Assembly (NCBI RefSeq): GCF_001941425.1
Contig: NZ_CP009244.1
Location: 1,860,001-1,924,000, forward strand
Direction of reading: 5' to 3'
From: Corynebacterium ammoniagenes DSM 20306
GTDB taxonomy: Bacteria; Actinomycetota; Actinomycetes; Mycobacteriales; Mycobacteriaceae
DNA length: 64,000 bases
Part shown: one piece after another, positions 1 through 64,000 of the stretch
Layout: every line of letters begins with the position of its first letter
Position numbering within the stretch: the first letter of the stretch is position 1
Made by a program: the position numbers and the translations under genes
Notes under the pieces: generated by a model
Told to the model about the DNA's origin: nothing
Databases searched by the model: none
What the model saw: only the letters and a program-made list of their open reading frames with translations

Positions 1-159
1 CACCTCAGTGAGAAGATCACCGAGTTCCGCGGCTTCTTCCTTAGTTAGCTCGACGACGATTCGTCCTCCGCCATCTGAGGGGATGCGCATAACGATTTTG
101 CGCGATTCGATTACAGCTTCCATTGGACCACCAGTCGTGCGAGGTTTCATTGCTGCCAT
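1..159 (-). CDS. DUF3117 small protein, C-terminus cut by window edge
   Basis: The frame reads from an ATG at 159 for 53 codons to the first base of the window without a stop. It begins MAAMKPRTTGGPMEAV and continues with a Gly-rich turn and a VVELTKEEAAEL helix. This matches the actinobacterial DUF3117 family, whose members are usually about 55 residues, so only one to a few codons should be missing. No biochemical function is established. In mycobacteria and corynebacteria it sits beside gpgS and the folP paralogue, as here. It is too short for most ORF callers. Confidence 0.8.
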   Translation of the reverse strand, partial: MAAMKPRTTGGPMEAVIESRKIVMRIPSDGGGRIVVELTKEEAAELGDLLTEV

Positions 160-364
160 GTGAATTCTGCTCCCTTTAAACAATTAAAAATCCACTGCTT
201 CTTCACGCCTGCCATCAAGGGGATTGTGCTTACGCCTTGGGCTTGGCTGTGAGGAAAAACTCAGTGCTTCTCCCCCATTATAATCTTTTTTGCGCCTAAG
301 CACCCGAGCAATTGCGATAGAAATCACTGTTTTCGCTGGTACGCGCGTTATAAAGGCGCGGGTT

Positions 365-697
365 TTACTCAGCTTCAGCAGCGGTTTCCGCATTTGAGCT
401 ACGTTTCGACGCCTCAAGCTCAGCTTTTGCCTGCTGCAGTTCCAGCGCAAGAACATCTAAAAGATCATCGACTTGTGCAGGGGAATAACCGCGTTTCACG
501 GTATTAAATCCCACCTTGCTGAACTCGCCATTGAGAGCAAACGATCGGTTGCCCTGCAGCGTGGCTTGCTTCTCCGCTTCCGGCAGGTCTGGCATGACGA
601 CCCCATTGCCGAGAAAGTGCGACAAGATCCAGGTGGCGATGATCGCAAATAGCGCAATGAGTGCCACCACGATGATGACGGCAAGAACCACGCTCAT
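365..697 (-). CDS. DivIVA-domain-like membrane-anchored protein
   Basis: The 110-residue protein has one N-terminal membrane segment (about residues 3-26, VVLAVIIVVALIALFAIIA). A short cytoplasmic part follows, containing FNTVKRGYSPAQVDDLLD, the G-Y-x-x-x-x-V-D-x-x-L pattern typical of DivIVA-type repeats, and then an acidic, Ala-rich helical tail. It overlaps the end of gpgS by 4 nt and is therefore translationally coupled to it. DivIVA-like proteins recognise membrane curvature or polar scaffolds, and here the short single-repeat protein may tether a partner at the membrane. The exact role is unknown. Confidence 0.75.
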   Translation of the reverse strand: MSVVLAVIIVVALIALFAIIATWILSHFLGNGVVMPDLPEAEKQATLQGNRSFALNGEFSKVGFNTVKRGYSPAQVDDLLDVLALELQQAKAELEASKRSSNAETAAEAE

Positions 698-1470
698 GAC
701 AGGGCCTCCTGGGATCCTAGTTGTTCCAGTGCTGGGCGTTGACTTATCGCACTCGATTCTAGGCGCGGGTCGGCGTCATATAATTTGGCGCGATCGACAA
801 TGGTCTCTGCGACCACCTTTGCCATCGGCGCTAGTTGATGTAGCGGGCGATTGCGGTGTACTCGCGGGGGCAGGTGTACCTGCGCGATGGAATCAGCGCC
901 GAAGAAGTGAGCCATGTCAATCATTAGCCCGGCCTCTACGCCATAGCCATCGACGAAAGGTAGCTGGCGTGCGATGGAACGGCGAATGGCGTATTCACCA
1001 CCGAGTGGCTGGTAAATATGCGAAAGCTGCGGAAAGAACATGCTCAACAATGGTTTGGCAGTAAGCTCCGTGACGCGCCCGCCGCCATTGGGTTCCGCCC
1101 CGAAAGTGCGGCGATAGACCGGTTTGACCAAGTGCACCGACGCATCTTTGCACGGCTCGGCCAACGCGGAAACGAGCCCAGGAGCGGCCGATTCCAAGTC
1201 CGCGTCCACAAAGACCACGATGTCACCTTGTGCCGCGTGTACACCCCGCCACAGCGATTCCCCTTTACCGGGTCGTACAGGAATATCCGGCAGAACCTCA
1301 CGCCAATTTATAACGCGTGCGCCGGCAGCGGTTGCCTCCGCGGCGGTGGAGTCGGTGGAATCAGCATCAATGACTAAGACTTCCAGCGGGTTATCTGCCA
1401 GGCAAGCACGGATTACATGCGCGATGGTTGCTTCTTCATTAAGCGCTGGGATGACTACTGAAACCCTCAT
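694..1470 (-). CDS. gpgS: Glucosyl-3-phosphoglycerate synthase
   Basis: This is a GT-A-fold glycosyltransferase (GT81 family) that transfers glucose from a nucleotide sugar to 3-phosphoglycerate. It is the first step towards glucosylglycerate and, in mycobacteria, methylglucose lipopolysaccharides. Visible motifs are IPALNEE (residues 7-13), LVIDADSTD (about 32-40), KGESLWRG (about 69-76) and the metal-binding FVDADLE (about 87-93). At 258 residues it is shorter than the mycobacterial enzyme of about 324, mainly at the C-terminus. The ATG overlaps the end of the upstream folP-like gene by 4 nt (ATGA), and the DivIVA-like gene overlaps its end in turn, so the three look like one operon. Confidence 0.88.
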   Translation of the reverse strand: MRVSVVIPALNEEATIAHVIRACLADNPLEVLVIDADSTDSTAAEATAAGARVINWREVLPDIPVRPGKGESLWRGVHAAQGDIVVFVDADLESAAPGLVSALAEPCKDASVHLVKPVYRRTFGAEPNGGGRVTELTAKPLLSMFFPQLSHIYQPLGGEYAIRRSIARQLPFVDGYGVEAGLMIDMAHFFGADSIAQVHLPPRVHRNRPLHQLAPMAKVVAETIVDRAKLYDADPRLESSAISQRPALEQLGSQEALS

Positions 1471-2351
1471 GCCAGCCCCCTGGTGGTTGCCAGCGGTGCG
1501 GTAATTCCTTGGATAGCCGCGGTCATTCGGATGGCATCGATGGTTTCTTTGACCTCATGCACGCGAAATGCGGCAACACCTTTCGATGCTGCCCAACTGG
1601 TGGCAGCAATGGTTCCGGCAACGCGTTCGCCGACCTCGCGGCCGAGCGTCTCGCCGACAAAGTCCTTATTAGACAGCGCCATCAATACTGGCCAGCCTGT
1701 AGCTACTACTTCATCAATACGGCGCAGCAGTTCTAAACCGTGGAAGGTATTTTTCCCGAAATCGTGAGTGGGGTCGATAAAAGTAAGCTCCGGTGGGCAC
1801 CCTAAATCGACAGCGCGTTGCGCCAAGGTGGTGGTTTCTGCAATCACATCAGCAACCACATCATCGAAATGCACGCGGTGCGGGCGGGTGCGCGGCTTAA
1901 CTCCCCCGGTGTGTGAGCAGACATAGCCCACCCCGTGGGCACCGGCGACTTCAATAAGTTCCGGGTCCCACCCAGCCCAGGTGTCATTGATCAGGGTTGC
2001 TCCGGCCGCGATGGCCTTCTCAGCAACCGATGCCCGCCAGGTATCCACGCTGAGGATGACCTCTGGGTGGCGCGCGGAAATTTCAGCGATCAGCGGCACG
2101 ACGCGGTCCACTTCGGCGTCGGCATCGACCGCCTCACCGGGGCCGGCTTTCACGCCACCGATATCGACGATGCTCGCGCCCTGCGCTACAACTTCATCGC
2201 AGCGCTCAATAGCACGTTGAATTCCCCACGTAGCACCTTTGTCATAGAAGGAATCTGGTGTGCGATTAACAATCGCCATCACCTGCGCCATGGGAAAATC
2301 AGGTCGCGAAGCAGAACTAGGTGTCCTGGTTGAGTCGTCGGACTCGCTCAT
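1467..2351 (-). CDS. Dihydropteroate synthase paralogue (FolP2 type)
   Basis: This TIM-barrel pterin-binding protein of 294 residues contains AIVNRTPDSFYDKG (pterin and sulfonamide-binding loop), VDIGGVKAGPGE, SVDTWRA, INDTWAG and FIDPTHDFGK. Its place beside gpgS and the LOG protein matches mycobacterial folP2, whose product is reported to lack dihydropteroate synthase activity, so a folate role should not be assumed. The usual ESTRPG loop is replaced by GGVKAGPG. The start at 2351 is supported by AAGGAG seven bases upstream, although it overlaps the preceding gene by 35 nt. Confidence 0.82.
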   Translation of the reverse strand: MSESDDSTRTPSSASRPDFPMAQVMAIVNRTPDSFYDKGATWGIQRAIERCDEVVAQGASIVDIGGVKAGPGEAVDADAEVDRVVPLIAEISARHPEVILSVDTWRASVAEKAIAAGATLINDTWAGWDPELIEVAGAHGVGYVCSHTGGVKPRTRPHRVHFDDVVADVIAETTTLAQRAVDLGCPPELTFIDPTHDFGKNTFHGLELLRRIDEVVATGWPVLMALSNKDFVGETLGREVGERVAGTIAATSWAASKGVAAFRVHEVKETIDAIRMTAAIQGITAPLATTRGLA

Positions 2352-3144
2352 CGGTCATCTCCTTGTGCGCAGCAACGATGTGCTCCACGGCTTCGTCCAC
2401 CGAATCAGTCAGCAAGAAAAGGTCCATATCTTGCGGATTGATATAGCCATCCGCCACCAAGGTATTTGCCATCCAATCCACCAGACCGGACCAGTATTCA
2501 GTACCGATCAGTACGATTGGGTAGTTAGTGACCTTGCCGGTTTGCACCATGCAGAGCATTTCAAAAAGCTCATCCATCGTACCCATGCCACCAGGCAGAC
2601 AGACAAAAGCCTGCGAGTACTTCAAAAACATGGTCTTGCGCGCGAAGAAATAACGGAAGTTAATTCCTAGGTCGACATATTTGTTCAGTCCCTGTTCAAA
2701 GGGCAATTCAATGCCTAGGCCGACTGACAGACCGCCAGCTTCATAAGCTCCGCGGTTAGCTGCTTCCATAATGCCAGGGCCACCACCGGTAACCACGGCA
2801 TAGTCTTGGTCCACCAGCTTTGCGGCCAAATCCACTGCTTGGCCGTATTCCGGTGCGTTTTCTTTGGTGCGAGCCGAGCCATAGACGGTCACGGCCTTGG
2901 GAAGATCACTAAGGGCATCAAAGCCTGCGACGAATTCGCCTTGAATGCGCAGTACGCGCCATGGATCCGCGTGCTTCCAGTCATGATCGGCACCGGATTC
3001 TAATAACCGCTGGTCATAAGTAGAACCCTGAGTGCGATCGGTGCGCAATAACATCGGTCCACGCAGCATTCGGTCTGAGTCCGCACTTTCTGTCGTCCGC
3101 GGTACGCGCGGTTTTTTATCGCGATCTTTACGCAAGGGAGCCAT
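2317..3144 (-). CDS. LOG / TIGR00730 Rossmann-fold protein (putative cytokinin riboside 5'-monophosphate phosphoribohydrolase)
   Basis: The 275-residue protein carries the family signatures TGGGPGIMEAANRGA (119-133), the Arg/Lys pair in FFARK (166-170) and PGGMGTMDE (184-192). These mark the LOG family, whose members release the free base from N6-modified AMP or act on nucleotide 5'-monophosphates. The first 45 residues are basic and probably disordered. It is the first gene of the run LOG-folP-gpgS-DivIVA-DUF3117, with the next start inside its 3' end. The same order occurs in mycobacteria. The substrate here is inferred from the family only. Confidence 0.85.
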   Translation of the reverse strand: MAPLRKDRDKKPRVPRTTESADSDRMLRGPMLLRTDRTQGSTYDQRLLESGADHDWKHADPWRVLRIQGEFVAGFDALSDLPKAVTVYGSARTKENAPEYGQAVDLAAKLVDQDYAVVTGGGPGIMEAANRGAYEAGGLSVGLGIELPFEQGLNKYVDLGINFRYFFARKTMFLKYSQAFVCLPGGMGTMDELFEMLCMVQTGKVTNYPIVLIGTEYWSGLVDWMANTLVADGYINPQDMDLFLLTDSVDEAVEHIVAAHKEMTDERVRRLNQDT

Positions 3145-3169
3145 ATTTTCTTCCTCCTAAAATAGTGTT

Positions 3170-4303
3170 TTATGTAGTCAGGTACGTCTTGAGAGCTTGA
3201 GACACCGAAGTTATCTCATGGATGGGACATTGCTCATCGCGCTTGTGGGCAAAGCCTGGGTCACCGGGACCAAAATTAACGGCGGGTGTTCCCATCTCGG
3301 AAAAGCGCGCAACATCTGTCCAGCCATACTTGGCGCGAACTTTGCCGCCGACGGCATCGATAAGTGCTGCGGCAGACGGCTGACCCAATCCAGGCAGTGC
3401 TGCCCCTGCGACATCATCAACTTCATAGCTAATGCCGGGTTCAGACAATGCGACACCACGCGGCAATAGTTGGGATTCATCCAAACCTAGGACGTCGAGG
3501 AGATGCGCCATTGCCTCATCGGAGCTGCGATCCGGGGCAAAGCGGAAGTTCACAAACATCCATGCCTGATCCGGCAGGGTATTTGTGGCCACGCCCGCCT
3601 CTAAGTGCACAATGTTGAGGCCTTCGCGGTAGGTGCAGCCATCGATGGTGATATCGCGCGGGCTGTACTGCGCAATCTTGTCCATCACCGGAACCAAAGT
3701 GTGTGCGGCATTAGATCCCAGCCACGCGCGCGCCGAGTGCGCACGGGTGCCATGCGCGGTAACACGCAAGCGGATGGTTCCCTGGCACCCTGCTTCAATC
3801 ATCGCTCCCGAAGGCTCGCCCAACAGCGCTAGATCACCGTGGAGCCATTCCGGGTTATCGCGCTGCAAGTGACCTAAACCGTTAAATTCCGTGGAGACTT
3901 CTTCGCCTTCATAGGCAATCAAGGTTAAATCATGGCGCAGTTCCTCAGAACCGGCTAGCTGCGCAAAAGCGTTGAGATACACCGCGAGCCCAGATTTCAT
4001 ATCGACCGTTCCGCAACCAAACATCACGTCGCCGTCCATGCGGTGCGGCACGTTATCGGCAATCGGAACCGTATCCACATGGCCCGCTAAGACAATGCGG
4101 GATCCCAGCCCACGGTTCGTGCGTGCACACACGGTATTGCCAAAGCGCGCGAGCTCGACGCCTGCGGAGTGCACCAATGGCTTTAACGCCTGCTCAATGG
4201 CATTGGCAATATCTTCCTCATGGTGGGAAGGGCTGGGGATATCCACCAACGCCTTTGTCAGCTCGATGGGATCTTGGTTCAAATCTAGGTGGGAAATAGT
4301 CAC
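3170..4303 (-). CDS. dapE: Succinyl-diaminopimelate desuccinylase
   Basis: This M20-family metallohydrolase of 377 residues hydrolyses N-succinyl-LL-2,6-diaminopimelate in the succinylase branch of lysine and peptidoglycan precursor synthesis. Visible zinc and catalytic residues are His75 in LAGHVDTVP, Asp101 in GCGTVDMKSG and the Glu pair near 133-134 in YEGEE. The C-terminal FGPGDPGFAHKRDE carries the last ligand region. The start is GTG at 4303 (MTISHLDLNQ). It is divergent from the amino-acid permease, and dapD and dapC lie within 5 kb. Confidence 0.92.
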   Translation of the reverse strand: MTISHLDLNQDPIELTKALVDIPSPSHHEEDIANAIEQALKPLVHSAGVELARFGNTVCARTNRGLGSRIVLAGHVDTVPIADNVPHRMDGDVMFGCGTVDMKSGLAVYLNAFAQLAGSEELRHDLTLIAYEGEEVSTEFNGLGHLQRDNPEWLHGDLALLGEPSGAMIEAGCQGTIRLRVTAHGTRAHSARAWLGSNAAHTLVPVMDKIAQYSPRDITIDGCTYREGLNIVHLEAGVATNTLPDQAWMFVNFRFAPDRSSDEAMAHLLDVLGLDESQLLPRGVALSEPGISYEVDDVAGAALPGLGQPSAAALIDAVGGKVRAKYGWTDVARFSEMGTPAVNFGPGDPGFAHKRDEQCPIHEITSVSQALKTYLTT

Positions 4304-4399
4304 AATCCGCCATCGTAGCGTGAAACCCGCTGGTGATCAGAGCAGATGAGGCGTGTAACATTTCTAACGGTCAATACCAGGATGAAAGAAAAGTGGGCG

Positions 4400-5728
4400 A
4401 TGAGTAATTCAGAGTCGAATAAGCTAAAAACCAGACACTTAACGATGATGGGGCTTGGCTCAGCCATCGGCGCCGGATTATTCCTCGGCGTCGGCGTGGG
4501 CATTCAGATTGCCGGCACCTCCATCTTGATTGCCTACCTGGTCGCCGGTGTCTTGGTCACCTTGATCATGTACATGCTCGGTGAGATGGCATCTGCTCGC
4601 CCTTCTCTGGGATCTTTTTCTACCTATGCCGGTCAAGCCTTTGGTAACTGGGCTCGGTTTACCATGGGCTGGTTGTACTGGTTCATGCTGATCATGGTCA
4701 TGGGAGCAGAAATTACCGGTGCCGCCGCGATTTTGGGTGGTTGGTTCGGAGTCGAGCCCTGGATTCCCGCCTTAGTCGCCGTGGTCTTTTTCGCGCTCGT
4801 GAATTTCGGCGCCGTGCGCGGCTTCGGTGAATTCGAGTTCTGGTTCGCCATCATCAAAGTCGCGGTCATCGTCGCCTTCTTGGTGCTAGGCGCCTGGCTA
4901 ATCTTCGGCCCCGCCGAGACCCAAACCACCAGCTTCGTGGAAAACTTCGCGCCTAATGGCGTACCAGGTTTGGCCGCTGGCCTGCTGGCCGTTGCCTTCG
5001 CCTTCGGTGGCATTGAGCTTGTCACTATCGCTGCGGCAGAATCTGAAAACCCTGCCCACAACGTGGCCACGGCAGTGCGCGCGATCATCGTGCGCATCAT
5101 CATCTTCTACTTGGGCTCGGTCGCCGTTATTACCTTGCTGCTGCCATTTTCCAATATTAAAGATGCGGATGTTGCAGCCCAGTCGCCGTTTACTGAGGTG
5201 CTGCGCGTTGCCGAGATTCCTTATGCCGCAACGTTTATGGAGCTTGTAATCGTGGTTGCGCTGCTCTCCGCATTCAACGCGCAGATTTACGCCACTTCCC
5301 GCCTGGTCTTCGATATGGCTCGCGATAACAACGCACCTGGACTGTTTAAATACACCTCCAAGTCAGGCTCCCCGTTGTACGCAGTGATCTTGTCCATGAT
5401 CTTCGCGTTTGCCTCCGTGGGACTGCAGTACTGGAATCCGCCGGGACTTTTGGCCTTCTTGTTCAACGCCGTGGGCGGCTGTCTCTTGGTTATTTGGTTC
5501 TTCATCGTCACCTCCTACATCAAGCTCAAGCCCACCCTTGCCGCAACCGAAATTCGCGTGCCAGGTTTCCCATGGATCCCCTACGCGGTGTTGGTTGGCT
5601 TGGTTCTCATCGTCATGCTGATGCTCTTCGATCCTTCAGCGCGAGCCCAGCTGGTTGCCGTTGCGGTTATCGCCGGTGGACTGACGATTGTGTCACTGTT
5701 GATGCCTAATTCTCGCGCAAAAGTCTAG
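4400..5728 (+). CDS. APC-family amino acid permease
   Basis: The protein of about 442 residues has twelve predicted membrane segments and opens with the APC signature [19 protein letters not shown], followed by [18 protein letters not shown]. This resembles the AroP/GabP/LysP amino acid transporter group, and substrate specificity cannot be read from the sequence. An upstream in-frame ATG at 4382 would add six residues; 4400 is preferred because [14 protein letters not shown] matches the usual short cytoplasmic N-terminus. It is transcribed away from dapE and ends 58 bp before dapD on the same strand. Confidence 0.85.
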
Positions 5729-5786
5729 GGTTACCTATACTTTCAAAGGTATCTATCCCCTAATTCTTCTAAGGCTTGAATATTCA

Positions 5787-6758
5787 ATGACTTCTGCATC
5801 TGCCCGCGGTTTGGCAACGATCACCCACGACGGAACAGTATTGGATGTTTGGTTCCCTGCAGTATCACTAGACACTGCTGTTTCTGCTGCTGGCACCGAA
5901 CGCTTGGAAGAAGTTCCACAGCAGTTCGCTGACTTGGTTGGTCCGGATGAAGAGCGCGGTGTAGCACGAGTCGCAGTCGAGACATCCATCGCCGACCTGG
6001 ACGCTGCGCCCGTTGATGCTTACGACGCATACCTGCGTTTGCACCTGCTCTCCCACCGTGCGGTAAAGCCACATGGCTTGAACATGGACGGTATCTTTGG
6101 CAAGTTGGCGAACGTAGTGTGGACCAACTACGGCCCTTGCGCTGTTGCTGATTTCCAGATGGTGCGCAGCCGTCTGGCCTCACGTGGCCCAGTCACCGTC
6201 TACTCCGTGGACAAGTTCCCACGCATGGTTGACTACGTGGTTCCTACCGGTGTGCGCATTGGTGATGCGGACCGCGTCCGCCTCGGCGCTCACTTGGCTG
6301 AAGGCACCACCGTGATGCACGAAGGCTTCGTCAACTTCAACGCTGGCACGCTTGGTGCGTCCATGGTCGAAGGCCGTATCTCCGCTGGCGTTGTCGTCGG
6401 CGATGGCTCTGATGTTGGCGGCGGCGCTTCCATCATGGGCACCTTGTCCGGTGGCGGTAAGGAAACCATCTCCATCGGTGAGCGTTGCTTGCTTGGCGCT
6501 AACTCGGGCATCGGCATCTCCTTGGGCAACGACTGCGTGGTAGAAGCTGGCCTGTACGTCACCGCTGGCTCCAAGGTGGCTGTCTTTGGCCGCGTTGCAG
6601 AAGTCGCAGGCGTCTCCGAAGGCACCTCCGTTAAAGCTGGCACCCTGTCCGGTGCGTCCGGCATGCTGCTTCGCCGCAACTCGGTCACCGGCTCCATCGA
6701 AGCTACCGAATGGAAGGCTGAAGCAGTCGCTCTCAACGAGGATCTGCACAAGAACTAA
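5787..6758 (+). CDS. dapD: Tetrahydrodipicolinate N-succinyltransferase
   Basis: This 323-residue enzyme transfers succinyl from succinyl-CoA to tetrahydrodipicolinate in the lysine/DAP pathway. It has the actinobacterial DapD architecture of an N-terminal alpha/beta domain, then a left-handed beta-helix of hexapeptide repeats (about residues 165-290; [54 protein letters not shown]). A strong hairpin with a T-run follows the gene. It co-localises with dapE and dapC, so three steps of the succinylase branch are within 5.8 kb. Confidence 0.93.
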
Positions 6759-6795
6759 GCCCTGATTCGCACGCAATCCAACGAACGCGTGTTGT

Positions 6796-6832
6796 AGCGC
6801 CCTACTGAGTACATCCTCGGTAGGGCGCTTTT
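6796..6832 (+). terminator. Rho-independent terminator after dapD
   Basis: A 10-bp perfect stem (AGCGCCCTAC at 6796-6805 with GTAGGGCGCT at 6820-6829) encloses a 14-nt loop and is followed by TTTT, 38 bp after the dapD stop. Confidence 0.85.
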
Positions 6833-7041
6833 CGTTGCCCCGCCATCACATTTCACCCAAGCCGCGTCAAACGAGCCCTGGCTGCCTCAGTCCCGCCTGC
6901 CCTCAGCACAAGACCCACGCTGACACTCAGCACAGCTACAGCGGCTATTACAAGCGGCAACAAGCTGTACCTGCGCCACGTGCCCGATGTGTGCCCAATG
7001 GCGGGGCGTGCAAGCGATGGACGGGGTGGCAGCAATACAAA

Positions 7042-7079
7042 GCGCGCTGGGAGACGATTATCTTCGTCGGCCAGCGCGC
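7042..7079 (-). terminator. Terminator of the GtrA-family gene
   Basis: A 9-bp GC-rich stem GCGCGCTGG (7042-7050) pairs with CCAGCGCGC (7071-7079) and has an inner GACGA/TCGTC helix. It lies 28 bp beyond the stop of the minus-strand gene, and the minus strand reads TTTG just after the stem. Confidence 0.7.
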
Positions 7080-7106
7080 GGTATTACTTAACGTGCGGTG
7101 TGGGCA

Positions 7107-7661
7107 TTAGCTCGGCGTGGTATCGCTCACGATAATTGGCGTGGCTGGGCGGGAGCGGAATGTCCACAGCTTATTGATGATGAAGTTAATGGGCATGGAG
7201 ACGATGATCGAAATCGCAGAGGCCCAATAGAACTTGGTGCGGAACCCGGTGGAGTCATCGAAGATCTCCGGGGAAAGCGCAATCGGTGAGTTCACATTCA
7301 TCAATAACGTGGCCACAACCTGGCTGACCAAAAAGGCGCCAATTCCGGTGAGCAAGAAGGGAAAGAAACCACGCAGCCAGGAAATCCGCTGGGCTTCTTT
7401 AAAAGTCCACATGCGGTTGAGTTGATAATTCCACGTATTGGCGACCAGGAAAGCAATGGCCATAAAGACGTGGTACCAGCGAATATTGAACTGGGTGCCA
7501 AAAAGGTTCAGGAAGACGTCGTGCTCGGTAATATCAGCTGACCACGTGGCAATCTTCTTTGACAGGTAGACCACGAGCAAATTGATCACGGTGCCAGATC
7601 CGCCCACGAGTCCGAAGCGGATGAATTGCCCCATGTTTGTTATGAAACGAGCTACCGTCAT
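7107..7661 (-). CDS. GtrA-family membrane protein
   Basis: The 184-residue protein has four predicted membrane helices and the GtrA pattern: FIRFGLVGGSGTVINLLVVYLS near the N-terminus, an NTWNYQLNRMWTF motif in the middle and FIINKLWTFRS near the end. GtrA proteins are linked to export of cell-surface polysaccharide precursors, often as flippases for polyprenyl-linked sugars. In actinobacteria related proteins take part in arabinogalactan or lipoarabinomannan assembly. No partner glycosyltransferase is adjacent here. Confidence 0.8.
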   Translation of the reverse strand: MTVARFITNMGQFIRFGLVGGSGTVINLLVVYLSKKIATWSADITEHDVFLNLFGTQFNIRWYHVFMAIAFLVANTWNYQLNRMWTFKEAQRISWLRGFFPFLLTGIGAFLVSQVVATLLMNVNSPIALSPEIFDDSTGFRTKFYWASAISIIVSMPINFIINKLWTFRSRPATPIIVSDTTPS

Positions 7662-7821
7662 GCTCTTGAGTAACCCTTCTGTGTGGACAATTCTTCTAAA
7701 CTACATACGACTTAGCGGTTAACATAAGTTAACCGCAGAAAGTCATTAAAGTTTAGCGCACTTATAACGCGCTCACAGTCTCTACACGGCGGCAAATAAC
7801 TGTGAGCTCTCCCCTAGTTGG

Positions 7822-8943
7822 CTAACCAGCGTTACGCTGGCCGGCGGCGGCAAGGCGCGCACAGGCGGCATCGACACGCTCATCCGTGCCGTTGAGCCCG
7901 ACGCGAATAAACTTCTTGCCCACCTCGCCGTAGAAATCACCCGGGGCAACGAGAATGCCTAGCTCAGCTAACCAGGCAACATCCTCGCGGCAGTCATTGC
8001 CACTGGTTGCCCACAAATACATGCCGGCTTCGGAATGCTCAATGCGAAATCCAGCTTCGCTCAACGCACGCATCAATTTCGCGCGGCGAAGCGCATAGCG
8101 CTGGACTTGCAAAGCTTCCGTTTCATCATCGCTCAGCGCTGCGGCCATCGCAGCCTGGATCGGTCCTGGAACCATCAAGCCAGCGTGCTTGCGCACTTCC
8201 AAAAGTTCAGCGATAAGGTCGGCATCGCCCGCGAAAAAGCCGGAGCGATACGATGCCATATTCGCCGACTTCGACAGCGAGTGCATGGCAATTAGACCAG
8301 TCATATCACCATCGGTTACGCGCGGATCCAAAATCGATACCGCCGGGTGGTCATCATCCCACGCCAGCGCCATGTAGCACTCGTCAGAAGCCACGATGGC
8401 GTCGTGCTCGCGCGCCCACGCGACAATCGCGCGAAGCTCCTCCACGCCTAAAACTGCCCCAGTGGGGTTGGACGGAGAGTTGATAAATACCAGGGCAGCA
8501 TTGCCGAAATCTTCCGGCTTATCGGCACGAATGATATCCGCACCGGCAATTTTCGCACCGACTTCATAGGTCGGGTACGCAACAGAAGGAATAACCACGC
8601 TCTCCCCGCGCAGCCCCAGCAAGGTTGGCAACCAGGCGATGGCCTCTTTGGTACCAACCACGGGCAAGACTGCACGTTCGCTAAGCCCCGTAATCCCGTA
8701 GCGTCGCTCCAGCGCACTCGAGATGGCCTCGCGCAGCTGCGGGGTACCCGCAGTTTGCGGATAGCCCGATAACCCAGCTGCGGAAGACAGCGCTAATTGC
8801 ACTGACGGAGAAACCTCATCTACTGGGGTGCCCACAGACAGGTCCACGATTCCCTCTGGGTGTCTATTGGCCTTCGCTTTGGCCTCGGCCAGAGAATTCC
8901 ATGGGAAATCTGGTAGAACGCTGCCCAGCGGGGTACGTGCCAT
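7822..8943 (-). CDS. dapC: N-succinyldiaminopimelate aminotransferase
   Basis: This PLP-dependent class I/II aminotransferase of 373 residues catalyses the transamination between DapD and DapE. Visible features are PTYEVGAKIAG, FINSPSNPTGAVLG (substrate and PLP contacts), ASDECYMALAWDD, the Schiff-base lysine in SLSKSANMASYRSGF and the C-terminal FIRVGLNGTDERVD. The start at 8943 (MARTPLGSVLPDFPW) follows AAGGAG. It is 25 bp downstream of fdxA on the same strand, a pairing also seen in other corynebacteria. Confidence 0.93.
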   Translation of the reverse strand: MARTPLGSVLPDFPWNSLAEAKAKANRHPEGIVDLSVGTPVDEVSPSVQLALSSAAGLSGYPQTAGTPQLREAISSALERRYGITGLSERAVLPVVGTKEAIAWLPTLLGLRGESVVIPSVAYPTYEVGAKIAGADIIRADKPEDFGNAALVFINSPSNPTGAVLGVEELRAIVAWAREHDAIVASDECYMALAWDDDHPAVSILDPRVTDGDMTGLIAMHSLSKSANMASYRSGFFAGDADLIAELLEVRKHAGLMVPGPIQAAMAAALSDDETEALQVQRYALRRAKLMRALSEAGFRIEHSEAGMYLWATSGNDCREDVAWLAELGILVAPGDFYGEVGKKFIRVGLNGTDERVDAACARLAAAGQRNAG

Positions 8944-8968
8944 GGTTATTAATCTCCTTGTTGAAAAA

Positions 8969-9292
8969 CTAATCCTGGTTTTGCGGCGGCAACGCAGCAA
9001 TCATCGGCACGTCAAAGTCTTGCGGGCCAAGACCTGCGGCACCACCTGGGGAGCCGAGATCATCAAAGAACGCAGCGTTGGCGTCGTTGTATTCCAGCCA
9101 CTCGTCTGGAACATCATCTTCATAGAAGATAGCCTCTACTGGGCAAGCTGGTTCACATGCGCCACAGTCCACACACTCATCAGGGTGGATGTAGAGCATA
9201 CGCTTGCCTTCATAGATGCAATCTACTGGGCATTCTTCAACACAACTCCGGTCGAGGACATCGACGCAGGGTTGAGCAATGGTATAAGTCAT
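8969..9292 (-). CDS. fdxA: Seven-iron ferredoxin
   Basis: The 107-residue ferredoxin has the 7Fe pattern, with Cys9, Cys17, Cys21, Cys40, Cys43, Cys46 and Cys50 in the order expected for one [3Fe-4S] and one [4Fe-4S] cluster ([13 protein letters not shown] at 39-51). The acidic tail is the long C-terminal extension typical of actinobacterial FdxA/FdxC. It acts as a cytoplasmic electron carrier. It probably shares a transcript with dapC immediately downstream. Confidence 0.92.
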
Positions 9293-9343
9293 GGGGTATT
9301 TTATCTCCTGAAATCCGGCACTATCCAGACAATTATCAGTATG

Positions 9344-9736
9344 TCACTTCGACACTACTAATGGCCAAACACCACCTATTATCCCGGCAAAAAGCAAGGC
9401 GACGGTGCGAATATTACTTCCCAGCCATTGATCGCCAGTTGTTGAGCCAATGACAAGAAAAGCAAAAAATCCGACCACCCACACGGCCAACGGGATGGCA
9501 GCGATAAGTGGGTTCGGACTCCACAGGCGCGCGGTTTTGGTCAATACTTTATTAAACCACCAACCAATCAGAATGGTTAATGGAAAAGCGATGCGCATCC
9601 CGCTGGGCATAGTGATATACGCGCCAAGGTAGACCACTTCCAATACCAGCGATAGCGCCGCGCCCACACTGAGCCAAATAAGGCCGCCGATAGCTTCTGC
9701 GCGGGAGAATTCAAACGGCACAAAGCTACTGCTCAT
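9344..9736 (-). CDS. Small four-helix membrane protein of unknown function
   Basis: It is 130 residues from an ATG at 9736 (MSSSFVPFEFSRAEAIGG), with four predicted membrane helices and an ...GVWPLVVSK end. A much longer frame exists upstream, but that part lies inside mshB, so the internal ATG is preferred. The start overlaps the last 11 bp of mshB, which suggests coupling. I do not recognise the family. Similar short membrane proteins follow mshB in other corynebacteria, so a conserved but undefined role is likely. Confidence 0.75.
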   Translation of the reverse strand: MSSSFVPFEFSRAEAIGGLIWLSVGAALSLVLEVVYLGAYITMPSGMRIAFPLTILIGWWFNKVLTKTARLWSPNPLIAAIPLAVWVVGFFAFLVIGSTTGDQWLGSNIRTVALLFAGIIGGVWPLVVSK

Positions 9737-10703
9737 TAAAAAGTACCTTCCAGGCCTCACCGGTTTCCGGGCTGTGCTCAGCCACGTGCGCACCAGTATT
9801 ATCAGCAGCCACGTCGGCAGGCAGCGGGTTATTCTCGCCGTTGCTGCGTTGCAAATACTCCGCGCGAATGACCGGCATGACCAAGTTATTAGACAAGGCA
9901 TAGGCCACCGGAGCCACAGCAGGGTCAGCACACACCGCCCAGCGCGGTTCCGGGTTCGTTTCAGTGGTTACGCCATTGCCCACCCACACCTGGGTCGGGT
10001 GGGCAGAAATACCAGCGACCTTGGCATCATAGGCAGCATCAGACAGCGAGACCTTAAGGTCATAGGCAGCATTGGTGAAATTCAGCAGGTAATCATTATC
10101 CGGCTTCTCCCAGCCTTTGGCAGGAGTAATCGATTCCAAAGCACCAAAGATGGCTTCGCGCTGATAAATCGTCCACCAAATATTATCTATCCCCGCAGCT
10201 TTACACGCGCGCTCGGTAGCTTGATGCACCGCGATGTGGTCGGGGTGGCCGTAGCCACCGTCTGGACCATAGGTAATCACCGCATGAGGCTGAAAGCTCG
10301 CAAGGTGCTTTTCGATGCCCCGTGCCGCCTCGTCTACGTTATTGACCAAAGCACGAGGATTCTCGTGCGCGGGAGAACCTGCCATTCCTGAATCACGGAA
10401 ATGACCTGGTGCGACTAGGTGCTCGCTGCGCGCGCCAATAGCACGTGCGGCATCTTGGAGCTCGCGCACACGGAACCCGCCCAACAGGTCCTGTCCCGCT
10501 AAGGCTTGGTAGCGCTGGCCGATTACTTCGCCTTCTTCGCCCAAAGTTGCGGTCACTAATAAAACATCAGCACCCTGCAGACTAAGCTCAGCGATAATGC
10601 CCCCGGTAAACAGCACCTCATCATCAGGGTGGGCATGCACGACTAACACGCGCTTTCCCGCCAGCGTGGTGCTCGTCGTATTGTGCAAATTCCGCTGATT
10701 CAT
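9726..10703 (-). CDS. mshB: GlcNAc-Ins deacetylase of mycothiol biosynthesis
   Basis: This 325-residue zinc deacetylase removes acetate from N-acetylglucosaminyl-inositol, giving the amine that MshC ligates to cysteine. The PIG-L/LmbE zinc motif HAHPDDE is at 23-29, with YGHPDHIAVH near 160 supplying the third ligand. Internal motifs RVRELQDAARAIG and YGPDGGYGHPDH match actinobacterial MshB. Its presence, with a mycothiol-type arsenate reductase at 57.7 kb, indicates mycothiol as the main thiol. Confidence 0.9.
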   Translation of the reverse strand: MNQRNLHNTTSTTLAGKRVLVVHAHPDDEVLFTGGIIAELSLQGADVLLVTATLGEEGEVIGQRYQALAGQDLLGGFRVRELQDAARAIGARSEHLVAPGHFRDSGMAGSPAHENPRALVNNVDEAARGIEKHLASFQPHAVITYGPDGGYGHPDHIAVHQATERACKAAGIDNIWWTIYQREAIFGALESITPAKGWEKPDNDYLLNFTNAAYDLKVSLSDAAYDAKVAGISAHPTQVWVGNGVTTETNPEPRWAVCADPAVAPVAYALSNNLVMPVIRAEYLQRSNGENNPLPADVAADNTGAHVAEHSPETGEAWKVLFNEQ

Positions 10704-10764
10704 TTTTCAACCTCTCCCATTGCTACTGCGCTAGACCCCCATTATGCGTCTTTAAATAGTGCTT

Positions 10765-12561
10765 TTAAAGATCGCTTTCCATCTCATCAAGTTCAGCTAG
10801 AGACCCGCCGCCACGATTGGTATCAAAAGCGCGGATACGAGTTTCATCGATAAGCGGCAAATACAACGCTTGCTCGCTGTTGATATGACGAATAAGACCC
10901 AGGCCTTCTTGCGCGCTTAACTCTCCCGATAAGATGCTGTCAGCCCAGGCTTCGTACTCGTCCCCGCACGCCAAAGAAAGGTTACCTGACCACATCTTTT
11001 GTGCTGTATCAGTGTTTTCTTCCGGCGCCTCGGTCGCTTCGGTATGAGAGGTCTCGGTGCTAGATTCCTCAGTACTCGACTCCGCAGTGGCGCTCTCCGA
11101 CGCAGCGGAGCTTTCGGTGGTTTCTGCTTCAGAAGCTTCGTCTGTCTGACAGGTGAAAAAGCTCGCCATATTCGCCGCGGTCAGCGAGGTATCAACCCCT
11201 GAGATCACCGCGTCCACTTCGCCTTCGGGCAAAGACTCGCCCACGATGGTGGTCATGCGGTTTTCCACCACGCTGGCTTCAATGCCTTGATTGCGCAGCA
11301 TATCCACCATGGTCATCGCAGCAATTCCTGCAGCAGGTTCCGTCGGGTCTACCCCAATGCGCAGTGGTGATTGTTCACTGACAGCCCTGAGCGCCGCAAT
11401 GTCTTGCTCAGTCGCCGAACCCATTAATGGATTGCCGCCATACGGTACGCGAAGATCCACGGAGCGTTCTGTGGCCAAGCGCGCAAGTTGTTCGGAATCA
11501 ATCAAAGACATCATCGTCCGGCGCAATTGTGGAGTGGTTAAAGCTTCCGATTGCGTCGAGAGGTTCAACCGCAGCTGGCGTGTGGGGTGCACTGTTTCCG
11601 TGCTGATATCGCCCACCAAGCTGAGCTGTTCTTCCAGTGTTTGCGTCGGCGCAATATCGACAAAGCGCACTTGATCGGAGCGCAATAGATTAGCGGCCTG
11701 CGAGGTCGAGCGAATCGCGCGCAGCTGCACGACATCAATCTTGGCGGGATCATTGCCCCAGAAACGATCATTGCGGTTGAGCGTAATGAGCCCACGTGCT
11801 TGGTCGATACTGGCCACGCTGAACTTGCCTGCGGAGGCCGGGATATCGGATTCCAACACCCGGTCGAATTGCCCGGATTCTAAGAGATGCGACGGCAGCA
11901 GGTGGGTAAAAAGCTGGTGCCAATCTTCCACGCGGGTGGACAGATCCACGGTGACAATGCTGCCGCCGGCCGAGGTGGTGATCTTTGAGATAGCGCGATA
12001 AGGAGCGACGTCTCGCACTCCTGGCGTGGAGACCATTTCTTTCCACAAATAGTCAAAATCGGCACCGGTAATCGGGGTGCCATCAGACCACTGCGCACCC
12101 TCTTTGATGGAATAACGCAAGCGCTGGGCGGTGCCCGACGGAGCGTCTACTTCCACTGCCGAGTGCAACATATCAGTATCGAGGAAGTTGCCATTGAAGG
12201 CCGAGGGGAACACGAGGTTCGCTATCGAATCGACCAGCTCCGAGCCATCAGCAACGAGGTGCGGGTTAAAGCCCAGCTGGAAAGGAGCAATACCCACTGA
12301 AATCGCAGAGCGCTCAGTGCCGTCTTCTACTTCCCCGCTGGCAGGATCTTCGCCCTCAGGAGCATCGCCGTCTTGGGCGTCCTCGCCTTGACCACTGGCC
12401 TCGCCATCGCCGCTGGACTTTTCGTCCGCGGGGGCGTCGACCTGGTCTTCGGGTTCATCAAGAGTCGGAGCAGGGCCCGGATTAGCCATGCAGCTAGCCA
12501 GCAACGCCGCGGTGAGAACCACGGACGTGCCGGTAAATCGTTTTAACCCTGCCCGACGCAT
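10765..12561 (-). CDS. Family 5 (oligopeptide-type) ABC substrate-binding lipoprotein
   Basis: The 598-residue protein begins with a lipoprotein signal ending in LLASC, with the acylated Cys near residue 24. A 50-residue Asp/Glu/Gly-rich linker follows, then an SBP_bac_5 fold (SIKEGAQWSDGTPITGADFDYLWK is the usual signature region). Unusually, a Ser/Thr/Glu-rich low-complexity insert (about residues 468-512) interrupts the C-terminal half. No permease or ATPase genes are adjacent. In related corynebacteria an orphan gene of this type also precedes typA, and its ligand is unknown. Confidence 0.83.
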   Translation of the reverse strand: MRRAGLKRFTGTSVVLTAALLASCMANPGPAPTLDEPEDQVDAPADEKSSGDGEASGQGEDAQDGDAPEGEDPASGEVEDGTERSAISVGIAPFQLGFNPHLVADGSELVDSIANLVFPSAFNGNFLDTDMLHSAVEVDAPSGTAQRLRYSIKEGAQWSDGTPITGADFDYLWKEMVSTPGVRDVAPYRAISKITTSAGGSIVTVDLSTRVEDWHQLFTHLLPSHLLESGQFDRVLESDIPASAGKFSVASIDQARGLITLNRNDRFWGNDPAKIDVVQLRAIRSTSQAANLLRSDQVRFVDIAPTQTLEEQLSLVGDISTETVHPTRQLRLNLSTQSEALTTPQLRRTMMSLIDSEQLARLATERSVDLRVPYGGNPLMGSATEQDIAALRAVSEQSPLRIGVDPTEPAAGIAAMTMVDMLRNQGIEASVVENRMTTIVGESLPEGEVDAVISGVDTSLTAANMASFFTCQTDEASEAETTESSAASESATAESSTEESSTETSHTEATEAPEENTDTAQKMWSGNLSLACGDEYEAWADSILSGELSAQEGLGLIRHINSEQALYLPLIDETRIRAFDTNRGGGSLAELDEMESDL

Positions 12562-12567
12562 GACTGA

Positions 12568-14478
12568 CTACTTGTTAAGCTGCTTCGCCTTCGATGCCGC
12601 ACGACGGCGATCAGCAGAGGACAAGTGCAACTTGCGCACGCGCAGAACATTTGGTCCTACCTCGACGCATTCATCATTACCACAGAATTCCAGGGCCTCT
12701 TCCAAGGACAGGTTGCGAGCCTTCGACAAGGTCACGGTCGCATCTGCGGAAGCTGCACGCATATTGGTCAGCTTCTTTTCCTTGGTGATGTTGATGTCCA
12801 TGTCTTCATCGCGGTTATTGGCACCAACGACCATGCCTTCGTATGCTTCTACGCCAGGCTCGACGAAGAAGTCACCACGATCCGACAGCTGCATCAGTGC
12901 ATAAGCGGTGATCTGACCGGAACGGTCAGCAACCAAAGAACCGGTAGGACGAGCCTTGATTTCACCAGCCCACACGTCCAGGCCATCGGCCAAGGAGTTA
13001 GAAATGCCGGAACCACGGGTTTCAGTCATGAAAGTGGTGCGGAAACCGATCAAGCCACGCGCTGGAATACGGAAGGTCATGCGTACCCAGTTGCCTTCGC
13101 GCACGTCCATGGCCTGCATCTGGCCCTTGCGGTTTGCCATCAGCTGAGTAATAGCACCCTGGTATTCGCTCGGAACATCGATGGTTACCATTTCATAAGG
13201 CTCATGAACCTTGCCATCAATAACTTGAGTAACAACCTGTGGCTTACCCACGGTCAGCTCAAAGCCTTCACGACGCATGGACTCAATCAGAACAGACAAA
13301 GCCATCTCGCCACGGCCTTGAACTTCCCATGCGTCAGGGCGCTCAGTAGGCAGAACGCGCAGGGACACGTTACCGATCAATTCCTGATCCAAACGAGCCT
13401 TGACCACACGTGCGGTCAACTTGTCGCCGCCGCCTTGGCCAGCCAATGGTGAGGTATTAACACCAATGGTCATGGAAATAGCAGGCTCATCGACCTTGAT
13501 GCGTGGCAATGGAACTGGGTGCTCGGTATCGGCGATGGTATCGCCAATCATGATGTCGGAAATACCAGAGATAGCAACAATATCGCCGGCGATAGCCTCT
13601 TCGGTGGGCTGGCGTTCGAAACCGACGGTGCGCAGCAACTCTGCTACCTTGACGTTTTTGACGTGCTGTTCACCTTCGTCATCGTAGTGAATCCACGCAA
13701 CCTGCTGGCCCTTCTTGATGGAGCCAGACTTGATGCGCAGCAACGCGATACGACCCAGGAAGTCCGAGGAGTCCAGGTTGGCAACGTGCGCCTGCAGTGG
13801 TGCATCGACCTCTGCCGATGGTTCTGGCAGAACGTTGTAGATGACATCGAAAAGCGGCTGCAAAGAGTCACCTTCGGGGACATTTGCATTGCCCGGGTTC
13901 TCCGTCGACGCAACACCCGCGCGGCCAGAGGTGTACAGCACTGGCAGGTCCAGCAGCTCTTCAGCAGCAGCCGCAGCGTCTTCGTCTTCGAGGCCTGCAG
14001 CAATTTCCAGCAGCAGGTCTTGTGCGTCAGAGACGACTTCTTCAATACGTGCATCGGGGCGGTCGGTCTTGTTAACCGCGATGATCACGGGAAGCTTGGC
14101 TTCCAGTGCCTTGGTCAGCACGAAGCGGGTCTGCGGAAGGGGGCCTTCCGAGGCATCGACAAGCAGCACGACGCCATCAACCATGGACAAGCCGCGCTCG
14201 ACCTCGCCGCCGAAATCGGCGTGGCCCGGGGTGTCAATAACATTGATGATCAGATCGGCGCCATCTTTACCCTGGCCCTTGCGGTGAATCGCAGTGTTTT
14301 TGGCCAAAATGGTAATGCCGCGCTCGCGCTCCTGGTCATTGGAGTCCATGACGCGGTCCGAGTGGTCGCCGTGTTCACCGAATGCGCCGGATTGCTCCAG
14401 CATGCCGTTGACGAGGGTGGTTTTGCCGTGGTCAACGTGGGCGACGATGGCTACATTACGGAACTCAGTGGTGGTCAC
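12568..14478 (-). CDS. typA: Ribosome-associated translational GTPase TypA/BipA
   Basis: The 636-residue protein has translational GTPase motifs: G1 [10 protein letters not shown] (about 14-23), the switch region [14 protein letters not shown]3 [14 protein letters not shown] and G4 NKTDRPDAR. The TypA-specific C-terminal [16 protein letters not shown] completes the match. TypA/BipA binds ribosomes and supports 50S assembly and growth under stress. The start is GTG at 14478 ([12 protein letters not shown]). The lipoprotein gene follows 6 bp downstream on the same strand. Confidence 0.94.
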
Positions 14479-14871
14479 TAAAGGAATCTCCTCACAGAAA
14501 AAATAAAAGCTAGCGTCTAAACAGTACTCGCAGTTGCCTATCGATGCACTATTGACGCTCCCCTATGTGACCCATATCCTGCCAAATTGCTGCCAAGATC
14601 GACACCTTCACCCCCAGTGGGCCCTAGGCTTCTATTCTTCTGCCACCCCAATGAACCTGCTCCTGGCTGCGGCGGCACGAGCTGCACATTTGGAGTTAAA
14701 GCACGTGAGCGGCAGTATGTAACGAATCGGTCTCGATGAGCGAATCAGTAAATAACAATCAACTCAAGGGTTGACTGTGTGCCAAAAGTGAATAGTGTTA
14801 CAGAAGGTACTTAAGTTACTGATGTTAGTAACGAAACCACAATCACTTCACTACCCCAAGGATGTATCCCT
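14479..14871. other. Divergent intergenic region typA / secreted protein
   Basis: About 390 bp without a supported gene. It carries the promoters of typA (minus) and of the secreted protein (plus). The only structured element I see is the inverted repeat at 14815-14832. Confidence 0.6.
14815..14832. promoter_or_regulatory. Inverted repeat upstream of the secreted-protein gene
   Basis: GTTACT (14815-14820) and AGTAAC (14827-14832) form a perfect 6+6 repeat around a 6-nt spacer, 40 bp before the GTG start. The position fits an operator for a helix-turn-helix repressor, or it could be fortuitous. Confidence 0.35.
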
Positions 14872-15633
14872 GTGCGCAAGAACCGTCGTTTGGCCTACGC
14901 TGCAGCTCTAGCAGCTGCCCTACTCGGTATTGCTACCCCCGCGATCGCACAATCAGGTGCTGGCACACAAGCCGGCGCTGGCGCGCAAGCTGGCGGCAAT
15001 GCACCCATCAGTGCGGAAACCGCCCGAGGGGTATCCCAAGTAGCTGCCATGAGCAATGTCGCCAACCCACTTGATGAACTTGGCCGCCCTACCCCGGCAA
15101 CCCAAGCTCAAGTTCGAGATTTTGCTAACCAGCCCTGGGTACCCCGCGATATGCGCAATGCCATTTTGTCAGCGCTCGCCTTTTATTCCGGTCAAGGCGC
15201 AGGCGACAGCGGCGTTCCCCTAGTGGAAGGCGGGCCACATTTTGAACAGTTCTACTGGCCTACCGTCTCCGGTAAGTGCATCGGCGGCCAAGGCGATTCT
15301 GTAGGTTCTGCGATTGCAGTACCTGGTCCCACAGAAATCCCCGCCCCCGGCGCAAAAGATGGAGAGACTGCCTTTTTGTTCACCGCCCTCGGCACCAGCC
15401 CAGCAGCTGAGCACCAAGGCGGGATGAACGTGCAGTGGGTCAATCTCGACACCATGCGCACAGGGATTACCCCGCTGAGCAATCACGGGATCAATCCGGA
15501 TGGGCCGGCTACATTATCCGGCACGGCATCCACGGGTAAGGGAACCATCGTCGCGATGGTCTCCGGCACGGTAAATACACAAGAACAACCCTGCAACTTT
15601 GTGCCCACCGCGGCCATCTACGAGGTGAAATAG
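14872..15633 (+). CDS. Secreted protein of unknown function
   Basis: It is 253 residues from a GTG start at 14872. The signal peptide is clear (basic MRKNRR, hydrophobic core YAAALAAALLGIAT, cleavage after PAIA near residue 26). The mature part starts with a Gly/Ala/Gln-rich stretch, then a compact domain with two Cys (in GKCIGGQGDS and TQEQPCNF) that could form a disulphide, and ends in a beta-rich TAAIYEVK. I do not recognise a catalytic motif. The DUF402 gene starts two bases after the stop, so the two are probably co-transcribed. Confidence 0.75.
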   Translation: MRKNRRLAYAAALAAALLGIATPAIAQSGAGTQAGAGAQAGGNAPISAETARGVSQVAAMSNVANPLDELGRPTPATQAQVRDFANQPWVPRDMRNAILSALAFYSGQGAGDSGVPLVEGGPHFEQFYWPTVSGKCIGGQGDSVGSAIAVPGPTEIPAPGAKDGETAFLFTALGTSPAAEHQGGMNVQWVNLDTMRTGITPLSNHGINPDGPATLSGTASTGKGTIVAMVSGTVNTQEQPCNFVPTAAIYEVK

Positions 15634-15634
15634 T

Positions 15635-16171
15635 GTGAGCGTGGATCTACATCCCGTGAAGAAGGAAACGTTTAATACCACTGAGCACGTCAACGTCGAT
15701 CCCAAAGGTTACCTGCGGGAAGTCGATACGTTTCAGGTCACGGACTTTGGGCTTTATATGGCACGCGGTGCTAATCACCCGCGCTTTGGATATTTAGAAT
15801 CCTGGCTTTTACCGCAACTGAGCCTGCGGGCGAATATCTTCCACTTCCGCGAAGGTATTGATGAACGCCAGGATTTCTATATTGATATCGCCAACATTGA
15901 CTGCCAAGGCGATGTCTGGACTACCCGGGACCTTTATGTCGACCTGATTTCTAATACCGGTGAACCCATCGATGTCCACGATATTGATGAGCTCTCAGCT
16001 GCAACCTCCGCGGGGTTAATCTCCGCGGAGGAAGCCGAGAAGGCCATTGACTCCACGCTCGTTGCGGTGGAAGGAATTACCCGCTACGGCGATGATGCGA
16101 TGAAATGGCTCAAGGCTCTCGGTATGGAATTGACCTGGGCCGAGGAAGTCGAACTAACGCCCGTGGGCTAG
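15635..16171 (+). CDS. DUF402 domain protein
   Basis: The 178-residue protein begins at GTG 15635 and matches DUF402: a beta-barrel core with the pattern NIFHFREGIDERQDFYIDIANID and WTTRDLYVDL, then a helical C-terminal part. Related proteins include nucleoside phosphatases and Fau-type RNA-binding proteins. The conserved acidic and aromatic residues of that group are present, but activity is unproven. It lies immediately downstream of the secreted-protein gene. Confidence 0.8.
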   Translation: MSVDLHPVKKETFNTTEHVNVDPKGYLREVDTFQVTDFGLYMARGANHPRFGYLESWLLPQLSLRANIFHFREGIDERQDFYIDIANIDCQGDVWTTRDLYVDLISNTGEPIDVHDIDELSAATSAGLISAEEAEKAIDSTLVAVEGITRYGDDAMKWLKALGMELTWAEEVELTPVG

Positions 16172-16283
16172 TCGCTCACTAATTTCCGGCACTGTTACCC
16201 GGTGCGTGTCCCCTGCGCGCGCTAGACTTTTTCCAAGACTAAAGCCAGAGCTAAACTCTGGACCTTATTTTTGGAGGTACCCC

Positions 16284-17225
16284 ATGGCGGGTGGATTACT
16301 TGCCCTGTTAGACGATGTCGCGCTGATCGCGCGCTCCGCTGCGTCTTCTGTTGATGACGTGGCGGCGCTCGCTGGTAAAACCTCCGTGAAAGCCGCGGGC
16401 GTGGTTATTGATGATGCAGCAGTAACCCCACAATATGTCCAAGGCGTGGACCCCAAACGTGAATTGCCCATGATTTGGCGCATCACCAAAGGTTCCTTAG
16501 TCAATAAGCTCGTCATCATCTTGCCCATCGCGCTACTGCTGTCGTGGTTGGCACCGTGGGCGCTGGGTCCCATATTGATGTGCGGTGGCGCCTATTTGTG
16601 TTACGAAGGCGCACACAAAATCTTCCACAAGCTCTTGTCCTCGAAAGAACATGATGAGCAGCCCTCGGTGGATCGCGGCAAAGATGCAGAAGATCGCTTG
16701 GTCAAATCCGCCATCACCACCGACCTGATTTTGTCCGCTGAGATTATGGTCATCTCGCTCAATTCCTTAATCGATCAGACCTTTTGGTTAAGACTCGGTG
16801 CGCTCATCGCCGTGGCGCTGCTAATTACGATCACCGTCTATGGCGCGGTCGGCCTACTAGTCAAGATGGACGATATCGGACTATCGATGCTCCGACGCCG
16901 CGACGGCAAATCCGCGGTGGGCAAAGCATTAGTCCAGGGCATGCCGCATGTTCTCAACATCATTGGTGTGTTGGGCACGGCTGCCATGTTGTGGGTCGGT
17001 GGCCATATTATTATCTCCGGTCTGGCGGATTTCGATATCACTGAGCCGGCTGACATTATCCACGGCCTGACCGCGGCGGTACCCGCAGGTTTTCTTACCT
17101 GGATAGTCGACACCATCGCCTCGATGATCTTTGGTTTCCTTATCGGCACCATCATCGTCGGTATCATCGCGGCGGTGGACAAGCTCACCCCAGATCGCGC
17201 TGAGGACCGGGAGCCTTCGGCTTAA
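16284..17225 (+). CDS. DUF808 family inner-membrane protein
   Basis: It is 313 residues from ATG 16284, preceded by GGAGG. The protein has the DUF808/YedI signature at its N-terminus (MAGGLLALLDDVALIARSAA, then KAAGVVIDDAAVTPQYV). This is followed by paired membrane helices, an ICYEG-like YLCYEGAHKIFHK motif, and a C-terminal helical bundle. Function is unknown. A longer reading from 16206 lacks a ribosome-binding site. Its 3' end overlaps the convergent ZIP transporter gene by 4 bp. Confidence 0.85.
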   Translation: MAGGLLALLDDVALIARSAASSVDDVAALAGKTSVKAAGVVIDDAAVTPQYVQGVDPKRELPMIWRITKGSLVNKLVIILPIALLLSWLAPWALGPILMCGGAYLCYEGAHKIFHKLLSSKEHDEQPSVDRGKDAEDRLVKSAITTDLILSAEIMVISLNSLIDQTFWLRLGALIAVALLITITVYGAVGLLVKMDDIGLSMLRRRDGKSAVGKALVQGMPHVLNIIGVLGTAAMLWVGGHIIISGLADFDITEPADIIHGLTAAVPAGFLTWIVDTIASMIFGFLIGTIIVGIIAAVDKLTPDRAEDREPSA

Positions 17226-18031
17226 AGAAACAGCAACAACGACACTGCCATGATTGCCATTCCGGCAATGAGGCCATAAATAGCGTGGTGGTGCTTTCCG
17301 GTTTCTACTGCTGCTGGCAGAAGCTCATCCAAGCTGATGTAGACCATGATGCCGGCGATCATCGCAAAGCAAATGCCCATCGTGGCCGGTCCCATAAACG
17401 GCATGAGAACGAGGAAACCGACCAACGCGCCGAGTGGTTCTGCCAAACCGGAGGCTGTAGCCCACCAAAAGGCTTTGGGGCGGGACATCGTGGCTGCGCG
17501 CAGCGGCACTGCCACCGCAATACCCTCAGGGATATTGTGAATCGCAATCGCGACGGCCACGGGAATAGCAATGGTCATATCTTCCAAGCCGGCCAGGAAT
17601 GTGGCAAAGCCTTCTGGAAAGTTGTGGATGGCTAAGGCACCAGCGGTAAATACCCCGGTTTTCATCAACCGGTTTTTACGCTCTGCCTGCGCGACCGTGC
17701 CTGGCTCATGCGGGTTGATGGATTCGGGTACGAGCCGGTCGATGATGCCGATGATGGCAATGCCGGCGAAAAACGCCCCGACGGCAGCCCAATGCCCCGC
17801 TTGTGTGGAACCGAAGGCCTCGACTAATTCATTGGTGCCTTCGGGAAGGATTTCCATAAAAGAGACATAGAGCATGACGCCTGCGGACAGCCCCAGGGAG
17901 GCGGCTAAGAACCCCGGCCCGGGATTGCGCCTGCCTACTGCGATGGCGCCACCGATAGCAGTGGATAAACCCGCCAGGATGGTCAGGCCAAAGGCGAACA
18001 AAATGGTGGAAACCTCGTACATAGGCGTCAT
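17222..18031 (-). CDS. ZIP-family metal (zinc) transporter
   Basis: It is 269 residues with eight predicted membrane helices. The two metal-site motifs of the GufA/ZupT group are present: AIHNFPEGFATF and AIHNIPEGIAVAVP. A short loop between helices 3 and 4 is typical of the bacterial subgroup. The expected role is uptake of zinc or other divalent metal ions. The start is taken at 18031 (MTPMYEVSTILF); 18022 is an alternative. Further upstream codons would run into the divergent gene at 18086. Confidence 0.85.
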   Translation of the reverse strand: MTPMYEVSTILFAFGLTILAGLSTAIGGAIAVGRRNPGPGFLAASLGLSAGVMLYVSFMEILPEGTNELVEAFGSTQAGHWAAVGAFFAGIAIIGIIDRLVPESINPHEPGTVAQAERKNRLMKTGVFTAGALAIHNFPEGFATFLAGLEDMTIAIPVAVAIAIHNIPEGIAVAVPLRAATMSRPKAFWWATASGLAEPLGALVGFLVLMPFMGPATMGICFAMIAGIMVYISLDELLPAAVETGKHHHAIYGLIAGMAIMAVSLLLFL

Positions 18032-18085
18032 AATATCGGTCGCGCTGTTGACGCGCTTCACTACCTCTGGCCTAATATCGATCTC

Positions 18086-18991
18086 ATGCCAGATTATCCC
18101 TTGCCCGCACACCACCTTGGGGTCGAACACCTCGCGGTGTTGGACTTTGTGTGCCTCTCTACAACGCTGTCGATACCAGCGCAGACGCAGGTGCCGGTAA
18201 CGTTGGAGGCGGATAATCGCACCGGTGGATGGCGCATTCGCAGCCTCTTCGGCACACTCGGGTGGCTATCTGCTGAAGAAACAGCAGAATTTCCAGATCT
18301 GGAACTGCTTCGCGCCGCTGGCATGACGGCATCAACAACGGCGGAAGTCGATTTGGATGACGTCGCGGTCAACCTCGGGTTGGCACCGTGGCATATCGCG
18401 CACAACAACCAGCCAGAAGGCACCGTGCTATTGGCAGGTGGGGTTCCAGCGGCGGTGGATACCTCGATGACATCTGATGTCCAGCAGTCCCAGATTGAAG
18501 CGATGGGCACTGCTAGTGTCTTCGTGGAATTTCACCACATCGGCGACGATATCGTCATCACGGTCGATGATTCTGTCTTCGGTCTGCTCGGGCCAGCAGC
18601 AGACTATGAGCTACTCGCACAGCTTTTGGCGCAAGCGCCCATTGCGGCGCGTGCCTATATTGCCTCTGGCATGGTGGCAGTAGATTTACCGGCGGATCCC
18701 CAACAGCTTTTTGCCCCGAATGTCCCGCCACTTTCGTTTGGCATCAATACCCCGCTTATTCCTTCGCCCCTTGCTCTGGGCGGCGAAGCTGCCGATGAGC
18801 TGTTGAATTTCGATCCCGAAGAGTTTGTCGATCCACCACATGCGACCAAACCGGAATCAGCACGCTTTTTCGTCCGGCCTGACTTTGATAACCAGCCCGC
18901 GACCGAAGCGTTCCAGGCACTGTTTCACAAAGACCCTGCTACTGACGCAGACGATGCAGACGAAGCTGGCGATGACGGGAAAGAAACCTAA
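18086..18991 (+). CDS. Hypothetical protein with acidic tail
   Basis: The 301-residue cytoplasmic protein has no membrane segment or signal. The N-terminal 110 residues look like a small beta domain (RIRSLFGTLGWLSAEE). The middle is beta-rich, and the last 35 residues are Asp/Glu/Ala-rich (ADDADEAGDDGKET). I do not recognise the family. It is divergent from the ZIP gene with 54 bp between starts, and its stop overlaps selB at the 3' ends by 4 bp. Confidence 0.7.
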   Translation: MPDYPLPAHHLGVEHLAVLDFVCLSTTLSIPAQTQVPVTLEADNRTGGWRIRSLFGTLGWLSAEETAEFPDLELLRAAGMTASTTAEVDLDDVAVNLGLAPWHIAHNNQPEGTVLLAGGVPAAVDTSMTSDVQQSQIEAMGTASVFVEFHHIGDDIVITVDDSVFGLLGPAADYELLAQLLAQAPIAARAYIASGMVAVDLPADPQQLFAPNVPPLSFGINTPLIPSPLALGGEAADELLNFDPEEFVDPPHATKPESARFFVRPDFDNQPATEAFQALFHKDPATDADDADEAGDDGKET

Positions 18992-20763
18992 GCCACAACC
19001 CGCGTGCTATCGCTGGGGCGCTTTGTAAGGCCGTGTGCGTCCATATATTCCAACAGCGGCACGGCAACACGACGGGTAGTTGCTAGCGCCTTGCGTGCTT
19101 CTGACAGGGTAAATTCGCCCGGCAATTGCGCCAGGATTTTAGCTGCTTGCTTTGGCGCGCTGGGAAGCAGCACAATGCCATCGATGCGCAACAGGCGCCC
19201 GGCGCGCTCTGCTGCGGCCAGCTCACTAGTGCCAAGGCCTAGTCTTTGCAACGTATGTGCATCGGGAGCTACAAAAGGCTCTTGCGCGAGCTGTGCCTCC
19301 AGCTTGGCTACCGCTATTTCTGCCGGACCAAGATCCCGCGGCGCGGCCCCAGGGTCATGGATCATGGCACCCTTTCGGGTCAAACGTGCACCCGCAACGG
19401 CAATGGCCAACAGGCTGTCATCTGGTAAAGCAAGCGTCGATAACGCAGTAGCCAATGGCAGACCTTCAGCCAAAGGGTTCTTCGACATGTACGCATCAAA
19501 GATTTCTCGTAATTGCGCGGTCCACTGCGCAATAGCTTGAGCATTGACCCACCAGGAGCGAAACTCGATTACAGATGACGGCTTGGTGGCCACGTCGAAT
19601 CCCGCTGCAGCCAAGGTGTCTTTCGGCACCGCGCTTTTACGGGCGAGATACGACGATGCGTCGCGGGGATTAAGGTTTTGTAATTCTTCCGCGCGTTGCG
19701 CTGGTGCCCCACGACGCCGTACCCAAGGCGGATCCATATCAATAACTTCAACGCCAGAAAGAGTATCCAGTCCCGAGCCGCGCAGCGCCAAACGGTCGCT
19801 GATCCGCAGCGGCAGGGTGGCCTGCAAGGTTAATCGAGCGTGTTCTGCCCCTAAAGGCCGCACATGCACTGGGACAGTGGCCGTGCCCACGTGGATATTC
19901 AGTTCTTTCGGAACGGTATCCAGTGCAGGGCCGGTCCGCCGCCGCACATCGATGACTTCGGGCTGCCACCAACTGCTCACTGCAGATGTCAGAACATCCC
20001 CACGAGAGATGGCATCAGCATCCACACCGCGCAGGTTAATAGCTAAACGCATAACGGGCTCAGCATGTTCAACGGCATTGTTTTCGCTATGCAGCCCGCG
20101 CACGCTGACTTCATGCACGCCGCTGGCGCTAAGCAGACGTAAGCTATCCCCGACTTTGAGCTGACCCGCAGCCCAAGTCCCGGTTACTACCGTTCCGGCA
20201 CCTTTGACGGAAAACGCCCTGTCAATCCACATTCGCACGGGTTGTTGCGCAGCTGCTGCCAGTTCATCGTTATCAGGAAGTAAGTTCTCAATCGCGCGGC
20301 GCAGCCTGTCCATGCCGTCGCCTGTTCGCGCGGACACAGCATGGATTTCTGCATCCACCAGCGATGTCCCGGCAAGTTTGTCACGCACTGTGGCTTCGGT
20401 AATGCGCTGGCCATTGTCCATGCGGGTGAGCACAATGATTCCCCGGCTAATGCCTAGGGCATCAATGGCTTCGAGGTGTTCAGAGGTCTGTTCCTGCCAG
20501 CCCTCATCGGCGGCAATAACCAACAAGACCGCAGGTACCGGTCCAAGACCTGCCAAAGTATTAGTGATAAACCGTTCATGACCGGGCACATCCACGAAAG
20601 CCACATTGGCGCCGGATTCTAAAGTCGTCCACGCGAACCCGAGGTCAATGGTGAGACCGCGCCGCTTTTCTTCCTGCCAGCGGTCCGGGTCCATGGTCGT
20701 TAACGCATTGACCAGAGTAGATTTGCCGTGATCCACATGGCCGGCCGTTGCAATCACATACAT
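18988..20763 (-). CDS. selB: Selenocysteine-specific elongation factor
   Basis: This 591-residue GTPase delivers Sec-tRNA to UGA codons marked by a SECIS hairpin. The N-terminal GTPase domain shows TAGHVDHGKSTLVNAL (G1, residues 6-21), RRGLTIDLGFAW (switch), DVPGHERFITN (G3) and LTRMDN in place of NKxD. EF-Tu-like domains 2 and 3 follow, then C-terminal winged-helix repeats for SECIS binding. The start ATG directly abuts the selA stop, after AAAGGA. Together with selA, selC and selD it makes a full selenocysteine system. Confidence 0.94.
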   Translation of the reverse strand: MYVIATAGHVDHGKSTLVNALTTMDPDRWQEEKRRGLTIDLGFAWTTLESGANVAFVDVPGHERFITNTLAGLGPVPAVLLVIAADEGWQEQTSEHLEAIDALGISRGIIVLTRMDNGQRITEATVRDKLAGTSLVDAEIHAVSARTGDGMDRLRRAIENLLPDNDELAAAAQQPVRMWIDRAFSVKGAGTVVTGTWAAGQLKVGDSLRLLSASGVHEVSVRGLHSENNAVEHAEPVMRLAINLRGVDADAISRGDVLTSAVSSWWQPEVIDVRRRTGPALDTVPKELNIHVGTATVPVHVRPLGAEHARLTLQATLPLRISDRLALRGSGLDTLSGVEVIDMDPPWVRRRGAPAQRAEELQNLNPRDASSYLARKSAVPKDTLAAAGFDVATKPSSVIEFRSWWVNAQAIAQWTAQLREIFDAYMSKNPLAEGLPLATALSTLALPDDSLLAIAVAGARLTRKGAMIHDPGAAPRDLGPAEIAVAKLEAQLAQEPFVAPDAHTLQRLGLGTSELAAAERAGRLLRIDGIVLLPSAPKQAAKILAQLPGEFTLSEARKALATTRRVAVPLLEYMDAHGLTKRPSDSTRVVA

Positions 20764-22068
20764 TTATTTTTCCTTTTGTTGTGCTGCACGAATCGCGGCA
20801 ATTACGGTGGCATCATCTTCTGTGGGGATACACCGCAAATCAATCAGGCACTGCCCTTGATGTACCCGGGGCAAAACGGCAGGTTGGCCAGTGCGCAAAT
20901 GCGGCGCAAGAGACTCTTCAACGGCCACGGCATAACCTTGCAAAGGATATTCCGGAGCACCTCCCCCGCCCACGCGTCCTTGGTGGTTGATAACGGCGCC
21001 GCCCACAGCCTGCGCTACTTTTTCAGTGCGTGCTAAATAGGCTGTCGGTTCCAGGTGCAAAGCAGTTTGAACAGCATTGCTCGGGGTATTGACGCTTGCT
21101 TCCAGTGCGTTTAATCGCAGCTTATCGATGCGCACTGCCCGCGCCAACGGATGCTTTTTTACCTTGGCAATTGCTTCTTTTGTGCCCAATAAGATCCCGG
21201 CTTGCGGCCCGCCCAGTAACTTATCACCGGACGCAATGACAATATCTGCCCCTGCTGCCAGTTGTGCTTGTAAGTCGGGCTCCTCTGGAAGGGTGTGATC
21301 AGACTGCAGAAGTCCAGAGCCAAGATCCACAATGAGCGAAATCCCCTTCTGATCCGCCAACTGGCGAAGCGGCCCAATGCCTACCGACGAGGTAAAACCA
21401 TCAATCCGAAAATTCGACGGATGCACTTTCAAGATGGCACCAGTTTTCTCCGTGATGGCGTTGTCATAATCTGCCAGGTGCGTGCGATTAGTCGCACCAA
21501 TTTCCCGCAGCCGCACCGAGGTTGATTCAATGAGTTCAGGCAAGCGAAAGCCTGCCCCAATTTCAATCAGCTCGCCGCGCGAGATAATGACTTCTTGCTC
21601 TGGTGCGAGCGCCGCCGTCGCCAGCAGCAAAGCCGCTGCCCCGTTGTTGACTACCAGTGCATCTTCGGCACCTGGGCATGCAGCTAATAAGGCTTCAATC
21701 GCTGCCCGGCCACGGTTTTTCGAACGCAATCCAGTATCAAGATCTAGCTCAACATCTGTGTAGCCAGCAGCAGCAACCAAGGCATCAATTGCTGCCGGCG
21801 GCAAAGGGGCGCGTCCAACATTGGTATGGACGATAACACCAGTCGCATTCAACACGGGTCGCAGTGAGAACGGGGTGGTATCTTGCAGCGCTGTTTCTAC
21901 CTCGGTCATAACGGACTGCGGTGCAATCTCCCCGGAGCGAGCTGCGCTAAGAATCTGGTTGATGCGCGCGCGGATCACGTGCTCTGCAAGATAGCTGCGG
22001 GCATTTTCTACTGCCGGCGACGATAAAATTTCATCAGCGCGAGGAATCAGGCGCCGCGGGTCAGTCAT
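20764..22068 (-). CDS. selA: L-seryl-tRNA(Sec) selenium transferase
   Basis: This PLP enzyme of 434 residues converts Ser-tRNA(Sec) to Sec-tRNA(Sec) with selenophosphate. Visible motifs are VNNGAAALLLATAALA, ISRGELIEIGAGFRLPE, the PLP lysine in ASGDKLLGGPQAGILLG and VDLGSGLL. The start at 22068 (MTDPRRLIPRADEIL) is preceded by AAAGGAG. An earlier ATG at 22086 lies upstream of that site and is rejected. It lies 20 bp downstream of selC and is directly followed by selB. Confidence 0.94.
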   Translation of the reverse strand: MTDPRRLIPRADEILSSPAVENARSYLAEHVIRARINQILSAARSGEIAPQSVMTEVETALQDTTPFSLRPVLNATGVIVHTNVGRAPLPPAAIDALVAAAGYTDVELDLDTGLRSKNRGRAAIEALLAACPGAEDALVVNNGAAALLLATAALAPEQEVIISRGELIEIGAGFRLPELIESTSVRLREIGATNRTHLADYDNAITEKTGAILKVHPSNFRIDGFTSSVGIGPLRQLADQKGISLIVDLGSGLLQSDHTLPEEPDLQAQLAAGADIVIASGDKLLGGPQAGILLGTKEAIAKVKKHPLARAVRIDKLRLNALEASVNTPSNAVQTALHLEPTAYLARTEKVAQAVGGAVINHQGRVGGGGAPEYPLQGYAVAVEESLAPHLRTGQPAVLPRVHQGQCLIDLRCIPTEDDATVIAAIRAAQQKEK

Positions 22069-22087
22069 CAAAACTCCTTTGTGCACG

Positions 22088-22182
22088 TGGCGGAGACGGA
22101 CAGGAATCGAACCTGCCAGACCAAGCTACTTGGCCTCACCGGTTTTGAAGACCGGGGCGCCCACCAGGACACGTACGCCTCC
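22088..22182 (-). tRNA. selC: tRNA-Sec (anticodon UCA)
   Basis: The minus strand folds into a 95-nt tRNA with acceptor arms GGAGGCG/CGTCTCC, discriminator G and encoded CCA (22088-22090). The anticodon stem CCGGT/ACCGG carries loop CTTCAAA with anticodon TCA, and there is a long variable arm and a T-arm with GGTTCGATTCC. These are the hallmarks of bacterial tRNA-Sec. It sits between selA (same strand, downstream) and selD (divergent, start only 28 bp from the tRNA 5' end). Confidence 0.95.
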
Positions 22183-22197
22183 ACTGATTAAAGGTAG

Positions 22198-22203
22198 TAG
22201 GTT
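22198..22203 (+). promoter_or_regulatory. Possible -10 element of a leaderless selD transcript
   Basis: TAGGTT fits the actinobacterial TANNNT -10 pattern and lies exactly seven bases before the A of the selD ATG. Since only 28 bp separate selD from the tRNA-Sec 5' end, a leaderless start is attractive, but this is inference from spacing. Confidence 0.35.
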
Positions 22204-22210
22204 GGGGATT

Positions 22211-23206
22211 ATGACACCAAAACTTACCTCTTTCGCGGCTGGCGGCGGTTGCGCATGCAAGATTCCCGCAGGTCAGCTTGAATCCGCACTTTCTGGTCTC
22301 TCGGGCAACGACGACCCAAATGTCATTGTCGGTTTAGAAGATGGCGATGATGCCTCCGCCATTCGCATCAATGGTGATACGGCTGTCATTTCCACGGCGG
22401 ACTTTTTCACGCCGATGTTAGATGACCCCTACGACTGGGGACGGGTAGCCGCTGCGAATGCCATCTCCGATGTATACGCAATGGGTGGCACTCCAATTAC
22501 CGCGATTAACCTCGTAGGCTGGCCGGTCGATCTTCTCGGCCTCGACGTCCTGCGTGAGGTCCTACGCGGTGGCATGGACGTGTGCAATGAAGCAGGAATT
22601 TCTGTCACTGGTGGACACTCCATCACCGCTCCAGAACCAATTTATGGCATGTCCGTCACCGGTACCGCTGACCCCGCCAAGCTCATGCGCAATGACACCG
22701 CAGAGCCAGGTCTGCCATTGACCCTGACCAAGGGGATCGGCGTCGGAATCTTTAACAATAAGCACAAGGCCACCGGTGAAGTCTCGGCGGAAGCCGTGGA
22801 ATCAATGACCACTCTCAACCGCGACGCTTCCCAGGCCGCTGTGGCAGCCGGGCACAAAGCAGCCACCGACATCACAGGCTTTGGCTTGCTCGGTCACCTC
22901 TACAAGATGTGCCGCGCGTCGAATATCAACGCCGAGATCAACTTCGCGGATGTCCCAGAAATCTCCGGCGCGAAAGAAGCACTGTATGAAGGCTTTGTTC
23001 CCGGTGGCTCCCGACGCAACCTCGATTGGGTACGTGAGCATCTGAATGTGGAAAATTCTTCCTTGACTGAAGAAGACTTAGTCTTTCTCGCTGATGCTCA
23101 AACCTCAGGTGGTCTGTTGGTAGTCGGCGAGGTTCCGGGATACCCAGTCATTGGCCGCACGGTGGCCCGACCTGATAATTCCGGTGCCTACATCACGATC
23201 AAGTAA
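22211..23206 (+). CDS. selD: Selenide, water dikinase (selenophosphate synthetase)
   Basis: The 331-residue AIR-synthase-fold enzyme makes selenophosphate from selenide and ATP for SelA. The Gly-rich N-terminal loop ends in GGGCACKIPAG with Cys14 and Lys17 at the positions of the catalytic Cys/Lys pair; the codon is TGC, so this is a Cys and not a Sec form. Further motifs are GLEDGDDASAIRI, TADFFTPMLDDPYDWG, AANAISDVYAMGGTP and GGHSITAPEPIYG. The longer frame from 22079 runs through the tRNA gene and is rejected. Confidence 0.95.
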   Translation: MTPKLTSFAAGGGCACKIPAGQLESALSGLSGNDDPNVIVGLEDGDDASAIRINGDTAVISTADFFTPMLDDPYDWGRVAAANAISDVYAMGGTPITAINLVGWPVDLLGLDVLREVLRGGMDVCNEAGISVTGGHSITAPEPIYGMSVTGTADPAKLMRNDTAEPGLPLTLTKGIGVGIFNNKHKATGEVSAEAVESMTTLNRDASQAAVAAGHKAATDITGFGLLGHLYKMCRASNINAEINFADVPEISGAKEALYEGFVPGGSRRNLDWVREHLNVENSSLTEEDLVFLADAQTSGGLLVVGEVPGYPVIGRTVARPDNSGAYITIK

Positions 23207-23241
23207 TCCACGCACCGTCGCGCAGAGCTCATCAAAGCAAG

Positions 23242-23283
23242 CCAGCGCCCGCCCCACTGTCTAAGAGTTTGGGCGGGCGCTGG
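23242..23283. terminator. Bidirectional terminator between selD and the fdh operon
   Basis: A 13-bp GC-rich perfect stem (CCAGCGCCCGCCC at 23242-23254 with GGGCGGGCGCTGG at 23271-23283) lies between the convergent ends of selD and the formate dehydrogenase membrane subunit. Its T-rich side is weak. Confidence 0.8.
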
Positions 23284-23306
23284 TGTCTTATCCTTCTTAC
23301 GCGAGA

Positions 23307-24413
23307 CTAACCGGTGGTAATAATCGTGTGGTCTTGTCCAGATTCCCGAAGCCGTGCTTCTGCACGTCGCTTTTGCGGGCCAATGGTCGCCTCCGGATCC
23401 TTCGCAGACTCAAGCCCGCCTTCTAAGACACCCAACCGCGTGCATAAGGATGCGGCGGCAAGAGATGCTCCAGAAATAATCGATAAGGCACGTGATTTAG
23501 TCACTGATGCCAGCGCGGTTCCCACGCCACCTGCGATAGCGAGATACTCCGACGCCTTCATGAGCTTGCCGGGTTTACCTTGCTGAAGGTGCTTGACGTG
23601 TTCTGGCTCCATATTGTCTTCCATGGTGCGCACCATGGCGAGATCTCCTACAACCCCCGCCATGGCTAAAGCACGCGCGGGAGCAGCATTCTCAACCGGA
23701 GTCGTGATCATCGCTGTACCACCAGCAGCCAACGATGCCGACGCTACGAAAACATAGGGCAAATGTTTTTGTGCACCGTTCCACGTCGGGTTAGACGTAT
23801 CCGATAACAGCACCGCCGTATATCCAGCCAACGGCCCACCTAAGACAGCAGAAACAATACCCGCTGGGCCAGCTGCCGTATGCAAAATACGGTGAACCAC
23901 ATTCGGCAACGGCACAACATCTTTAGCCAGCTCAGCCACTTCCGCAGCAGCCGGAACCGCAGCGGAGACAGAGAACCCACCCAGCAGCCATGAGCCTAAG
24001 CTCATCGGGGATGAAACCTTGAACACGCGGAACATGTTATAAAAGCGCTCTGGACGGCCTAAGTCCAAAACGAGGAAACCAGCACCAGCCGCCGCTGCAG
24101 CAAAGGAAGTCACCCGGGTTGCACGCATCAAGGGCTTGTTCTTCGTTGCTTGGGCTCCTGCGGCGAGCAACGCAGACCCGCCTCCAATGCCTCCGAGCCA
24201 GAAGTACGCACCAATAGGCCACTCCCATGGCGGAGCTTTAACTACCGGTTGGCCATAGTAGCTGGAGAACTCAAAGTCCATGGCCATGCGCTCTTCGCGC
24301 GAACCATCCTGAGCTCCTGCACCCCGCTTCTTCCGTGGGCCTTTACCCTTTTTCTTTCCGCCACGATAACGACGTTCCGATCCCGGTGGGCGATATTCGT
24401 CAAACTCGGCCAT
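23307..24413 (-). CDS. NrfD/PsrC-type membrane subunit of formate dehydrogenase
   Basis: The 368-residue protein has a basic N-terminal tail (RYRGGKKKGKGPRKKRG), then about eight to nine membrane helices with PPWEWPIGAYFWLGGIGGGSALLA and FLVLDLGRPERFYNMFRVFK. These are the usual NrfD/PsrC features for a quinone-interacting membrane anchor. It follows the iron-sulfur subunit without a gap. Inferred role: membrane anchoring and electron transfer from formate to menaquinone. Confidence 0.83.
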   Translation of the reverse strand: MAEFDEYRPPGSERRYRGGKKKGKGPRKKRGAGAQDGSREERMAMDFEFSSYYGQPVVKAPPWEWPIGAYFWLGGIGGGSALLAAGAQATKNKPLMRATRVTSFAAAAAGAGFLVLDLGRPERFYNMFRVFKVSSPMSLGSWLLGGFSVSAAVPAAAEVAELAKDVVPLPNVVHRILHTAAGPAGIVSAVLGGPLAGYTAVLLSDTSNPTWNGAQKHLPYVFVASASLAAGGTAMITTPVENAAPARALAMAGVVGDLAMVRTMEDNMEPEHVKHLQQGKPGKLMKASEYLAIAGGVGTALASVTKSRALSIISGASLAAASLCTRLGVLEGGLESAKDPEATIGPQKRRAEARLRESGQDHTIITTG

Positions 24414-25490
24414 TTACTTCTTCCCTCCTTTGCCCATGACAAATGCAGCCGCCACGGCAACACCCATCGTTCCAACTGCCTTAGCTAAGGTCTTTGCCAT
24501 CGCTGGCAAGTCGGCGGTCGGCACGCGAGGATCTGGTGGAAGACCGTAGACCTCAGGCGAATCCAGCAAGAGGAAGATGGATCCGGTTCCGCCCACGCCA
24601 TCTTCATCATTGGCACCGTATAGACGCGCCTCGGTCTGGCCTTGGGCATGAAGCTCAGCCACGCGCTTTTGCGCTGCAGCGAGCATGGATTCATAAGTAC
24701 CGAACTGGATAGAGTCAGTAGGACAAGCCTTGGAACACGCTGGTTCCTCCCCCATCTTCAAACGGTCGTAGCACATGGTGCATTTTTGAGCCACGCCAAG
24801 ATTCTTAATCGGCATGGTTTCGCCTGGAACGTGGTCAGGCCCTTGAGGACGCAGCTGTTGGAGCTTCTTAAACACGTTAATACCAGCATGATCCGGTACT
24901 TCTTGTGCTTCCACGTGATTGGCTTTCAAGGAGACACCGCCGTCCTCGCGGCGTTCAATAACACCAAATGGACAACCAGCTACGCACGTACCGCAGCCAT
25001 TGCACACATCATCTTGGACCACGACGGTGCCGAACTCAGTGCGGAACAACGCACCCGTTGGGCACACATCCAAACATCCGGCATTGGTGCAGTGCTTGCA
25101 CACATCGGACGACATCAGCCACCGGAAAGTATCCGTGTCTGGCGGAGTGGTGTCTACCGCCGCGGGAGTGTCTTCCTCCTTACCGATTTTGGGCATGCCC
25201 AGCGAGACCAGCTTGGCGCCTTCCTCACGGGCTTTGGTAATACGCTCATTATCTTGCTCAATAAACGCCACGTGCCGCCACGTGTTTGCGCCCAGGGACC
25301 CAGTGTTGTCATAGGAATTACCCGTCAGGTTATAGCCCTCAACAGGGTTGCGGTTCCATTCCTTACAGGCAACCTCACAGGCTTTACAGCCGATGCACAC
25401 TGAGGTGTCAGTAAAAAAGGCCATGCGTTGATATTTGTCGTAGCCGTGCCCATGCGAACTTTCAGTCAGCTGGTTTGTCGACGCCGTCAT
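24414..25490 (-). CDS. Formate dehydrogenase iron-sulfur (beta) subunit
   Basis: The 358-residue protein carries four ferredoxin-type Cys clusters: CIGCKACEVACKEWN (about 32-46), CKHCTNAGCLDVCP, CNGCGTCVAGCP and CTMCYDRL...CSKACP. It also has one C-terminal hydrophobic helix (LAKAVGTMGVAVAAAFVMG). It shuttles electrons from the molybdenum subunit to the membrane subunit. Its ATG overlaps the TAA of the catalytic subunit by one base (TAATG), so synthesis is coupled. Confidence 0.9.
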   Translation of the reverse strand: MTASTNQLTESSHGHGYDKYQRMAFFTDTSVCIGCKACEVACKEWNRNPVEGYNLTGNSYDNTGSLGANTWRHVAFIEQDNERITKAREEGAKLVSLGMPKIGKEEDTPAAVDTTPPDTDTFRWLMSSDVCKHCTNAGCLDVCPTGALFRTEFGTVVVQDDVCNGCGTCVAGCPFGVIERREDGGVSLKANHVEAQEVPDHAGINVFKKLQQLRPQGPDHVPGETMPIKNLGVAQKCTMCYDRLKMGEEPACSKACPTDSIQFGTYESMLAAAQKRVAELHAQGQTEARLYGANDEDGVGGTGSIFLLLDSPEVYGLPPDPRVPTADLPAMAKTLAKAVGTMGVAVAAAFVMGKGGKK

Positions 25491-28400
25491 TATTCTTCGC
25501 CTCCTTCAGCTTCATCTGACTCAGAGTCGGGAACATCCCCGGTCGCTGAGCCATTGTGTGCAGAACCATCATTGGCACCTTCTTGCCCACCCTGGGGAGC
25601 CGTTTCTCCATCAAGGTTTCTGCGTAGTTCAGTTTCCTGATCAGGTTTGAAAGCCACACCAGGTGCCTGTTCCGAATTCACTACCGTCTCGCCATCCTGC
25701 TTATCGGTATCGATAAGTTCGTTGCCGGAATCCAGCGTCAGACCTGCGCGCTTTTGGTATTCCTTCACCAACGCCACGCGAGCCTTGCCGCGTGGACGAC
25801 GTCCCGCCTTAATCTCGCAGGCGCCCACCTTGGAGTTTTGGATAAATACATTGGGCTCCAAGGTCAAACCAAGCAGGTCATTCGCGCCGTCACCAGTGAC
25901 CGGTGACGAGCTGGACTGACCGTAGTGGAATGGCAGACCGATCTGGTGGAAATCTTCCCCATTGATCGTCATAGGTTCCATACGTTCGGTGACCAAGGCA
26001 CGTGCTTCAATTACACCACGTGGCGAAATGATCGTTGCCCAGCCGCCATTTTCCAGTCCTCGCTTTTCAGCGAGCACAGGGTCAACCTCAACGAACAGGT
26101 CGGGCTGCAGTTCCGCAAGGTACGGCAAACGACGACTCATCGAACCCGAGGTGTACATCTCCGTCAACCGGTACGTAGAAAACACCACTGGATACACATC
26201 AGAGCCCGGCTCCCCAGCCATTGGCCGAGACAGGTTATCGGGACGTTTGATGGTCATACGCGTCGGTGATTGCTGCTGGCTATACAAAATATTGCGCGCC
26301 GGCGACTCATGTGGCTCGTAGTGCGTCGGCAATGGGCCATCAGAAAGTCCTTTGGGTGCAAACAACCAGCCTCGGCCATCCGCCTGCATGATAAACGCAT
26401 CGGTGCCATCAAGAGCATCAGGCCCCGTAGCATCAATCGGCGCACGATGAGACGGGTCAAGAGTGGCCGGGAAGTCCGGCACGTCATCACCTGTCCAGCG
26501 GCCCGCTTCTGCATCCCACCAGATGTACTTTTTACGTTCCGACCACGGCGTTCCATCGGGAGCTGCCGAAGCACGGTTGTACAAGATACGACGGTTGGAA
26601 GGCCACGCCCAGCCCCACTCGAGTGCAACCTCATTTTGGGAGGAGCCAGATACCTTGCGAGCCGCCTGGTTTACGTTGTCCTTGAAGACACCGGTGTAAA
26701 TCCAGCAACCACCTGAGGTACTGCCATCAGTTGCCATCTCGGTATAGCTAGGCAGCAATTGACCCTTCTTCGGGCCATCCAAGTAGTAGCCATTGATTTC
26801 ACGCAGCACGTCTTCTGGATCCGGCTCACCGTGACCGACTTCCTCATAATCCCAATCGATAGCCAACATTGGCGCATCCATCGGATCAGTTGAGCCAGCC
26901 AGCTTTTCACGGATACGCTTGCCCAGCTGGTAGAAGAACCAGAGATCAGACCTGGAATCTCCTGGCGGATTGGTCGCCTGGAAACGCCACTGCAGCATGC
27001 GCTGTGTCTGCGTAAAGGTACCAGCCTTTTCTACGTGCGTTGCCGCAGGCAAAAGGAAGACCTCTGTACCAATTTCTTCAGTCTTGAGCTCTCCAGTCTT
27101 AATCTCTGGCGAGTCGTACCAAAACGAAGCCGTCTCGGTTTCTTGGAAGTCGCGGACAACCAACCACTTGAGGGAAGCCAGGCCGCGACGCTGCATACCA
27201 CCATTGGACTGCGCGACGGCAGGGTTTTGGCCGAAGACCAAGAAGCCTTCGACGATGCCATCGAGCATGCCCATCAATGTCTCATATGTTGAGTGCGCAC
27301 CGTTGATGCGCGGCATGTAGTTCCAGCCCCAGTCGTTTTCCTTAGTGGCGTTATCGCCCCAGTAGGACTTCATCAAAGAAACCGCGTAATTCTCACGCAA
27401 GCCCCAGAAGCCCTTCTGGTCTGCCTTGGCGGTGGCATCCAAGAAGTCATTCCAGGTGGTGTGATCCGCATGTGGCATCGGTAGATAACCCGGCAGATTG
27501 TTAAATAGCGTCGGGATATCGGTCGAGCCCTGAATAGAGGCGTGACCGCGCAAAGCCATGATGCCTGAACCTGGACGACCCACATTGCCCATCAGCAGCT
27601 GCAAAATGGCAGCGGTGCGAATGAACTGTGCACCCAGGGTGTGCTGGGTAAAGCCCAGAGCATAGGCAAAAACCGTAGTCCGCTCAGGGTTGGAGTTCTG
27701 CGCAATCGATTCGGCTAGATAATGGAAATCCTCCTGTGAAATGCCACAGGTTTCTTCCACAATTTCCGGGGTGTACCGCGAGTAGTGGCGCTTAAGAATC
27801 TGAAAGACCGTATTCGAGTCTTGCAAAGTTTCATCGCGTTCCACATTCCACGAGGAACCCTCCGGCTTTTCTACGTACTGCCAGGAATCGGTGACATACT
27901 TTCCGGTCTCTGGGTTGTAACCAGAAAATAGGCCGTCCAAGTCTTCCGTATCGAGGAAGTCCGGCGAAATGATCGACGAAGCATTGGTGTAATTGACCAC
28001 GTAGTCGTGGAAGTACAAATCATTGTCGATCATGTACTTAATCAATGCACCCAGCAGAACTACGTCAGTGCCACCGCGAATAGCGATGTGACGGTTCGCA
28101 AATGCGGAAGTACGTGTGTAGCGAGGATCGACGTGAATAACACGAGCACCACGCTTTTTGGCTTCAGCTACCCACTGGAAACCCACGGGGTGGCATTCGG
28201 CCATATTTGAACCCTGAATGAGAATGCAATCAGCATTCGCCATATCCTGCAGTGGTTGGGTTGCGCCACCGCGGCCAAACGAGGATCCCAAACTGGGAAC
28301 CGTGGCGGAGTGTCATATACGAGCTTGGTTTTCGACCTGCACCGCGCCAGCTGCCGTAAACAGCTTTTTAATGATGTAGTTTTCCTCGTTATCCAAGGTT

Positions 28401-28879
28401 GCGCCGCCCAGGCCAGCCACACCCATGGTGCGGTTGAGGACGCGGCCTTCATCATCTTGGTCTTGCCACTGATTGCGGCGAGACTCGATAAAACGATCCG
28501 CGATCATATCCATCGCGGTTTCGATATCGATGTCTTCCCACTCAGTAGCGTAGGGAGCGCGGTATTTGAGCTTGGTCAAACGCGTCGCGGAGTTTACGAG
28601 CTGCTCCGACGCTGCACCCTTGGGGCACAGGCGACCACGAGAAACAGGTGAATCTGGGTCACCTTCAATATGAACGACACGGTCGTCTTTAACATAAACG
28701 CGCTGTGAGCAACCCACAGCGCAATAAGGACAGACCGATTGGACGACCTTGTCGGCCTCGACAGTGCGTCCGTGCAGCTCACGTGATTTGGATGACTGGG
28801 TCGATTTGTCCCTGCCAAACAAGTCGCCGCGCTGCATCTGGCGCACAACTGGCCAATTGAGCGGACTTAACTTCGACAT
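25490..28879 (-). CDS. fdhF: Selenocysteine-containing formate dehydrogenase, catalytic subunit
   Basis: The reading frame is interrupted by one TGA (28313-28315). Read as Sec it gives 1129 residues with Sec189 in NQARI-U-HSATVPSLG, exactly where molybdopterin formate dehydrogenases carry Sec or Cys. Upstream is the [4Fe-4S] motif CPYCAVGC...RLCPKGAAS. Downstream are the bis-MGD domains and a C-terminal MopB-binding domain, ending in a long Asp/Glu/Gly-rich tail. There is no twin-arginine signal, so a cytoplasmic active site is likely. The start is ATG 28879 (MSKLSPLNWPVVRQM); GTG 28927 is an alternative. All machinery for Sec insertion lies 3-10 kb away. Confidence 0.95.
28268..28315 (-). 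promoter_or_regulatory. Bacterial SECIS element with UGA codon
   Basis: Counting the U of UGA as 1, nucleotides 15-33 form a hairpin: GG at 15-16, U17 unpaired against U31, U18-A30, CCC/GGG, and loop A22-G23-U24-U25-U26. The GGUU at 15-18, the unpaired U17 and the loop G23-U24 match the SelB contacts known for the E. coli fdhF SECIS at the same spacing. An outer 6-bp stem CGCCAC/GTGGCG (9-14 with 47-52) may enclose it; nt 49-52 extend to 28264. Confidence 0.85.
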
Positions 28880-29017
28880 GACACTAAAGTTACCTGATGA
28901 AAGTACTTTTGACACCCTATTTGGCACCAGCCGCCCAAATCGTGTGCCCCTATTTCCAGGCGAAATCTCTTGACATTTCGCTCCGCTACGAACAGCGACG
29001 CTGAATGTGTAGAGGTG

Positions 29018-29713
29018 TTACATATTGACAACTCGCAGGCTCAGATACTGCTCGTCACCTTCATGGGTAATCATCGCAGGAATGAAATCCGCTGGCTTGG
29101 GGTGATCCGGTAGCGCTTCTAGGTAGACCTTGTGATGTTCAAGGGAGCGCACTCCGGCTTGGACATCAGCGTCAGTAACTGGCAAGCGGTGACTTGGTTC
29201 TGAACTACCGGAAATCAGCAAACGCTGAGCCTTCCACGGTTCTTCGGTGAGATCACGGTGAGTCCACGGATTATCCGCATCCCGAATGGCATCAATTGTC
29301 ACTTCGCCAGTCACACGGTGATCGATATGGTTAATCCCCCACGCAGCCCAAAACTCGAAGTTAATAACCGCTACGGTATCTGGCTTAAATTCGCGAATTT
29401 CTTTGGCAATAGCCTTGCGCACATCCAGGCCGTATTCCATTTCGCCATCCGGAAAGTCCAAGATGGTCAGGTGCTCGACACCAACCTCATCACAAGCTGC
29501 GCGCTGCTCTTTTTCTCGCAAGGCCTTTGTCTTCTCTGGCTCCATGTCGCGAATGCCGGCTTCACCCGCAGTCAGAAGTAAATATCCAACTTCTTTGCCT
29601 GCCGCAGTGAAGTTGTTAACCGCCACGGAAAGGCCGTATTCGGCATCATCCGGGTGGGCAACCACGACTAAGACGCGTTCAACTTCTTCTGCATTCAGTA
29701 CTTCAAGTTCCAT
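29018..29713 (-). CDS. PIG-L / LmbE-family deacetylase
   Basis: The 231-residue zinc hydrolase has AHPDDAEYG near residue 19 and GINHIDHRVTGEV for the third zinc ligand. The internal TAGEAGIRD...LREKEQRAACDEVGV and LDFPDGEM motifs are close to BshB-type and other sugar N-deacetylases. It is a paralogue of mshB (9726-10703), so it is not needed for mycothiol synthesis as such; a substrate such as a mycothiol conjugate or another amidated sugar is possible. The start is taken at 29713 (MELEVLNAEEVERVL); a 26-residue extension is open but atypical. Confidence 0.78.
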   Translation of the reverse strand: MELEVLNAEEVERVLVVVAHPDDAEYGLSVAVNNFTAAGKEVGYLLLTAGEAGIRDMEPEKTKALREKEQRAACDEVGVEHLTILDFPDGEMEYGLDVRKAIAKEIREFKPDTVAVINFEFWAAWGINHIDHRVTGEVTIDAIRDADNPWTHRDLTEEPWKAQRLLISGSSEPSHRLPVTDADVQAGVRSLEHHKVYLEALPDHPKPADFIPAMITHEGDEQYLSLRVVNM

Positions 29714-30091
29714 ACTTTTCCATACTGCCAAAGAATCGCAGGTGCCGCTGTCCAGCAGATCTACCACTGCACCGAAGTTGGGCACAAGCACACCACAGGT
29801 GTGTAAAAGGCACTTTCGTACACACCTGAATTAGGCAAAAATTCGGCACGTCGTACCAGCACACCCGGTCAAGCAATGCGCGCAAATCGCTTTGAGAAAA
29901 TCTTGCTCACCTGGCAATTCGAAAGCAGCTAACTTTTCTGTCAACACCTTCCACGTATTTCGGTACGCAAATATTTATATTCAAAATAGTTTTTGCCGCG
30001 TCCTTCGGGAAATAGCATTTTTTATGTCGAGACCACACCACATCTGTGGCGCTGACATTCTTGTTTTCTCACTCAACCAGAAAGTAAAAAC
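29714..30091. other. Divergent intergenic region PIG-L deacetylase / secreted protein
   Basis: It is AT-rich towards the secreted gene, with the hairpin at 29797-29827. I see no other gene. A weak AGAAAG lies about 8 bp before the ATG at 30092. Confidence 0.55.
29797..29827. repeat. 9-bp inverted repeat
   Basis: AGGTGTGTA (29797-29805) and TACACACCT (29819-29827) form a perfect stem with a 13-nt loop, about 85 bp upstream of the deacetylase start. It could be an operator or a structured leader; no T-run follows. Confidence 0.4.
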
Positions 30092-31147
30092 ATGCGTCTT
30101 GCTCACCGCTTAGCTGGACTTGTTGCCGCCGGCGTCGTCGCTGGCATCACTGCTACTGGAGCTACCACCCTTGCGCCAGTAGCTGTCGCTGCAACCCACA
30201 CCGAGTCTTACCCTGAGACTCCGGCGCTCAATCCCACGTTGCCAATCATTCACACCAGCCATAAATCTGACCACCAGAAATCGAATGTGCTCAACCCGCG
30301 CCCGATTTGTAACCCGTGGGAAGATCACCGCACGGTGGTCTACAAGGTAACCGATAAGTTCTTGCCGGTGGGAACCATCTCCACCACCAACCAAACCGAA
30401 CACGACATCCCACTGACCCAGGATCTGTCCAAGTCCCAGACCATCACTTTGAGCGTGGAGGGCGACCGAACCTCCACCACATCGATGAATGGCGGACTGT
30501 CCAAAGACGGCGGTTCTGTAGGTATCTCTCACAGCATCGCCCAGAAGATCGGTGGCTCCGCGTCCTATTCTTTGACCTGGGATGCTGGTCAGACTATCGG
30601 ACCTTATGATGTGCCACCAAACCACACCGGTGAAGCAACCTATGGCTTCCGCGTATTGAACATGACCGGCACTCAGCAGTATTGCAAGCCCAACGGCACG
30701 TGGTCTACCCCGACGTTCTGGTCTGCACTGCAACCGATGAAAAATGAAGTGCGGGTCAAACTTTATGACAATATTGCAGACTCCTGGGCACCCAACGACA
30801 ATGCACAAGGTACTACTCCTGTCGTAGAGCAAGAAGACAAAGATCTTGAGGCGGACGCGGAAATCAACTCGGAAAACGAGGTTCCTGCGGCCGAGGACGC
30901 TGTCTCGACCGCCGAAGGAAACCGCGAGGTTGCGGAAGATAAAGAGGTCGAAAAGTCTCTCGAAGAGGGAAAGACCGAAGACCATAAGCTCGACCTCAAG
31001 CCGTATTTCACCGTCTCCGGTGCCAAAGTCTCTGGCGCTGCCGGAACCGTTGCGCTTCGCGTCGAAAATGTCGGTTCTGAACGCTACTACGGCGAATTTC
31101 CGGCCATCCAATACCGCGTCGATGTCAAAACGGATCGTGGACCTTAA
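30092..31147 (+). CDS. Secreted protein with beta-rich domain, truncated by in-frame TAA
   Basis: The 351 residues start with a signal peptide (MRLAHRLAG, hydrophobic LVAAGVVAGITATGATT, cleavage after AVA near 33). Residues about 85-190 are rich in alternating Ser/Thr and Gly (SKSQTITLSVEGD, GGSVGISHSIAQKIGGSASYSLTW), followed by GPYDVPPNHTGEATYGFRV. This pattern resembles the insertion-strand region of aerolysin/ETX-MTX2-like proteins, but I cannot confirm it. An acidic helical linker follows (about 235-295). The last residues RVDVKTDRGP run into a TAA, yet the same frame stays open for another 104 codons, so the native C-terminal domain is probably cut. Confidence 0.7.
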   Translation: MRLAHRLAGLVAAGVVAGITATGATTLAPVAVAATHTESYPETPALNPTLPIIHTSHKSDHQKSNVLNPRPICNPWEDHRTVVYKVTDKFLPVGTISTTNQTEHDIPLTQDLSKSQTITLSVEGDRTSTTSMNGGLSKDGGSVGISHSIAQKIGGSASYSLTWDAGQTIGPYDVPPNHTGEATYGFRVLNMTGTQQYCKPNGTWSTPTFWSALQPMKNEVRVKLYDNIADSWAPNDNAQGTTPVVEQEDKDLEADAEINSENEVPAAEDAVSTAEGNREVAEDKEVEKSLEEGKTEDHKLDLKPYFTVSGAKVSGAAGTVALRVENVGSERYYGEFPAIQYRVDVKTDRGP

Positions 31148-31459
31148 GGTGTCGATCGTTTGATCACCCCACGCTCGTCCAAAGGCGCGCATATTCGCGA
31201 CTTAGGTTTTGATGAAAAGACCTCCACTCGCTCCTTTGAAGTAACGCTGTCTAATCCGATCAACGCGGGTGATAAAGCACGCGTGGCCAACCTGGACTTT
31301 GGCGATGGACTCACCAAAGAAGGTCGCCTTCACAACTACATCGAGGTCACCCAAACTTCTCGCCTTAAAGGTGATACTTCCGAGTACAACGACCAAAAGG
31401 TAGATTCCCGTCAAGCGACTGTGACCGACACCGGTAAGAGCTTCAACGGCACCTTCTAG
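31148..31459 (+). pseudogene. Severed C-terminal part of the secreted protein
   Basis: It lies in the same frame as the gene ending at 31147 and continues its beta-domain without a gap: GVDRLITPRSSKGAHIRD, then RSFEVTLSNPINAGDKARVANLDFG, ending GKSFNGTF at a TAG. A separate start at TTG 31160 has no ribosome-binding site. The simplest reading is that one nonsense change (TAA at 31145-31147) split a gene of about 455 codons. Readthrough or a base-call error are the alternatives. Confidence 0.75.
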
Positions 31460-31515
31460 CCGTCATTTCAAGACCTGGGAATAACCTTCGATTTCAACAG
31501 GTTATTACTACTGCT

Positions 31516-31543
31516 GCCACCGCGATCATCGCGGTGGCTTTTT
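31516..31543 (+). terminator. Rho-independent terminator
   Basis: The 9-bp stem GCCACCGCG / CGCGGTGGC closes a 5-nt loop and is followed by TTTTT. It serves the secreted-protein gene. Confidence 0.9.
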
Positions 31544-31629
31544 CATTGCCGCCGCCAGATTGTTCTGCTGAACACAGCGCCTTGTATTCCGATGAATTTA
31601 AAGTTAAAGTGAATCGGTCAAATAAACCA

Positions 31630-31661
31630 GTCTGTCTAGTACTTTCAAACTGGACGGTCTA
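31630..31661. promoter_or_regulatory. Two related 9-mers upstream of the symporter
   Basis: GTCTGTCTA (31630-31638) and GACGGTCTA (31653-31661) are spaced 23 bp start to start in the promoter region of the gene at 31686. The spacing and GTC-rich core fit TetR-type operator half sites; no regulator gene is adjacent. Confidence 0.3.
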
Positions 31662-31685
31662 TAAATATTTAGAAAGGTACTGAGC

Positions 31686-33056
31686 ATGTCTGATACGGCA
31701 ACCCGCTCGGGACAAACTAAAAACAAACGCTTCGGGCTACCCCAGTGGGCCACAGGCTTTGGCGCGCAGGTTATTGCCGGCCTCATTATCGGGTTGATTT
31801 TAGGCTTTATCGCCTCGGGCATGAACTTGCAGTGGCTGTCCGACTTGCTCAGTGGAGTGGGCAATGCCTACGTGCAGCTGCTGCGCGTTATGGTTCCGCC
31901 GCTGATCTTCGCAGCTGTTGTCACTTCCGTAGCTAACCTCCGCAAGGTCGCGAACGCTGCGGCTTTGGCAGTATCTACCTTGGTGTGGTTCGCCATTACC
32001 GCCTTCTTCTCCGTGTTGGTCGGTATCTTCGTCGCACTCGTGATGCGCCCCGGCGTGAACTCCACCGTGGACCCCGCATCAGCCGCCGATCCTTCGAAGG
32101 TTGGTTCGTGGACCGCATTTATCCAATCCATCGTGCCGGAGAATTTCATCGGCCTGTCTGCATCGACAAGCGATGATGGCGTTTCGCTGTCTTTTGCTGC
32201 CTTGCAGTTGCTCGTTATTTCCCTGGCCATCGGCATTGCTGCCGTGAAAGCCGGCGAAGCCGCAGACCCATTCTTGCGCTTTACCGAATCTTTCCTCAAG
32301 GTCATCCAGGTCATCTTGTGGTGGATCATTCGCCTAGCCCCCATCGGCACCGCGGCGCTAATCGGTAAGGCCGTATCGACTTACGGCTGGGACGCCCTTG
32401 GTTCCTTAGGCAAATTTGTCCTTGCCATTTATGTCGGCCTCGCGCTCGTGCTCGGCGTCGTCTACCCAGCGGTATTGAAGTTCAACGGAATTAACACCAT
32501 CGAATTTTACAAGCGCGTCTGGCCGGTGTTCTCCCTCGGTTTTGTCACCCGCTCGTCAATGGGGGTTATGCCCGTTACCCAGCGCGTTACGGAACGCTCC
32601 ATGGGCGTTCCTAGTGAGTATGCATCCTTTGCTATCCCGCTGGGTGCTACCACCAAGATGGACGGCTGCGCCTCGGTCTACCCTGCGATCGCCGCTATTT
32701 TCGTCGCGCAATTCTACGATATTGACCTGACTCTAACGCACTACCTGCTCATCATCTTTGTCTCCGTCATTGGCTCCGCCGCAACCGCTGGCACCACCGG
32801 CGCAACGGTCATGCTGACCTTGACCTTGTCTACCCTGGGTCTGCCGCTCGCCGGCGTGGGTCTGCTGCTGGCTGTGGAACCCATCATCGATATGGGCCGC
32901 ACCGCAGTCAACGTCACCGGTCAGTCTCTTGCTGCCACCATCGTGGCCAAGCGCTCCAATATCTTGGACCAAGGCACCTGGGATGCCGCTGGTAAAGGAA
33001 TCGAAGCCGCTGTCGCACCTGCGCAGGAAGACTCCAAAGTCAACGTCAATTCCTAA
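31686..33056 (+). CDS. Dicarboxylate/amino acid:cation symporter (DAACS family)
   Basis: It is 456 residues with eight membrane helices plus two re-entrant loops. Family markers are LRVMVPPLIFAAVVTSV, the Ser-rich re-entrant loop TRSSMGVMPVTQR, PLGATTKMDGCASVYPAIAAIFVAQ, and AGTTGATVMLTLTLSTLGLPLAGVGLLLAVEPIIDMGRT. These place it with GltP/DctA sodium- or proton-coupled carriers of glutamate, aspartate or C4-dicarboxylates. The ATG follows GAAAGG. It stands alone between two terminators. Confidence 0.9.
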   Translation: MSDTATRSGQTKNKRFGLPQWATGFGAQVIAGLIIGLILGFIASGMNLQWLSDLLSGVGNAYVQLLRVMVPPLIFAAVVTSVANLRKVANAAALAVSTLVWFAITAFFSVLVGIFVALVMRPGVNSTVDPASAADPSKVGSWTAFIQSIVPENFIGLSASTSDDGVSLSFAALQLLVISLAIGIAAVKAGEAADPFLRFTESFLKVIQVILWWIIRLAPIGTAALIGKAVSTYGWDALGSLGKFVLAIYVGLALVLGVVYPAVLKFNGINTIEFYKRVWPVFSLGFVTRSSMGVMPVTQRVTERSMGVPSEYASFAIPLGATTKMDGCASVYPAIAAIFVAQFYDIDLTLTHYLLIIFVSVIGSAATAGTTGATVMLTLTLSTLGLPLAGVGLLLAVEPIIDMGRTAVNVTGQSLAATIVAKRSNILDQGTWDAAGKGIEAAVAPAQEDSKVNVNS

Positions 33057-33083
33057 GTAAGTACGTAGACTGCACGTCTCCTC

Positions 33084-33126
33084 GTGGCTCGCGCCCTGCC
33101 TATCCGGTGGGTGCGAGCCACTTTTT
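33084..33126 (+). terminator. Terminator after the DAACS symporter
   Basis: A 9-bp stem GTGGCTCGC (33084-33092) pairs with GCGAGCCAC (33113-33121) and is followed by TTTTT. Confidence 0.9.
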
Positions 33127-33193
33127 GATGCCACGTATTGCTGAGGAACGTGGCAATCCCCCGCTTTTAGTGCCCAGATGCATAGCGCATGCA

Positions 33194-33222
33194 AAAGTGC
33201 CCCATAAATCATGGGGCACTTT
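33194..33222 (-). terminator. Terminator of the PRC-barrel/DUF2382 gene
   Basis: A 12-bp perfect stem AAAGTGCCCCAT/ATGGGGCACTTT has a 5-nt loop and TTTT on the minus-strand exit side, 41 bp past the stop at 33263. Confidence 0.9.
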
Positions 33223-33262
33223 GCGCAAGGCTAAGAAGTACGTGTACTTCCGCACTTAACGT

Positions 33263-34342
33263 CTACTTCTTATCGTTAAAGCCTTCGACACCATCGGCTT
33301 CAATTTGCTCCTTGCGAACGTCTTCAGTGACGCGCTCGGTATCAGAGACCTTTTCAGTGCTGAGGTTAACCTTTTCTACCGGAACGGTTTCTTTATCAAC
33401 CACTGGGCGCTCTTCGTGCAAGGTCACCGAAGCTTCGCCCGTGGTGCCGTCCTCGCTCTCAAGGCCACCAGACTTAGCTTGTGCCTCTGCATCCTCTGCC
33501 GAGATGGGCTGACGCTCCACGCGCACTTCTTCACGAGAGACAGGAACTTCCACCGTCTCTGTATCCGTGACGACGTATTTGCGCAGGCGCGCCTCACCAG
33601 TTTGAACACGCTCCGTGCCCACGTTGAGGTGTTCCTCATTGCGGACAAGAGTGTTGTCATTATTGGTATTGGTCGTTCCCGCACCACCAGTTGCTCCGGC
33701 CGTTCGAGCATCGTCTGCCGCCGTGGTTCGAGCATCATCTGCAGTGGTATCAGCGTGACGAGCCTCAGTTACCTGGGACTCGCGGCGGACATCGCGGTCG
33801 TCGCGGATATCACGGTCATCGCGAGCCCCTGCGGTGCCCGCACCGGCTGCGCCTGCGCCCGCAACTCCTGCTCCGGCAACGCCAGCTCCGGCGGCGCCTG
33901 CGCCAGCAGCTGCACGATTGTCCGTGGCATCACGAGTACCGGCATCGGTGGTGGCGTCAGGGGTGCGAGCCTGATCGTTGTCGCGTGCTTGCTGGTCTGG
34001 GCGTTCACCACCAGTGTAGCCCTCGACGTGCGAGGCATCGGAGATGCCGTAGTGTTCATAAATTTCGGTTTGTTCCTCTGGAGTCAGAGGCTTATCTGCG
34101 TCAAATTCGGGGGCGTCTTTAATCTTGTCCTTGGAGAAAGCCAGGTTCAGATTGTTACCTTCGACGGAGTGTCCACGCAGCGGAACCATCGAATTGCCCA
34201 TGCCAAATAGTCCGTGATTAACATCAACGAAGGTTGGCTGTCCGGAGTCATCATCAACGAAGACTTCGTTAACGTCTCCAACCTTGTCGCCGTTGTTGTC
34301 ATATGCAGTTGCAGTGAGTAGGTCTTTTACATTCTTTGACAT
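33263..34342 (-). CDS. PRC-barrel and DUF2382 stress-type protein
   Basis: The 359-residue protein has an N-terminal PRC-barrel (about 5-80, LLTATAYDNNGDKVGDVNEVFVDD) and a long low-complexity middle. The middle contains Ala/Gly repeats (GAGVAGAG-type units, about 145-175) and an Asp/Arg-rich segment. A C-terminal DUF2382 domain follows (about 235-330, VRNEEHLNVGTERVQTGEARLRKYVVTD, PVSREEVRVERQP). Such proteins are hydrophilic, monocistronic and commonly associated with stress or stationary phase in actinobacteria. No enzymatic motif is seen. The start at 34342 (MSKNVKDLLTATAYD) follows AAGGA. Confidence 0.85.
   Translation of the reverse strand: MSKNVKDLLTATAYDNNGDKVGDVNEVFVDDDSGQPTFVDVNHGLFGMGNSMVPLRGHSVEGNNLNLAFSKDKIKDAPEFDADKPLTPEEQTEIYEHYGISDASHVEGYTGGERPDQQARDNDQARTPDATTDAGTRDATDNRAAAGAGAAGAGVAGAGVAGAGAAGAGTAGARDDRDIRDDRDVRRESQVTEARHADTTADDARTTAADDARTAGATGGAGTTNTNNDNTLVRNEEHLNVGTERVQTGEARLRKYVVTDTETVEVPVSREEVRVERQPISAEDAEAQAKSGGLESEDGTTGEASVTLHEERPVVDKETVPVEKVNLSTEKVSDTERVTEDVRKEQIEADGVEGFNDKK
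33838..33918. repeat. In-frame Ala/Gly/Val coding repeat
   Basis: GC-rich DNA inside the DUF2382 gene encodes imperfect AGAGVAGAGVAGAGAAGAG units. Such a short-period repeat may vary in length between strains. Confidence 0.6.
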
Positions 34343-34613
34343 TCTTAGAGTGTCCTTTCCTCAAACGAGGTGAAGCTTTTCTTCCTTAAGACGTCGCGCT
34401 CCCCATCGACCCTGCTAGGGCATTAATTCCTATCTCTTGGAGCGTTAATCACTAGGCTAAGTAAAATTTTTACGCTATGCCGCGAGAGCACCACCGAAAA
34501 CCACCATTAGCCCATCAGGCTTGCTGGTCAAAACAATAACAACAAATTGATAAAGAAACATTCATTCGCCGCAAAAATGAATTTGTTTGTTGCCCATGCC
34601 GTATCGGGGCACA

Positions 34614-35270
34614 ATGGATTTTATGAAGTTTGCTCCACGCCGCCCCTCCCCGATGAACGGTATCAAGCCGAGCAAGAAAGACTTGGCCCCTTTTCGTCTC
34701 GCACCGGTTGATGACATTCTTCCCGCCGAGGATGAAACCACGCCATTGCGGATGCTCATCGTCGGGGTCAACCCCAGCCCGTGGACCGCAGCGGTCAATG
34801 CACCCTTTGCGCATCCGGCCAATAGGTTTTGGCCGTCGCTATATAAAAGCGGCATTATTAGCCAGCTTGTCGATGCCTCCGCTGGCCTTCCCGACTCCGT
34901 CTTAGAAGAATTTGCTGCCAAGCGTATTGGCTTGACCAATTTTATCTCTGGAATGGCCACGGCCCGCGCCGATGAACTGACCAAAGAGCAATTGCGCATC
35001 GGTGCCCAGCGCATTGTTGAACTGGCCAATGCCTTGCACCCGGAATCCGTGGCGGTGGCAGGCATTACTGCCTATCGCGATGCTTTTGGACTGCGCAAAG
35101 CAAAGCTCGGGTGGCAAAACCCAGCCGAGGTTAAACTCCCCGAGGGCTGGCCTGTCGATGTTCAGCTGTGGGTAGTTCCGCAACCCAGCGGGATTAATGC
35201 GCATGAAAATATCGAATCACTCGGACAAAAATGGGCAGCCGTGTGGCAGGCTACCGAGCCAACAGCATGA
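34614..35270 (+). CDS. mug: Mug/TDG-type G:U/T mismatch-specific DNA glycosylase
   Basis: It is a uracil-DNA glycosylase superfamily protein of about 218 residues. The family motif 1 is GVNPSPWTAAVNAPFAHPANRFWPSL, in which GxNPS with Asn marks the Mug/TDG group. The second conserved motif appears as VVPQPSGINAH. It removes uracil, ethenocytosine or thymine from mismatches with G in base-excision repair. The start is uncertain among ATGs at 34587, 34614 and 34623. The transporter ATG at 35267 overlaps its stop (ATGA). Confidence 0.87.
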   Translation: MDFMKFAPRRPSPMNGIKPSKKDLAPFRLAPVDDILPAEDETTPLRMLIVGVNPSPWTAAVNAPFAHPANRFWPSLYKSGIISQLVDASAGLPDSVLEEFAAKRIGLTNFISGMATARADELTKEQLRIGAQRIVELANALHPESVAVAGITAYRDAFGLRKAKLGWQNPAEVKLPEGWPVDVQLWVVPQPSGINAHENIESLGQKWAAVWQATEPTA

Positions 35271-36256
35271 TTGCGTGGCTAGAAAAACATCAAATTTGGA
35301 TGTATCTGGCGGCGCTTTTTGCCGGCGGTGTAATAGGAATTCTGCTCCCCGGAGTCTCTACGCCATTAGAGCAGGCCATTAACCCCGTGCTGGGGCTATT
35401 GCTCTATGCCACGTTTTTGATGGTTCCTTTGGGCCGAATTGGCCAAGGATTCAAAGATTTCCACTTCCTCGGCGTGCTGGGTGCACTTAATTTCCTCGTG
35501 GTGCCCATCGTTGTTTTCTCACTCACTCGGTTTATTGCCAGCGACCAGGTTCTCCTGGTCGGAGTAGTCTTTGTGCTGCTGGCGCCATGTATTGACTACG
35601 TCATTGTCTTTACGCATTTTGCCGGAGGAGCAAGCGATCGGCTGCTTTCTGCCACTCCCTTGCTCATGCTCGGGCAAATGGTCTTACTACCGTTTTATCT
35701 CTGGCTTTTTATTGGCGCTGACTTTGTCCGCACCGTGGACTTTGGACCTTTTGCTCAAGCCTTCGTAATGTTGATTATTCTCCCCTTGCTCGCTGCGGCG
35801 CTCACGCAATTCGCAGCCGCACGAACGCAGTGGGGAAAGAAGCTGGAGGAAGGTGTTTCTGCGGCGATGGTGCCGTTGATGATGGCTACTTTGGCCATCA
35901 TCGTGGCTTCGCAGATTTCGGGAGTTTCACACCAGGTGGGCTCATTATTTAAGCTTGTGCCGCTATATGTGGCTTTCGCAGCCATCATGGCGGTCCTCGG
36001 TGCGTTAATCTCACGCGCGGCCAAGCTCAATACATCGGCCCGGCGCGCGGTGACCTTTAGCGCAGTGACCAGAAATTCATTGGTCATCTTACCTTTGGTA
36101 CTGGCACTACCAGCACAATTTGCCCTAGCGCCATTGGTTGTCGTCACTCAGACCTTGGTAGAGCTGTGCGTGATGATCCTGATGATCTGGGCAGTGCCGC
36201 GGATCATTAAACCGGCAGCTGTGCCTCATGTTCAGCTTCCAAATAACTCGCAATAG
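35267..36256 (+). CDS. Bile acid:sodium symporter / arsenic resistance-type transporter
   Basis: It is 329 residues with ten predicted membrane helices of the BASS/ACR3 superfamily (LGLLLYATFLMVPLGRIGQGF, VLLAPCIDYVIVFTHFAGG with an ACR3-like PC in helix 4, and SAVTRNSLVILPLVLALP in helix 9). It is distant from the bona fide ACR3 at 58142-59266. Substrate is unknown; arsenite or an organic anion are possible. It is coupled to mug by a 4-bp overlap, and its 3' end overlaps the convergent MFS-CBS gene by 50 bp. Confidence 0.8.
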   Translation: MIAWLEKHQIWMYLAALFAGGVIGILLPGVSTPLEQAINPVLGLLLYATFLMVPLGRIGQGFKDFHFLGVLGALNFLVVPIVVFSLTRFIASDQVLLVGVVFVLLAPCIDYVIVFTHFAGGASDRLLSATPLLMLGQMVLLPFYLWLFIGADFVRTVDFGPFAQAFVMLIILPLLAAALTQFAAARTQWGKKLEEGVSAAMVPLMMATLAIIVASQISGVSHQVGSLFKLVPLYVAFAAIMAVLGALISRAAKLNTSARRAVTFSAVTRNSLVILPLVLALPAQFALAPLVVVTQTLVELCVMILMIWAVPRIIKPAAVPHVQLPNNSQ

Positions 36257-38135
36257 CCAGGCGGTTAATCGCAGAGCGGCTGACGATACCCACCATAGCG
36301 CCGGCGGGGTTTAAGACTGGCACTTTCTTCAGGCTGGCATCGGAAAGCGCTGCAACGGCATCCGCTACCGACGCTGTTGACGGCAGGGATATGACCTGCT
36401 TGGTGGCAAGGCTCATGACATTGAGGCTTCCGAGTTCTTGCATTGCTTCTTCCAAGTCCTGCTTTTCGCCCACAGCGAAGGAGTAGAAGTTCACGGAGCT
36501 GGGGTGTGCCGCGGAAAGGTAGCGCAGAATATCACCGTCGGAGATAAAACCAACCAGTTGATTGTTGTGATCCACAATGGGCGCTCCGGAAATACCCAAA
36601 GAAGTAAACCTATACAGTGCTTCCAACACAGTGCTATCTGCATTGATGCTGTAGACCTCAGACTTCATCACTTCTGCGACCGCACCTGGAACCACGTCCT
36701 GTGAAGCAGATGCTTGCGGCTGTTGTGGCTTAGGTGCAGAATATGCGCGAATGGCGATGATAAGGCCAATCACGGAGGTAACAATAACCAAGGTAACGGC
36801 GGCACGGAAACCGACAATGAGGGAATCAACTTCTGCGGTGCCGGCGTTCATCTGTGATTGGCTGACCATGCCGTAGATGCCTGCGGCCAAGGAAGTGCCC
36901 ACGCCGCCCGCAATTTGGAAGCTGGTGGAAATGACCGTCACGCCGTGTGGGCTGGACTTTTCATCCAGGTGTGACAGGGCGAAGGTTTGTGAAGGTCCAA
37001 TAACAAAGGCCGTGGCCAATACCGCAGGTACATACAGTGCGCCGAAGATAACCAGCGAGGTCTGCCCCGCTGCTACCCCGACAAGACCGACGAAGACTGC
37101 CATTATGGCAAAGCCCAGTGGGATGGACCAGCGTCCACCGAAGCGGTCAAACCAGCGACCGGCGATGGGACCAAGTACAACGGTTAACAAGATGCCGGGC
37201 GCCAGGGTCAACGACGCACTCAGTGGCGCGGTGCCGCGCGCGGCCTGCAAGAACAAAGGAATGATGACGTTCATGGCAAAGACAAACAACAAGCCCAGCA
37301 TGGTCATGATGACCCCGCGGTTAAACGCTGCGGTCTTAAAGGGCGTGAGGTCAATCAATGGGTTCTCAATGCGGTTTTGACGCGAAATAAACGCCCACAT
37401 AAACAACAAGCCGACGATGATAGCTCCACCGGAGAGAAGGATATTGCCGCCGAAAGCGGCTGATACGCCGTAGAGGATACCCACCAGTGCGATGGCAACG
37501 AACAAGAAAGAGACAATATCGAGTACTGGGCGGCCTAGTTCAACCACGGTGTAGAGCACAATAGCGCCAGCCATCAACACGATAAGAACTAGTGCTGCAA
37601 AGACCCACATGAGCGTTCGCCATGGTGCAATGGTCAGCAAGGCGCCGGATAAGACAATGGCCAGTGATGGTCCAAGCGTGGTCATCGCGGCCATGATGCC
37701 CATGTTCATGCCCAGCTTTTGTCGCGGGGATACCGCCAAGGTGATGTTCATTCCGATGGGGGTTAATAACCCGGTTCCGATTGCTTGGAGCAAGAGGCCG
37801 ATGAGCAAGGTGGAAAAGTTCGGCGCTAGGGCACCGATGACAGAACCGACAATCATAATGGCGGTGACGGCAATAAATAGCGACCGCGTGGGAAAACGGC
37901 GATAGAGCACGTTTGCTACGGGAACAAATACTGCGGCGACCAGCAGGTAGCCGGTGGTGAGCCACTGCACGGTATTAACATCAACACCCAGATCGGACAT
38001 GATGGGTGCGAAAGCAACGTTGAGAAATGTTTCATTAAAAGTTGCGAGAAATGCTGCGGCTGCGGCAATAGTGATCATCCAGCCAGGGGATGATTTCGGT
38101 TTCGGCGGGGTGTGGGCATGGGTAGATGAATCCAT
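36207..38135 (-). CDS. MFS drug:proton antiporter (DHA2) fused to a C-terminal CBS pair
   Basis: The 642-residue protein starts with a 14-helix EmrB/QacA-type transporter (residues about 20-475; WLTTGYLLVAAVFVPVANVLYRRF is DHA2 motif A-like, and GTGLLTPIGMNITLAVSPRQKLG follows). After a short Pro/Gln/Ser linker come two CBS domains (about 505-560, VLEALYRFTSLGISGAPIVDHNNQLVGFISDGDIL; about 575-635, ending LVGIV-like MVGIVSRSAINRLAI). CBS pairs bind adenine nucleotides, so transport may be gated by energy charge. The start at 38135 (MDSSTHAHTPPK) is set by AGGAGA six bases upstream. Confidence 0.88.
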   Translation of the reverse strand: MDSSTHAHTPPKPKSSPGWMITIAAAAAFLATFNETFLNVAFAPIMSDLGVDVNTVQWLTTGYLLVAAVFVPVANVLYRRFPTRSLFIAVTAIMIVGSVIGALAPNFSTLLIGLLLQAIGTGLLTPIGMNITLAVSPRQKLGMNMGIMAAMTTLGPSLAIVLSGALLTIAPWRTLMWVFAALVLIVLMAGAIVLYTVVELGRPVLDIVSFLFVAIALVGILYGVSAAFGGNILLSGGAIIVGLLFMWAFISRQNRIENPLIDLTPFKTAAFNRGVIMTMLGLLFVFAMNVIIPLFLQAARGTAPLSASLTLAPGILLTVVLGPIAGRWFDRFGGRWSIPLGFAIMAVFVGLVGVAAGQTSLVIFGALYVPAVLATAFVIGPSQTFALSHLDEKSSPHGVTVISTSFQIAGGVGTSLAAGIYGMVSQSQMNAGTAEVDSLIVGFRAAVTLVIVTSVIGLIIAIRAYSAPKPQQPQASASQDVVPGAVAEVMKSEVYSINADSTVLEALYRFTSLGISGAPIVDHNNQLVGFISDGDILRYLSAAHPSSVNFYSFAVGEKQDLEEAMQELGSLNVMSLATKQVISLPSTASVADAVAALSDASLKKVPVLNPAGAMVGIVSRSAINRLAIASYLEAEHEAQLPV

Positions 38136-38183
38136 GTATTCTCCTGACAATCAGCGTTGGTGGTGCTCGAGCGTGCCGTGTCA

Positions 38184-38206
38184 GAAGTCCTGGTGCCGGG
38201 GACTTC
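38184..38206 (-). promoter_or_regulatory. Leader hairpin of the MFS-CBS gene
   Basis: GAAGTCC/GGACTTC forms a 7-bp perfect stem with a 9-nt loop, about 50 nt upstream of the start codon and within the presumed 5' leader. It might attenuate translation or transcription. Confidence 0.4.
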
Positions 38207-38363
38207 GCGTGTCGTTTCGTCGAAGATTCTGGCCTTGTTCAAGCCAAGCAATTAAGCTAGCAGAAAATTTTTGTTCTCATAAGCCAGACCGCATTTTGCC
38301 AGTTCATGCGATTATCAATAGTTAATTATTTGACCATTGCGCAAGCAAGAAAAGCATAAAAGA

Positions 38364-38394
38364 AGCTGCACACTGATATCTCAGTGCGCAGCCT
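38364..38394 (-). terminator. Terminator of the MFS gene at 38473
   Basis: The minus strand reads GGCTGCGCACTGA, a short loop, then TCAGTGTGCAGCTT and TCTTTT. The stem is 11-12 bp with one mismatch. Confidence 0.7.
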
Positions 38395-38434
38395 TAATAA
38401 AGAAAACTATCGGAGAACCTCCGGGGCCCTGGCT

Positions 38435-38446
38435 CCCCCCCCCCCC
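38435..38446. repeat. Homopolymer of 12 C
   Basis: An uninterrupted C12 run lies 26 bp past the stop of the MFS gene at 38473, flanked by GGGGCCCTGG and CTGGG. It is outside coding sequence. Confidence 0.9.
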
Positions 38447-38472
38447 TGGGAAGCTAGGGGTAAAGCTAATGG

Positions 38473-39714
38473 TTAATTAGCTAGCCCCATGGTTTCAATG
38501 TTTTTAACAACCCCGTGCTTGGCACGTTCCGTACGAGCGTGGGTGCACAGGTAGTAGATTCCGGCGATAACGCCAACGACGGCAAGTACGCCGTACATGG
38601 GGCCAAAGCCGATGGCCGATGCCACAGCGCCCAAAATGACTGGACCGAATCCGAAGCCCAAGTCGACGAACAGGAATAGCGTGGAAAACGCGGTGCCGAA
38701 TTCGCTCTTATCCACCACGCCTACAGAGACAGCTTGCACGGCAGGCATCAAGGTGCCGTAGCCAAGACCAGCCAATACGCCTGCTACGACCACGTGCCAG
38801 TTGGCAGTTGATAAAGCCAAGACGACAAAGGATGCAATGAAGAATAAGAGGCCAAAGTAGATCACGACGTTGTCACCGCGACGGTCTTGCAACTTACCGA
38901 GGTAAGAACGCATCACAAACATCGAGATGGCATACGCGATAAAGAACAGACCTGCACCGGTGACCACGTCACGCTGCTCGGCGAAAGCATTGATATGTGC
39001 GATGACTCCGGAGTACGCAAAGGCCACAAAGAGCATAAACAGCCCAATGGGCAAGACCTTAGGGTTGATGATCGACTTGAAGCTGAACTTCACGGGTGCA
39101 GCTGGTTCCCCGCTCTCATCCACATCTGGTTCGGCATCAGAAGTGCGCACGAACATGATGAGTGAAGCGATCAAGGAGACAATGGAAATGCCCAAGACGA
39201 TGACAAAGAGCATCTGGTAATCAAAGGCGCCAAGCACAAACAGTGCTAGGGCTGGACCGATTGCCGCGGAGACAGTGGTGCCCAGCGCCAAGTAGCCGGT
39301 GCCCTCAGAGCGGCGCTCGGAAGGAATGAGCTCCTGGACCATCGCCATAATGGCGGTGACGGAGAATGCATACGCAATGCCGTGGAAGAACCGGTCTGCA
39401 TAGAGCAGGCCAAGCGAATCAATAGGGATGTACAGCGCACAAGCAATAGTTGTGGCGATAACGGAAATCAGAACAATCTTGCGTCGACCGAAGCGGTCAA
39501 TAATATAACCCGAGATCAAACGGGAGACGACAGCACCGATAACAATCGAACTCGCGGCGAAGCCGGCTTCGGTTTCCGAGGCGCTGAATTCTTTGACGGC
39601 ATAAAGCGCCATCGTGGTAATGAGGAAATAAAACACCAAAAACTGCAGGAAGTTGGCGATCCACCCCATCACGAATGTCGGTGTAAAGAGTTTGACCTCT
39701 TCAGTTGTTTGCAC
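38473..39714 (-). CDS. MFS transporter of the MarR-linked divergent pair
   Basis: It is 413 residues with twelve predicted helices. MFS motif A is present as SGYIIDRFGRRKIVLIS (about 68-84), and RSEGTGYLALGTTVSAAIGPAL carries motif C-like features. The protein belongs to the DHA1 drug-efflux-like group. It is divergent from a MarR gene, and two identical 13-bp operators lie between them, so repression by that MarR is likely. A terminator follows 79 bp past the stop. Confidence 0.87.
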   Translation of the reverse strand: MQTTEEVKLFTPTFVMGWIANFLQFLVFYFLITTMALYAVKEFSASETEAGFAASSIVIGAVVSRLISGYIIDRFGRRKIVLISVIATTIACALYIPIDSLGLLYADRFFHGIAYAFSVTAIMAMVQELIPSERRSEGTGYLALGTTVSAAIGPALALFVLGAFDYQMLFVIVLGISIVSLIASLIMFVRTSDAEPDVDESGEPAAPVKFSFKSIINPKVLPIGLFMLFVAFAYSGVIAHINAFAEQRDVVTGAGLFFIAYAISMFVMRSYLGKLQDRRGDNVVIYFGLLFFIASFVVLALSTANWHVVVAGVLAGLGYGTLMPAVQAVSVGVVDKSEFGTAFSTLFLFVDLGFGFGPVILGAVASAIGFGPMYGVLAVVGVIAGIYYLCTHARTERAKHGVVKNIETMGLAN

Positions 39715-39736
39715 AGTTCTCCTTACTTTAATTGTT

Positions 39737-39749
39737 TTGCATCATGCAA
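39737..39749. promoter_or_regulatory. MarR-type operator, copy 1
   Basis: TTGCATCATGCAA is palindromic around its central base and lies 23 bp upstream of the MFS start. An identical copy is at 39781. Confidence 0.75.
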
Positions 39750-39780
39750 AATGCATGCTTAATAAAGGTATACCGGTTTA

Positions 39781-39793
39781 TTGCATCATGCAA
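39781..39793. promoter_or_regulatory. MarR-type operator, copy 2
   Basis: It is an identical TTGCATCATGCAA, 44 bp from copy 1 and about 77 bp upstream of the preferred marR start. The exact duplication in a divergent promoter region strongly suggests a functional site. Confidence 0.75.
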
Positions 39794-39869
39794 CTGTGCT
39801 GCTAGTATGGAGACTTAAACTACTGTGCTTGATATCAATGCAACTAAACACAAGGAGTGCGCGTATACC

Positions 39870-40367
39870 ATGACAGCGGGTTCACATGATTCCGCCGCAG
39901 AAAGTGCGGATCAGGGCCAGGTGATTTTGGATTCCATCGCCTATGAGGTCGTTTTAATTACCCGCTATGCGGTACAAAACCTTCCTGCCATCAAACGCGA
40001 AACCATCATGGATCGCAGCGCGCTCATCCTCCTTGCACGCTTGCATAGCCAAGGGCCGATGACCGTTAACGAGCTGGCTGAAGCTTTCGGGCTTAATGTC
40101 TCCACCGTGCATCGACAGCTCAAGGCGGCTATTGCCAACGATCTCATCGAAACCATCAATGCCCCCGAAAACCCGGCAAAGCTCCATCGCCCCACCGCTG
40201 CCGGCGTGGACGCGCTGGAACATGAATTAGCTGCACGACGTGATGATCTGAAAAAGATTTATGCCGACTGGAGCGAGGAAGAAATTAAAACCTTCGCGCG
40301 GCTAATACGCAAGCACAACTCGAGCCTCGAGGCGTATCTAGAAATGCCGTGGCCGCGGCCAGAGTAG
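39870..40367 (+). CDS. MarR-family transcriptional regulator
   Basis: It is about 165 residues with a winged helix-turn-helix in the middle (GPMTVNELAEAFGLNVSTVHRQLKAAIANDLIE, then a wing with AKLHRPTAAGVDALEHEL) and flanking dimerisation helices. It probably represses its own gene and the divergent MFS exporter through the TTGCATCATGCAA sites. The ATG at 39870 is chosen because AAGGAG precedes it; a GTG at 39825 would add 15 residues and start closer to the operator. Confidence 0.85.
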   Translation: MTAGSHDSAAESADQGQVILDSIAYEVVLITRYAVQNLPAIKRETIMDRSALILLARLHSQGPMTVNELAEAFGLNVSTVHRQLKAAIANDLIETINAPENPAKLHRPTAAGVDALEHELAARRDDLKKIYADWSEEEIKTFARLIRKHNSSLEAYLEMPWPRPE

Positions 40368-40442
40368 AACAAAGCGCACCATTGCCCGGTTAAATTCCCA
40401 GCTCACGGCCTAAAAAGTCAGAAATTCTGTTAGCCTGGGGCT

Positions 40443-40844
40443 ATGGCTATGAAAGCAACTCGCACCAATCTCAATGAATACACTGTCACCAACCAGGACG
40501 GCACCTCGCTGAAGGTCTCCCCGCACGGTACTCCGGGCGCATTTTCCCCCGGTGAACTTTTGCAGGCAGCTCTTTTAGGCTGCGCAACGTTATCGGCGGA
40601 TCTGCAGCTGGCGCACATGCTCGGGAAAGACTTCGAGGCAGAAGCTTCCGTGAAATCAACGGAGGAAGACAACCACATCTCGGATATGTTGTTTGAATTC
40701 CTCATTCAAACCGAAGGCCGGGATGAACAAGAGCGAGAGAAGATCGTCAAGGCAGCAGCGAAAAAGATTGACCAGCTTTGCATCGTCAAGCGCTCGCTTA
40801 ACAAGGGCATTAATACCGAAACCGATATCACTGCTGAGCCTTAA
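40443..40844 (+). CDS. OsmC/Ohr-family protein
   Basis: The 133-residue protein is an OsmC-type fold with the pattern PGAFSPGELLQAALLGCATLSADLQLA; Cys49 is the peroxidatic-type position. A second Cys comes later in KKIDQLCIVKRSLNKG. These two Cys are the catalytic pair in OsmC/Ohr thiol peroxidases, which reduce organic hydroperoxides. It stands alone before a bidirectional terminator. Confidence 0.85.
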   Translation: MAMKATRTNLNEYTVTNQDGTSLKVSPHGTPGAFSPGELLQAALLGCATLSADLQLAHMLGKDFEAEASVKSTEEDNHISDMLFEFLIQTEGRDEQEREKIVKAAAKKIDQLCIVKRSLNKGINTETDITAEP

Positions 40845-40903
40845 CGCTCACTTCTTACGGTAGTCCAGGTCATTTTCCGGATATCAGTTTTAGAAATACA
40901 AGA

Positions 40904-40952
40904 AGGCCTCTACCCCACCGGGTTTCTGCATTTTCCGGTGCGGTAGAGGCCT
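40904..40952. terminator. Bidirectional terminator between osmC-like and aldolase genes
   Basis: An 11-bp perfect stem AGGCCTCTACC/GGTAGAGGCCT continues after one mismatch into CACCGG/CCGGTG. It separates the convergent OsmC and DapA-family genes. Confidence 0.9.
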
Positions 40953-40966
40953 AGAGTTTGCCACTA

Positions 40967-41857
40967 TTAGGCGTTGAGGTTCTTCAATTCCTGCTCGATG
41001 CGAGCTGCTGCTTCATCTGACACATCGGCCATCGGTGCGCGTGGGGATCCAATAGGGAAACCTTGGATTTCGAGTCCCTTTTTCACCGCCGCGATAAAAG
41101 GCTCGGAAATCATGGCATCAATTGCTGGGTATACCTTGTTCCAGGCAGTGAGTCCTTCGCTGAGCTTGCCGTCCTGAATGAGTTTGACCACTGCGACGAT
41201 CTCGGCGGGAATCACATTGGCTGCACCTGCCATTACTCCGGCAGCACCTTCGACCAAAGCGCTGTAGATGTAGCTATCCCAACCAATGATGGTGTCCAAG
41301 GCATCGGAGTGGTGATGAATAAGCTGCAGGGCCTGTTCCCAATTCGCCGAAGAGTCCTTGATGTAGTGGATATTGTCGAACTCACGCGCCAGGCTTCCGG
41401 CGGTATCGGCATCCAAATTCACACCCGTCGCGCCTGGGATGTTGTAGAGCATCACGGGTAGTTCGACTGCATCAGCAACGGTGCGAATGTAAGTGGTGGT
41501 CTCGTCCAAGCTCAGTGGTTCGTAGTACGGGGTGACCAGCATGAGAACATCTGCCCCGGAGTCCTGCGCCTTCTTGGATAAGCGAATGGCTTCACGCGTG
41601 GTGGTTGCACCAGTTTGTGCGATAACGGGTACGCGGCCTGCGGTGTGCGAGGCAACGGTGTCTACCAATTGGATGCGCTCTTCGCTGCTTAACGATGCAA
41701 ATTCGCCCGTCGAACCACCTGCAACAACACCATTGACGCCATTATCAATGGAGCGGTCAACCACTTTTTGCAGCAGGTCAACGTCGATATCTTCATTGTC
41801 TGCAAATGGGGTGGACAAGGCGGTGAGTACGCCACGAAGTTCTACTTTTTTCGTCAT
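40967..41857 (-). CDS. DapA/NanA-family class I aldolase (lyase)
   Basis: The 296-residue TIM barrel has GGSTGEFASLSSEER (about 47-61), the catalytic Tyr in VMLYNIPGATG and the Schiff-base Lys in YIKDSSAN, all hallmarks of the dihydrodipicolinate synthase superfamily. It lies in a catabolic-looking cluster with an FAD oxidase, GntR and AGCS carrier. An aldolase or dehydratase role on an alpha-keto acid derived from the transported substrate is therefore more likely than lysine synthesis. The oxidase gene ends 28 bp upstream on the same strand. Confidence 0.85.
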   Translation of the reverse strand: MTKKVELRGVLTALSTPFADNEDIDVDLLQKVVDRSIDNGVNGVVAGGSTGEFASLSSEERIQLVDTVASHTAGRVPVIAQTGATTTREAIRLSKKAQDSGADVLMLVTPYYEPLSLDETTTYIRTVADAVELPVMLYNIPGATGVNLDADTAGSLAREFDNIHYIKDSSANWEQALQLIHHHSDALDTIIGWDSYIYSALVEGAAGVMAGAANVIPAEIVAVVKLIQDGKLSEGLTAWNKVYPAIDAMISEPFIAAVKKGLEIQGFPIGSPRAPMADVSDEAAARIEQELKNLNA

Positions 41858-41885
41858 TTCTTTTCTACTCCTTGAAAGTTGGTTT

Positions 41886-43292
41886 TTAGGCTGCGGAACT
41901 GCCAGCTGAGGCTACGGTTGCTGTCGCCAGTGTGGGGTACGAGGGTTGGTGCTCGCGCGCCAACAGGCTGGCTGCACGTTGAGCGGCAGTAAACGCCGAG
42001 GTAATGGCAGTTTCGGTGTACAAAGAACCGAGGTAGTCTCCGGCCAAAAAGACGCGCTCTTCAGGTTTCATCAAAGTCTCTTGCAACTTCGCACGGCCGG
42101 GGAAGCAGTACGGGGCGCCCAACTCCCAGCGCTGGATGTGGGCTTCCTCGATGATATTTTCAAAGCCGGGCAGTACTTCCGAGAGATCTTTGACGTAGGT
42201 GTCCGTGATTTCTGCATCGGCTAGCGGCAACAATTTATTCGCCAACGTTGCTGGCGAGAAGCACATGATGCTGCCACCCTTTTGTCGGTGGGTTTCCGAA
42301 CCACGAACAATATTGCCCATATTCAGCATGACCGCCATGGAACGTTTCGGGGCAGCAATGCCGTACGCAGAGTCCCATACCTGCGGCGTTGTCTCGTTGG
42401 TCAAAAACGCGCCGGCCACGTAAGAGCCGTACTGGACCTTGCCCAGCGCTTCGCGCAGTTCGGGGCGCAGATCGACGCCAATTTTGTGGCTGACCGTTGC
42501 CGGTGTGGCCATAATCGCAGTGCGCGCGGTTTCTTCTCGCTCGATGCCGTCTTGGATATAGCGCACGGTGACATGGTCTTTGTGCTGGGTGACTTCCTGA
42601 ACCTGAGCATTGGTGGAGATCCGATCGCGCAACGCGGCGGCGATGGTCTCCGTCAGAGTCGATGGTCCACCCAAAATGGACTTGGATAGTCCCTGGCCGA
42701 TATTCCACACGAGGCTGAAGTAGCCAATGCCAGCGCCCGCAGAAATTTCATCTGGGTCTCCAGCTGAGCGCGTAACCGTCGGGGTAAACAACGCTTCTGC
42801 TTCCGGGCCAATATTGCCTAGGTAGTCAGCAAAGCTGCGGTCATTTTCAAAGTCGTAAATGCGCTGCTGGCGCTGTTCGCCGGTCTCACCAGGTCGCTGA
42901 CGCACGACTGCCGCGTAGCGGAAAACGTCCTTGCTGACCTTCATTCCGGCGGTGATCATCGCCGCACGGTCACTAGTTTTCATGGGGATGCGGAACGGGT
43001 AGGTCTGCAGTGGACCTTTGAGCAACAGCTTGCCGTTCATATGCGTGCCAGCTAGCGTTCCGGGCACATCCACTGCTCCGGTGCCGGTTTCTATCAGCAG
43101 CGTATCGGTAGAAGTTCCGGGGCCGCCAAAGACGTGACCACCCCAATTGAGGAAATACTGTCCGCGCTGCTCGGAGCGGATTCGGCCACCGATACGTTCT
43201 GACGATTCCAAAACCACGGTATCCCAATGGCGCAGACGCCAAGCCGCAGATAGACCCGCTAATCCTCCGCCAATAATAATTGCATCCTTCAT
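41886..43292 (-). CDS. FAD-dependent amine oxidase / protoporphyrinogen-oxidase-like enzyme
   Basis: The 468-residue protein has an N-terminal dinucleotide-binding motif (IIIGGGLAGLSAAWRL, residues 5-20) and ERIGGRIRSEQ typical of amine oxidases. A C-terminal FAD motif RVFLAGDYLG and a substrate domain lie between. Similarity to UDP-galactopyranose mutase or protoporphyrinogen oxidase folds is possible. The context of transporter, aldolase and GntR points to oxidation of an amino compound. A 17-bp palindromic site lies 168 bp upstream (43460) and a hairpin lies in the leader. Confidence 0.8.
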   Translation of the reverse strand: MKDAIIIGGGLAGLSAAWRLRHWDTVVLESSERIGGRIRSEQRGQYFLNWGGHVFGGPGTSTDTLLIETGTGAVDVPGTLAGTHMNGKLLLKGPLQTYPFRIPMKTSDRAAMITAGMKVSKDVFRYAAVVRQRPGETGEQRQQRIYDFENDRSFADYLGNIGPEAEALFTPTVTRSAGDPDEISAGAGIGYFSLVWNIGQGLSKSILGGPSTLTETIAAALRDRISTNAQVQEVTQHKDHVTVRYIQDGIEREETARTAIMATPATVSHKIGVDLRPELREALGKVQYGSYVAGAFLTNETTPQVWDSAYGIAAPKRSMAVMLNMGNIVRGSETHRQKGGSIMCFSPATLANKLLPLADAEITDTYVKDLSEVLPGFENIIEEAHIQRWELGAPYCFPGRAKLQETLMKPEERVFLAGDYLGSLYTETAITSAFTAAQRAASLLAREHQPSYPTLATATVASAGSSAA

Positions 43293-43326
43293 GGGATAGC
43301 TCCTTACTCTTCGTTTGCCGAAAAGT

Positions 43327-43363
43327 TCGTGGAATTGTTCACTCGGTGCGACTTATTCCACGA
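43327..43363 (-). repeat. 9-bp inverted repeat in the oxidase leader
   Basis: TCGTGGAAT (43327-43335) and ATTCCACGA (43355-43363) form a perfect stem with a 19-nt loop, about 35 nt before the oxidase start codon. Confidence 0.5.
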
Positions 43364-43459
43364 GCTTGAATTAGTCGACAGCAATTCTTTGTGAGGAACG
43401 TCCACTTTCAATGAGTGCCATCACTGGATTGTTTTTCTGCCTTGTAGGACACAATAATC

Positions 43460-43476
43460 TGTGATCACAAATCACA
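43460..43476. promoter_or_regulatory. GntR-type operator, copy 1
   Basis: TGTGATCACAAATCACA consists of a perfect 10-bp palindrome TGTGATCACA followed by a repeated ATCACA half. It differs in one base from the site at 46062, and both are 160-170 bp upstream of a gene of this cluster. Confidence 0.65.
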
Positions 43477-43581
43477 CAAGCGGTTTGGTTAATAATCTTT
43501 CTCAGAATTGACGCCACATGTATTTACGCAGGCAGCAGCACTGACAGTCGTCCATCAGAACCTCATGAGGCAATCAAAAAT

Positions 43582-43604
43582 CCCGACACCTCAATGGTAT
43601 CGGG
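43582..43604 (-). terminator. Terminator of the GntR gene
   Basis: The stem CCCGA-c-ACC / GGT-a-TCGGG is followed on the minus strand by TTTTT, 28 bp beyond the stop. Confidence 0.85.
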
Positions 43605-43631
43605 GGTTAAGCAGAGAAAATCGAAGGCTGT

Positions 43632-44300
43632 TTACTTCTCCAAAGCGATGGTAATTCTCTGCGTCGCCGATTCAATCGAGGCTTCAGTAACCTTCGCGGC
43701 GGCCTCGGAATCGCCGTTTTCCACTGCCTCAATTAACGCAGGCTGGTACTCCAAAAGCTTGGCAATAATGTCCGCGGACAAATCGCCGCGCGCACCCATG
43801 ATCTTGAAGATTCGGCACCGATCCCACAGCGAGCGGATTTGTTCCATGAGCACCACATTGCCAGAGGCGGAATACACGATAGTGAGCATTTCCTCATCGA
43901 GGTTGAGGTATTCAATCACGTCATTGTGCTCAATCGCCTCACGCAATTGCGTGTATAACTCGTGCAATTTCGCGATATCTTCGGGCTGGACATGCGCTGC
44001 GCCCAAGCGCGCGGCTTCAATTTCCAAAAGACCCCGCACGGCATAGATCTGCAGCAGCTCAGAACGCGAAAGCTCTTTGACGATCGCGCCTCGGTAAGGC
44101 TGGGTTTCTACCAGGCCTACCTCTTCCAAACGTTTGATTGCTTCGCGCACCGGCATCACGCTAATGCCTAAGTCGGCGGCCAAATCACGAATCTGCAGCC
44201 GCCGTCCTGCCTCGTACTCCCCTGTCACAATCGCCGTATGCAAAGCATCGTAGGCTTGATCGCCAACTCGGGCAGTAGCTTGAAGTTTCGAAAGAGGCAT
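43632..44300 (-). CDS. GntR/FadR-family transcriptional regulator
   Basis: The 222-residue protein has an N-terminal winged helix (AYDALHTAIVTGEYEAGRRLQIRDLAADLGISVMPVREAIKRLEEVGLVE). A C-terminal all-helical FCD ligand domain follows (NLDEEMLTIVYSASGN, with His/Asp metal-type positions partly absent). It lies between the oxidase and AGCS genes and most likely controls both, through the TGTGATCACA sites. The start is taken at ATG 44300 (MPLSKLQATARV). Confidence 0.87.
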   Translation of the reverse strand: MPLSKLQATARVGDQAYDALHTAIVTGEYEAGRRLQIRDLAADLGISVMPVREAIKRLEEVGLVETQPYRGAIVKELSRSELLQIYAVRGLLEIEAARLGAAHVQPEDIAKLHELYTQLREAIEHNDVIEYLNLDEEMLTIVYSASGNVVLMEQIRSLWDRCRIFKIMGARGDLSADIIAKLLEYQPALIEAVENGDSEAAAKVTEASIESATQRITIALEK

Positions 44301-44374
44301 GGTGCCACTATAGCGAACACCATGCACACGTCATACTTTTAGCTCCCCTGCGGGATTAAGTTCGATTCTATACA

Positions 44375-45900
44375 TCACTCGCGGGCGAAGATTTTTTCAT
44401 CGCCTGATTTTTCACTGACTTGCTTATCATGGGCCTGCTTTTCCTCCGCAGCTTCGGCCTTTTTGGCTTGACGCTCGGCAAAGACGGTCTCCCACCACTC
44501 CGCACCTTCAATGCCCAAGGCCTTGGGGTCAAAGGTTGGATCCAGCCCGGCCTTGCGTTGACGGTCGTGGTCGTTGACAATCTTGCGAACCTTTGGCGTC
44601 AGCAGAAGCACCGCGGCCATATTCAGCCAGGCCAACAGGCCATAGCCAATATCACCCGCGGCCCACATGGCATCGGCGGTGATGACACAACCGATGAAAG
44701 AAATTGCGAGGGCACCAACCTTGACGACGTTTTCCAAGAAGATGCTGCGCTTTTCGCCCAGGAGGAAAATCAGATTGGTCGTCGCCACGTAGAAGAAGAA
44801 CACCTGGGAGGTAAAGGCAAAGAGCAAGATAGCAATGGCTACTGCCACGCTGCCCCATCCCGGAAGCGAAGAGTCGATGGCATGTTGTACAAAATTGGGT
44901 CCCGCGATAGCGCCTGGCACATGGTCCACCATCATGTTTCCGGCAGCGTCTTTAACGTGGTAGCTATCTGTTAGCACCACCATGATGCCGGTCGCCATAC
45001 AAATCAGCAGCAGGTCGATGTAGATGGAAAATGCCTGGATTACACCCTGCTTACCAGGGTGGGAGGCATCTGCTGCTGCCGCGGCGAACGTTCCCTCACC
45101 AAAGCCAGTAGCGGAGGCAAAGACCGCACGACGCACACCCCACGCCACGGCGTAGCCGACGATGCCGCCAAAGACCTGGTCCGAACCCATGCCGGGGGAA
45201 ACGATAAGTGAGATGGCAGCCGGGAGCTTTTCGATGTTCAACACGATGGCAATAACGCCGTGAGCAGGTAGCCCAAAGCCATGAAAGGAACGATGGTCTG
45301 CGCTACTTGCACCACGCGTTTGGCGCCACCAATGACGACAACACCCAGCAGGCCAGTGATAACCAAGCCGGTTACCCAAGGCTCAATGCCAAAAGCTTGC
45401 TCAGCTGACGATGCAATATTGTTCGACTGCACGCCAGGAAATACAAAGCCGTAGCCAATAAGTGCTGTTAGTGCGACGATAAATGCCAGCCACGGGGCTT
45501 TGAGCCCGTACTTGATGTAGTACGGCATGCCGCCGCGGTCTTCGCCGTGCACGCGCCGCTTATACAGCTGCGCTAATACCGCCTCGGCATAGGCGCAGGT
45601 CGAGCCGAGTAGGCCGGTGATCGCCATCCACATGATGGCACCTGGCCCACCCATGGCAATCGCGGTGGCCACACCGGCAATACTGCCTACGCCAACGCGT
45701 GAAGACAGGGTAAGAGCCAAGGTTTGAAATGATGACAGACCGCCATCGCCTGATTCGCTATCTTTGAGCTGACGAATCATGTCAGGCAGGCGGCGAAATT
45801 GCACCGCTTTGGTTATAAAAGTGAAGAAAATTCCGACTGCTAAAGCAAAATACGCCAGCGGATTCCAAATCCAGTCGCTGACCGTAGTCAAAAGGCTCAT
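44375..45900 (-). pseudogene. AGCS-family sodium:alanine/glycine symporter, frameshifted
   Basis: Two overlapping frames together make one AGCS carrier. The N-terminal part (from ATG 45900, MSLLTTVSDWIW) has FQTLALTLSSRVGVGSIAGVATAIAMGGPGAIMWM and runs to VPFMALGYLLTA, then hits TGA at 45238. The second frame continues with VIAIVLNIEKLPAAISLIVSPGM and SATGFGEGTFAAAAADASHPGKQG to the natural end. One base is missing near 45255-45258 (GGCGTTATT where GGCGNTTATT is expected). Either the gene is inactive or the base call is wrong. The C-terminal tail is long and charged. Confidence 0.85.
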
Positions 45901-45952
45901 GAGCACTTCCATCCGGTTAGTGACACCCATCACGGAGGATGAGCTCATGCTA

Positions 45953-45974
45953 TACAACTCTCAGGACTTGTCAA
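45953..45974 (-). promoter_or_regulatory. Candidate promoter of the AGCS gene
   Basis: The minus strand has a perfect -35 TTGACA (45969-45974) about 14-16 bp before TATAGC/TAGCAT, roughly 50 bp upstream of the start. Confidence 0.4.
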
Positions 45975-46061
45975 GGAAAAGTCACAAAATTTATCCAAAA
46001 AGCGCAAATATCCCGAATATTTATACAAACCCTTGTGTCCGGGCGCACAATGATATATATT

Positions 46062-46078
46062 TGTGATCACACATCACA
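46062..46078. promoter_or_regulatory. GntR-type operator, copy 2
   Basis: TGTGATCACACATCACA is 16/17 identical to the site at 43460, lies 162 bp upstream of the AGCS start and about 90 bp upstream of its candidate -35, so an activating role is possible. Confidence 0.65.
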
Positions 46079-46237
46079 TATCGTGCGGGATTTCCGCAGT
46101 GCTGGTGATGTAATCCAAGTGTCCCCACTCATCTGACACCCACGCGAGGACATCTACCCCACGTTGAAAACTTCTCGCGCGGTGCAGAAAACTTTGTTCC
46201 TGCACCGCGCGACTGACAAAAAGGAAGCTATTAACTT

Positions 46238-46729
46238 CTAACTTTCATTATCGCGAACGTCTACTCCACGTTCGGCGAAAGCTTTAAAATCTCCCATGTG
46301 CATGCGTTGCTGCTTGCGAAATGACCTCTTCATTACTGGAGCAAGCACGCGCATAACCAGTGAATCGAAGCGGTATTCATTATCGCTTTCCCACAACGTG
46401 CGATCCGGTTCCAGCTCAATGAAGCGTTCTTTGGCCATGCTCCACATGCCCTCTGCTTCAAGCTCCCGGTCGTAATAGACGGTTTGCGTTGGCTGCAGAT
46501 CCTCTAAATCTTGTGGTTCTTGCCGCACGACGGTTTCTGTCGCGGTCATCTCTTGACCGTTGGTATCAAAGACAACCCTAGAGGTAGTACCCACCTCACC
46601 GTGTTTGCCATTCGTGGGAGTGTGCGAGACCAACCCACGAAGCCACTTCGGGATGACATCGATATCGGAAATTAATGCGACCACTTCTTGACGCGGCAAG
46701 TTAATTTCAATTGCTTCGGTGTACTTCAT
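46238..46729 (-). CDS. SRPBCC (polyketide cyclase/START-like) family protein
   Basis: The 163-residue protein opens MKYTEAIEINLPRQEVVALISDIDVIPKWLRGL, the usual SRPBCC beginning of a beta strand, a helix pair and a W-L turn. The middle is beta-rich, and the C-terminal helix has VMRVLAPVMKRSFRKQQRMHMGDFKAFAE. These proteins hold hydrophobic ligands in a helix-grip fold; no catalytic residue can be assigned. It is a single gene, downstream of a strong inverted repeat. Confidence 0.8.
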   Translation of the reverse strand: MKYTEAIEINLPRQEVVALISDIDVIPKWLRGLVSHTPTNGKHGEVGTTSRVVFDTNGQEMTATETVVRQEPQDLEDLQPTQTVYYDRELEAEGMWSMAKERFIELEPDRTLWESDNEYRFDSLVMRVLAPVMKRSFRKQQRMHMGDFKAFAERGVDVRDNES

Positions 46730-46760
46730 CGCCTACCTTTCACTACCCCACTTAATACGT

Positions 46761-46805
46761 CATGCCCTGTTGACGGTGTCCTTTTCTAACCGCCAACAGG
46801 GCATG
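46761..46805. terminator. Long inverted repeat, probable terminator of the PEP-mutase-like gene
   Basis: A 12-bp perfect stem CATGCCCTGTTG/CAACAGGGCATG extends after a mismatch by four more pairs. It lies about 40 bp past the stop at 46843 and has no T-run, so a role as operator for the SRPBCC gene is an alternative. Confidence 0.5.
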
Positions 46806-46842
46806 TCTGGATCTAAATATATTAAAGCTCTAAGTAGTTATT

Positions 46843-47607
46843 TTAGATCCACTTCTTAAATTGCTCCGCAGAGGTAGCACCCAGCCACTTCTGCCATAGT
46901 GGACCGAAGGTGATGCGCCGAACGCCCAAATCCTTCAACGCGGTGAGATCGCCTGCGCCATGACCATCTACCGGGTGCGCGGTGACGTTGACCGGCACAG
47001 TCACGGTATCAACCAGGGTTTGCACTTGTTCCGCAGTGGTCAAGGCAACTGGATAGACCGAGCGTGCGCCAGCTTGTTGCATCAGTTGAATACGCTTGGC
47101 TGCCTCGGCCAGCGGATCCTCGAAAACATCGGTGCCCAGACGCACAGCGTCAGTGCGCCCGTTGATGACAAAGTTAATTTCAGCATCATCAGCGGCTTGG
47201 CGTGCCGCCGCGATATAGTCGGCGTGCTCTTGTGCTTCACGGACGCGGTTGCCTTCGGTGTGCACAACATCTTCAATATTGGCGCCAACAGCACCGGCCT
47301 CAATGAGGCGGTTGATAAGCGTTGCAGGATCGAGTCCATAGCCGGATTCCACGTCCACGGAGACGGGAATGCCAACCTGCTTCGTAATCTTGGATACCAC
47401 ATCGAGGTATTCGGAAAAGTCCATGTTTTCACCATCGGAGCTACCGATAGCGTCAGCCACGGGGTGGCTGCCGATCGTCAGTGCCTCGAATCCTGCTTCT
47501 TCTACCACTGCTGCGGACCAAGTGTCCCAAGCGGTGGGCAGAACTAAAGTCTTGCCGGTTTCATGTGCATGTGCGAGCTTCGCGGCGAGTTGTTGAACGT
47601 CAGTCAT
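46843..47607 (-). CDS. Isocitrate lyase/PEP mutase superfamily enzyme
   Basis: The 254-residue TIM-barrel protein has LVLPTAWDTWSAAVVEEAGFEALTIGS, PVSVDVESGYG with the metal-binding Asp, NIEDVVH and NGRTDAVRLG. These mark the PEP mutase/isocitrate lyase superfamily (methylisocitrate-lyase-like or oxaloacetate-decarboxylase-like branch). The catalytic KKCGH-type loop of true isocitrate lyase is absent. It is a single gene of unknown substrate. The start at 47607 (MTDVQQLAAKLAHAH) follows AAGGAG. Confidence 0.85.
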   Translation of the reverse strand: MTDVQQLAAKLAHAHETGKTLVLPTAWDTWSAAVVEEAGFEALTIGSHPVADAIGSSDGENMDFSEYLDVVSKITKQVGIPVSVDVESGYGLDPATLINRLIEAGAVGANIEDVVHTEGNRVREAQEHADYIAAARQAADDAEINFVINGRTDAVRLGTDVFEDPLAEAAKRIQLMQQAGARSVYPVALTTAEQVQTLVDTVTVPVNVTAHPVDGHGAGDLTALKDLGVRRITFGPLWQKWLGATSAEQFKKWI

Positions 47608-47710
47608 GTCGTGCTCCTTAGGGTCCCAGCCCTGCGCAGATACGTAGGGCTTCACAATGTGCTGCGTCTAATCGCCACTGTACATAAATCCACGCTTTGA
47701 CCTCTGTCTG

Positions 47711-48418
47711 TTAGACCAATGGCCACGGAAATTGCCGGTGCGATTGTGGCCGCGGAAGAAACGGCAGCCGGATGATCCGCGAGGCGCGTCGTTGTAGCGC
47801 TTCGATTTCCATGGGATGTAACAGCTCCCATAACTCCGCGGGGACATCGCTAAGCAAAGGCTCTACTGCATCAAGTAACTGCTCGGGAATTAAGTGACCA
47901 CCGAATTCCCACATCACGGTGCGCAATTTCGGCTCCACGGAAAAGCACAGGCCGTGGTCAATGCCCCAGATATGATCGTCTTCTAAAAGTACGTGCCCGG
48001 ACTTTCGGTCTGTATTATTGCAGAGCAAATCAAAGACCACCATGCGAATGAACTGCTCATGTAAATCTTCCCGGCTATCTACCAGCGGAAAGTAGTGCTC
48101 GCCGTTGTTGTGAATAAACCACTGCACCGAGCCAATCCCCGCCGGGCCATCTTCAATAATCACGGTGGGCGGAACGATATGCCAGCCTAAGTATTCACTG
48201 AGCACGAAAGCCGCGCGTTCTCTTTTATATAGCCCGGGCGGAAAATCCCACAGCGGTTGCTCGCCTGCTTCTGGTTTGTACACAGCCCAGGCGTAATCAT
48301 CATCTAATTCGAAATCCACGACGAAACCGATATTGCTTGATTCCACGAGCTGCTGAACAATACCCATCTCGCCAGCGTTGAGGATTTCCAATTCACGGTC
48401 AAAAGGCGGAGTGATCAC
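47711..48418 (-). CDS. SCO1664-family kinase-like protein
   Basis: The 235-residue protein belongs to the actinobacterial SCO1664 family with a PI3/4-kinase-like fold. Visible motifs are AVYKPEAGEQPLWDFP (P-loop-like Lys), VVFDLLCNNTDRKSGHVLL (catalytic loop with Asn-Asp) and WGIDHGLCF (metal-binding Asp). Function is not established. The start is GTG 48418. It lies 5 bp after a phosphomutase gene, the arrangement seen near mshC in many actinobacteria; the usual third partner (DUF3090) is absent here. Confidence 0.83.
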   Translation of the reverse strand: MITPPFDRELEILNAGEMGIVQQLVESSNIGFVVDFELDDDYAWAVYKPEAGEQPLWDFPPGLYKRERAAFVLSEYLGWHIVPPTVIIEDGPAGIGSVQWFIHNNGEHYFPLVDSREDLHEQFIRMVVFDLLCNNTDRKSGHVLLEDDHIWGIDHGLCFSVEPKLRTVMWEFGGHLIPEQLLDAVEPLLSDVPAELWELLHPMEIEALQRRASRIIRLPFLPRPQSHRQFPWPLV

Positions 48419-48423
48419 AGCTG

Positions 48424-49077
48424 TTATTCTTTCGCCTCTTCCGGCTGACGCAGATAGGACAAAGAACCCGTGCGCGAATTCGTCAACAGCATGCGCGTGT
48501 GTTCTTTTCCAAACTCCACGGCGGAGACCGATGCAGTATCAATATGAATCTTTTGAAAAGAATCCAACGGGGTACCCACGAAATGAGCCACGGCGGCCTT
48601 GATAGTATCCGCGTGGCTAAACGCCGCGATCACTTCACCGGGGTGGCGCTGGGCAATGTCGGTAACGGCTTCGACCATGCGCTCTTGCATCTCGACAAAG
48701 CTTTCACCATCTGGAAAGCGAAAAGTCGATGGGGAATTTTGCACTTCTTTCCACGCGGGAAGTTTATTGAGCTCGGTGAGCTTCTCCCCTGTCCACTGGC
48801 CAAAGTCGCACTCAATCAGGCCGTCGTCGATAAGCAATTCCTGCTCCTGCGCTGCCACCGTGGGGGCAGCGGTTTCCTGCGCGCGTTCCATCGGTGAGGA
48901 ATACACCGCCTGTAAATCCAAACCCTCTAACCGCGAGGAAACATCACGGGCTTGTTCGTGCCCGCGCGGCGCCAGATGCAATCCCGGCGCACGGCCCGGT
49001 AAGACTTGCCCGGTGGTGGGAGTCTGCCCGTGGCGAATGAGTAAGACAATCGTGGATGACTCTGCAGCCTTCTTCAT
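48424..49077 (-). CDS. Histidine phosphatase (MSMEG_4193-type putative phosphomutase)
   Basis: It is 217 residues from ATG 49077 (MKKAAESSTIVLLIRHGQT) in the histidine phosphatase superfamily. The catalytic LIRHGQT (13-19), a VYSSPMERAQETA motif, a Glu/Asp acid region (IECDFGQWTGEKL) and the second His in AFSHADTIKAAVAHF are present. The family partner SCO1664 follows directly. It may dephosphorylate a small metabolite; the substrate is unknown. Confidence 0.85.
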   Translation of the reverse strand: MKKAAESSTIVLLIRHGQTPTTGQVLPGRAPGLHLAPRGHEQARDVSSRLEGLDLQAVYSSPMERAQETAAPTVAAQEQELLIDDGLIECDFGQWTGEKLTELNKLPAWKEVQNSPSTFRFPDGESFVEMQERMVEAVTDIAQRHPGEVIAAFSHADTIKAAVAHFVGTPLDSFQKIHIDTASVSAVEFGKEHTRMLLTNSRTGSLSYLRQPEEAKE

Positions 49078-49127
49078 GCCCAGCAGCCTACCCCGGGAGA
49101 ATTTTTTAACACCGCGAATCAAAATTT

Positions 49128-50534
49128 ATGACTAGGGTGAGGGGTGTGAGTCTTCCACCTAATCTTTCCACGGTCGGTGAGCTGAAGGCCGCCGGCTACC
49201 AACACCGTTCTCTACGTGCCGAAATCCGGGAGAACCTCTTAACAAAGCTTCGCAATGGCGAAGACCCTTGGCCCGGATTACATGGTTTAGAAAACACCGT
49301 CATCCCGCAGGTTGAGCGCGCGCTAATTGCTGGCCATGACATCGTGCTTTTGGGCGAGCGTGGCCAAGGCAAGACCCGCTTGCTGCGTTCAATGACAGCA
49401 TTGCTGGATGAATGGATTCCCATCGTCGCCGGTTCTGAACTGCGCGAAGATCCATTTGCCCCCATCACGGATGCCACCCGCGAGCGCTTAGAGCGCGAAG
49501 GCGATGAACTTGCTATCACCTGGGTACCGCGCGATGACCGCTATGCCGAAAAACTCGCGACACCCGATACATCGGTCGCTGACTTAATTGGTGATATTGA
49601 CCCTATGCGCGTAGCGGAAGGCCGCCGCTTAGGAGATCCGGAAACCATCCACTATGGCCTGATTCCTCGGTCCAACCGCGGCATCGTCGCCATTAATGAG
49701 CTGCCGGACTTAGCCGAGCGCATCCAAGTATCCATGCTCAATGTCATGGAAGAAAAAGACGTCCAGATTCGCGGCTACATGCTGCGCCTTCCGCTGGACG
49801 TGCTGGTTGTGGCCTCAGCCAACCCTGAGGATTACACCAACCGCGGGCGCATTATTACCCCGCTCAAAGACCGCTTTGGTGCGGAAATTCGCACCCACTA
49901 TCCGCTGGCGCTGGACGATGAAATCGCGGTGATCCGCCAAGAAGCCAACCTCGTGGCTGAAGTGCCAGATATCCTGCTGGAAATCCTGGCTCGCTACACG
50001 CGTTCCTTGCGCGAATCCTCCGCAGTCAACCAGCGTTCCGGTGTCTCCGCGCGCTTTGCCATTGCGGGTGCTGAAACCATCGCCGCCGCAGCGCTGCACC
50101 GCGCTAGCATTCGCGGCGAAAAAGATGCCGTGGCACGACTGGTGGATGTCGAATCTGCTGTTGAGGTACTCGGCGGCAAGATTGAATTCGAATCCGGCGA
50201 AGAAGGCCGCGAGTGGGACATTTTGGAATACACCTTGCGCACATCGACGGCGGAAGCGCTGCACGCAACCTTGCGCACGCTCGATTTCAATCCTCTTATC
50301 GCTGCCTTGGACGGAAGCATCACGGTGTCTACCGGCGCTAATGTCTCTGCGAAAGAATTCCTGGATGGCCTGCCTGATTTGGGCGAGACCACTTTATATG
50401 ACGATATCGCCAAAGCCTTTGACGCTACTTCTGAAGGCTCACGCGCTAATGCGATTGAGCTGGCTTTAGAAGGGCTTTTCTTGTCACGAAAAATTGCCAA
50501 GGACTCCGGCGAAGGCGAATCCATTTACGGTTAG
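49128..50534 (+). CDS. MoxR/magnesium-chelatase-type AAA+ ATPase
   Basis: The 468-residue protein has Walker A GERGQGKTRLL (about 77-87), then IVAINELPDLAERIQVSMLNVMEEK with sensor and Walker B-like acidic residues, and VVASANPEDYTNRGRIITPLKDRFGAEIRTH. These are hallmarks of ATPases that act with a VWA-domain partner. The partner follows 15 bp downstream. An in-frame GTG at 49146 (MSLPPNLSTVGEL) is an alternative start. Divergent from the phosphomutase gene with 50 bp between the starts. Confidence 0.87.
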   Translation: MTRVRGVSLPPNLSTVGELKAAGYQHRSLRAEIRENLLTKLRNGEDPWPGLHGLENTVIPQVERALIAGHDIVLLGERGQGKTRLLRSMTALLDEWIPIVAGSELREDPFAPITDATRERLEREGDELAITWVPRDDRYAEKLATPDTSVADLIGDIDPMRVAEGRRLGDPETIHYGLIPRSNRGIVAINELPDLAERIQVSMLNVMEEKDVQIRGYMLRLPLDVLVVASANPEDYTNRGRIITPLKDRFGAEIRTHYPLALDDEIAVIRQEANLVAEVPDILLEILARYTRSLRESSAVNQRSGVSARFAIAGAETIAAAALHRASIRGEKDAVARLVDVESAVEVLGGKIEFESGEEGREWDILEYTLRTSTAEALHATLRTLDFNPLIAALDGSITVSTGANVSAKEFLDGLPDLGETTLYDDIAKAFDATSEGSRANAIELALEGLFLSRKIAKDSGEGESIYG

Positions 50535-50549
50535 GAGCACACCTTAGCC

Positions 50550-52523
50550 ATGACCCATCCCATTGGCCCCCGCGATCGTTACGGTCGCTCCGGTCGCCGC
50601 ACGCGCTATAGCCGGTACGCCGGCGGCCCAGATCCGCTCGCACCACCGGTGGACCTTACTGATGCGCTCAACGATATCGCGGAAGATATCATGGCCGGCT
50701 ACTCTCCTGAGCAGGCATTGCGCGAGTACTTGCGCCGCGGTTCGCGCGGGCAAGACGGGTTTGATGAGTTGGCGTGGCAGGCCGCGCAGCGCCGCAGGGA
50801 AATCTTGGAACGCAGCAACCTTGGCGGCACGTTGCAGGAGGTCAAAGCATTGCTTGACGATGCCCTCTTGCAAGAACGTGCCCAGCTCGCCCGAGATATC
50901 GATATGGATGATACCGATCGGGCGTTTCGCGAGCTGCAACTGGAAAACCTGCCGGAATCAACACCGGCCGCTGTCTCCGAACTAAATAATTATGACTGGC
51001 AGTCCACGGATGCCCGCGAGAAATTCGAGCACATCCGGGATCTTTTAGGCCGCGAAATGCTGGACCAACAATTCTCCGGCATGAAACAAGCCCTCGAAGG
51101 AGCGACCGAAGAAGATAAGCAAGCCATTACGGAAATGATCCGTGACCTCAATGAGCTGCTGAGCAAACACCGTGAGGGCACCGATACTCCAGCTGATTTC
51201 GCAGACTTTATGGCCAAGCACGGGGAGCACTTTCCAGAAAACCCGCGCGATATCAATGAGCTCATTGATATCTTGGCCCAGCGTTCTGCCGCTGCACAGC
51301 GCATGCTCAATTCCATGTCTGAAGAACAGCGCAATGAGCTAATGCAACTATCGGCGCAAGCATTCGGCTCACCAGAGCTGCAAGGGTTGCTGGGAGATCT
51401 TGCGGGCAATCTCCAAGGGCTGCGCCCCGAGCTGGATTGGTCCGGATCGGAAGAATTCAGCGGTGACGAAGGCATGGGTCTGGGTGATGGCACAGGTGCT
51501 ATGCAAGACCTGGCTGAACTCGACCGTCTTGCGGAACAACTCCGCCATGACCATACCGATTTAGACCTTGATGCCTTGCGCCGGCAGCTTGGTGATGATG
51601 CCGCGGTGTCAGCTGAGCTACTGGACAAGATCGACCGCGCGATGCGCAATAGCGGGCTATTGCGCCGGTCCGCGGACGGAACGTTGAAGCTTAGCCCCCA
51701 AGCAATGCGGCGATTAGGGAAAAGCTTGCTGGAAGATGCCGCAACGCAGCTTTCGCCTCGTTCTGGGTCACGGGATTCGCGTCTGAGTGGTGTGAGCATT
51801 GAACAAACCGGATCATCTCGTCCCTATGAGTTTGGTGATACTCAACCGTGGGATGTCACCCGCACGATCACCAATGCCATTCAAAGAACCGCTGGAACCG
51901 ATGAGCCGCTGAAACTGACCGCGAATGATATTGAGGTCGTCGAAACCGAACAGCGCACCCAAAATGCAGTCGCGCTCTTAGTCGATACCAGCTACTCCAT
52001 GGCGGCGGAAGGCCGCTGGGTACCAATGAAGCAGACTGCCTTGGCGCTGCATCATTTGATCAGCACGCGCTTTCGCGGGGATGAGTTAGCGATTATCACC
52101 TTTGGCCGCAATGCCATGAGCACCGATATTGATGAGCTCACCGCGCTTCCACCCGTGCAAGAACAGGGTACTAACTTGCACCATGGGCTCTTGCTGGCGG
52201 AGCGGTTCTTTGCACGTCATCCCTCGATGCAGCCCACGCTGCTCATCGTGACCGATGGTGAACCCACGGCCTATCTTCAACCAGATGGGCACGCCTGGTT
52301 CAACTGGCCCACGGATCAATACACCATGTTCTCCACGGTCACACAGCTGGATAAAGTGACCAAGCGCGGAACCCGCACGACCTTCTTCCGTCTCGGACAC
52401 GATCCGGGGCTAGAACACTTCCTCAACCAGCTGGCCGATCGCGTCGATGGGCGTGTGGTTGCCCCAGACTTGGATGGCTTGGGGGCTGCGGTCGTCGATG
52501 AGTATTTGAACTACCGCTTTTAA
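50550..52523 (+). CDS. VWA-domain protein, partner of the MoxR-type ATPase
   Basis: The 657-residue protein has a long helical N-terminal two-thirds, then a VWA domain (about 470-655) with the MIDAS motif VDTSYSMAAEG (D-x-S-x-S), a TNLHHGLLLAERFF Thr and an IVTDGEPT Asp. MoxR/VWA pairs act as metal-dependent chaperone-like machines that load cofactors or remodel target complexes. The pair is encoded back to back and its substrate is unknown. It is convergent with the MerR gene, overlapping it by 4 bp. Confidence 0.85.
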   Translation: MTHPIGPRDRYGRSGRRTRYSRYAGGPDPLAPPVDLTDALNDIAEDIMAGYSPEQALREYLRRGSRGQDGFDELAWQAAQRRREILERSNLGGTLQEVKALLDDALLQERAQLARDIDMDDTDRAFRELQLENLPESTPAAVSELNNYDWQSTDAREKFEHIRDLLGREMLDQQFSGMKQALEGATEEDKQAITEMIRDLNELLSKHREGTDTPADFADFMAKHGEHFPENPRDINELIDILAQRSAAAQRMLNSMSEEQRNELMQLSAQAFGSPELQGLLGDLAGNLQGLRPELDWSGSEEFSGDEGMGLGDGTGAMQDLAELDRLAEQLRHDHTDLDLDALRRQLGDDAAVSAELLDKIDRAMRNSGLLRRSADGTLKLSPQAMRRLGKSLLEDAATQLSPRSGSRDSRLSGVSIEQTGSSRPYEFGDTQPWDVTRTITNAIQRTAGTDEPLKLTANDIEVVETEQRTQNAVALLVDTSYSMAAEGRWVPMKQTALALHHLISTRFRGDELAIITFGRNAMSTDIDELTALPPVQEQGTNLHHGLLLAERFFARHPSMQPTLLIVTDGEPTAYLQPDGHAWFNWPTDQYTMFSTVTQLDKVTKRGTRTTFFRLGHDPGLEHFLNQLADRVDGRVVAPDLDGLGAAVVDEYLNYRF

Positions 52524-53191
52524 GCCTCATCCCTTCCGCCGAAGGTCTTTCCCGCGTGGTGTTGTTGGGCCAGCAGGATGAGGGCATCGAAAAGCGGCCC
52601 GCGCAATGTTGTGCCCAACGCCATGCGGCGTACGACATCGGGACCCGATGTTGCTCCCGACAGCGTCGAAATATCAGTCTCGCCGACCTTATCGGCTGCC
52701 TCCACATAGTCGGCGAGGTGATTGACCGGAGCACTGAGGTTTTCTTTGCCAATCTCGACGAGAGCTTGCGAGGCCATGCGGTAGGCGCCGGATTGTTTAT
52801 ATACCCGCCAGCCGCGCTTTTCTATCTCGGTATCCAATAGCTCTTGGGCCGCGCTCAGCCCATCTTCGGAGTCTGTGTCCTCGGCAATTTCTCCGACCAA
52901 AGCTTCTTGCGTGCGTCCCATGGCCTCTTGGACGTTGCCACCACCATCGACAATATTTAGCACTTCGCGGATAGTTGCCAAAGGTAGTTTCGCCACCTTG
53001 GATAAACTGCGCACAATACGAATGCGCTCTACGTGTTCATTGCCGTACAAAGCCTGGTTAGCGCTGATAGCTGTGCCCGGCGCGAGGAGGCCTTCACGCA
53101 GGTAATACTTAATTGTGGGGACACTGACTCCTGTTTTCTCGGAAAGCTCAGCCATGCGAATGCCCTCGTGGTTGTGTGCCATCTGCCCCAT
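52520..53191 (-). CDS. MerR-family regulator
   Basis: It is 223 residues (ATG 53191; 53182 is possible). The N-terminal MerR helix-turn-helix is MAELSEKTGVSVPTIKYYLREGLLAPG, then helix 3 and a wing (NEHVERIRIVRSLSKVAKLPLATIREVL). No Cys cluster is seen, so an organic ligand rather than a metal is likely. The divergent DUF1772 gene is the probable target; a 7-bp inverted repeat lies between them (53228-53260). Confidence 0.85.
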   Translation of the reverse strand: MGQMAHNHEGIRMAELSEKTGVSVPTIKYYLREGLLAPGTAISANQALYGNEHVERIRIVRSLSKVAKLPLATIREVLNIVDGGGNVQEAMGRTQEALVGEIAEDTDSEDGLSAAQELLDTEIEKRGWRVYKQSGAYRMASQALVEIGKENLSAPVNHLADYVEAADKVGETDISTLSGATSGPDVVRRMALGTTLRGPLFDALILLAQQHHAGKTFGGRDEA

Positions 53192-53227
53192 ACTCCCCTG
53201 CCCTTGCCGGCATAGTTCACTTTTAGA

Positions 53228-53260
53228 CTTTTACTGGACTACTGTAATACACCGTAAAAG
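53228..53260. promoter_or_regulatory. Inverted repeat in the MerR/DUF1772 intergenic region
   Basis: CTTTTAC (53228-53234) and GTAAAAG (53254-53260) are perfectly complementary with a 19-nt spacer. MerR-type operators often lie between promoter elements spaced 19 bp. Confidence 0.5.
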
Positions 53261-53308
53261 ATAGATATCTTCACTATCTGTCATTTCTCACAGGAAAGGG
53301 GTCAGCAC

Positions 53309-53749
53309 ATGAGCTGGCTTGCCGCTGTAACAGTGCTTATTACGGGATTTTTCGGATCTGCGGAATTTGCCTCCACCGCTTTTGTCCACCCCATCATTCG
53401 CAAGCTCGACCCCGACACCCAATTGCTATTTGAAAAGGGACTGCTCACCACCTTCGGGAAAGTCATGCCCTTTGGCATGACGCTGGGCGTTATCCTCACC
53501 ATCGCCTTGGCAGTAGACCACACCAACTACTTCACCATTTCTGCGGCAATCGCCTTAGTAGTTGCGCTGATCGTGACCATTTTCGGCAACGTTCCCATCA
53601 ACAAAGCAACAGGCGACATCACCGAAACCTCCGCGTCCAAGAAATTTCTTGCCATGCGCCGCACGTGGGACCGGTACCAACTTATTCGCGGCAGCCTCCA
53701 AGTTTTAGGTTTTGTCCTCATAGTTATCGGCGTGACGTTGTCGGTCTGA
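53309..53749 (+). CDS. DUF1772 (anthrone oxygenase-like) membrane protein
   Basis: The 146-residue protein has four predicted helices and the DUF1772 pattern: GSAEFASTAFVHPIIRKLDP near the start, then FGNVPINKATGDITETS and MRRTWDRYQLIRGSLQVLGFVL. Function is unknown. It is divergent from MerR and follows AAAGGGG, so it is probably the regulated gene. Confidence 0.8.
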   Translation: MSWLAAVTVLITGFFGSAEFASTAFVHPIIRKLDPDTQLLFEKGLLTTFGKVMPFGMTLGVILTIALAVDHTNYFTISAAIALVVALIVTIFGNVPINKATGDITETSASKKFLAMRRTWDRYQLIRGSLQVLGFVLIVIGVTLSV

Positions 53750-53969
53750 CTGAATAATTCGGATGCGCCGCAGGCTAACGCTATAATTGATGACTCTGTT
53801 GATTAACGCGTGAACCGATGCGTTCCGCGATAGCCTACGAACAATACTGGGATCAACAGGCTCAACAAGGCTTCTACATCAAGATATTTCTCCCCCGGCG
53901 GATCTGAGATTTTCTTAGACTTCGCACTGGGATTACTCAATGGTTCAAGTTCTGTAAGGGAGGACAATA
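53750..53969. other. Upstream region of the SMR pair
   Basis: It carries an AACGC/GCGTT hairpin (53803-53822), an AGCCT/AGGCT repeat (53831-53861) and a 29-codon frame starting MRSAIAYEQYWDQQ at 53818. The sequence is not one I recognise as a guanidine riboswitch. AGGGAGG at 53956-53963 serves the TTG start. Confidence 0.4.
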
Positions 53970-54335
53970 TTGCCCAATCAAGCAAAGCAATGGGTATATC
54001 TCGCCGGTGCGATTTTATGTGAGGTTAGTGGCTCACTATCGCTGAAGGCGTCGTTGAATAACTCATTATTTTATATCCCCGTAGTTATCGGTTTTCTCGC
54101 AGCTTTTACCTTTTTGGCTGCGGTCTTGCGCGCGGGGATGCCCTTAGGTGTTGCCTATGGAATATGGGGTGCCAGTGGCGTCGCACTCACCGCAGTTATG
54201 TCCAACGTACTTTTTAATGAGCCGCTAAACGGGATCATGCTCCTGGGCATCATGATCATTATCGCCGGCGTGCTCTGCGTCGAACTAGGTTCACAAGCTG
54301 CGAAAGCGAAACTGGAAGAAAAGGTGGTTGCGTGA
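53970..54335 (+). CDS. Small multidrug resistance (SMR) protein, subunit 1
   Basis: It is 121 residues from a TTG start at 53970 after AGGGAGG. It has four helices, the catalytic Glu in LAGAILCEVSGSLSLKAS, and RAGMPLGVAYGIWGASGVALTAVMSNVLFNEPL. SMR proteins exchange cations such as quaternary ammonium compounds or guanidinium for protons. Its stop overlaps the GTG start of a second SMR gene (GTGA), a two-component heterodimer arrangement as in EbrAB or YkkCD. Confidence 0.88.
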   Translation: MPNQAKQWVYLAGAILCEVSGSLSLKASLNNSLFYIPVVIGFLAAFTFLAAVLRAGMPLGVAYGIWGASGVALTAVMSNVLFNEPLNGIMLLGIMIIIAGVLCVELGSQAAKAKLEEKVVA

Positions 54336-54649
54336 GCTGGTTATATCTCACCGGAGCCATCCTATTTGAAACCTTCGGTACTGTCTCTTTGCGCCTGACC
54401 ATAAATAAAAAGGTCTGGTACATCGGAGTGGCTATCGGCTATCTTGTGGCATTTACCATGCTCAGCTTAACGCTGAGCTCCGGAATGGGCCTTGGGGTGG
54501 CGTATGGCATCTGGGCGGCCGCGGGAGTGGCACTCGCTGCTATTATCAGCCGCTTCCTTTTCAAAGAACCCCTGACACTTTTTATGTGCTTCGGCATCAT
54601 GCTGATTATCGCTGGTGTTTTATGCGTTGAAATTGGTGCTTCCCAGTAG
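54332..54649 (+). CDS. Small multidrug resistance (SMR) protein, subunit 2
   Basis: It is 105 residues from GTG 54332. The conserved Glu is in LTGAILFETFGTVSLRL, and the rest repeats the SMR pattern (LGVAYGIWAAAGVALAAIISRFLFKEPL). It lacks the C-terminal charged tail of subunit 1. The coupled pair probably forms a heterodimeric exporter. A candidate terminator follows at 54761. Confidence 0.88.
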   Translation: MSWLYLTGAILFETFGTVSLRLTINKKVWYIGVAIGYLVAFTMLSLTLSSGMGLGVAYGIWAAAGVALAAIISRFLFKEPLTLFMCFGIMLIIAGVLCVEIGASQ

Positions 54650-54721
54650 CCCTCGGGATAGCACGCAATTGCGCCCCAGCCAGTTCGCCATAAGCCTATG
54701 ACTCCATTACAGTAAGTCTGC

Positions 54722-54747
54722 GTATCTGCCTGCAGTATCTGCCTGCA
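54722..54747. repeat. Perfect tandem duplication of 13 bp
   Basis: GTATCTGCCTGCA occurs twice in direct tandem in the gap after the SMR pair. Confidence 0.85.
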
Positions 54748-54760
54748 CAAAGGCAGCATG

Positions 54761-54797
54761 AGCGGCAAGAAGCTACTCCCTTATTTTCTTAGCCGCT
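54761..54797 (+). terminator. Weak terminator after the SMR pair
   Basis: The stem AGCGGC/GCCGCT has extra AAG/CTT pairing inside. It lacks a T-run, so confidence is low. Confidence 0.4.
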
Positions 54798-54917
54798 TCA
54801 CGTGTCTGCACAATCGCGCAGTCACGCAGCCGCCGGCGCGGCACATAGCGCCTACTTATTTGAGTTCGTATCCATTTCTGCAGGAATTCTGCGTTACTTT
54901 TGGAGTGTTCTACTTTC

Positions 54918-56435
54918 ATGACCACTGTCACTTCCCCTACACATGACAAAGATCGGTACCGGCCTGAGCCCTCGGTGCTCACAGCGTTAAAGACCCCGAA
55001 AATTCTGATTCGGGAAATTCTCGCTGGCCTGGTGGTGGCGCTCGCTTTGATTCCGGAAGCGATTTCTTTTTCCATCATCGCCGGTGTGGATCCAAAGGTA
55101 GGCCTGTTTTCTTCTTTCATCATGGCGATGACCATCGCTGTGGTTGGCGGCCGCCCTGCCATGATTTCTGCCGCAACCGGTGCCGTCGCACTCGTGGTGG
55201 CACCAGTAGTCCGTGAATATGGCCTAGACTACCTCATTGCCACCGTCTTGTTGGCCGGCCTGCTGCAGATCGTCTTGGCGGTGTTGGGCGTCGCTAAGCT
55301 CATGCGCTTTATCCCGCGCAGCGTCATGGTGGGCTTTGTGAACTCGCTGGCCATTTTAATTTTTATGGCTCAATTGCCTGAGCTTTTCGATGTCCCGTTC
55401 GCCGTTTACCCACTCTTTGTTCTCGGCCTGCTCATCCTGATTTTCTTCCCGAAGCTGACCAAGGCCGTACCCGCCCCGCTGGTATCGATCGTGGTGATTA
55501 CTGCTATTGCGGCAGTCTTTGCCATTAATGCCCCGACGGTTGGCGATAAGGGAGAATTGCCGCGCAGCCTGCCCACGCTATTTATCCCGGATGTGCCGTG
55601 GAATATGGATACGCTGTCCATCATCGCGCCCTATGCCCTGGCGATGGCGCTGGTAGGACTCATGGAATCGTTGATGACCGCAAAGCTTGTCGATGAAGTC
55701 ACCGACACCCACTCCAATAAGACGAGGGAGAGCTGGGGCCAGGGAATCGCCAATATTGCCTCTGGGCTATTCGGTGGCATGGGTGGCTGCGCGATGATTG
55801 GTCAGACCATGATTAACGTCAAGGTCTCGGGTGCGCGCACGCGCATTTCCACCTTCTTGGCGGGTACATTCTTGCTCATCCTCATCGTGGTCTTAGGCGA
55901 TCTAGTAGCCATTATTCCGATGGCAGCCTTGGTAGCCATCATGGTCATGGTCTCCGTCGGCACCTTTGATTGGCACTCTATTAAGCCATCCACGCTCAAG
56001 CGCATGCCGAAGAGCGAGACCGCCATCATGCTCATTACCGTCGCTGTGGTCGTAGCAACGTCCAACCTGGCTATCGGTGTTGTCGTGGGTGTCTTTGCTG
56101 CCAGCGTGATGTTTGTGCGCCGAGTAGCGCACCTTATTGATGTACGCCGCGAGGTAAAGGACCAAGACGGCGAGAAGGTTGCCTACTACACCGTCGAAGG
56201 CCAACTGCTTTTTGCCTCCAGCAATGACCTGACCACACTTTTTGAATACACCGCCGACCCGGATCGCATCATTATTGATCTCAGCAAATCCCATATTTGG
56301 GATGCCTCGACGGTGGCTGCGCTGGATACGATTCAGACCAAATACCGCGAGCACGACAAGCGCGTGGAGTTTGTGGGCATGAATGAATTCACCACGGCTT
56401 TCCACTCACGGCTGACCGGCGAGCTGGGAAGCTAG
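54918..56435 (+). CDS. SulP-family anion transporter with STAS domain
   Basis: The 505-residue protein has twelve-helix SulP features ([61 protein letters not shown]) and a cytoplasmic C-terminal STAS domain (about 410-505). Substrate may be sulfate, bicarbonate or another anion. The start is ATG 54918 ([14 protein letters not shown]); 54900 (TTG) is an alternative. It is convergent with the fosmidomycin-resistance-type MFS gene, one base apart. Confidence 0.88.
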
Positions 56436-57704
56436 CTATTTACTGCTGGCAGCGACCGTGGTGGTCTTGCGGATGGTGGGGTCTTTGAGGCCCAACAGAG
56501 CGATGCAGGCTACCGCGGGCAAGGCAATCAGTGGCAGTAGTGCATATTCCAAGCCAACCCGATCTGCTAATGCACCAATTAGTGGCGTTGCAATACCGCC
56601 CACGGAGACTGCCAGGCCCAACGTCACACCACTAGCAGTGCTCATATGCTGCGGCAAATAGTCTTGGCCGAGGGTTACTTGCAAGGAAAAAGGCACATAG
56701 AGCGTGAGCGCCACGAGGATAATAAATACCCACGCAATAGGACCAGGGATAAGAAACATGCCGGCCAACAAAGGAATCGACAGCAAGTACGACCACCGCA
56801 AAATTGCGGTACGCTGCCAGCGCCGCGCCAAATATCCGCCCACGGCCGTGCCAAATGCGCCCATGATGTAGAAGATAAACAACGAGGCATTGGCCAGATC
56901 TTCTTGTACCCCGCGGTATTCGTGCATAAACAGCACGATGAAGGTTCCGATGCCGACAAAGACAATCGAACGGCAAATAATCGCAATCGACATGCGTCCA
57001 AAAGACACCCAATCATCGCGACGGTCTTCGTTGACACCGCCCTTTTTCACCGGCGCGGCAGCGCCGTATTTGTTAAGGACTAGCACTGCCGCAGTACCGG
57101 TGAGCGCGGGAATAATGAGCAGCGGTGTCGCTTGCAGGCCAAAGATGCCAACGGTAATCGCTACAACCAGTGGTCCGAGCGCAAAGCCAAAGTTTCCGCC
57201 CAACGAGTACCACGACATCAGCACGTGGTCGCCGCCGCTAACTTCGCGCGCTCGACTGGCACTGGCCGGGTGGAAGGCTGCCACACCAATACCGGCCGCG
57301 GAAGCAAGTGCTGCCACCACCCAGTAGGAATCCACCAGCCCAATTACTGCGATGCCGACACCTGAAAGCAGGACGCTAACGGGAATGAGCCAGCGCATCC
57401 GCCACCTGTCCCCCATGATACCCAGCACCGGCTGGATAATGGAGGACACTAAGGAGAAGGTCAGCATGATACCCGCTGCGCCGGAGTAGCTATACCCGCC
57501 CTGCAGCACCAGAAATGGCATCAGCGCCGCAATGGCGCCTTGTGTGAAATCCACGGTGGTGTGCCCGTAGGCAATAAGCAGCGTTCCTCGCCGGGCCGTT
57601 TTTTCTTCCGGCGACCGAGGGCTTGCTCCCCTGCCACGGCGGGATTGAGAGCTACTTGTTTGTTGCACCTGCTTCGACACTTCCACACTCATGGCTTCTA
57701 TCAT
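56436..57704 (-). CDS. Fosmidomycin-resistance-type MFS transporter
   Basis: The 422-residue protein has a Ser/Arg-rich N-terminal tail, then twelve helices with AYGHTTVDFTQGAIAALMPFLVLQ and ALPAVACIALLGLKDP. This is the Fsr group pattern. It lies only 24 bp after arsC in the same direction, so it belongs to the arsenic operon transcript. A role in exporting an arsenical or another toxic anion is an inference from context. Confidence 0.82.
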   Translation of the reverse strand: MIEAMSVEVSKQVQQTSSSQSRRGRGASPRSPEEKTARRGTLLIAYGHTTVDFTQGAIAALMPFLVLQGGYSYSGAAGIMLTFSLVSSIIQPVLGIMGDRWRMRWLIPVSVLLSGVGIAVIGLVDSYWVVAALASAAGIGVAAFHPASASRAREVSGGDHVLMSWYSLGGNFGFALGPLVVAITVGIFGLQATPLLIIPALTGTAAVLVLNKYGAAAPVKKGGVNEDRRDDWVSFGRMSIAIICRSIVFVGIGTFIVLFMHEYRGVQEDLANASLFIFYIMGAFGTAVGGYLARRWQRTAILRWSYLLSIPLLAGMFLIPGPIAWVFIILVALTLYVPFSLQVTLGQDYLPQHMSTASGVTLGLAVSVGGIATPLIGALADRVGLEYALLPLIALPAVACIALLGLKDPTIRKTTTVAASSK

Positions 57705-57728
57705 GCTCTACTGCGCCGGTGATCGCAC

Positions 57729-58145
57729 CTAAATACCCAGCTCGTTGAGCAATGCCCGCACCCGGATATTGATGTCCTCTCGAATAAGTCGCATGCGTTC
57801 CATTCCTTCAATGCCCCGGACAGAAGGCTCATCGGTGCTCCACCGCTCAAGGGTGCCGCGGGCATCGGCAGGTAACTCGAGCTGTGCCGCATCACCAATA
57901 ATAATGGTGCGGTCCACTCCAGTCAGCAGCTGCGGGTCTACACTTGTCGGCTTCCCATCGGACATATCCGCGCCGACTTCTGCGATAGAAGCCACCGATT
58001 GTGGGTTAAGTTTCGTCCCGGGATTAGTGCCCGCAGAATAGATCTCGACCCTATCTCCTCCTTGCTGTTTCGCGAGCGCGGCCGCCATCTGGGACTTGCC
58101 ACCGTTGCCTACGCACACGAATAAAACCTTTGGGATGGTACTCAT
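57729..58145 (-). CDS. arsC: Mycothiol-type arsenate reductase
   Basis: The 138-residue low-molecular-weight-phosphatase fold has the P-loop [15 protein letters not shown] (C-x5-K pattern), as in corynebacterial ArsC1/ArsC2. These reduce arsenate via a mycothiol adduct resolved by mycoredoxin. It ends ALLNELGI. The ATG at 58145 overlaps the stop of acr3 by 4 bp. The longer frame from 58217 lies inside acr3 and is rejected. Confidence 0.92.
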
Positions 58146-59266
58146 GATGACACTTTCTCCTTGTGAGATGTGGTGGGCACCGTGGGATCTGCGGGAAAGA
58201 GCTTCGGGCCTAACCACAGCATGACGTAGACAAGACCAACCAGCACTGGAACCTCGATGAGTGGACCAATCGTGCCGGCTAATGCTTGGCCGGAGGTCAC
58301 CCCGAAGGTGGCGATGGAAACCGCGATAGCGAGCTCGAAATTATTACCTGCGGCGGTGAAAGATACTGACGCCGACTGGGCATAATTCATGCCCGTTGCG
58401 CGAGTGGTGAACAAAGAAATAAAGAACATCCCGATGAAGTAAATAAACAACGGCACGGCCAATCGAACCACGGCTAAGGGCTGCTGCACGATCTGATTTC
58501 CTTGCAGGGCGAAAAGCAGGACGATGGTGTACAGCAGGCCAATCAAGGAAAGCGGGGAGATTGTTGGTAGGAATTTATTTTCATACCACTGTTGCCCCTT
58601 TGCCTTTTCGCCAATGATGCGTGAAAGCAATCCCGCGAGCAAAGGAATGCCTAAAAATACCAACACGGAACTCACGATTGTCCAGAACGAGAATTCTGCT
58701 GAGGTGGTTTCCAAGCCCAGCCAGGATGGAAGTAGCTGCAGATAAAACCAGCCGAGCACGCCAAACATCAGCACTTGGAAGACCGAGTTAATAGCTACCA
58801 GCACCGCGGTGGCCTCACGGTCAGCGCAGGATAGATCGGACCAGACTAAGACCATCGCGATACAGCGCGCTAAGCCTACGATGATGAGTCCCGTGCGAAG
58901 CTCCGGCTGGTCTGGAAGGAAGATCCACGCGAGCGCAAACATGACTGCTGGCCCCACAATCCAATTCAGCAACAGCGACACCGTCATCAGACGCTTGTCA
59001 GCTGCAATCTCCCGGGTCTTGTCATATCGAACTTTTGCCAGTGGCGGGTACATCATCACTAGCAGCCCCACCGCAATCGGAATGGAAATTCCGCCGATTT
59101 CCATCGACCCAAGGAACTCTCCCAACCCAGGGATCGAGCGGCCAAATGCTAAACCGCAAGCCATGGCAAGAAGAATCCACACGCCCAAAAATCTGTCGAG
59201 AAACGACATCCGCCCGGGTTGTGAGGTGTCTGCTTTCACGGCAGTAAGTTGCTGGGACTCAGTCAT
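58142..59266 (-). CDS. ACR3-family arsenite efflux transporter
   Basis: The 374-residue protein has ten membrane helices and ACR3 motifs: [39 protein letters not shown] (with the conserved Cys of the transport site in GLARCIAMV) and [19 protein letters not shown]. It exports arsenite produced by ArsC. It is divergent from arsR with two palindromic sites between them and overlaps arsC by 4 bp. Confidence 0.93.
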
Positions 59267-59295
59267 TAATCAGGCACACTTTCTTATATCGACAC

Positions 59296-59310
59296 CTATC
59301 AATATGATAG
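59296..59310. promoter_or_regulatory. ArsR operator candidate 1
   Basis: CTATCAATATGATAG is a perfect 6+3+6 palindrome 30 bp upstream of acr3. Confidence 0.6.
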
Positions 59311-59322
59311 AGTACGTTTCGC

Positions 59323-59338
59323 ATTGATGGCCGTCAAT
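59323..59338. promoter_or_regulatory. ArsR operator candidate 2
   Basis: ATTGATGGCCGTCAAT is a 5+6+5 inverted repeat ATTGA/TCAAT, 13 bp upstream of arsR. Confidence 0.6.
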
Positions 59339-59351
59339 ATATGCTGAAGCC

Positions 59352-59699
59352 ATGACTGTTCCACAGATGCTGCCGCTTACCAACCTGTCCGAGTGCTGCT
59401 CATTAGGTTCCGGTCCGCTCTCCCCGGATGAGTCGATACGCTATGCCTCGCTATTTAAAGTCCTCGCTGAACCAGCCCGATTGCAGATCCTTTCGCAATT
59501 AGCGACCAAAGGCTGCGGCCCAGCGACCGTAAACGACATCACCGAAAGCGTCGGGCTTAGTCAACCTACGGTGTCGCATCACCTGCGCAAACTTACTGAG
59601 GCAGGACTTCTCGAGCGCTCACAACAAGGCCGAACGGTCATCCATTCCATCCGTCCGGAGCTCTTCGCAGAGCTGCGAACGGTGTTGCAAATGGACTAA
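59352..59699 (+). CDS. arsR: ArsR/SmtB-family arsenic-responsive repressor
   Basis: The 115-residue winged-helix protein has Cys15-Cys16 near the N-terminus and Cys55 at the end of helix 3 (TKGCGPATV). This exact triad binds As(III) in the studied Corynebacterium glutamicum ArsR. DNA recognition is VNDITESVGLSQPTVSHHLRKLTEAGLLE. It is divergent from acr3-arsC-MFS and probably represses both directions. Confidence 0.93.
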   Translation: MTVPQMLPLTNLSECCSLGSGPLSPDESIRYASLFKVLAEPARLQILSQLATKGCGPATVNDITESVGLSQPTVSHHLRKLTEAGLLERSQQGRTVIHSIRPELFAELRTVLQMD

Positions 59700-59749
59700 T
59701 TTTTCACGAATCTGCGCTAACCTGCCCCTAGCTGGTTAGGATGGACCGC

Positions 59750-60295
59750 ATGGTCAAGCCCACCAATACTGCCGCCATTGCGCAGGCCACCGGACGCGCA
59801 TGGGATAAATGGTTTTCCCAGTTAGAAGACACCGGTGCACGAACGATGAACCATACCGAAATTGCGCAGAAGGCATTGAATCTCATGCCAGATGCCACGG
59901 ATAACAAAGAGTGGTGGGCGCAGGGAGTGGCGGTGGCTTTCGAGCAGCAGGCTGGGTTGCGGCAGCCCGGTCAATCCAGCGACGGCGATTTTAAGTTCTC
60001 TGTCTCTAAGACTTTCGCAGGCGACAAAGACACTGCCCTGCAGGCGTGGCTTGATGAAATCGGTGACCGCAGGGAGTTCAACGGCGTAGAAATCGAAGGT
60101 TCGGCTTCTACTTCTTCGACTAACAAGTGGCGCTACTGGCGCATCAAGCTTGTCGATGGCACCCGGGTCAGCGTAACCATCGGCGATAAACCGCAGGGTA
60201 AATCTTCCCTCGCTGTGGAACATTCCAAGCTCGATTCCGCTGAGGCTATCGAGTATTGGCGACCCTTGTGGAAAGAACTGTTAGCCCGGCTTTAG
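59750..60295 (+). CDS. DUF4287 domain protein
   Basis: It is about 181 residues. The N-terminal DUF4287 part (AQATGRAWDKWFSQLEDTGARTMNHTEIAQKAL, then EWWAQGVAVAFEQQAGLRQPGQ) is followed by a C-terminal half rich in Lys and beta strands with a YWRIKLVDGTRVSVTIG pattern, resembling an SRPBCC-like add-on. Function is unknown. The start is ATG 59750; 59741 is an alternative. The next gene starts 27 bp downstream. Confidence 0.75.
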   Translation: MVKPTNTAAIAQATGRAWDKWFSQLEDTGARTMNHTEIAQKALNLMPDATDNKEWWAQGVAVAFEQQAGLRQPGQSSDGDFKFSVSKTFAGDKDTALQAWLDEIGDRREFNGVEIEGSASTSSTNKWRYWRIKLVDGTRVSVTIGDKPQGKSSLAVEHSKLDSAEAIEYWRPLWKELLARL

Positions 60296-60322
60296 AAAAT
60301 CACTCCGCCGAAAGAGTATAGC

Positions 60323-61081
60323 GTGCCCCAACCTGTCTTCGACTCGCACCTGCACATCATTGACCCGCATTTTCCGCTGGTAGAAAATAATGGCTATGTC
60401 CCGGATCCTTTTGCGGTGTCCGACTATCAGCACCGGGTTAAAGGACTTCATATCTTCGGCGGCGCAGTCGTTGCGGGCTCTTTTCAGGGATTCCATCAGG
60501 AATATCTCATGAGCGCTTTAAAGCAATTAGGCCCCGGATTCGTGGGCGTGGCACAGATTCCGAATGACACCACTGACCAGCGCATTGTGCAGCTTCACGA
60601 TGCCGGCGTACGCGCCCTTCGTTTCAACATCGCCCGGGGCGGCGCAGCTGCACTTGCCGATTTAGAAACCTTAGCCCGGCGCGTCTACGACCTTGTCGGT
60701 TGGCATGCGGAGCTCTACATCGACGCGCGCACTATTGATGACGATCTCATCTATCGCATAGCCCGTCTTCCCGCAGCAAGCATCGATCATCTCGGTATGC
60801 ACGAAGACGGTCTCAACACTCTCCTACGCCTGGTTGAAAAGGGGGTCAAAGTGAAAGCCACGGGCTTTGGTCGAGTCGACCTCGACCCGGCCCGCACCAT
60901 GCGCGCCATCCTAGATGTCGACCCCACCGCACTAATGGTCGGCACCGATCTGCCTTCAACGCGCGCCCGCCGGCCCTTCCAGAATGAAGATTTCGACCTC
61001 ATCGCCGAAACCGTCAGGCCTGAAGAGCTACCAGCCGTGTTCTGGGATAACGCAGCCGACTTCTATCTGAGACAACGCTGA
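60323..61081 (+). CDS. Amidohydrolase-family metal-dependent hydrolase
   Basis: It is 252 residues from GTG 60323. The metal-site motif DSHLHIIDP (HxH) is at 7-15. A TIM barrel follows with LRFNIARGG, IDARTIDD, DHLGMHEDGL (another metal His) and MVGTDLPSTRARRPF (acid residue). It resembles the group of 2-pyrone-4,6-dicarboxylate lactonase-like hydrolases. Substrate is unknown. Confidence 0.82.
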   Translation: MPQPVFDSHLHIIDPHFPLVENNGYVPDPFAVSDYQHRVKGLHIFGGAVVAGSFQGFHQEYLMSALKQLGPGFVGVAQIPNDTTDQRIVQLHDAGVRALRFNIARGGAAALADLETLARRVYDLVGWHAELYIDARTIDDDLIYRIARLPAASIDHLGMHEDGLNTLLRLVEKGVKVKATGFGRVDLDPARTMRAILDVDPTALMVGTDLPSTRARRPFQNEDFDLIAETVRPEELPAVFWDNAADFYLRQR

Positions 61082-61179
61082 AACTAACTACGCCTCTCGC
61101 CACATCATCACTCGAGCATTACTTCCCTGCTGCGGATGATGAAAGAAGCGAGTAGCGCGAAGGTTTAGCTACCCGAGGT

Positions 61180-61725
61180 TTACTCCGCGGGGTAAGTTAC
61201 TTGCCCGTCGTCATCGACAGTGGGCGTTGCACCCCATTGCCCTAGCTCGTATTTCTTGGGCTTTTGACCGGCAATAAGATGCTCAACGCTCCAGCCCTGC
61301 GCAGTGAGGGTATTCGAGATCAAAAGGCGGTGACACCGCCACGGCATTGGTTCGCCGCACATGATCGCAACGCGATGAGAAGTTGCAAGTTCTTTTAGCT
61401 CAGCGATGCCTTCGTGGTATTCCTCAGTCAAGGTGTAGTCGGCATAATTTTTGAAGCTGTCGTTATTCCAGCCAGCATTAATCTCCGGTGGCACGTCTTG
61501 CTTACGCCTGCGGCCACCGAGCTTGGGGAATAGTTGATAGCCAATGCCGTTATCTGGCAACCACTTTTTCATCTCATCGGAACCAAACTGGGGATTGCGG
61601 CGGGATCCGGGATGAGCGCGGACATCGACAAGCATGTCGATATCGTGATCATCCAAGGGCTCCAAAAACACTGGAATGGGACAAGTCCAGTGGCCAATGG
61701 TCCAGATCTGGGGTTTCTGGCTCAT
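61180..61725 (-). CDS. DUF488 family protein
   Basis: The 181-residue protein has the DUF488 features TIGHWTCP, VDVRAHPGSRRNPQF, YQLFPKLGGRRRK and VAIMCGEPMPWRCHRLLIS (with two Cys in MCGEPMPWRCH). The function of the family is unknown. The start at 61725 overlaps the stop of the small DUF2945 gene by 4 bp, so the two are coupled. Confidence 0.85.
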   Translation of the reverse strand: MSQKPQIWTIGHWTCPIPVFLEPLDDHDIDMLVDVRAHPGSRRNPQFGSDEMKKWLPDNGIGYQLFPKLGGRRRKQDVPPEINAGWNNDSFKNYADYTLTEEYHEGIAELKELATSHRVAIMCGEPMPWRCHRLLISNTLTAQGWSVEHLIAGQKPKKYELGQWGATPTVDDDGQVTYPAE

Positions 61726-61949
61726 TTCCCGGAGCCTTTAGAAATCTTGGTCAGCGCGTCGCCCTTGTGCATGGCTACATGATCGGTTTTATCGCTCTTG
61801 ATTTCATACTGTGGATCTTCCGGGCTGCACCGGCGCATATGGCCTTTGTATTCGGTATCAGAGGTGTGCTTTTTAACGATGGTTCCGGAGACTTCACCGG
61901 CTTCAGAATTCCAGCGAACATGGTCTCCCACAGAAAATGTTTTACTCAT
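61722..61949 (-). CDS. DUF2945 (hypervirulence-associated/TUDOR-like) protein
   Basis: The 75-residue basic protein MSKTFSVGDHVRWNSEAGEVSG has the DUF2945 SH3-like fold (W-N-S-E-A-G-E, then HTSDTEYKGHMRR and YEIKSDKTDHVAMHKGDAL). Members often accompany stress or DNA-binding proteins. It sits 28 bp downstream of the hemerythrin gene and is coupled to DUF488. Confidence 0.85.
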   Translation of the reverse strand: MSKTFSVGDHVRWNSEAGEVSGTIVKKHTSDTEYKGHMRRCSPEDPQYEIKSDKTDHVAMHKGDALTKISKGSGK

Positions 61950-61977
61950 GGCTTTACTCCTTAAACCTGGTTATTTT

Positions 61978-62484
61978 CTACCGTAGCGCTTCACAGACCC
62001 AGCCCGCGGGCATTTCACCGCCCTCAAGAAGATCGCGAACCTTCTCTTGCTCAGATTCGCTCAGATCCGCATCCATGTGTGGATAGATGACCGGTTCTTC
62101 TTTCATATTGTGTCGATCCAGCAAGGTAAGAATCTCCGTGCAAGCTTGCTCCACCCCGCTGTGGTCACTGGAAGGACTGCGCAGTGTTTCCTCCAGAGCA
62201 TCCATGCGTTGCCACAACTCACCGTGCTCTTTACGCATGACCATCATTGGCATCATCAACGCACCTTTGGGCAGGTGTGGAAATACGATTTCTTCTTCCA
62301 AATAGATGTGACGACGCAGAGCCTGGAGCGCAGTAACTAAAGGTTGGGCACGCTGTACCGGATCATCTGTGCTTTTATCGGCGAGGTACTGCTCAATTCC
62401 GGCATCAATATCGTGATGTTCCGCGGTAAAAGCCTGGGCTAGCGAGCCCTCAGCCGCAGAATCGGTGTGTAAGTCAGCGCTCAT
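61978..62484 (-). CDS. Hemerythrin HHE-domain protein
   Basis: The 168-residue four-helix bundle has the iron-ligand pattern: EHHDIDAGIEQYL (two His), RRHIYLEEEIVFPHL (His, Glu, His), RKEHGELWQR and LDRHNMKEEPVIYPHM (His, Glu, His). Such proteins bind a di-iron centre and are linked to oxygen, nitric oxide or iron-sulfur repair stress. It precedes DUF2945-DUF488 on the same strand. Confidence 0.88.
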   Translation of the reverse strand: MSADLHTDSAAEGSLAQAFTAEHHDIDAGIEQYLADKSTDDPVQRAQPLVTALQALRRHIYLEEEIVFPHLPKGALMMPMMVMRKEHGELWQRMDALEETLRSPSSDHSGVEQACTEILTLLDRHNMKEEPVIYPHMDADLSESEQEKVRDLLEGGEMPAGWVCEALR

Positions 62485-62573
62485 GTCAGCTCCTCGTAGG
62501 TGCGCCGCTGCGCGATCCGAGTCTTAGCTGCAGCAGCAGAAGTGGAATAGATCCCCATCCTAACACCGAGCGA

Positions 62574-64000
62574 TTACTCTTTCCGTCGTGAAAGAACCGC
62601 CTTGTTGAGATCTGCTACTGCCAAATCACCATGAACTGCCGCGCCGGTGGTAACTCCTGACGCTGCGGAAGCAACGACCATGGCCATCGCCTGGGCCGCA
62701 TTGCCTATTGCCCACACTCCAGGCACGGGAGTCATCCCTTGCGGATTGGTAGGGATCTGTTGACCGAAGGGTGTTTCCTCGGCCTGTCCGCCCACAGCTT
62801 CATACAGTTCAGTTCGAGCATTGAACCGTGGAGCAACGGCGACCGCATCGGCATCGAAAAGCTCTGTGCTCTCCAACTGCACCGAGCGGACTTGTGTCCC
62901 TTCCATAACGAGCTTGCGCACCCGTCCATGCACGAGCCGCACGTTGAGGGCGTCGAGTTGCTCGACAACCTCATCCGATGGTTGCGGAGCATCGTGTAAA
63001 AATACCGTGACATCATCGCTGAGCTGGCGAAAAAGAATGACTTGGTGGATAGCTAATTCGCCGCAGGCTAAAACCGCGATCTTCTGATCGCGTACTTCCC
63101 AACCGTGGCAGAACGGACAGTGCAACACCGTGTCTCCCCAGCCTTCTTGGACGCCAGGAATATCTGGCAGCTCATCAATCAAACCCGTCGCGAGAACGAT
63201 GCGACGCGCGTGTACCTGTTGCTTCGTACCCGCGATAGTCAGCTGGAAGGCGTCTGGTTCACCACTAATGCCCGATACTTTCCCCTTGATGAACTGCACG
63301 CCATAGGATGCGGCTTCCTCACGCCCTGTGGCTAAGAGTTTATGCGGAGAAATTCCCTCGTTACCCAAGACATTATGCGCAGCGTGAGCCGGTGCATTGC
63401 GTGGATGCCCATCGTCAATCACCACGACTTCGCGTCGGGAACGGCCCAGCGTCACCGCTGCCGCAAGGCCCGCTGCCCCGCCACCGATGACTGCCACGTC
63501 GACCTCGAGTTTCTCAGCTTGTTCCTTTTCTGGTTCGGAATGCGGGCGCTGGGCAATCAAGATTCTGCGCCCGGAACGAAACTCCAGGTGCGCAGTTTCC
63601 TCGTTCGCACCTGCCGGCGCATTCCAATCATCGTTTTTCTCACCTGCGGCCTGCAGCTGTTTGGCTACATATTGTGCACCGTCAGCTGTCTCTGGTGACG
63701 CAACAAAATCTTGTACTTGCTGCTCGATAACGTCAAAGCCTGCGTAGTCAAGCAGCGAGCTCCAGTCAACCTGGTGGTGGATCGCCGGCGCAGAAGCCTG
63801 GTGTCTAACCTCATGAGCCTGCTCACCTGCGGGGACAAAGAAAGATTCGCCGGTCATTTCAATCACGACCAATATCCCACCGGGCCGAAGTGCGTCGAAG
63901 GCACTTTTTAATGCTGCCGCAGGATTGTTGATGTGATGCAAGGTTAATGATGCCCACATCAGATCAACCCCGGTGGGCAGATTTTCTTGAAGCTCGTCAT
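62574..64000 (-). CDS. Methyltransferase / thioredoxin-reductase-like FAD oxidoreductase fusion, N-terminus beyond the edge
   Basis: The frame is open to the window edge (475 codons seen). The first ~140 residues are the C-terminal half of a class I SAM methyltransferase (LMWASLTLHHINNPAAALKSAFDALRPGG). A linker follows, then a pyridine-nucleotide-disulphide oxidoreductase of the thioredoxin-reductase type: VDVAVIGGGAAGLAAAVTLG, VVVIDDGHPRNAPAHAAH, the active-site pair in HCPFCHGWEVRD and VWAIGNAA. The combination is known in actinobacteria, but the reaction is undefined. An internal ATG at 63959 lies in the methyltransferase part, so it is not the start. Confidence 0.85.
   Translation of the reverse strand, partial: DELQENLPTGVDLMWASLTLHHINNPAAALKSAFDALRPGGILVVIEMTGESFFVPAGEQAHEVRHQASAPAIHHQVDWSSLLDYAGFDVIEQQVQDFVASPETADGAQYVAKQLQAAGEKNDDWNAPAGANEETAHLEFRSGRRILIAQRPHSEPEKEQAEKLEVDVAVIGGGAAGLAAAVTLGRSRREVVVIDDGHPRNAPAHAAHNVLGNEGISPHKLLATGREEAASYGVQFIKGKVSGISGEPDAFQLTIAGTKQQVHARRIVLATGLIDELPDIPGVQEGWGDTVLHCPFCHGWEVRDQKIAVLACGELAIHQVILFRQLSDDVTVFLHDAPQPSDEVVEQLDALNVRLVHGRVRKLVMEGTQVRSVQLESTELFDADAVAVAPRFNARTELYEAVGGQAEETPFGQQIPTNPQGMTPVPGVWAIGNAAQAMAMVVASAASGVTTGAAVHGDLAVADLNKAVLSRRKE

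Follow-up and report, generated by a model that had tools for sequence, protein, structure and literature searches.

Selenocysteine (Sec) formate dehydrogenases (FDHs) comparable with the one predicted here in Corynebacterium ammoniagenes DSM 20306 have been described or proposed in E. coli, in A. chiangmaiensis DSM 45062 (presumably an Actinomycetospora), and in C. aurimucosum ATCC 700975. In E. coli FDH-N (FdnGHI, 1kqf), the membrane subunit is an FdnI-type cytochrome b. For the actinobacterium A. chiangmaiensis DSM 45062, PMC7176365 places the Sec-containing alpha subunit of FDH1 (1078 aa), the beta and gamma subunits, SelA, and SelB in one cluster, and describes selenite-dependent formate removal, FDH1 subunits seen by proteomics, and the use of bSECISearch; this organism has three Sec FDH systems compared with one here, and its SelD is listed outside the cluster. 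The sister species C. aurimucosum ATCC 700975 possesses an fdnG-fdxH-selABD-selC region with a UGA in fdnG, for which a Sec FDH was proposed in 2010 (PMC2830990), and its gene set and neighbourhood are of the same kind as those described below. The FDH of genome G012, taken as this strain, is 80% identical to that of the window, i.e., the whole stretch of 64,000 nucleotides analysed. The Sec FDH arrangement is therefore already known, in keeping with an earlier note on this DNA that regarded the family placement as established knowledge. The present analysis adds the covariation of the SECIS hairpin, an exact co-occurrence of enzyme and machinery in 64 genomes, and the absence of any thiol FdhF-type enzyme over the cut-off in G012 and G000; a literature search of limited scope found no paper on corynebacterial SECIS covariation.

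The gene and its in-frame TGA are situated as follows:
25490..28879, minus strand: fdhA (fdnG-like), formate dehydrogenase alpha subunit, 1129 codons, predicted Sec at residue 189
28313..28315, minus strand: in-frame TGA, predicted Sec codon, TGA in 65 of 65 Corynebacterium copies

Translation of 25490–28879 yields 1129 residues and a stop, with a single TGA at residue 189 in the context NQARI-U-HSATVPSLG, so that the earlier reading of one split gene is exact in its coordinates. The mechanical list of open reading frames holds two pieces, of 204 aa (28313–28927) and 933 aa (25490–28291), which are the two truncated proteins that the note had expected an automatic caller to report. The long single frame is not a product of chance, because 188 codons are open before the TGA and 940 after it, the match to one family runs along its length, and every Corynebacterium copy carries the TGA. 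The joined FdhA reaches 1757.9 bits against NF041513 (cut-off 1400) and 949.3 bits against TIGR01553, formate dehydrogenase-N alpha (cut-off 814.2, residues 25–1015), and residue 189 is aligned with the X (Sec) in the structures of E. coli FDH-N (1kqf) and D. gigas FDH (1h0h), bearing out both the family and the Sec position that had been claimed. Residue 189 falls within the molybdopterin domain match (151–586), and the Fe4S4 domain lies entirely upstream of this residue. The homology with the E. coli FDH-N alpha subunit covers query residues 44–1016; compared with that enzyme, no twin-arginine motif was spotted by eye in the N-terminus of FdhA, and the membrane subunit is of the NrfD type.

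Downstream of fdhA, the partner subunits and the Sec machinery are arranged as follows:
24414..25490, minus strand: fdhB, iron-sulphur beta subunit with Fer4 domains; its ATG overlaps the fdhA stop by one base
23307..24413, minus strand: NrfD-family membrane subunit in the gamma position (PF03916 75.0 bits, cut-off 25.8)
22211..23206, plus strand: selD, selenophosphate synthetase, Cys form (GGGCACK) (TIGR00476 384.9 bits, cut-off 125)
22088..22182, minus strand: selC, tRNA-Sec with anticodon TCA (ARAGORN; Rfam RF01852 77.7 bits, cut-off 47)
20764..22068, minus strand: selA, Sec synthase (TIGR00474 417.4 bits, cut-off 267.9)
18988..20763, minus strand: selB, Sec-specific elongation factor (TIGR00475 320.9 bits, cut-off 242.25) with a C-terminal SelB winged helix (PF09107)

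The Sec-decoding cassette, 2.3 to 6.5 kb past the 3' end of fdhA, is complete, with the trait genes for tRNA-Sec, SelA, SelB, and SelD all present. The likely start of selD is the ATG at 22211 (a longer TTG frame runs from 22079), and that of selA is the ATG at 22068, preceded by AAGGAG (a longer GTG frame runs from 22086). FdhB stays under the cut-off of the FDH beta subunit model TIGR01582 (175.2 against 334.7 bits), and no FdnI-type cytochrome b gamma subunit adjoins the locus, the neighbouring membrane protein matching NrfD families only (PF03916, PF14589). The gene order is preserved in seven of the nine GTDB loci with sel genes in their stretch. The complete cassette and the SECIS hairpin constitute the strongest evidence at this locus, and neither was mentioned in the earlier note.

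Immediately past the TGA, conservation and covariation delimit the hairpin:
28284..28300, minus strand: SECIS apical hairpin, columns 16–32 (U of UGA = 1)

It comprises a bulged U17, a stem 18–21/27–30, a loop 22–26 containing G23-U24, and the base pair 16–32. In E. coli, U17, G23, and U24 are important in the fdhF SECIS, whose pairing gives a 6-nt loop; the three nucleotides stand equally far from the UGA in both elements, as the sequence confirms, and the hairpin here differs in its 5-nt loop and its stem rich in C-C. The bacterial SECIS model quoted in PMC13188914 has an apical loop of 3–9 nt, an upper stem of 4–16 bp, a G in loop position 1 or 2 (mostly N1-G-[G/U]-N-N2), 16–37 nt between UGA and apical loop, and a minimum free energy of at most −7.5 kcal/mol. 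Within these ranges, the hairpin has a loop of 5 nt, four stacked pairs plus one past the bulge, and a distance of 18 nt (columns 4–21), and the energies are −19.5, −18.9, and −12.5 kcal/mol for cuts of 66, 51, and 40 nt, which extend beyond the hairpin alone. The loops of the 48 distinct sequences read AGUUU (29), AGUCU (12), or GGUCU (7), all with the model's G, and the loop ends are A-U (26) or G-U (11) in 37 of 37. Searching the genome with Rfam RF00031 returned no match; this result is uninformative, since all 14 controls were likewise silent and we take the model to be that of the eukaryotic SECIS.

Synonymous conservation, calculated from the 49 of 65 copies left after a 93% identity filter, peaks in the 15-codon window beginning at the TGA, and the best 15 of 979 such windows all start between −5 and +9 codons from it. 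In the 48 distinct sequences, pair 21–27, which joins third codon positions, occurs as C-G (31) or U-A (17), with five joint changes on the gene tree; pair 18–30, also joining third positions, is U-A in 43, C-G in 4, and U-G in 1. Pair 15–33 is not conserved (paired in 36 of 48, with 16 joint changes).

A very improbable alternative is that Sec is inserted and the hairpin merely reflects codon preference and the conservation of the protein. It draws on the weakly supported lower stem, where 88.1% of cells pair, and on the folding of the single window sequence, whose minimum energies are ordinary for its base composition (z −0.17, −1.07, and −0.86) and after which, with no z-score significant, covariation was adopted. 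Two shuffle measures are also weak: the observed count of two pairs with a change on each side compares with a shuffle mean of 1.9 and is reached in 437 of 500 shuffles, and the pair types are reached in 11 of 500. Against this stand third positions that covary on both sides of the stem. Among 49,455 control pairs of variable third-position columns, none is perfectly Watson–Crick (seven with G-U allowed), and sliding lowers the paired cells from 100% to no more than 68.6% and the score for covariation from 0.405 to no more than 0.157.

Among 201 Corynebacterium genomes, fdhA, selB, and tRNA-Sec occur in an identical set of 64, and all 65 fdhA copies of this set have TGA at the site. Among 60 distinct further loci, for which the sense-codon (Cys) homologues were picked on purpose, 50 carry TGA and 10 carry Cys, the sole substitute found. 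In the nine genomes where the only copy read is the Cys form, no match to the selB profile exceeds 207.3 bits (cut-off 242.25), in agreement with the prediction of Sec/Cys replacement. The earlier note had named homologues with a sense codon as grounds for refutation; they do exist, but the Sec reading is not overturned, as Sec/Cys replacement predicts precisely this pattern, and the criterion was poorly chosen. Since the Cys copies resemble each other, they may stem from a single event of origin.

An in-frame stop is usually the mark of a nonsense mutation or of an error in sequencing, and two of the 65 copies (L083 and L085) have an additional in-frame TAG; that fdhA is a pseudogene is nevertheless scarcely credible in view of the genus-wide conservation of TGA at the identical site, the restriction to TGA or Cys in the further loci, and the synonymous conservation surrounding the codon. 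Equally far-fetched is the decoding of TGA as another amino acid, e.g., Trp, or the existence of the halves as separate polypeptides, for although each half is a long open frame, Cys alone replaces the residue, the genome carries tRNA-Sec, selA, selB, and a SECIS hairpin with covariation, and the molybdopterin domain extends across residue 189, with the Fe4S4 domain wholly before it.

Judging from its sequence, the product of fdhA is almost certainly the alpha subunit of a membrane-anchored formate dehydrogenase of the molybdopterin type, with selenocysteine as active-site residue 189. On the model of related enzymes, SelD would supply selenophosphate, with which SelA would convert Ser-tRNA-Sec to Sec-tRNA-Sec, and SelB would deliver the latter to the UGA upon binding of its winged-helix end to the hairpin starting 15 nt after the U of UGA. 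The metal of the bis-MGD cofactor would be ligated by Sec189, the enzyme would probably be oriented to the inside, and FdhB and the NrfD-type membrane protein would pass the electrons on to the quinone pool.

Other candidate clients and related enzymes were sought as well. In the window's genome, a covariance model of this SECIS, biased towards FDH, gives one clear match (E 6.7e-17; next E 2.46), and the selenouridine synthase model TIGR03167 gives none. P0001 has a second match in the genome, which is narG-like and scores 1055.6 bits (cut-off 1084.15) on a frame cut by the locus end. The fdhD of C. aurimucosum is called an additional standard (thiol) formate dehydrogenase in PMC2830990; in contrast, FdhD is an accessory sulphurtransferase by NCBIfam naming in the scan of the window's genome, and no thiol FdhF-type enzyme (TIGR01701) lies over the cut-off in G012 or G000.

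The peptide after Sec, V-P-[S/G]-L-G, contains the proline in all 65 Corynebacterium copies and in 50 of 50 further Sec copies, whereas all 10 Cys copies carry A, V, or S in its place. The Sec chains of 1kqf and 1h0h carry A there, which would tie the proline to the stem sequence of this family rather than to Sec as such. We tentatively suggest that Corynebacterium keeps the whole Sec machinery for one client and that the hairpin, not the enzyme chemistry, fixes this peptide, a reading lowered from an even chance to somewhat below it by the alanines of 1kqf and 1h0h; the single-client part was tested in the window's genome alone with the FDH-biased SECIS model. If it is true, loss of selB would free both the codon choice and the protein sequence.

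Gene callers that treat TGA only as a stop report two separate pieces here, so that the enzyme is easily lost from annotation. The underlying biology is textbook; the co-occurrence of fdhA, selB, and tRNA-Sec in the same 64 genomes, together with the synonymous covariation, means that Corynebacterium offers a neat natural set of cases for testing how the 21st amino acid, which here may serve one enzyme, is retained or lost.

The formate dehydrogenase (FDH) gene fdhA occupies 25490–28879 of the minus strand and spans 1129 codons; its sole TGA lies at 28313–28315, the codon for residue 189. Without recoding, the ORF list gives two truncated frames of 204 and 933 aa, as foreseen in the earlier note, which had read them as one selenocysteine (Sec) gene that automatic callers would split. 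The joined protein scores 1757.9 bits against NF041513 (cut-off 1400) and 949.3 bits against TIGR01553 (cut-off 814.2), and it contains Fe4S4, molybdopterin and dinucleotide-binding domains. When the protein is aligned to chains of known structure, position 189 coincides with X, which marks a residue beyond the standard 20 (here Sec), in both E. coli FDH-N (1kqf) and D. gigas FDH (1h0h); this upholds that reading. In chain 9qm0, whose deposition names a selenocysteine-containing FDH, the matching residue is C. The last ~68 residues (25493–25696, minus strand) look acidic and of low complexity, and the matches to many relatives stop near residue 1055–1070. The recoding efficiency of 30–40% in E. 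coli, taken from part of PMC4513850, suggests that some truncated FDH product would be expected.

The genes for Sec decoding adjoin fdhA in the following arrangement.

25490–28879, minus strand, fdhA
24414–25490, same strand as fdhA, downstream, fdhB
23307–24413, same strand as fdhA, downstream, NrfD-family membrane protein
likely ATG at 22211, strand opposite to fdhA, selD
22088–22182, tRNA-Sec gene
20764–22068, selA
18988–20763, selB

Only 28 nt (22183–22210) separate the likely selD ATG from the 5' end of the divergent tRNA-Sec gene, so one promoter or both probably overlap a gene. The long frames 18086–18991 (plus), 30092–31147 (plus) and 30110–31192 (minus) have no Pfam match; the latter two overlap on opposite strands, so probably no more than one of them is a gene. 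Gene order was compared by tblastn (E 1e-10, proteins of the window as queries) in 29 loci from GTDB species records. Nine of these have sel genes within the fetched stretch, and seven of the nine keep the order fdhA-fdhB-nrfD followed by selD (opposite), selC, selA and selB: Corynebacterium sp. HMSC04H06, C. phocae, Corynebacterium sp. J010B-136, a Mycobacteriaceae MAG, Arthrobacter gallicola and two Mycolicibacter. The Kibdelosporangium locus carries the sel genes upstream, and in the Janibacter locus tRNA-Sec is encoded by the opposite strand. Another 20 loci, of which many are short or come from distant phyla, gave no tblastn match to sel genes in the fetched stretch; they contain fdhA, mostly fdhB and frequently the NrfD gene.

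Downstream of the TGA, a hairpin of the SECIS type spans columns 16–32 (28284–28300, minus strand), with the U of UGA numbered 1. Among 49 of 65 copies (<93% nucleotide identity), synonymous conservation over 979 fifteen-codon windows peaks in the one starting at the TGA (0.199 over expectation; mean -0.001, sd 0.048), and the top 15 all start within -5 to +9 codons of it. In 48 distinct Corynebacterium stretches, pairs 16-32, 19-29 and 20-28 as well as U17, G23 and U24 are invariant; 31 stretches have C-G at pair 21-27 and the other 17 have U-A, pair 18-30 occurs as U-A (43), C-G (4) or U-G (1), and pair 15-33 forms in only 36. The loop reads AGUUU (29), AGUCU (12) or GGUCU (7). In an alignment of 37 sequences, 29 of the 48 and 8 from outside the genus, pairing is standard in 185/185 cells of five pairs, and the covariation score reaches 0.405; shuffles give 0.114 (sd 0.022), and no slid register exceeds 0.157. 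However, the number of pair types was matched by 11/500 shuffles, and the count of pairs with two-sided change, 2, by 437/500. Each covarying pair connects two third codon positions, of V and G in one pair and of P and L in the other; constraint on the protein therefore does not account for the covariation. On a tree made without the hairpin region, pair 21-27 shows 5 changes per side and 5 joint, pair 18-30 shows 2 and 3 with 3 joint, and pair 15-33 shows 13 and 9 with 16 joint. The controls were 315 other third-position columns in which minority letters number 6 or more, a filter that pair 18-30 (5 minority copies) would itself fail: 0 of their 49,455 pairs are perfectly Watson-Crick and 7 are with G-U allowed; within 6 codons, 0 of 1,716 are even with G-U allowed. 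In E. coli fdhF, U17, G23 and U24 stand equally far from the UGA, and the Corynebacterium hairpin agrees with the bacterial SECIS model described in part of PMC13188914 on all four of its constraints.

Across 201 Corynebacterium genomes drawn evenly from a larger group, selB above cut-off, tRNA-Sec above cut-off and an FDH of this type each occur in 64, and the three sets are identical (Fisher p = 4e-54, which overstates independence because the species are related). All 65 copies, two of them in one genome, have TGA at the Sec site. These two TGA-containing copies (loci L087 and L094 of genome G088) lie ~6.5 kb apart. Loci L083 and L085 each have one extra in-frame TAG, 184 and 303 codons past the Sec TGA, respectively; their genomes (G008 and G132) nonetheless retain selB and tRNA-Sec, and relatives carry intact copies.

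A further 72 loci (L097–L168) came from a class survey of 296 genomes, the GTDB scan and a targeted fetch of 10 copies chosen for no reported stop and 4 with TGA. The codon was readable in 67 (57 TGA, 9 TGC, 1 TGT), and L133, L148, L151, L153 and L154 gave no passing reading, L133 having the motif with TGA but lacking the upstream cluster motif. Seven readable loci duplicate copies already counted, leaving 60 distinct ones, 50 with TGA and 10 with Cys, a ratio that is not a frequency because the Cys loci were deliberately chosen. With the selB profile in 16 genomes, the nine with only a Cys copy read score at most 207.3 bits, and one whose codon was not read (G237) scores 198.5 bits at best. 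Six with a TGA copy have a match of 225.7–252.4 bits, three above cut-off, within ~13 kb on the contig of the FDH gene. Genome G331 (loci L159 and L160) carries both a Cys and a Sec copy, and its best selB match shares a contig with the latter.

The residue after H-S-x-T/S-V is proline in all 65 Corynebacterium copies and all 50 further distinct Sec copies; of the ten Cys copies, six have A, three V and one S. These ten are alike and may be one lineage, and A occupies this place in the Sec chains 1kqf and 1h0h, so the tie between proline and Sec is a lead rather than a result.

A Sec FDH with adjoining decoding genes is already known in Corynebacterium, since the whole or its parts are described in portions of four papers: selABD, selC and fdnG with an internal UGA in one region of C. 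aurimucosum (PMC2830990), selenite-dependent formate removal with detected proteins in another actinobacterium (PMC7176365), and the frequent adjacency of Sec-decoding genes and fdhA, above all when no other selenoprotein gene is present (PMC5029168, PMC1794560). PMC2830990 also describes fdhD of C. aurimucosum as a second, thiol FDH. Judged from sequence, this reading is not supported, because FdhD of the window's genome matches the accessory sulphurtransferase family and TIGR01701, a model for thiol FdhF-type enzymes only, finds nothing over cut-off in that genome (G000) or in G012 and G150, where its only match, below cut-off, is the Sec FDH. The fdhD gene (G000 505350–506081, L173) adjoins a formate/nitrite-family transporter, away from the fdhA locus.

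The gene, codon, hairpin, machinery and co-occurrence are observed; SelB would direct Sec insertion and Sec189 would ligate the metal. Electrons would reach quinone by way of FdhB and the NrfD-type subunit, and the enzyme would lie on the cytoplasmic side (no twin-arginine motif was seen by eye in FdhA).
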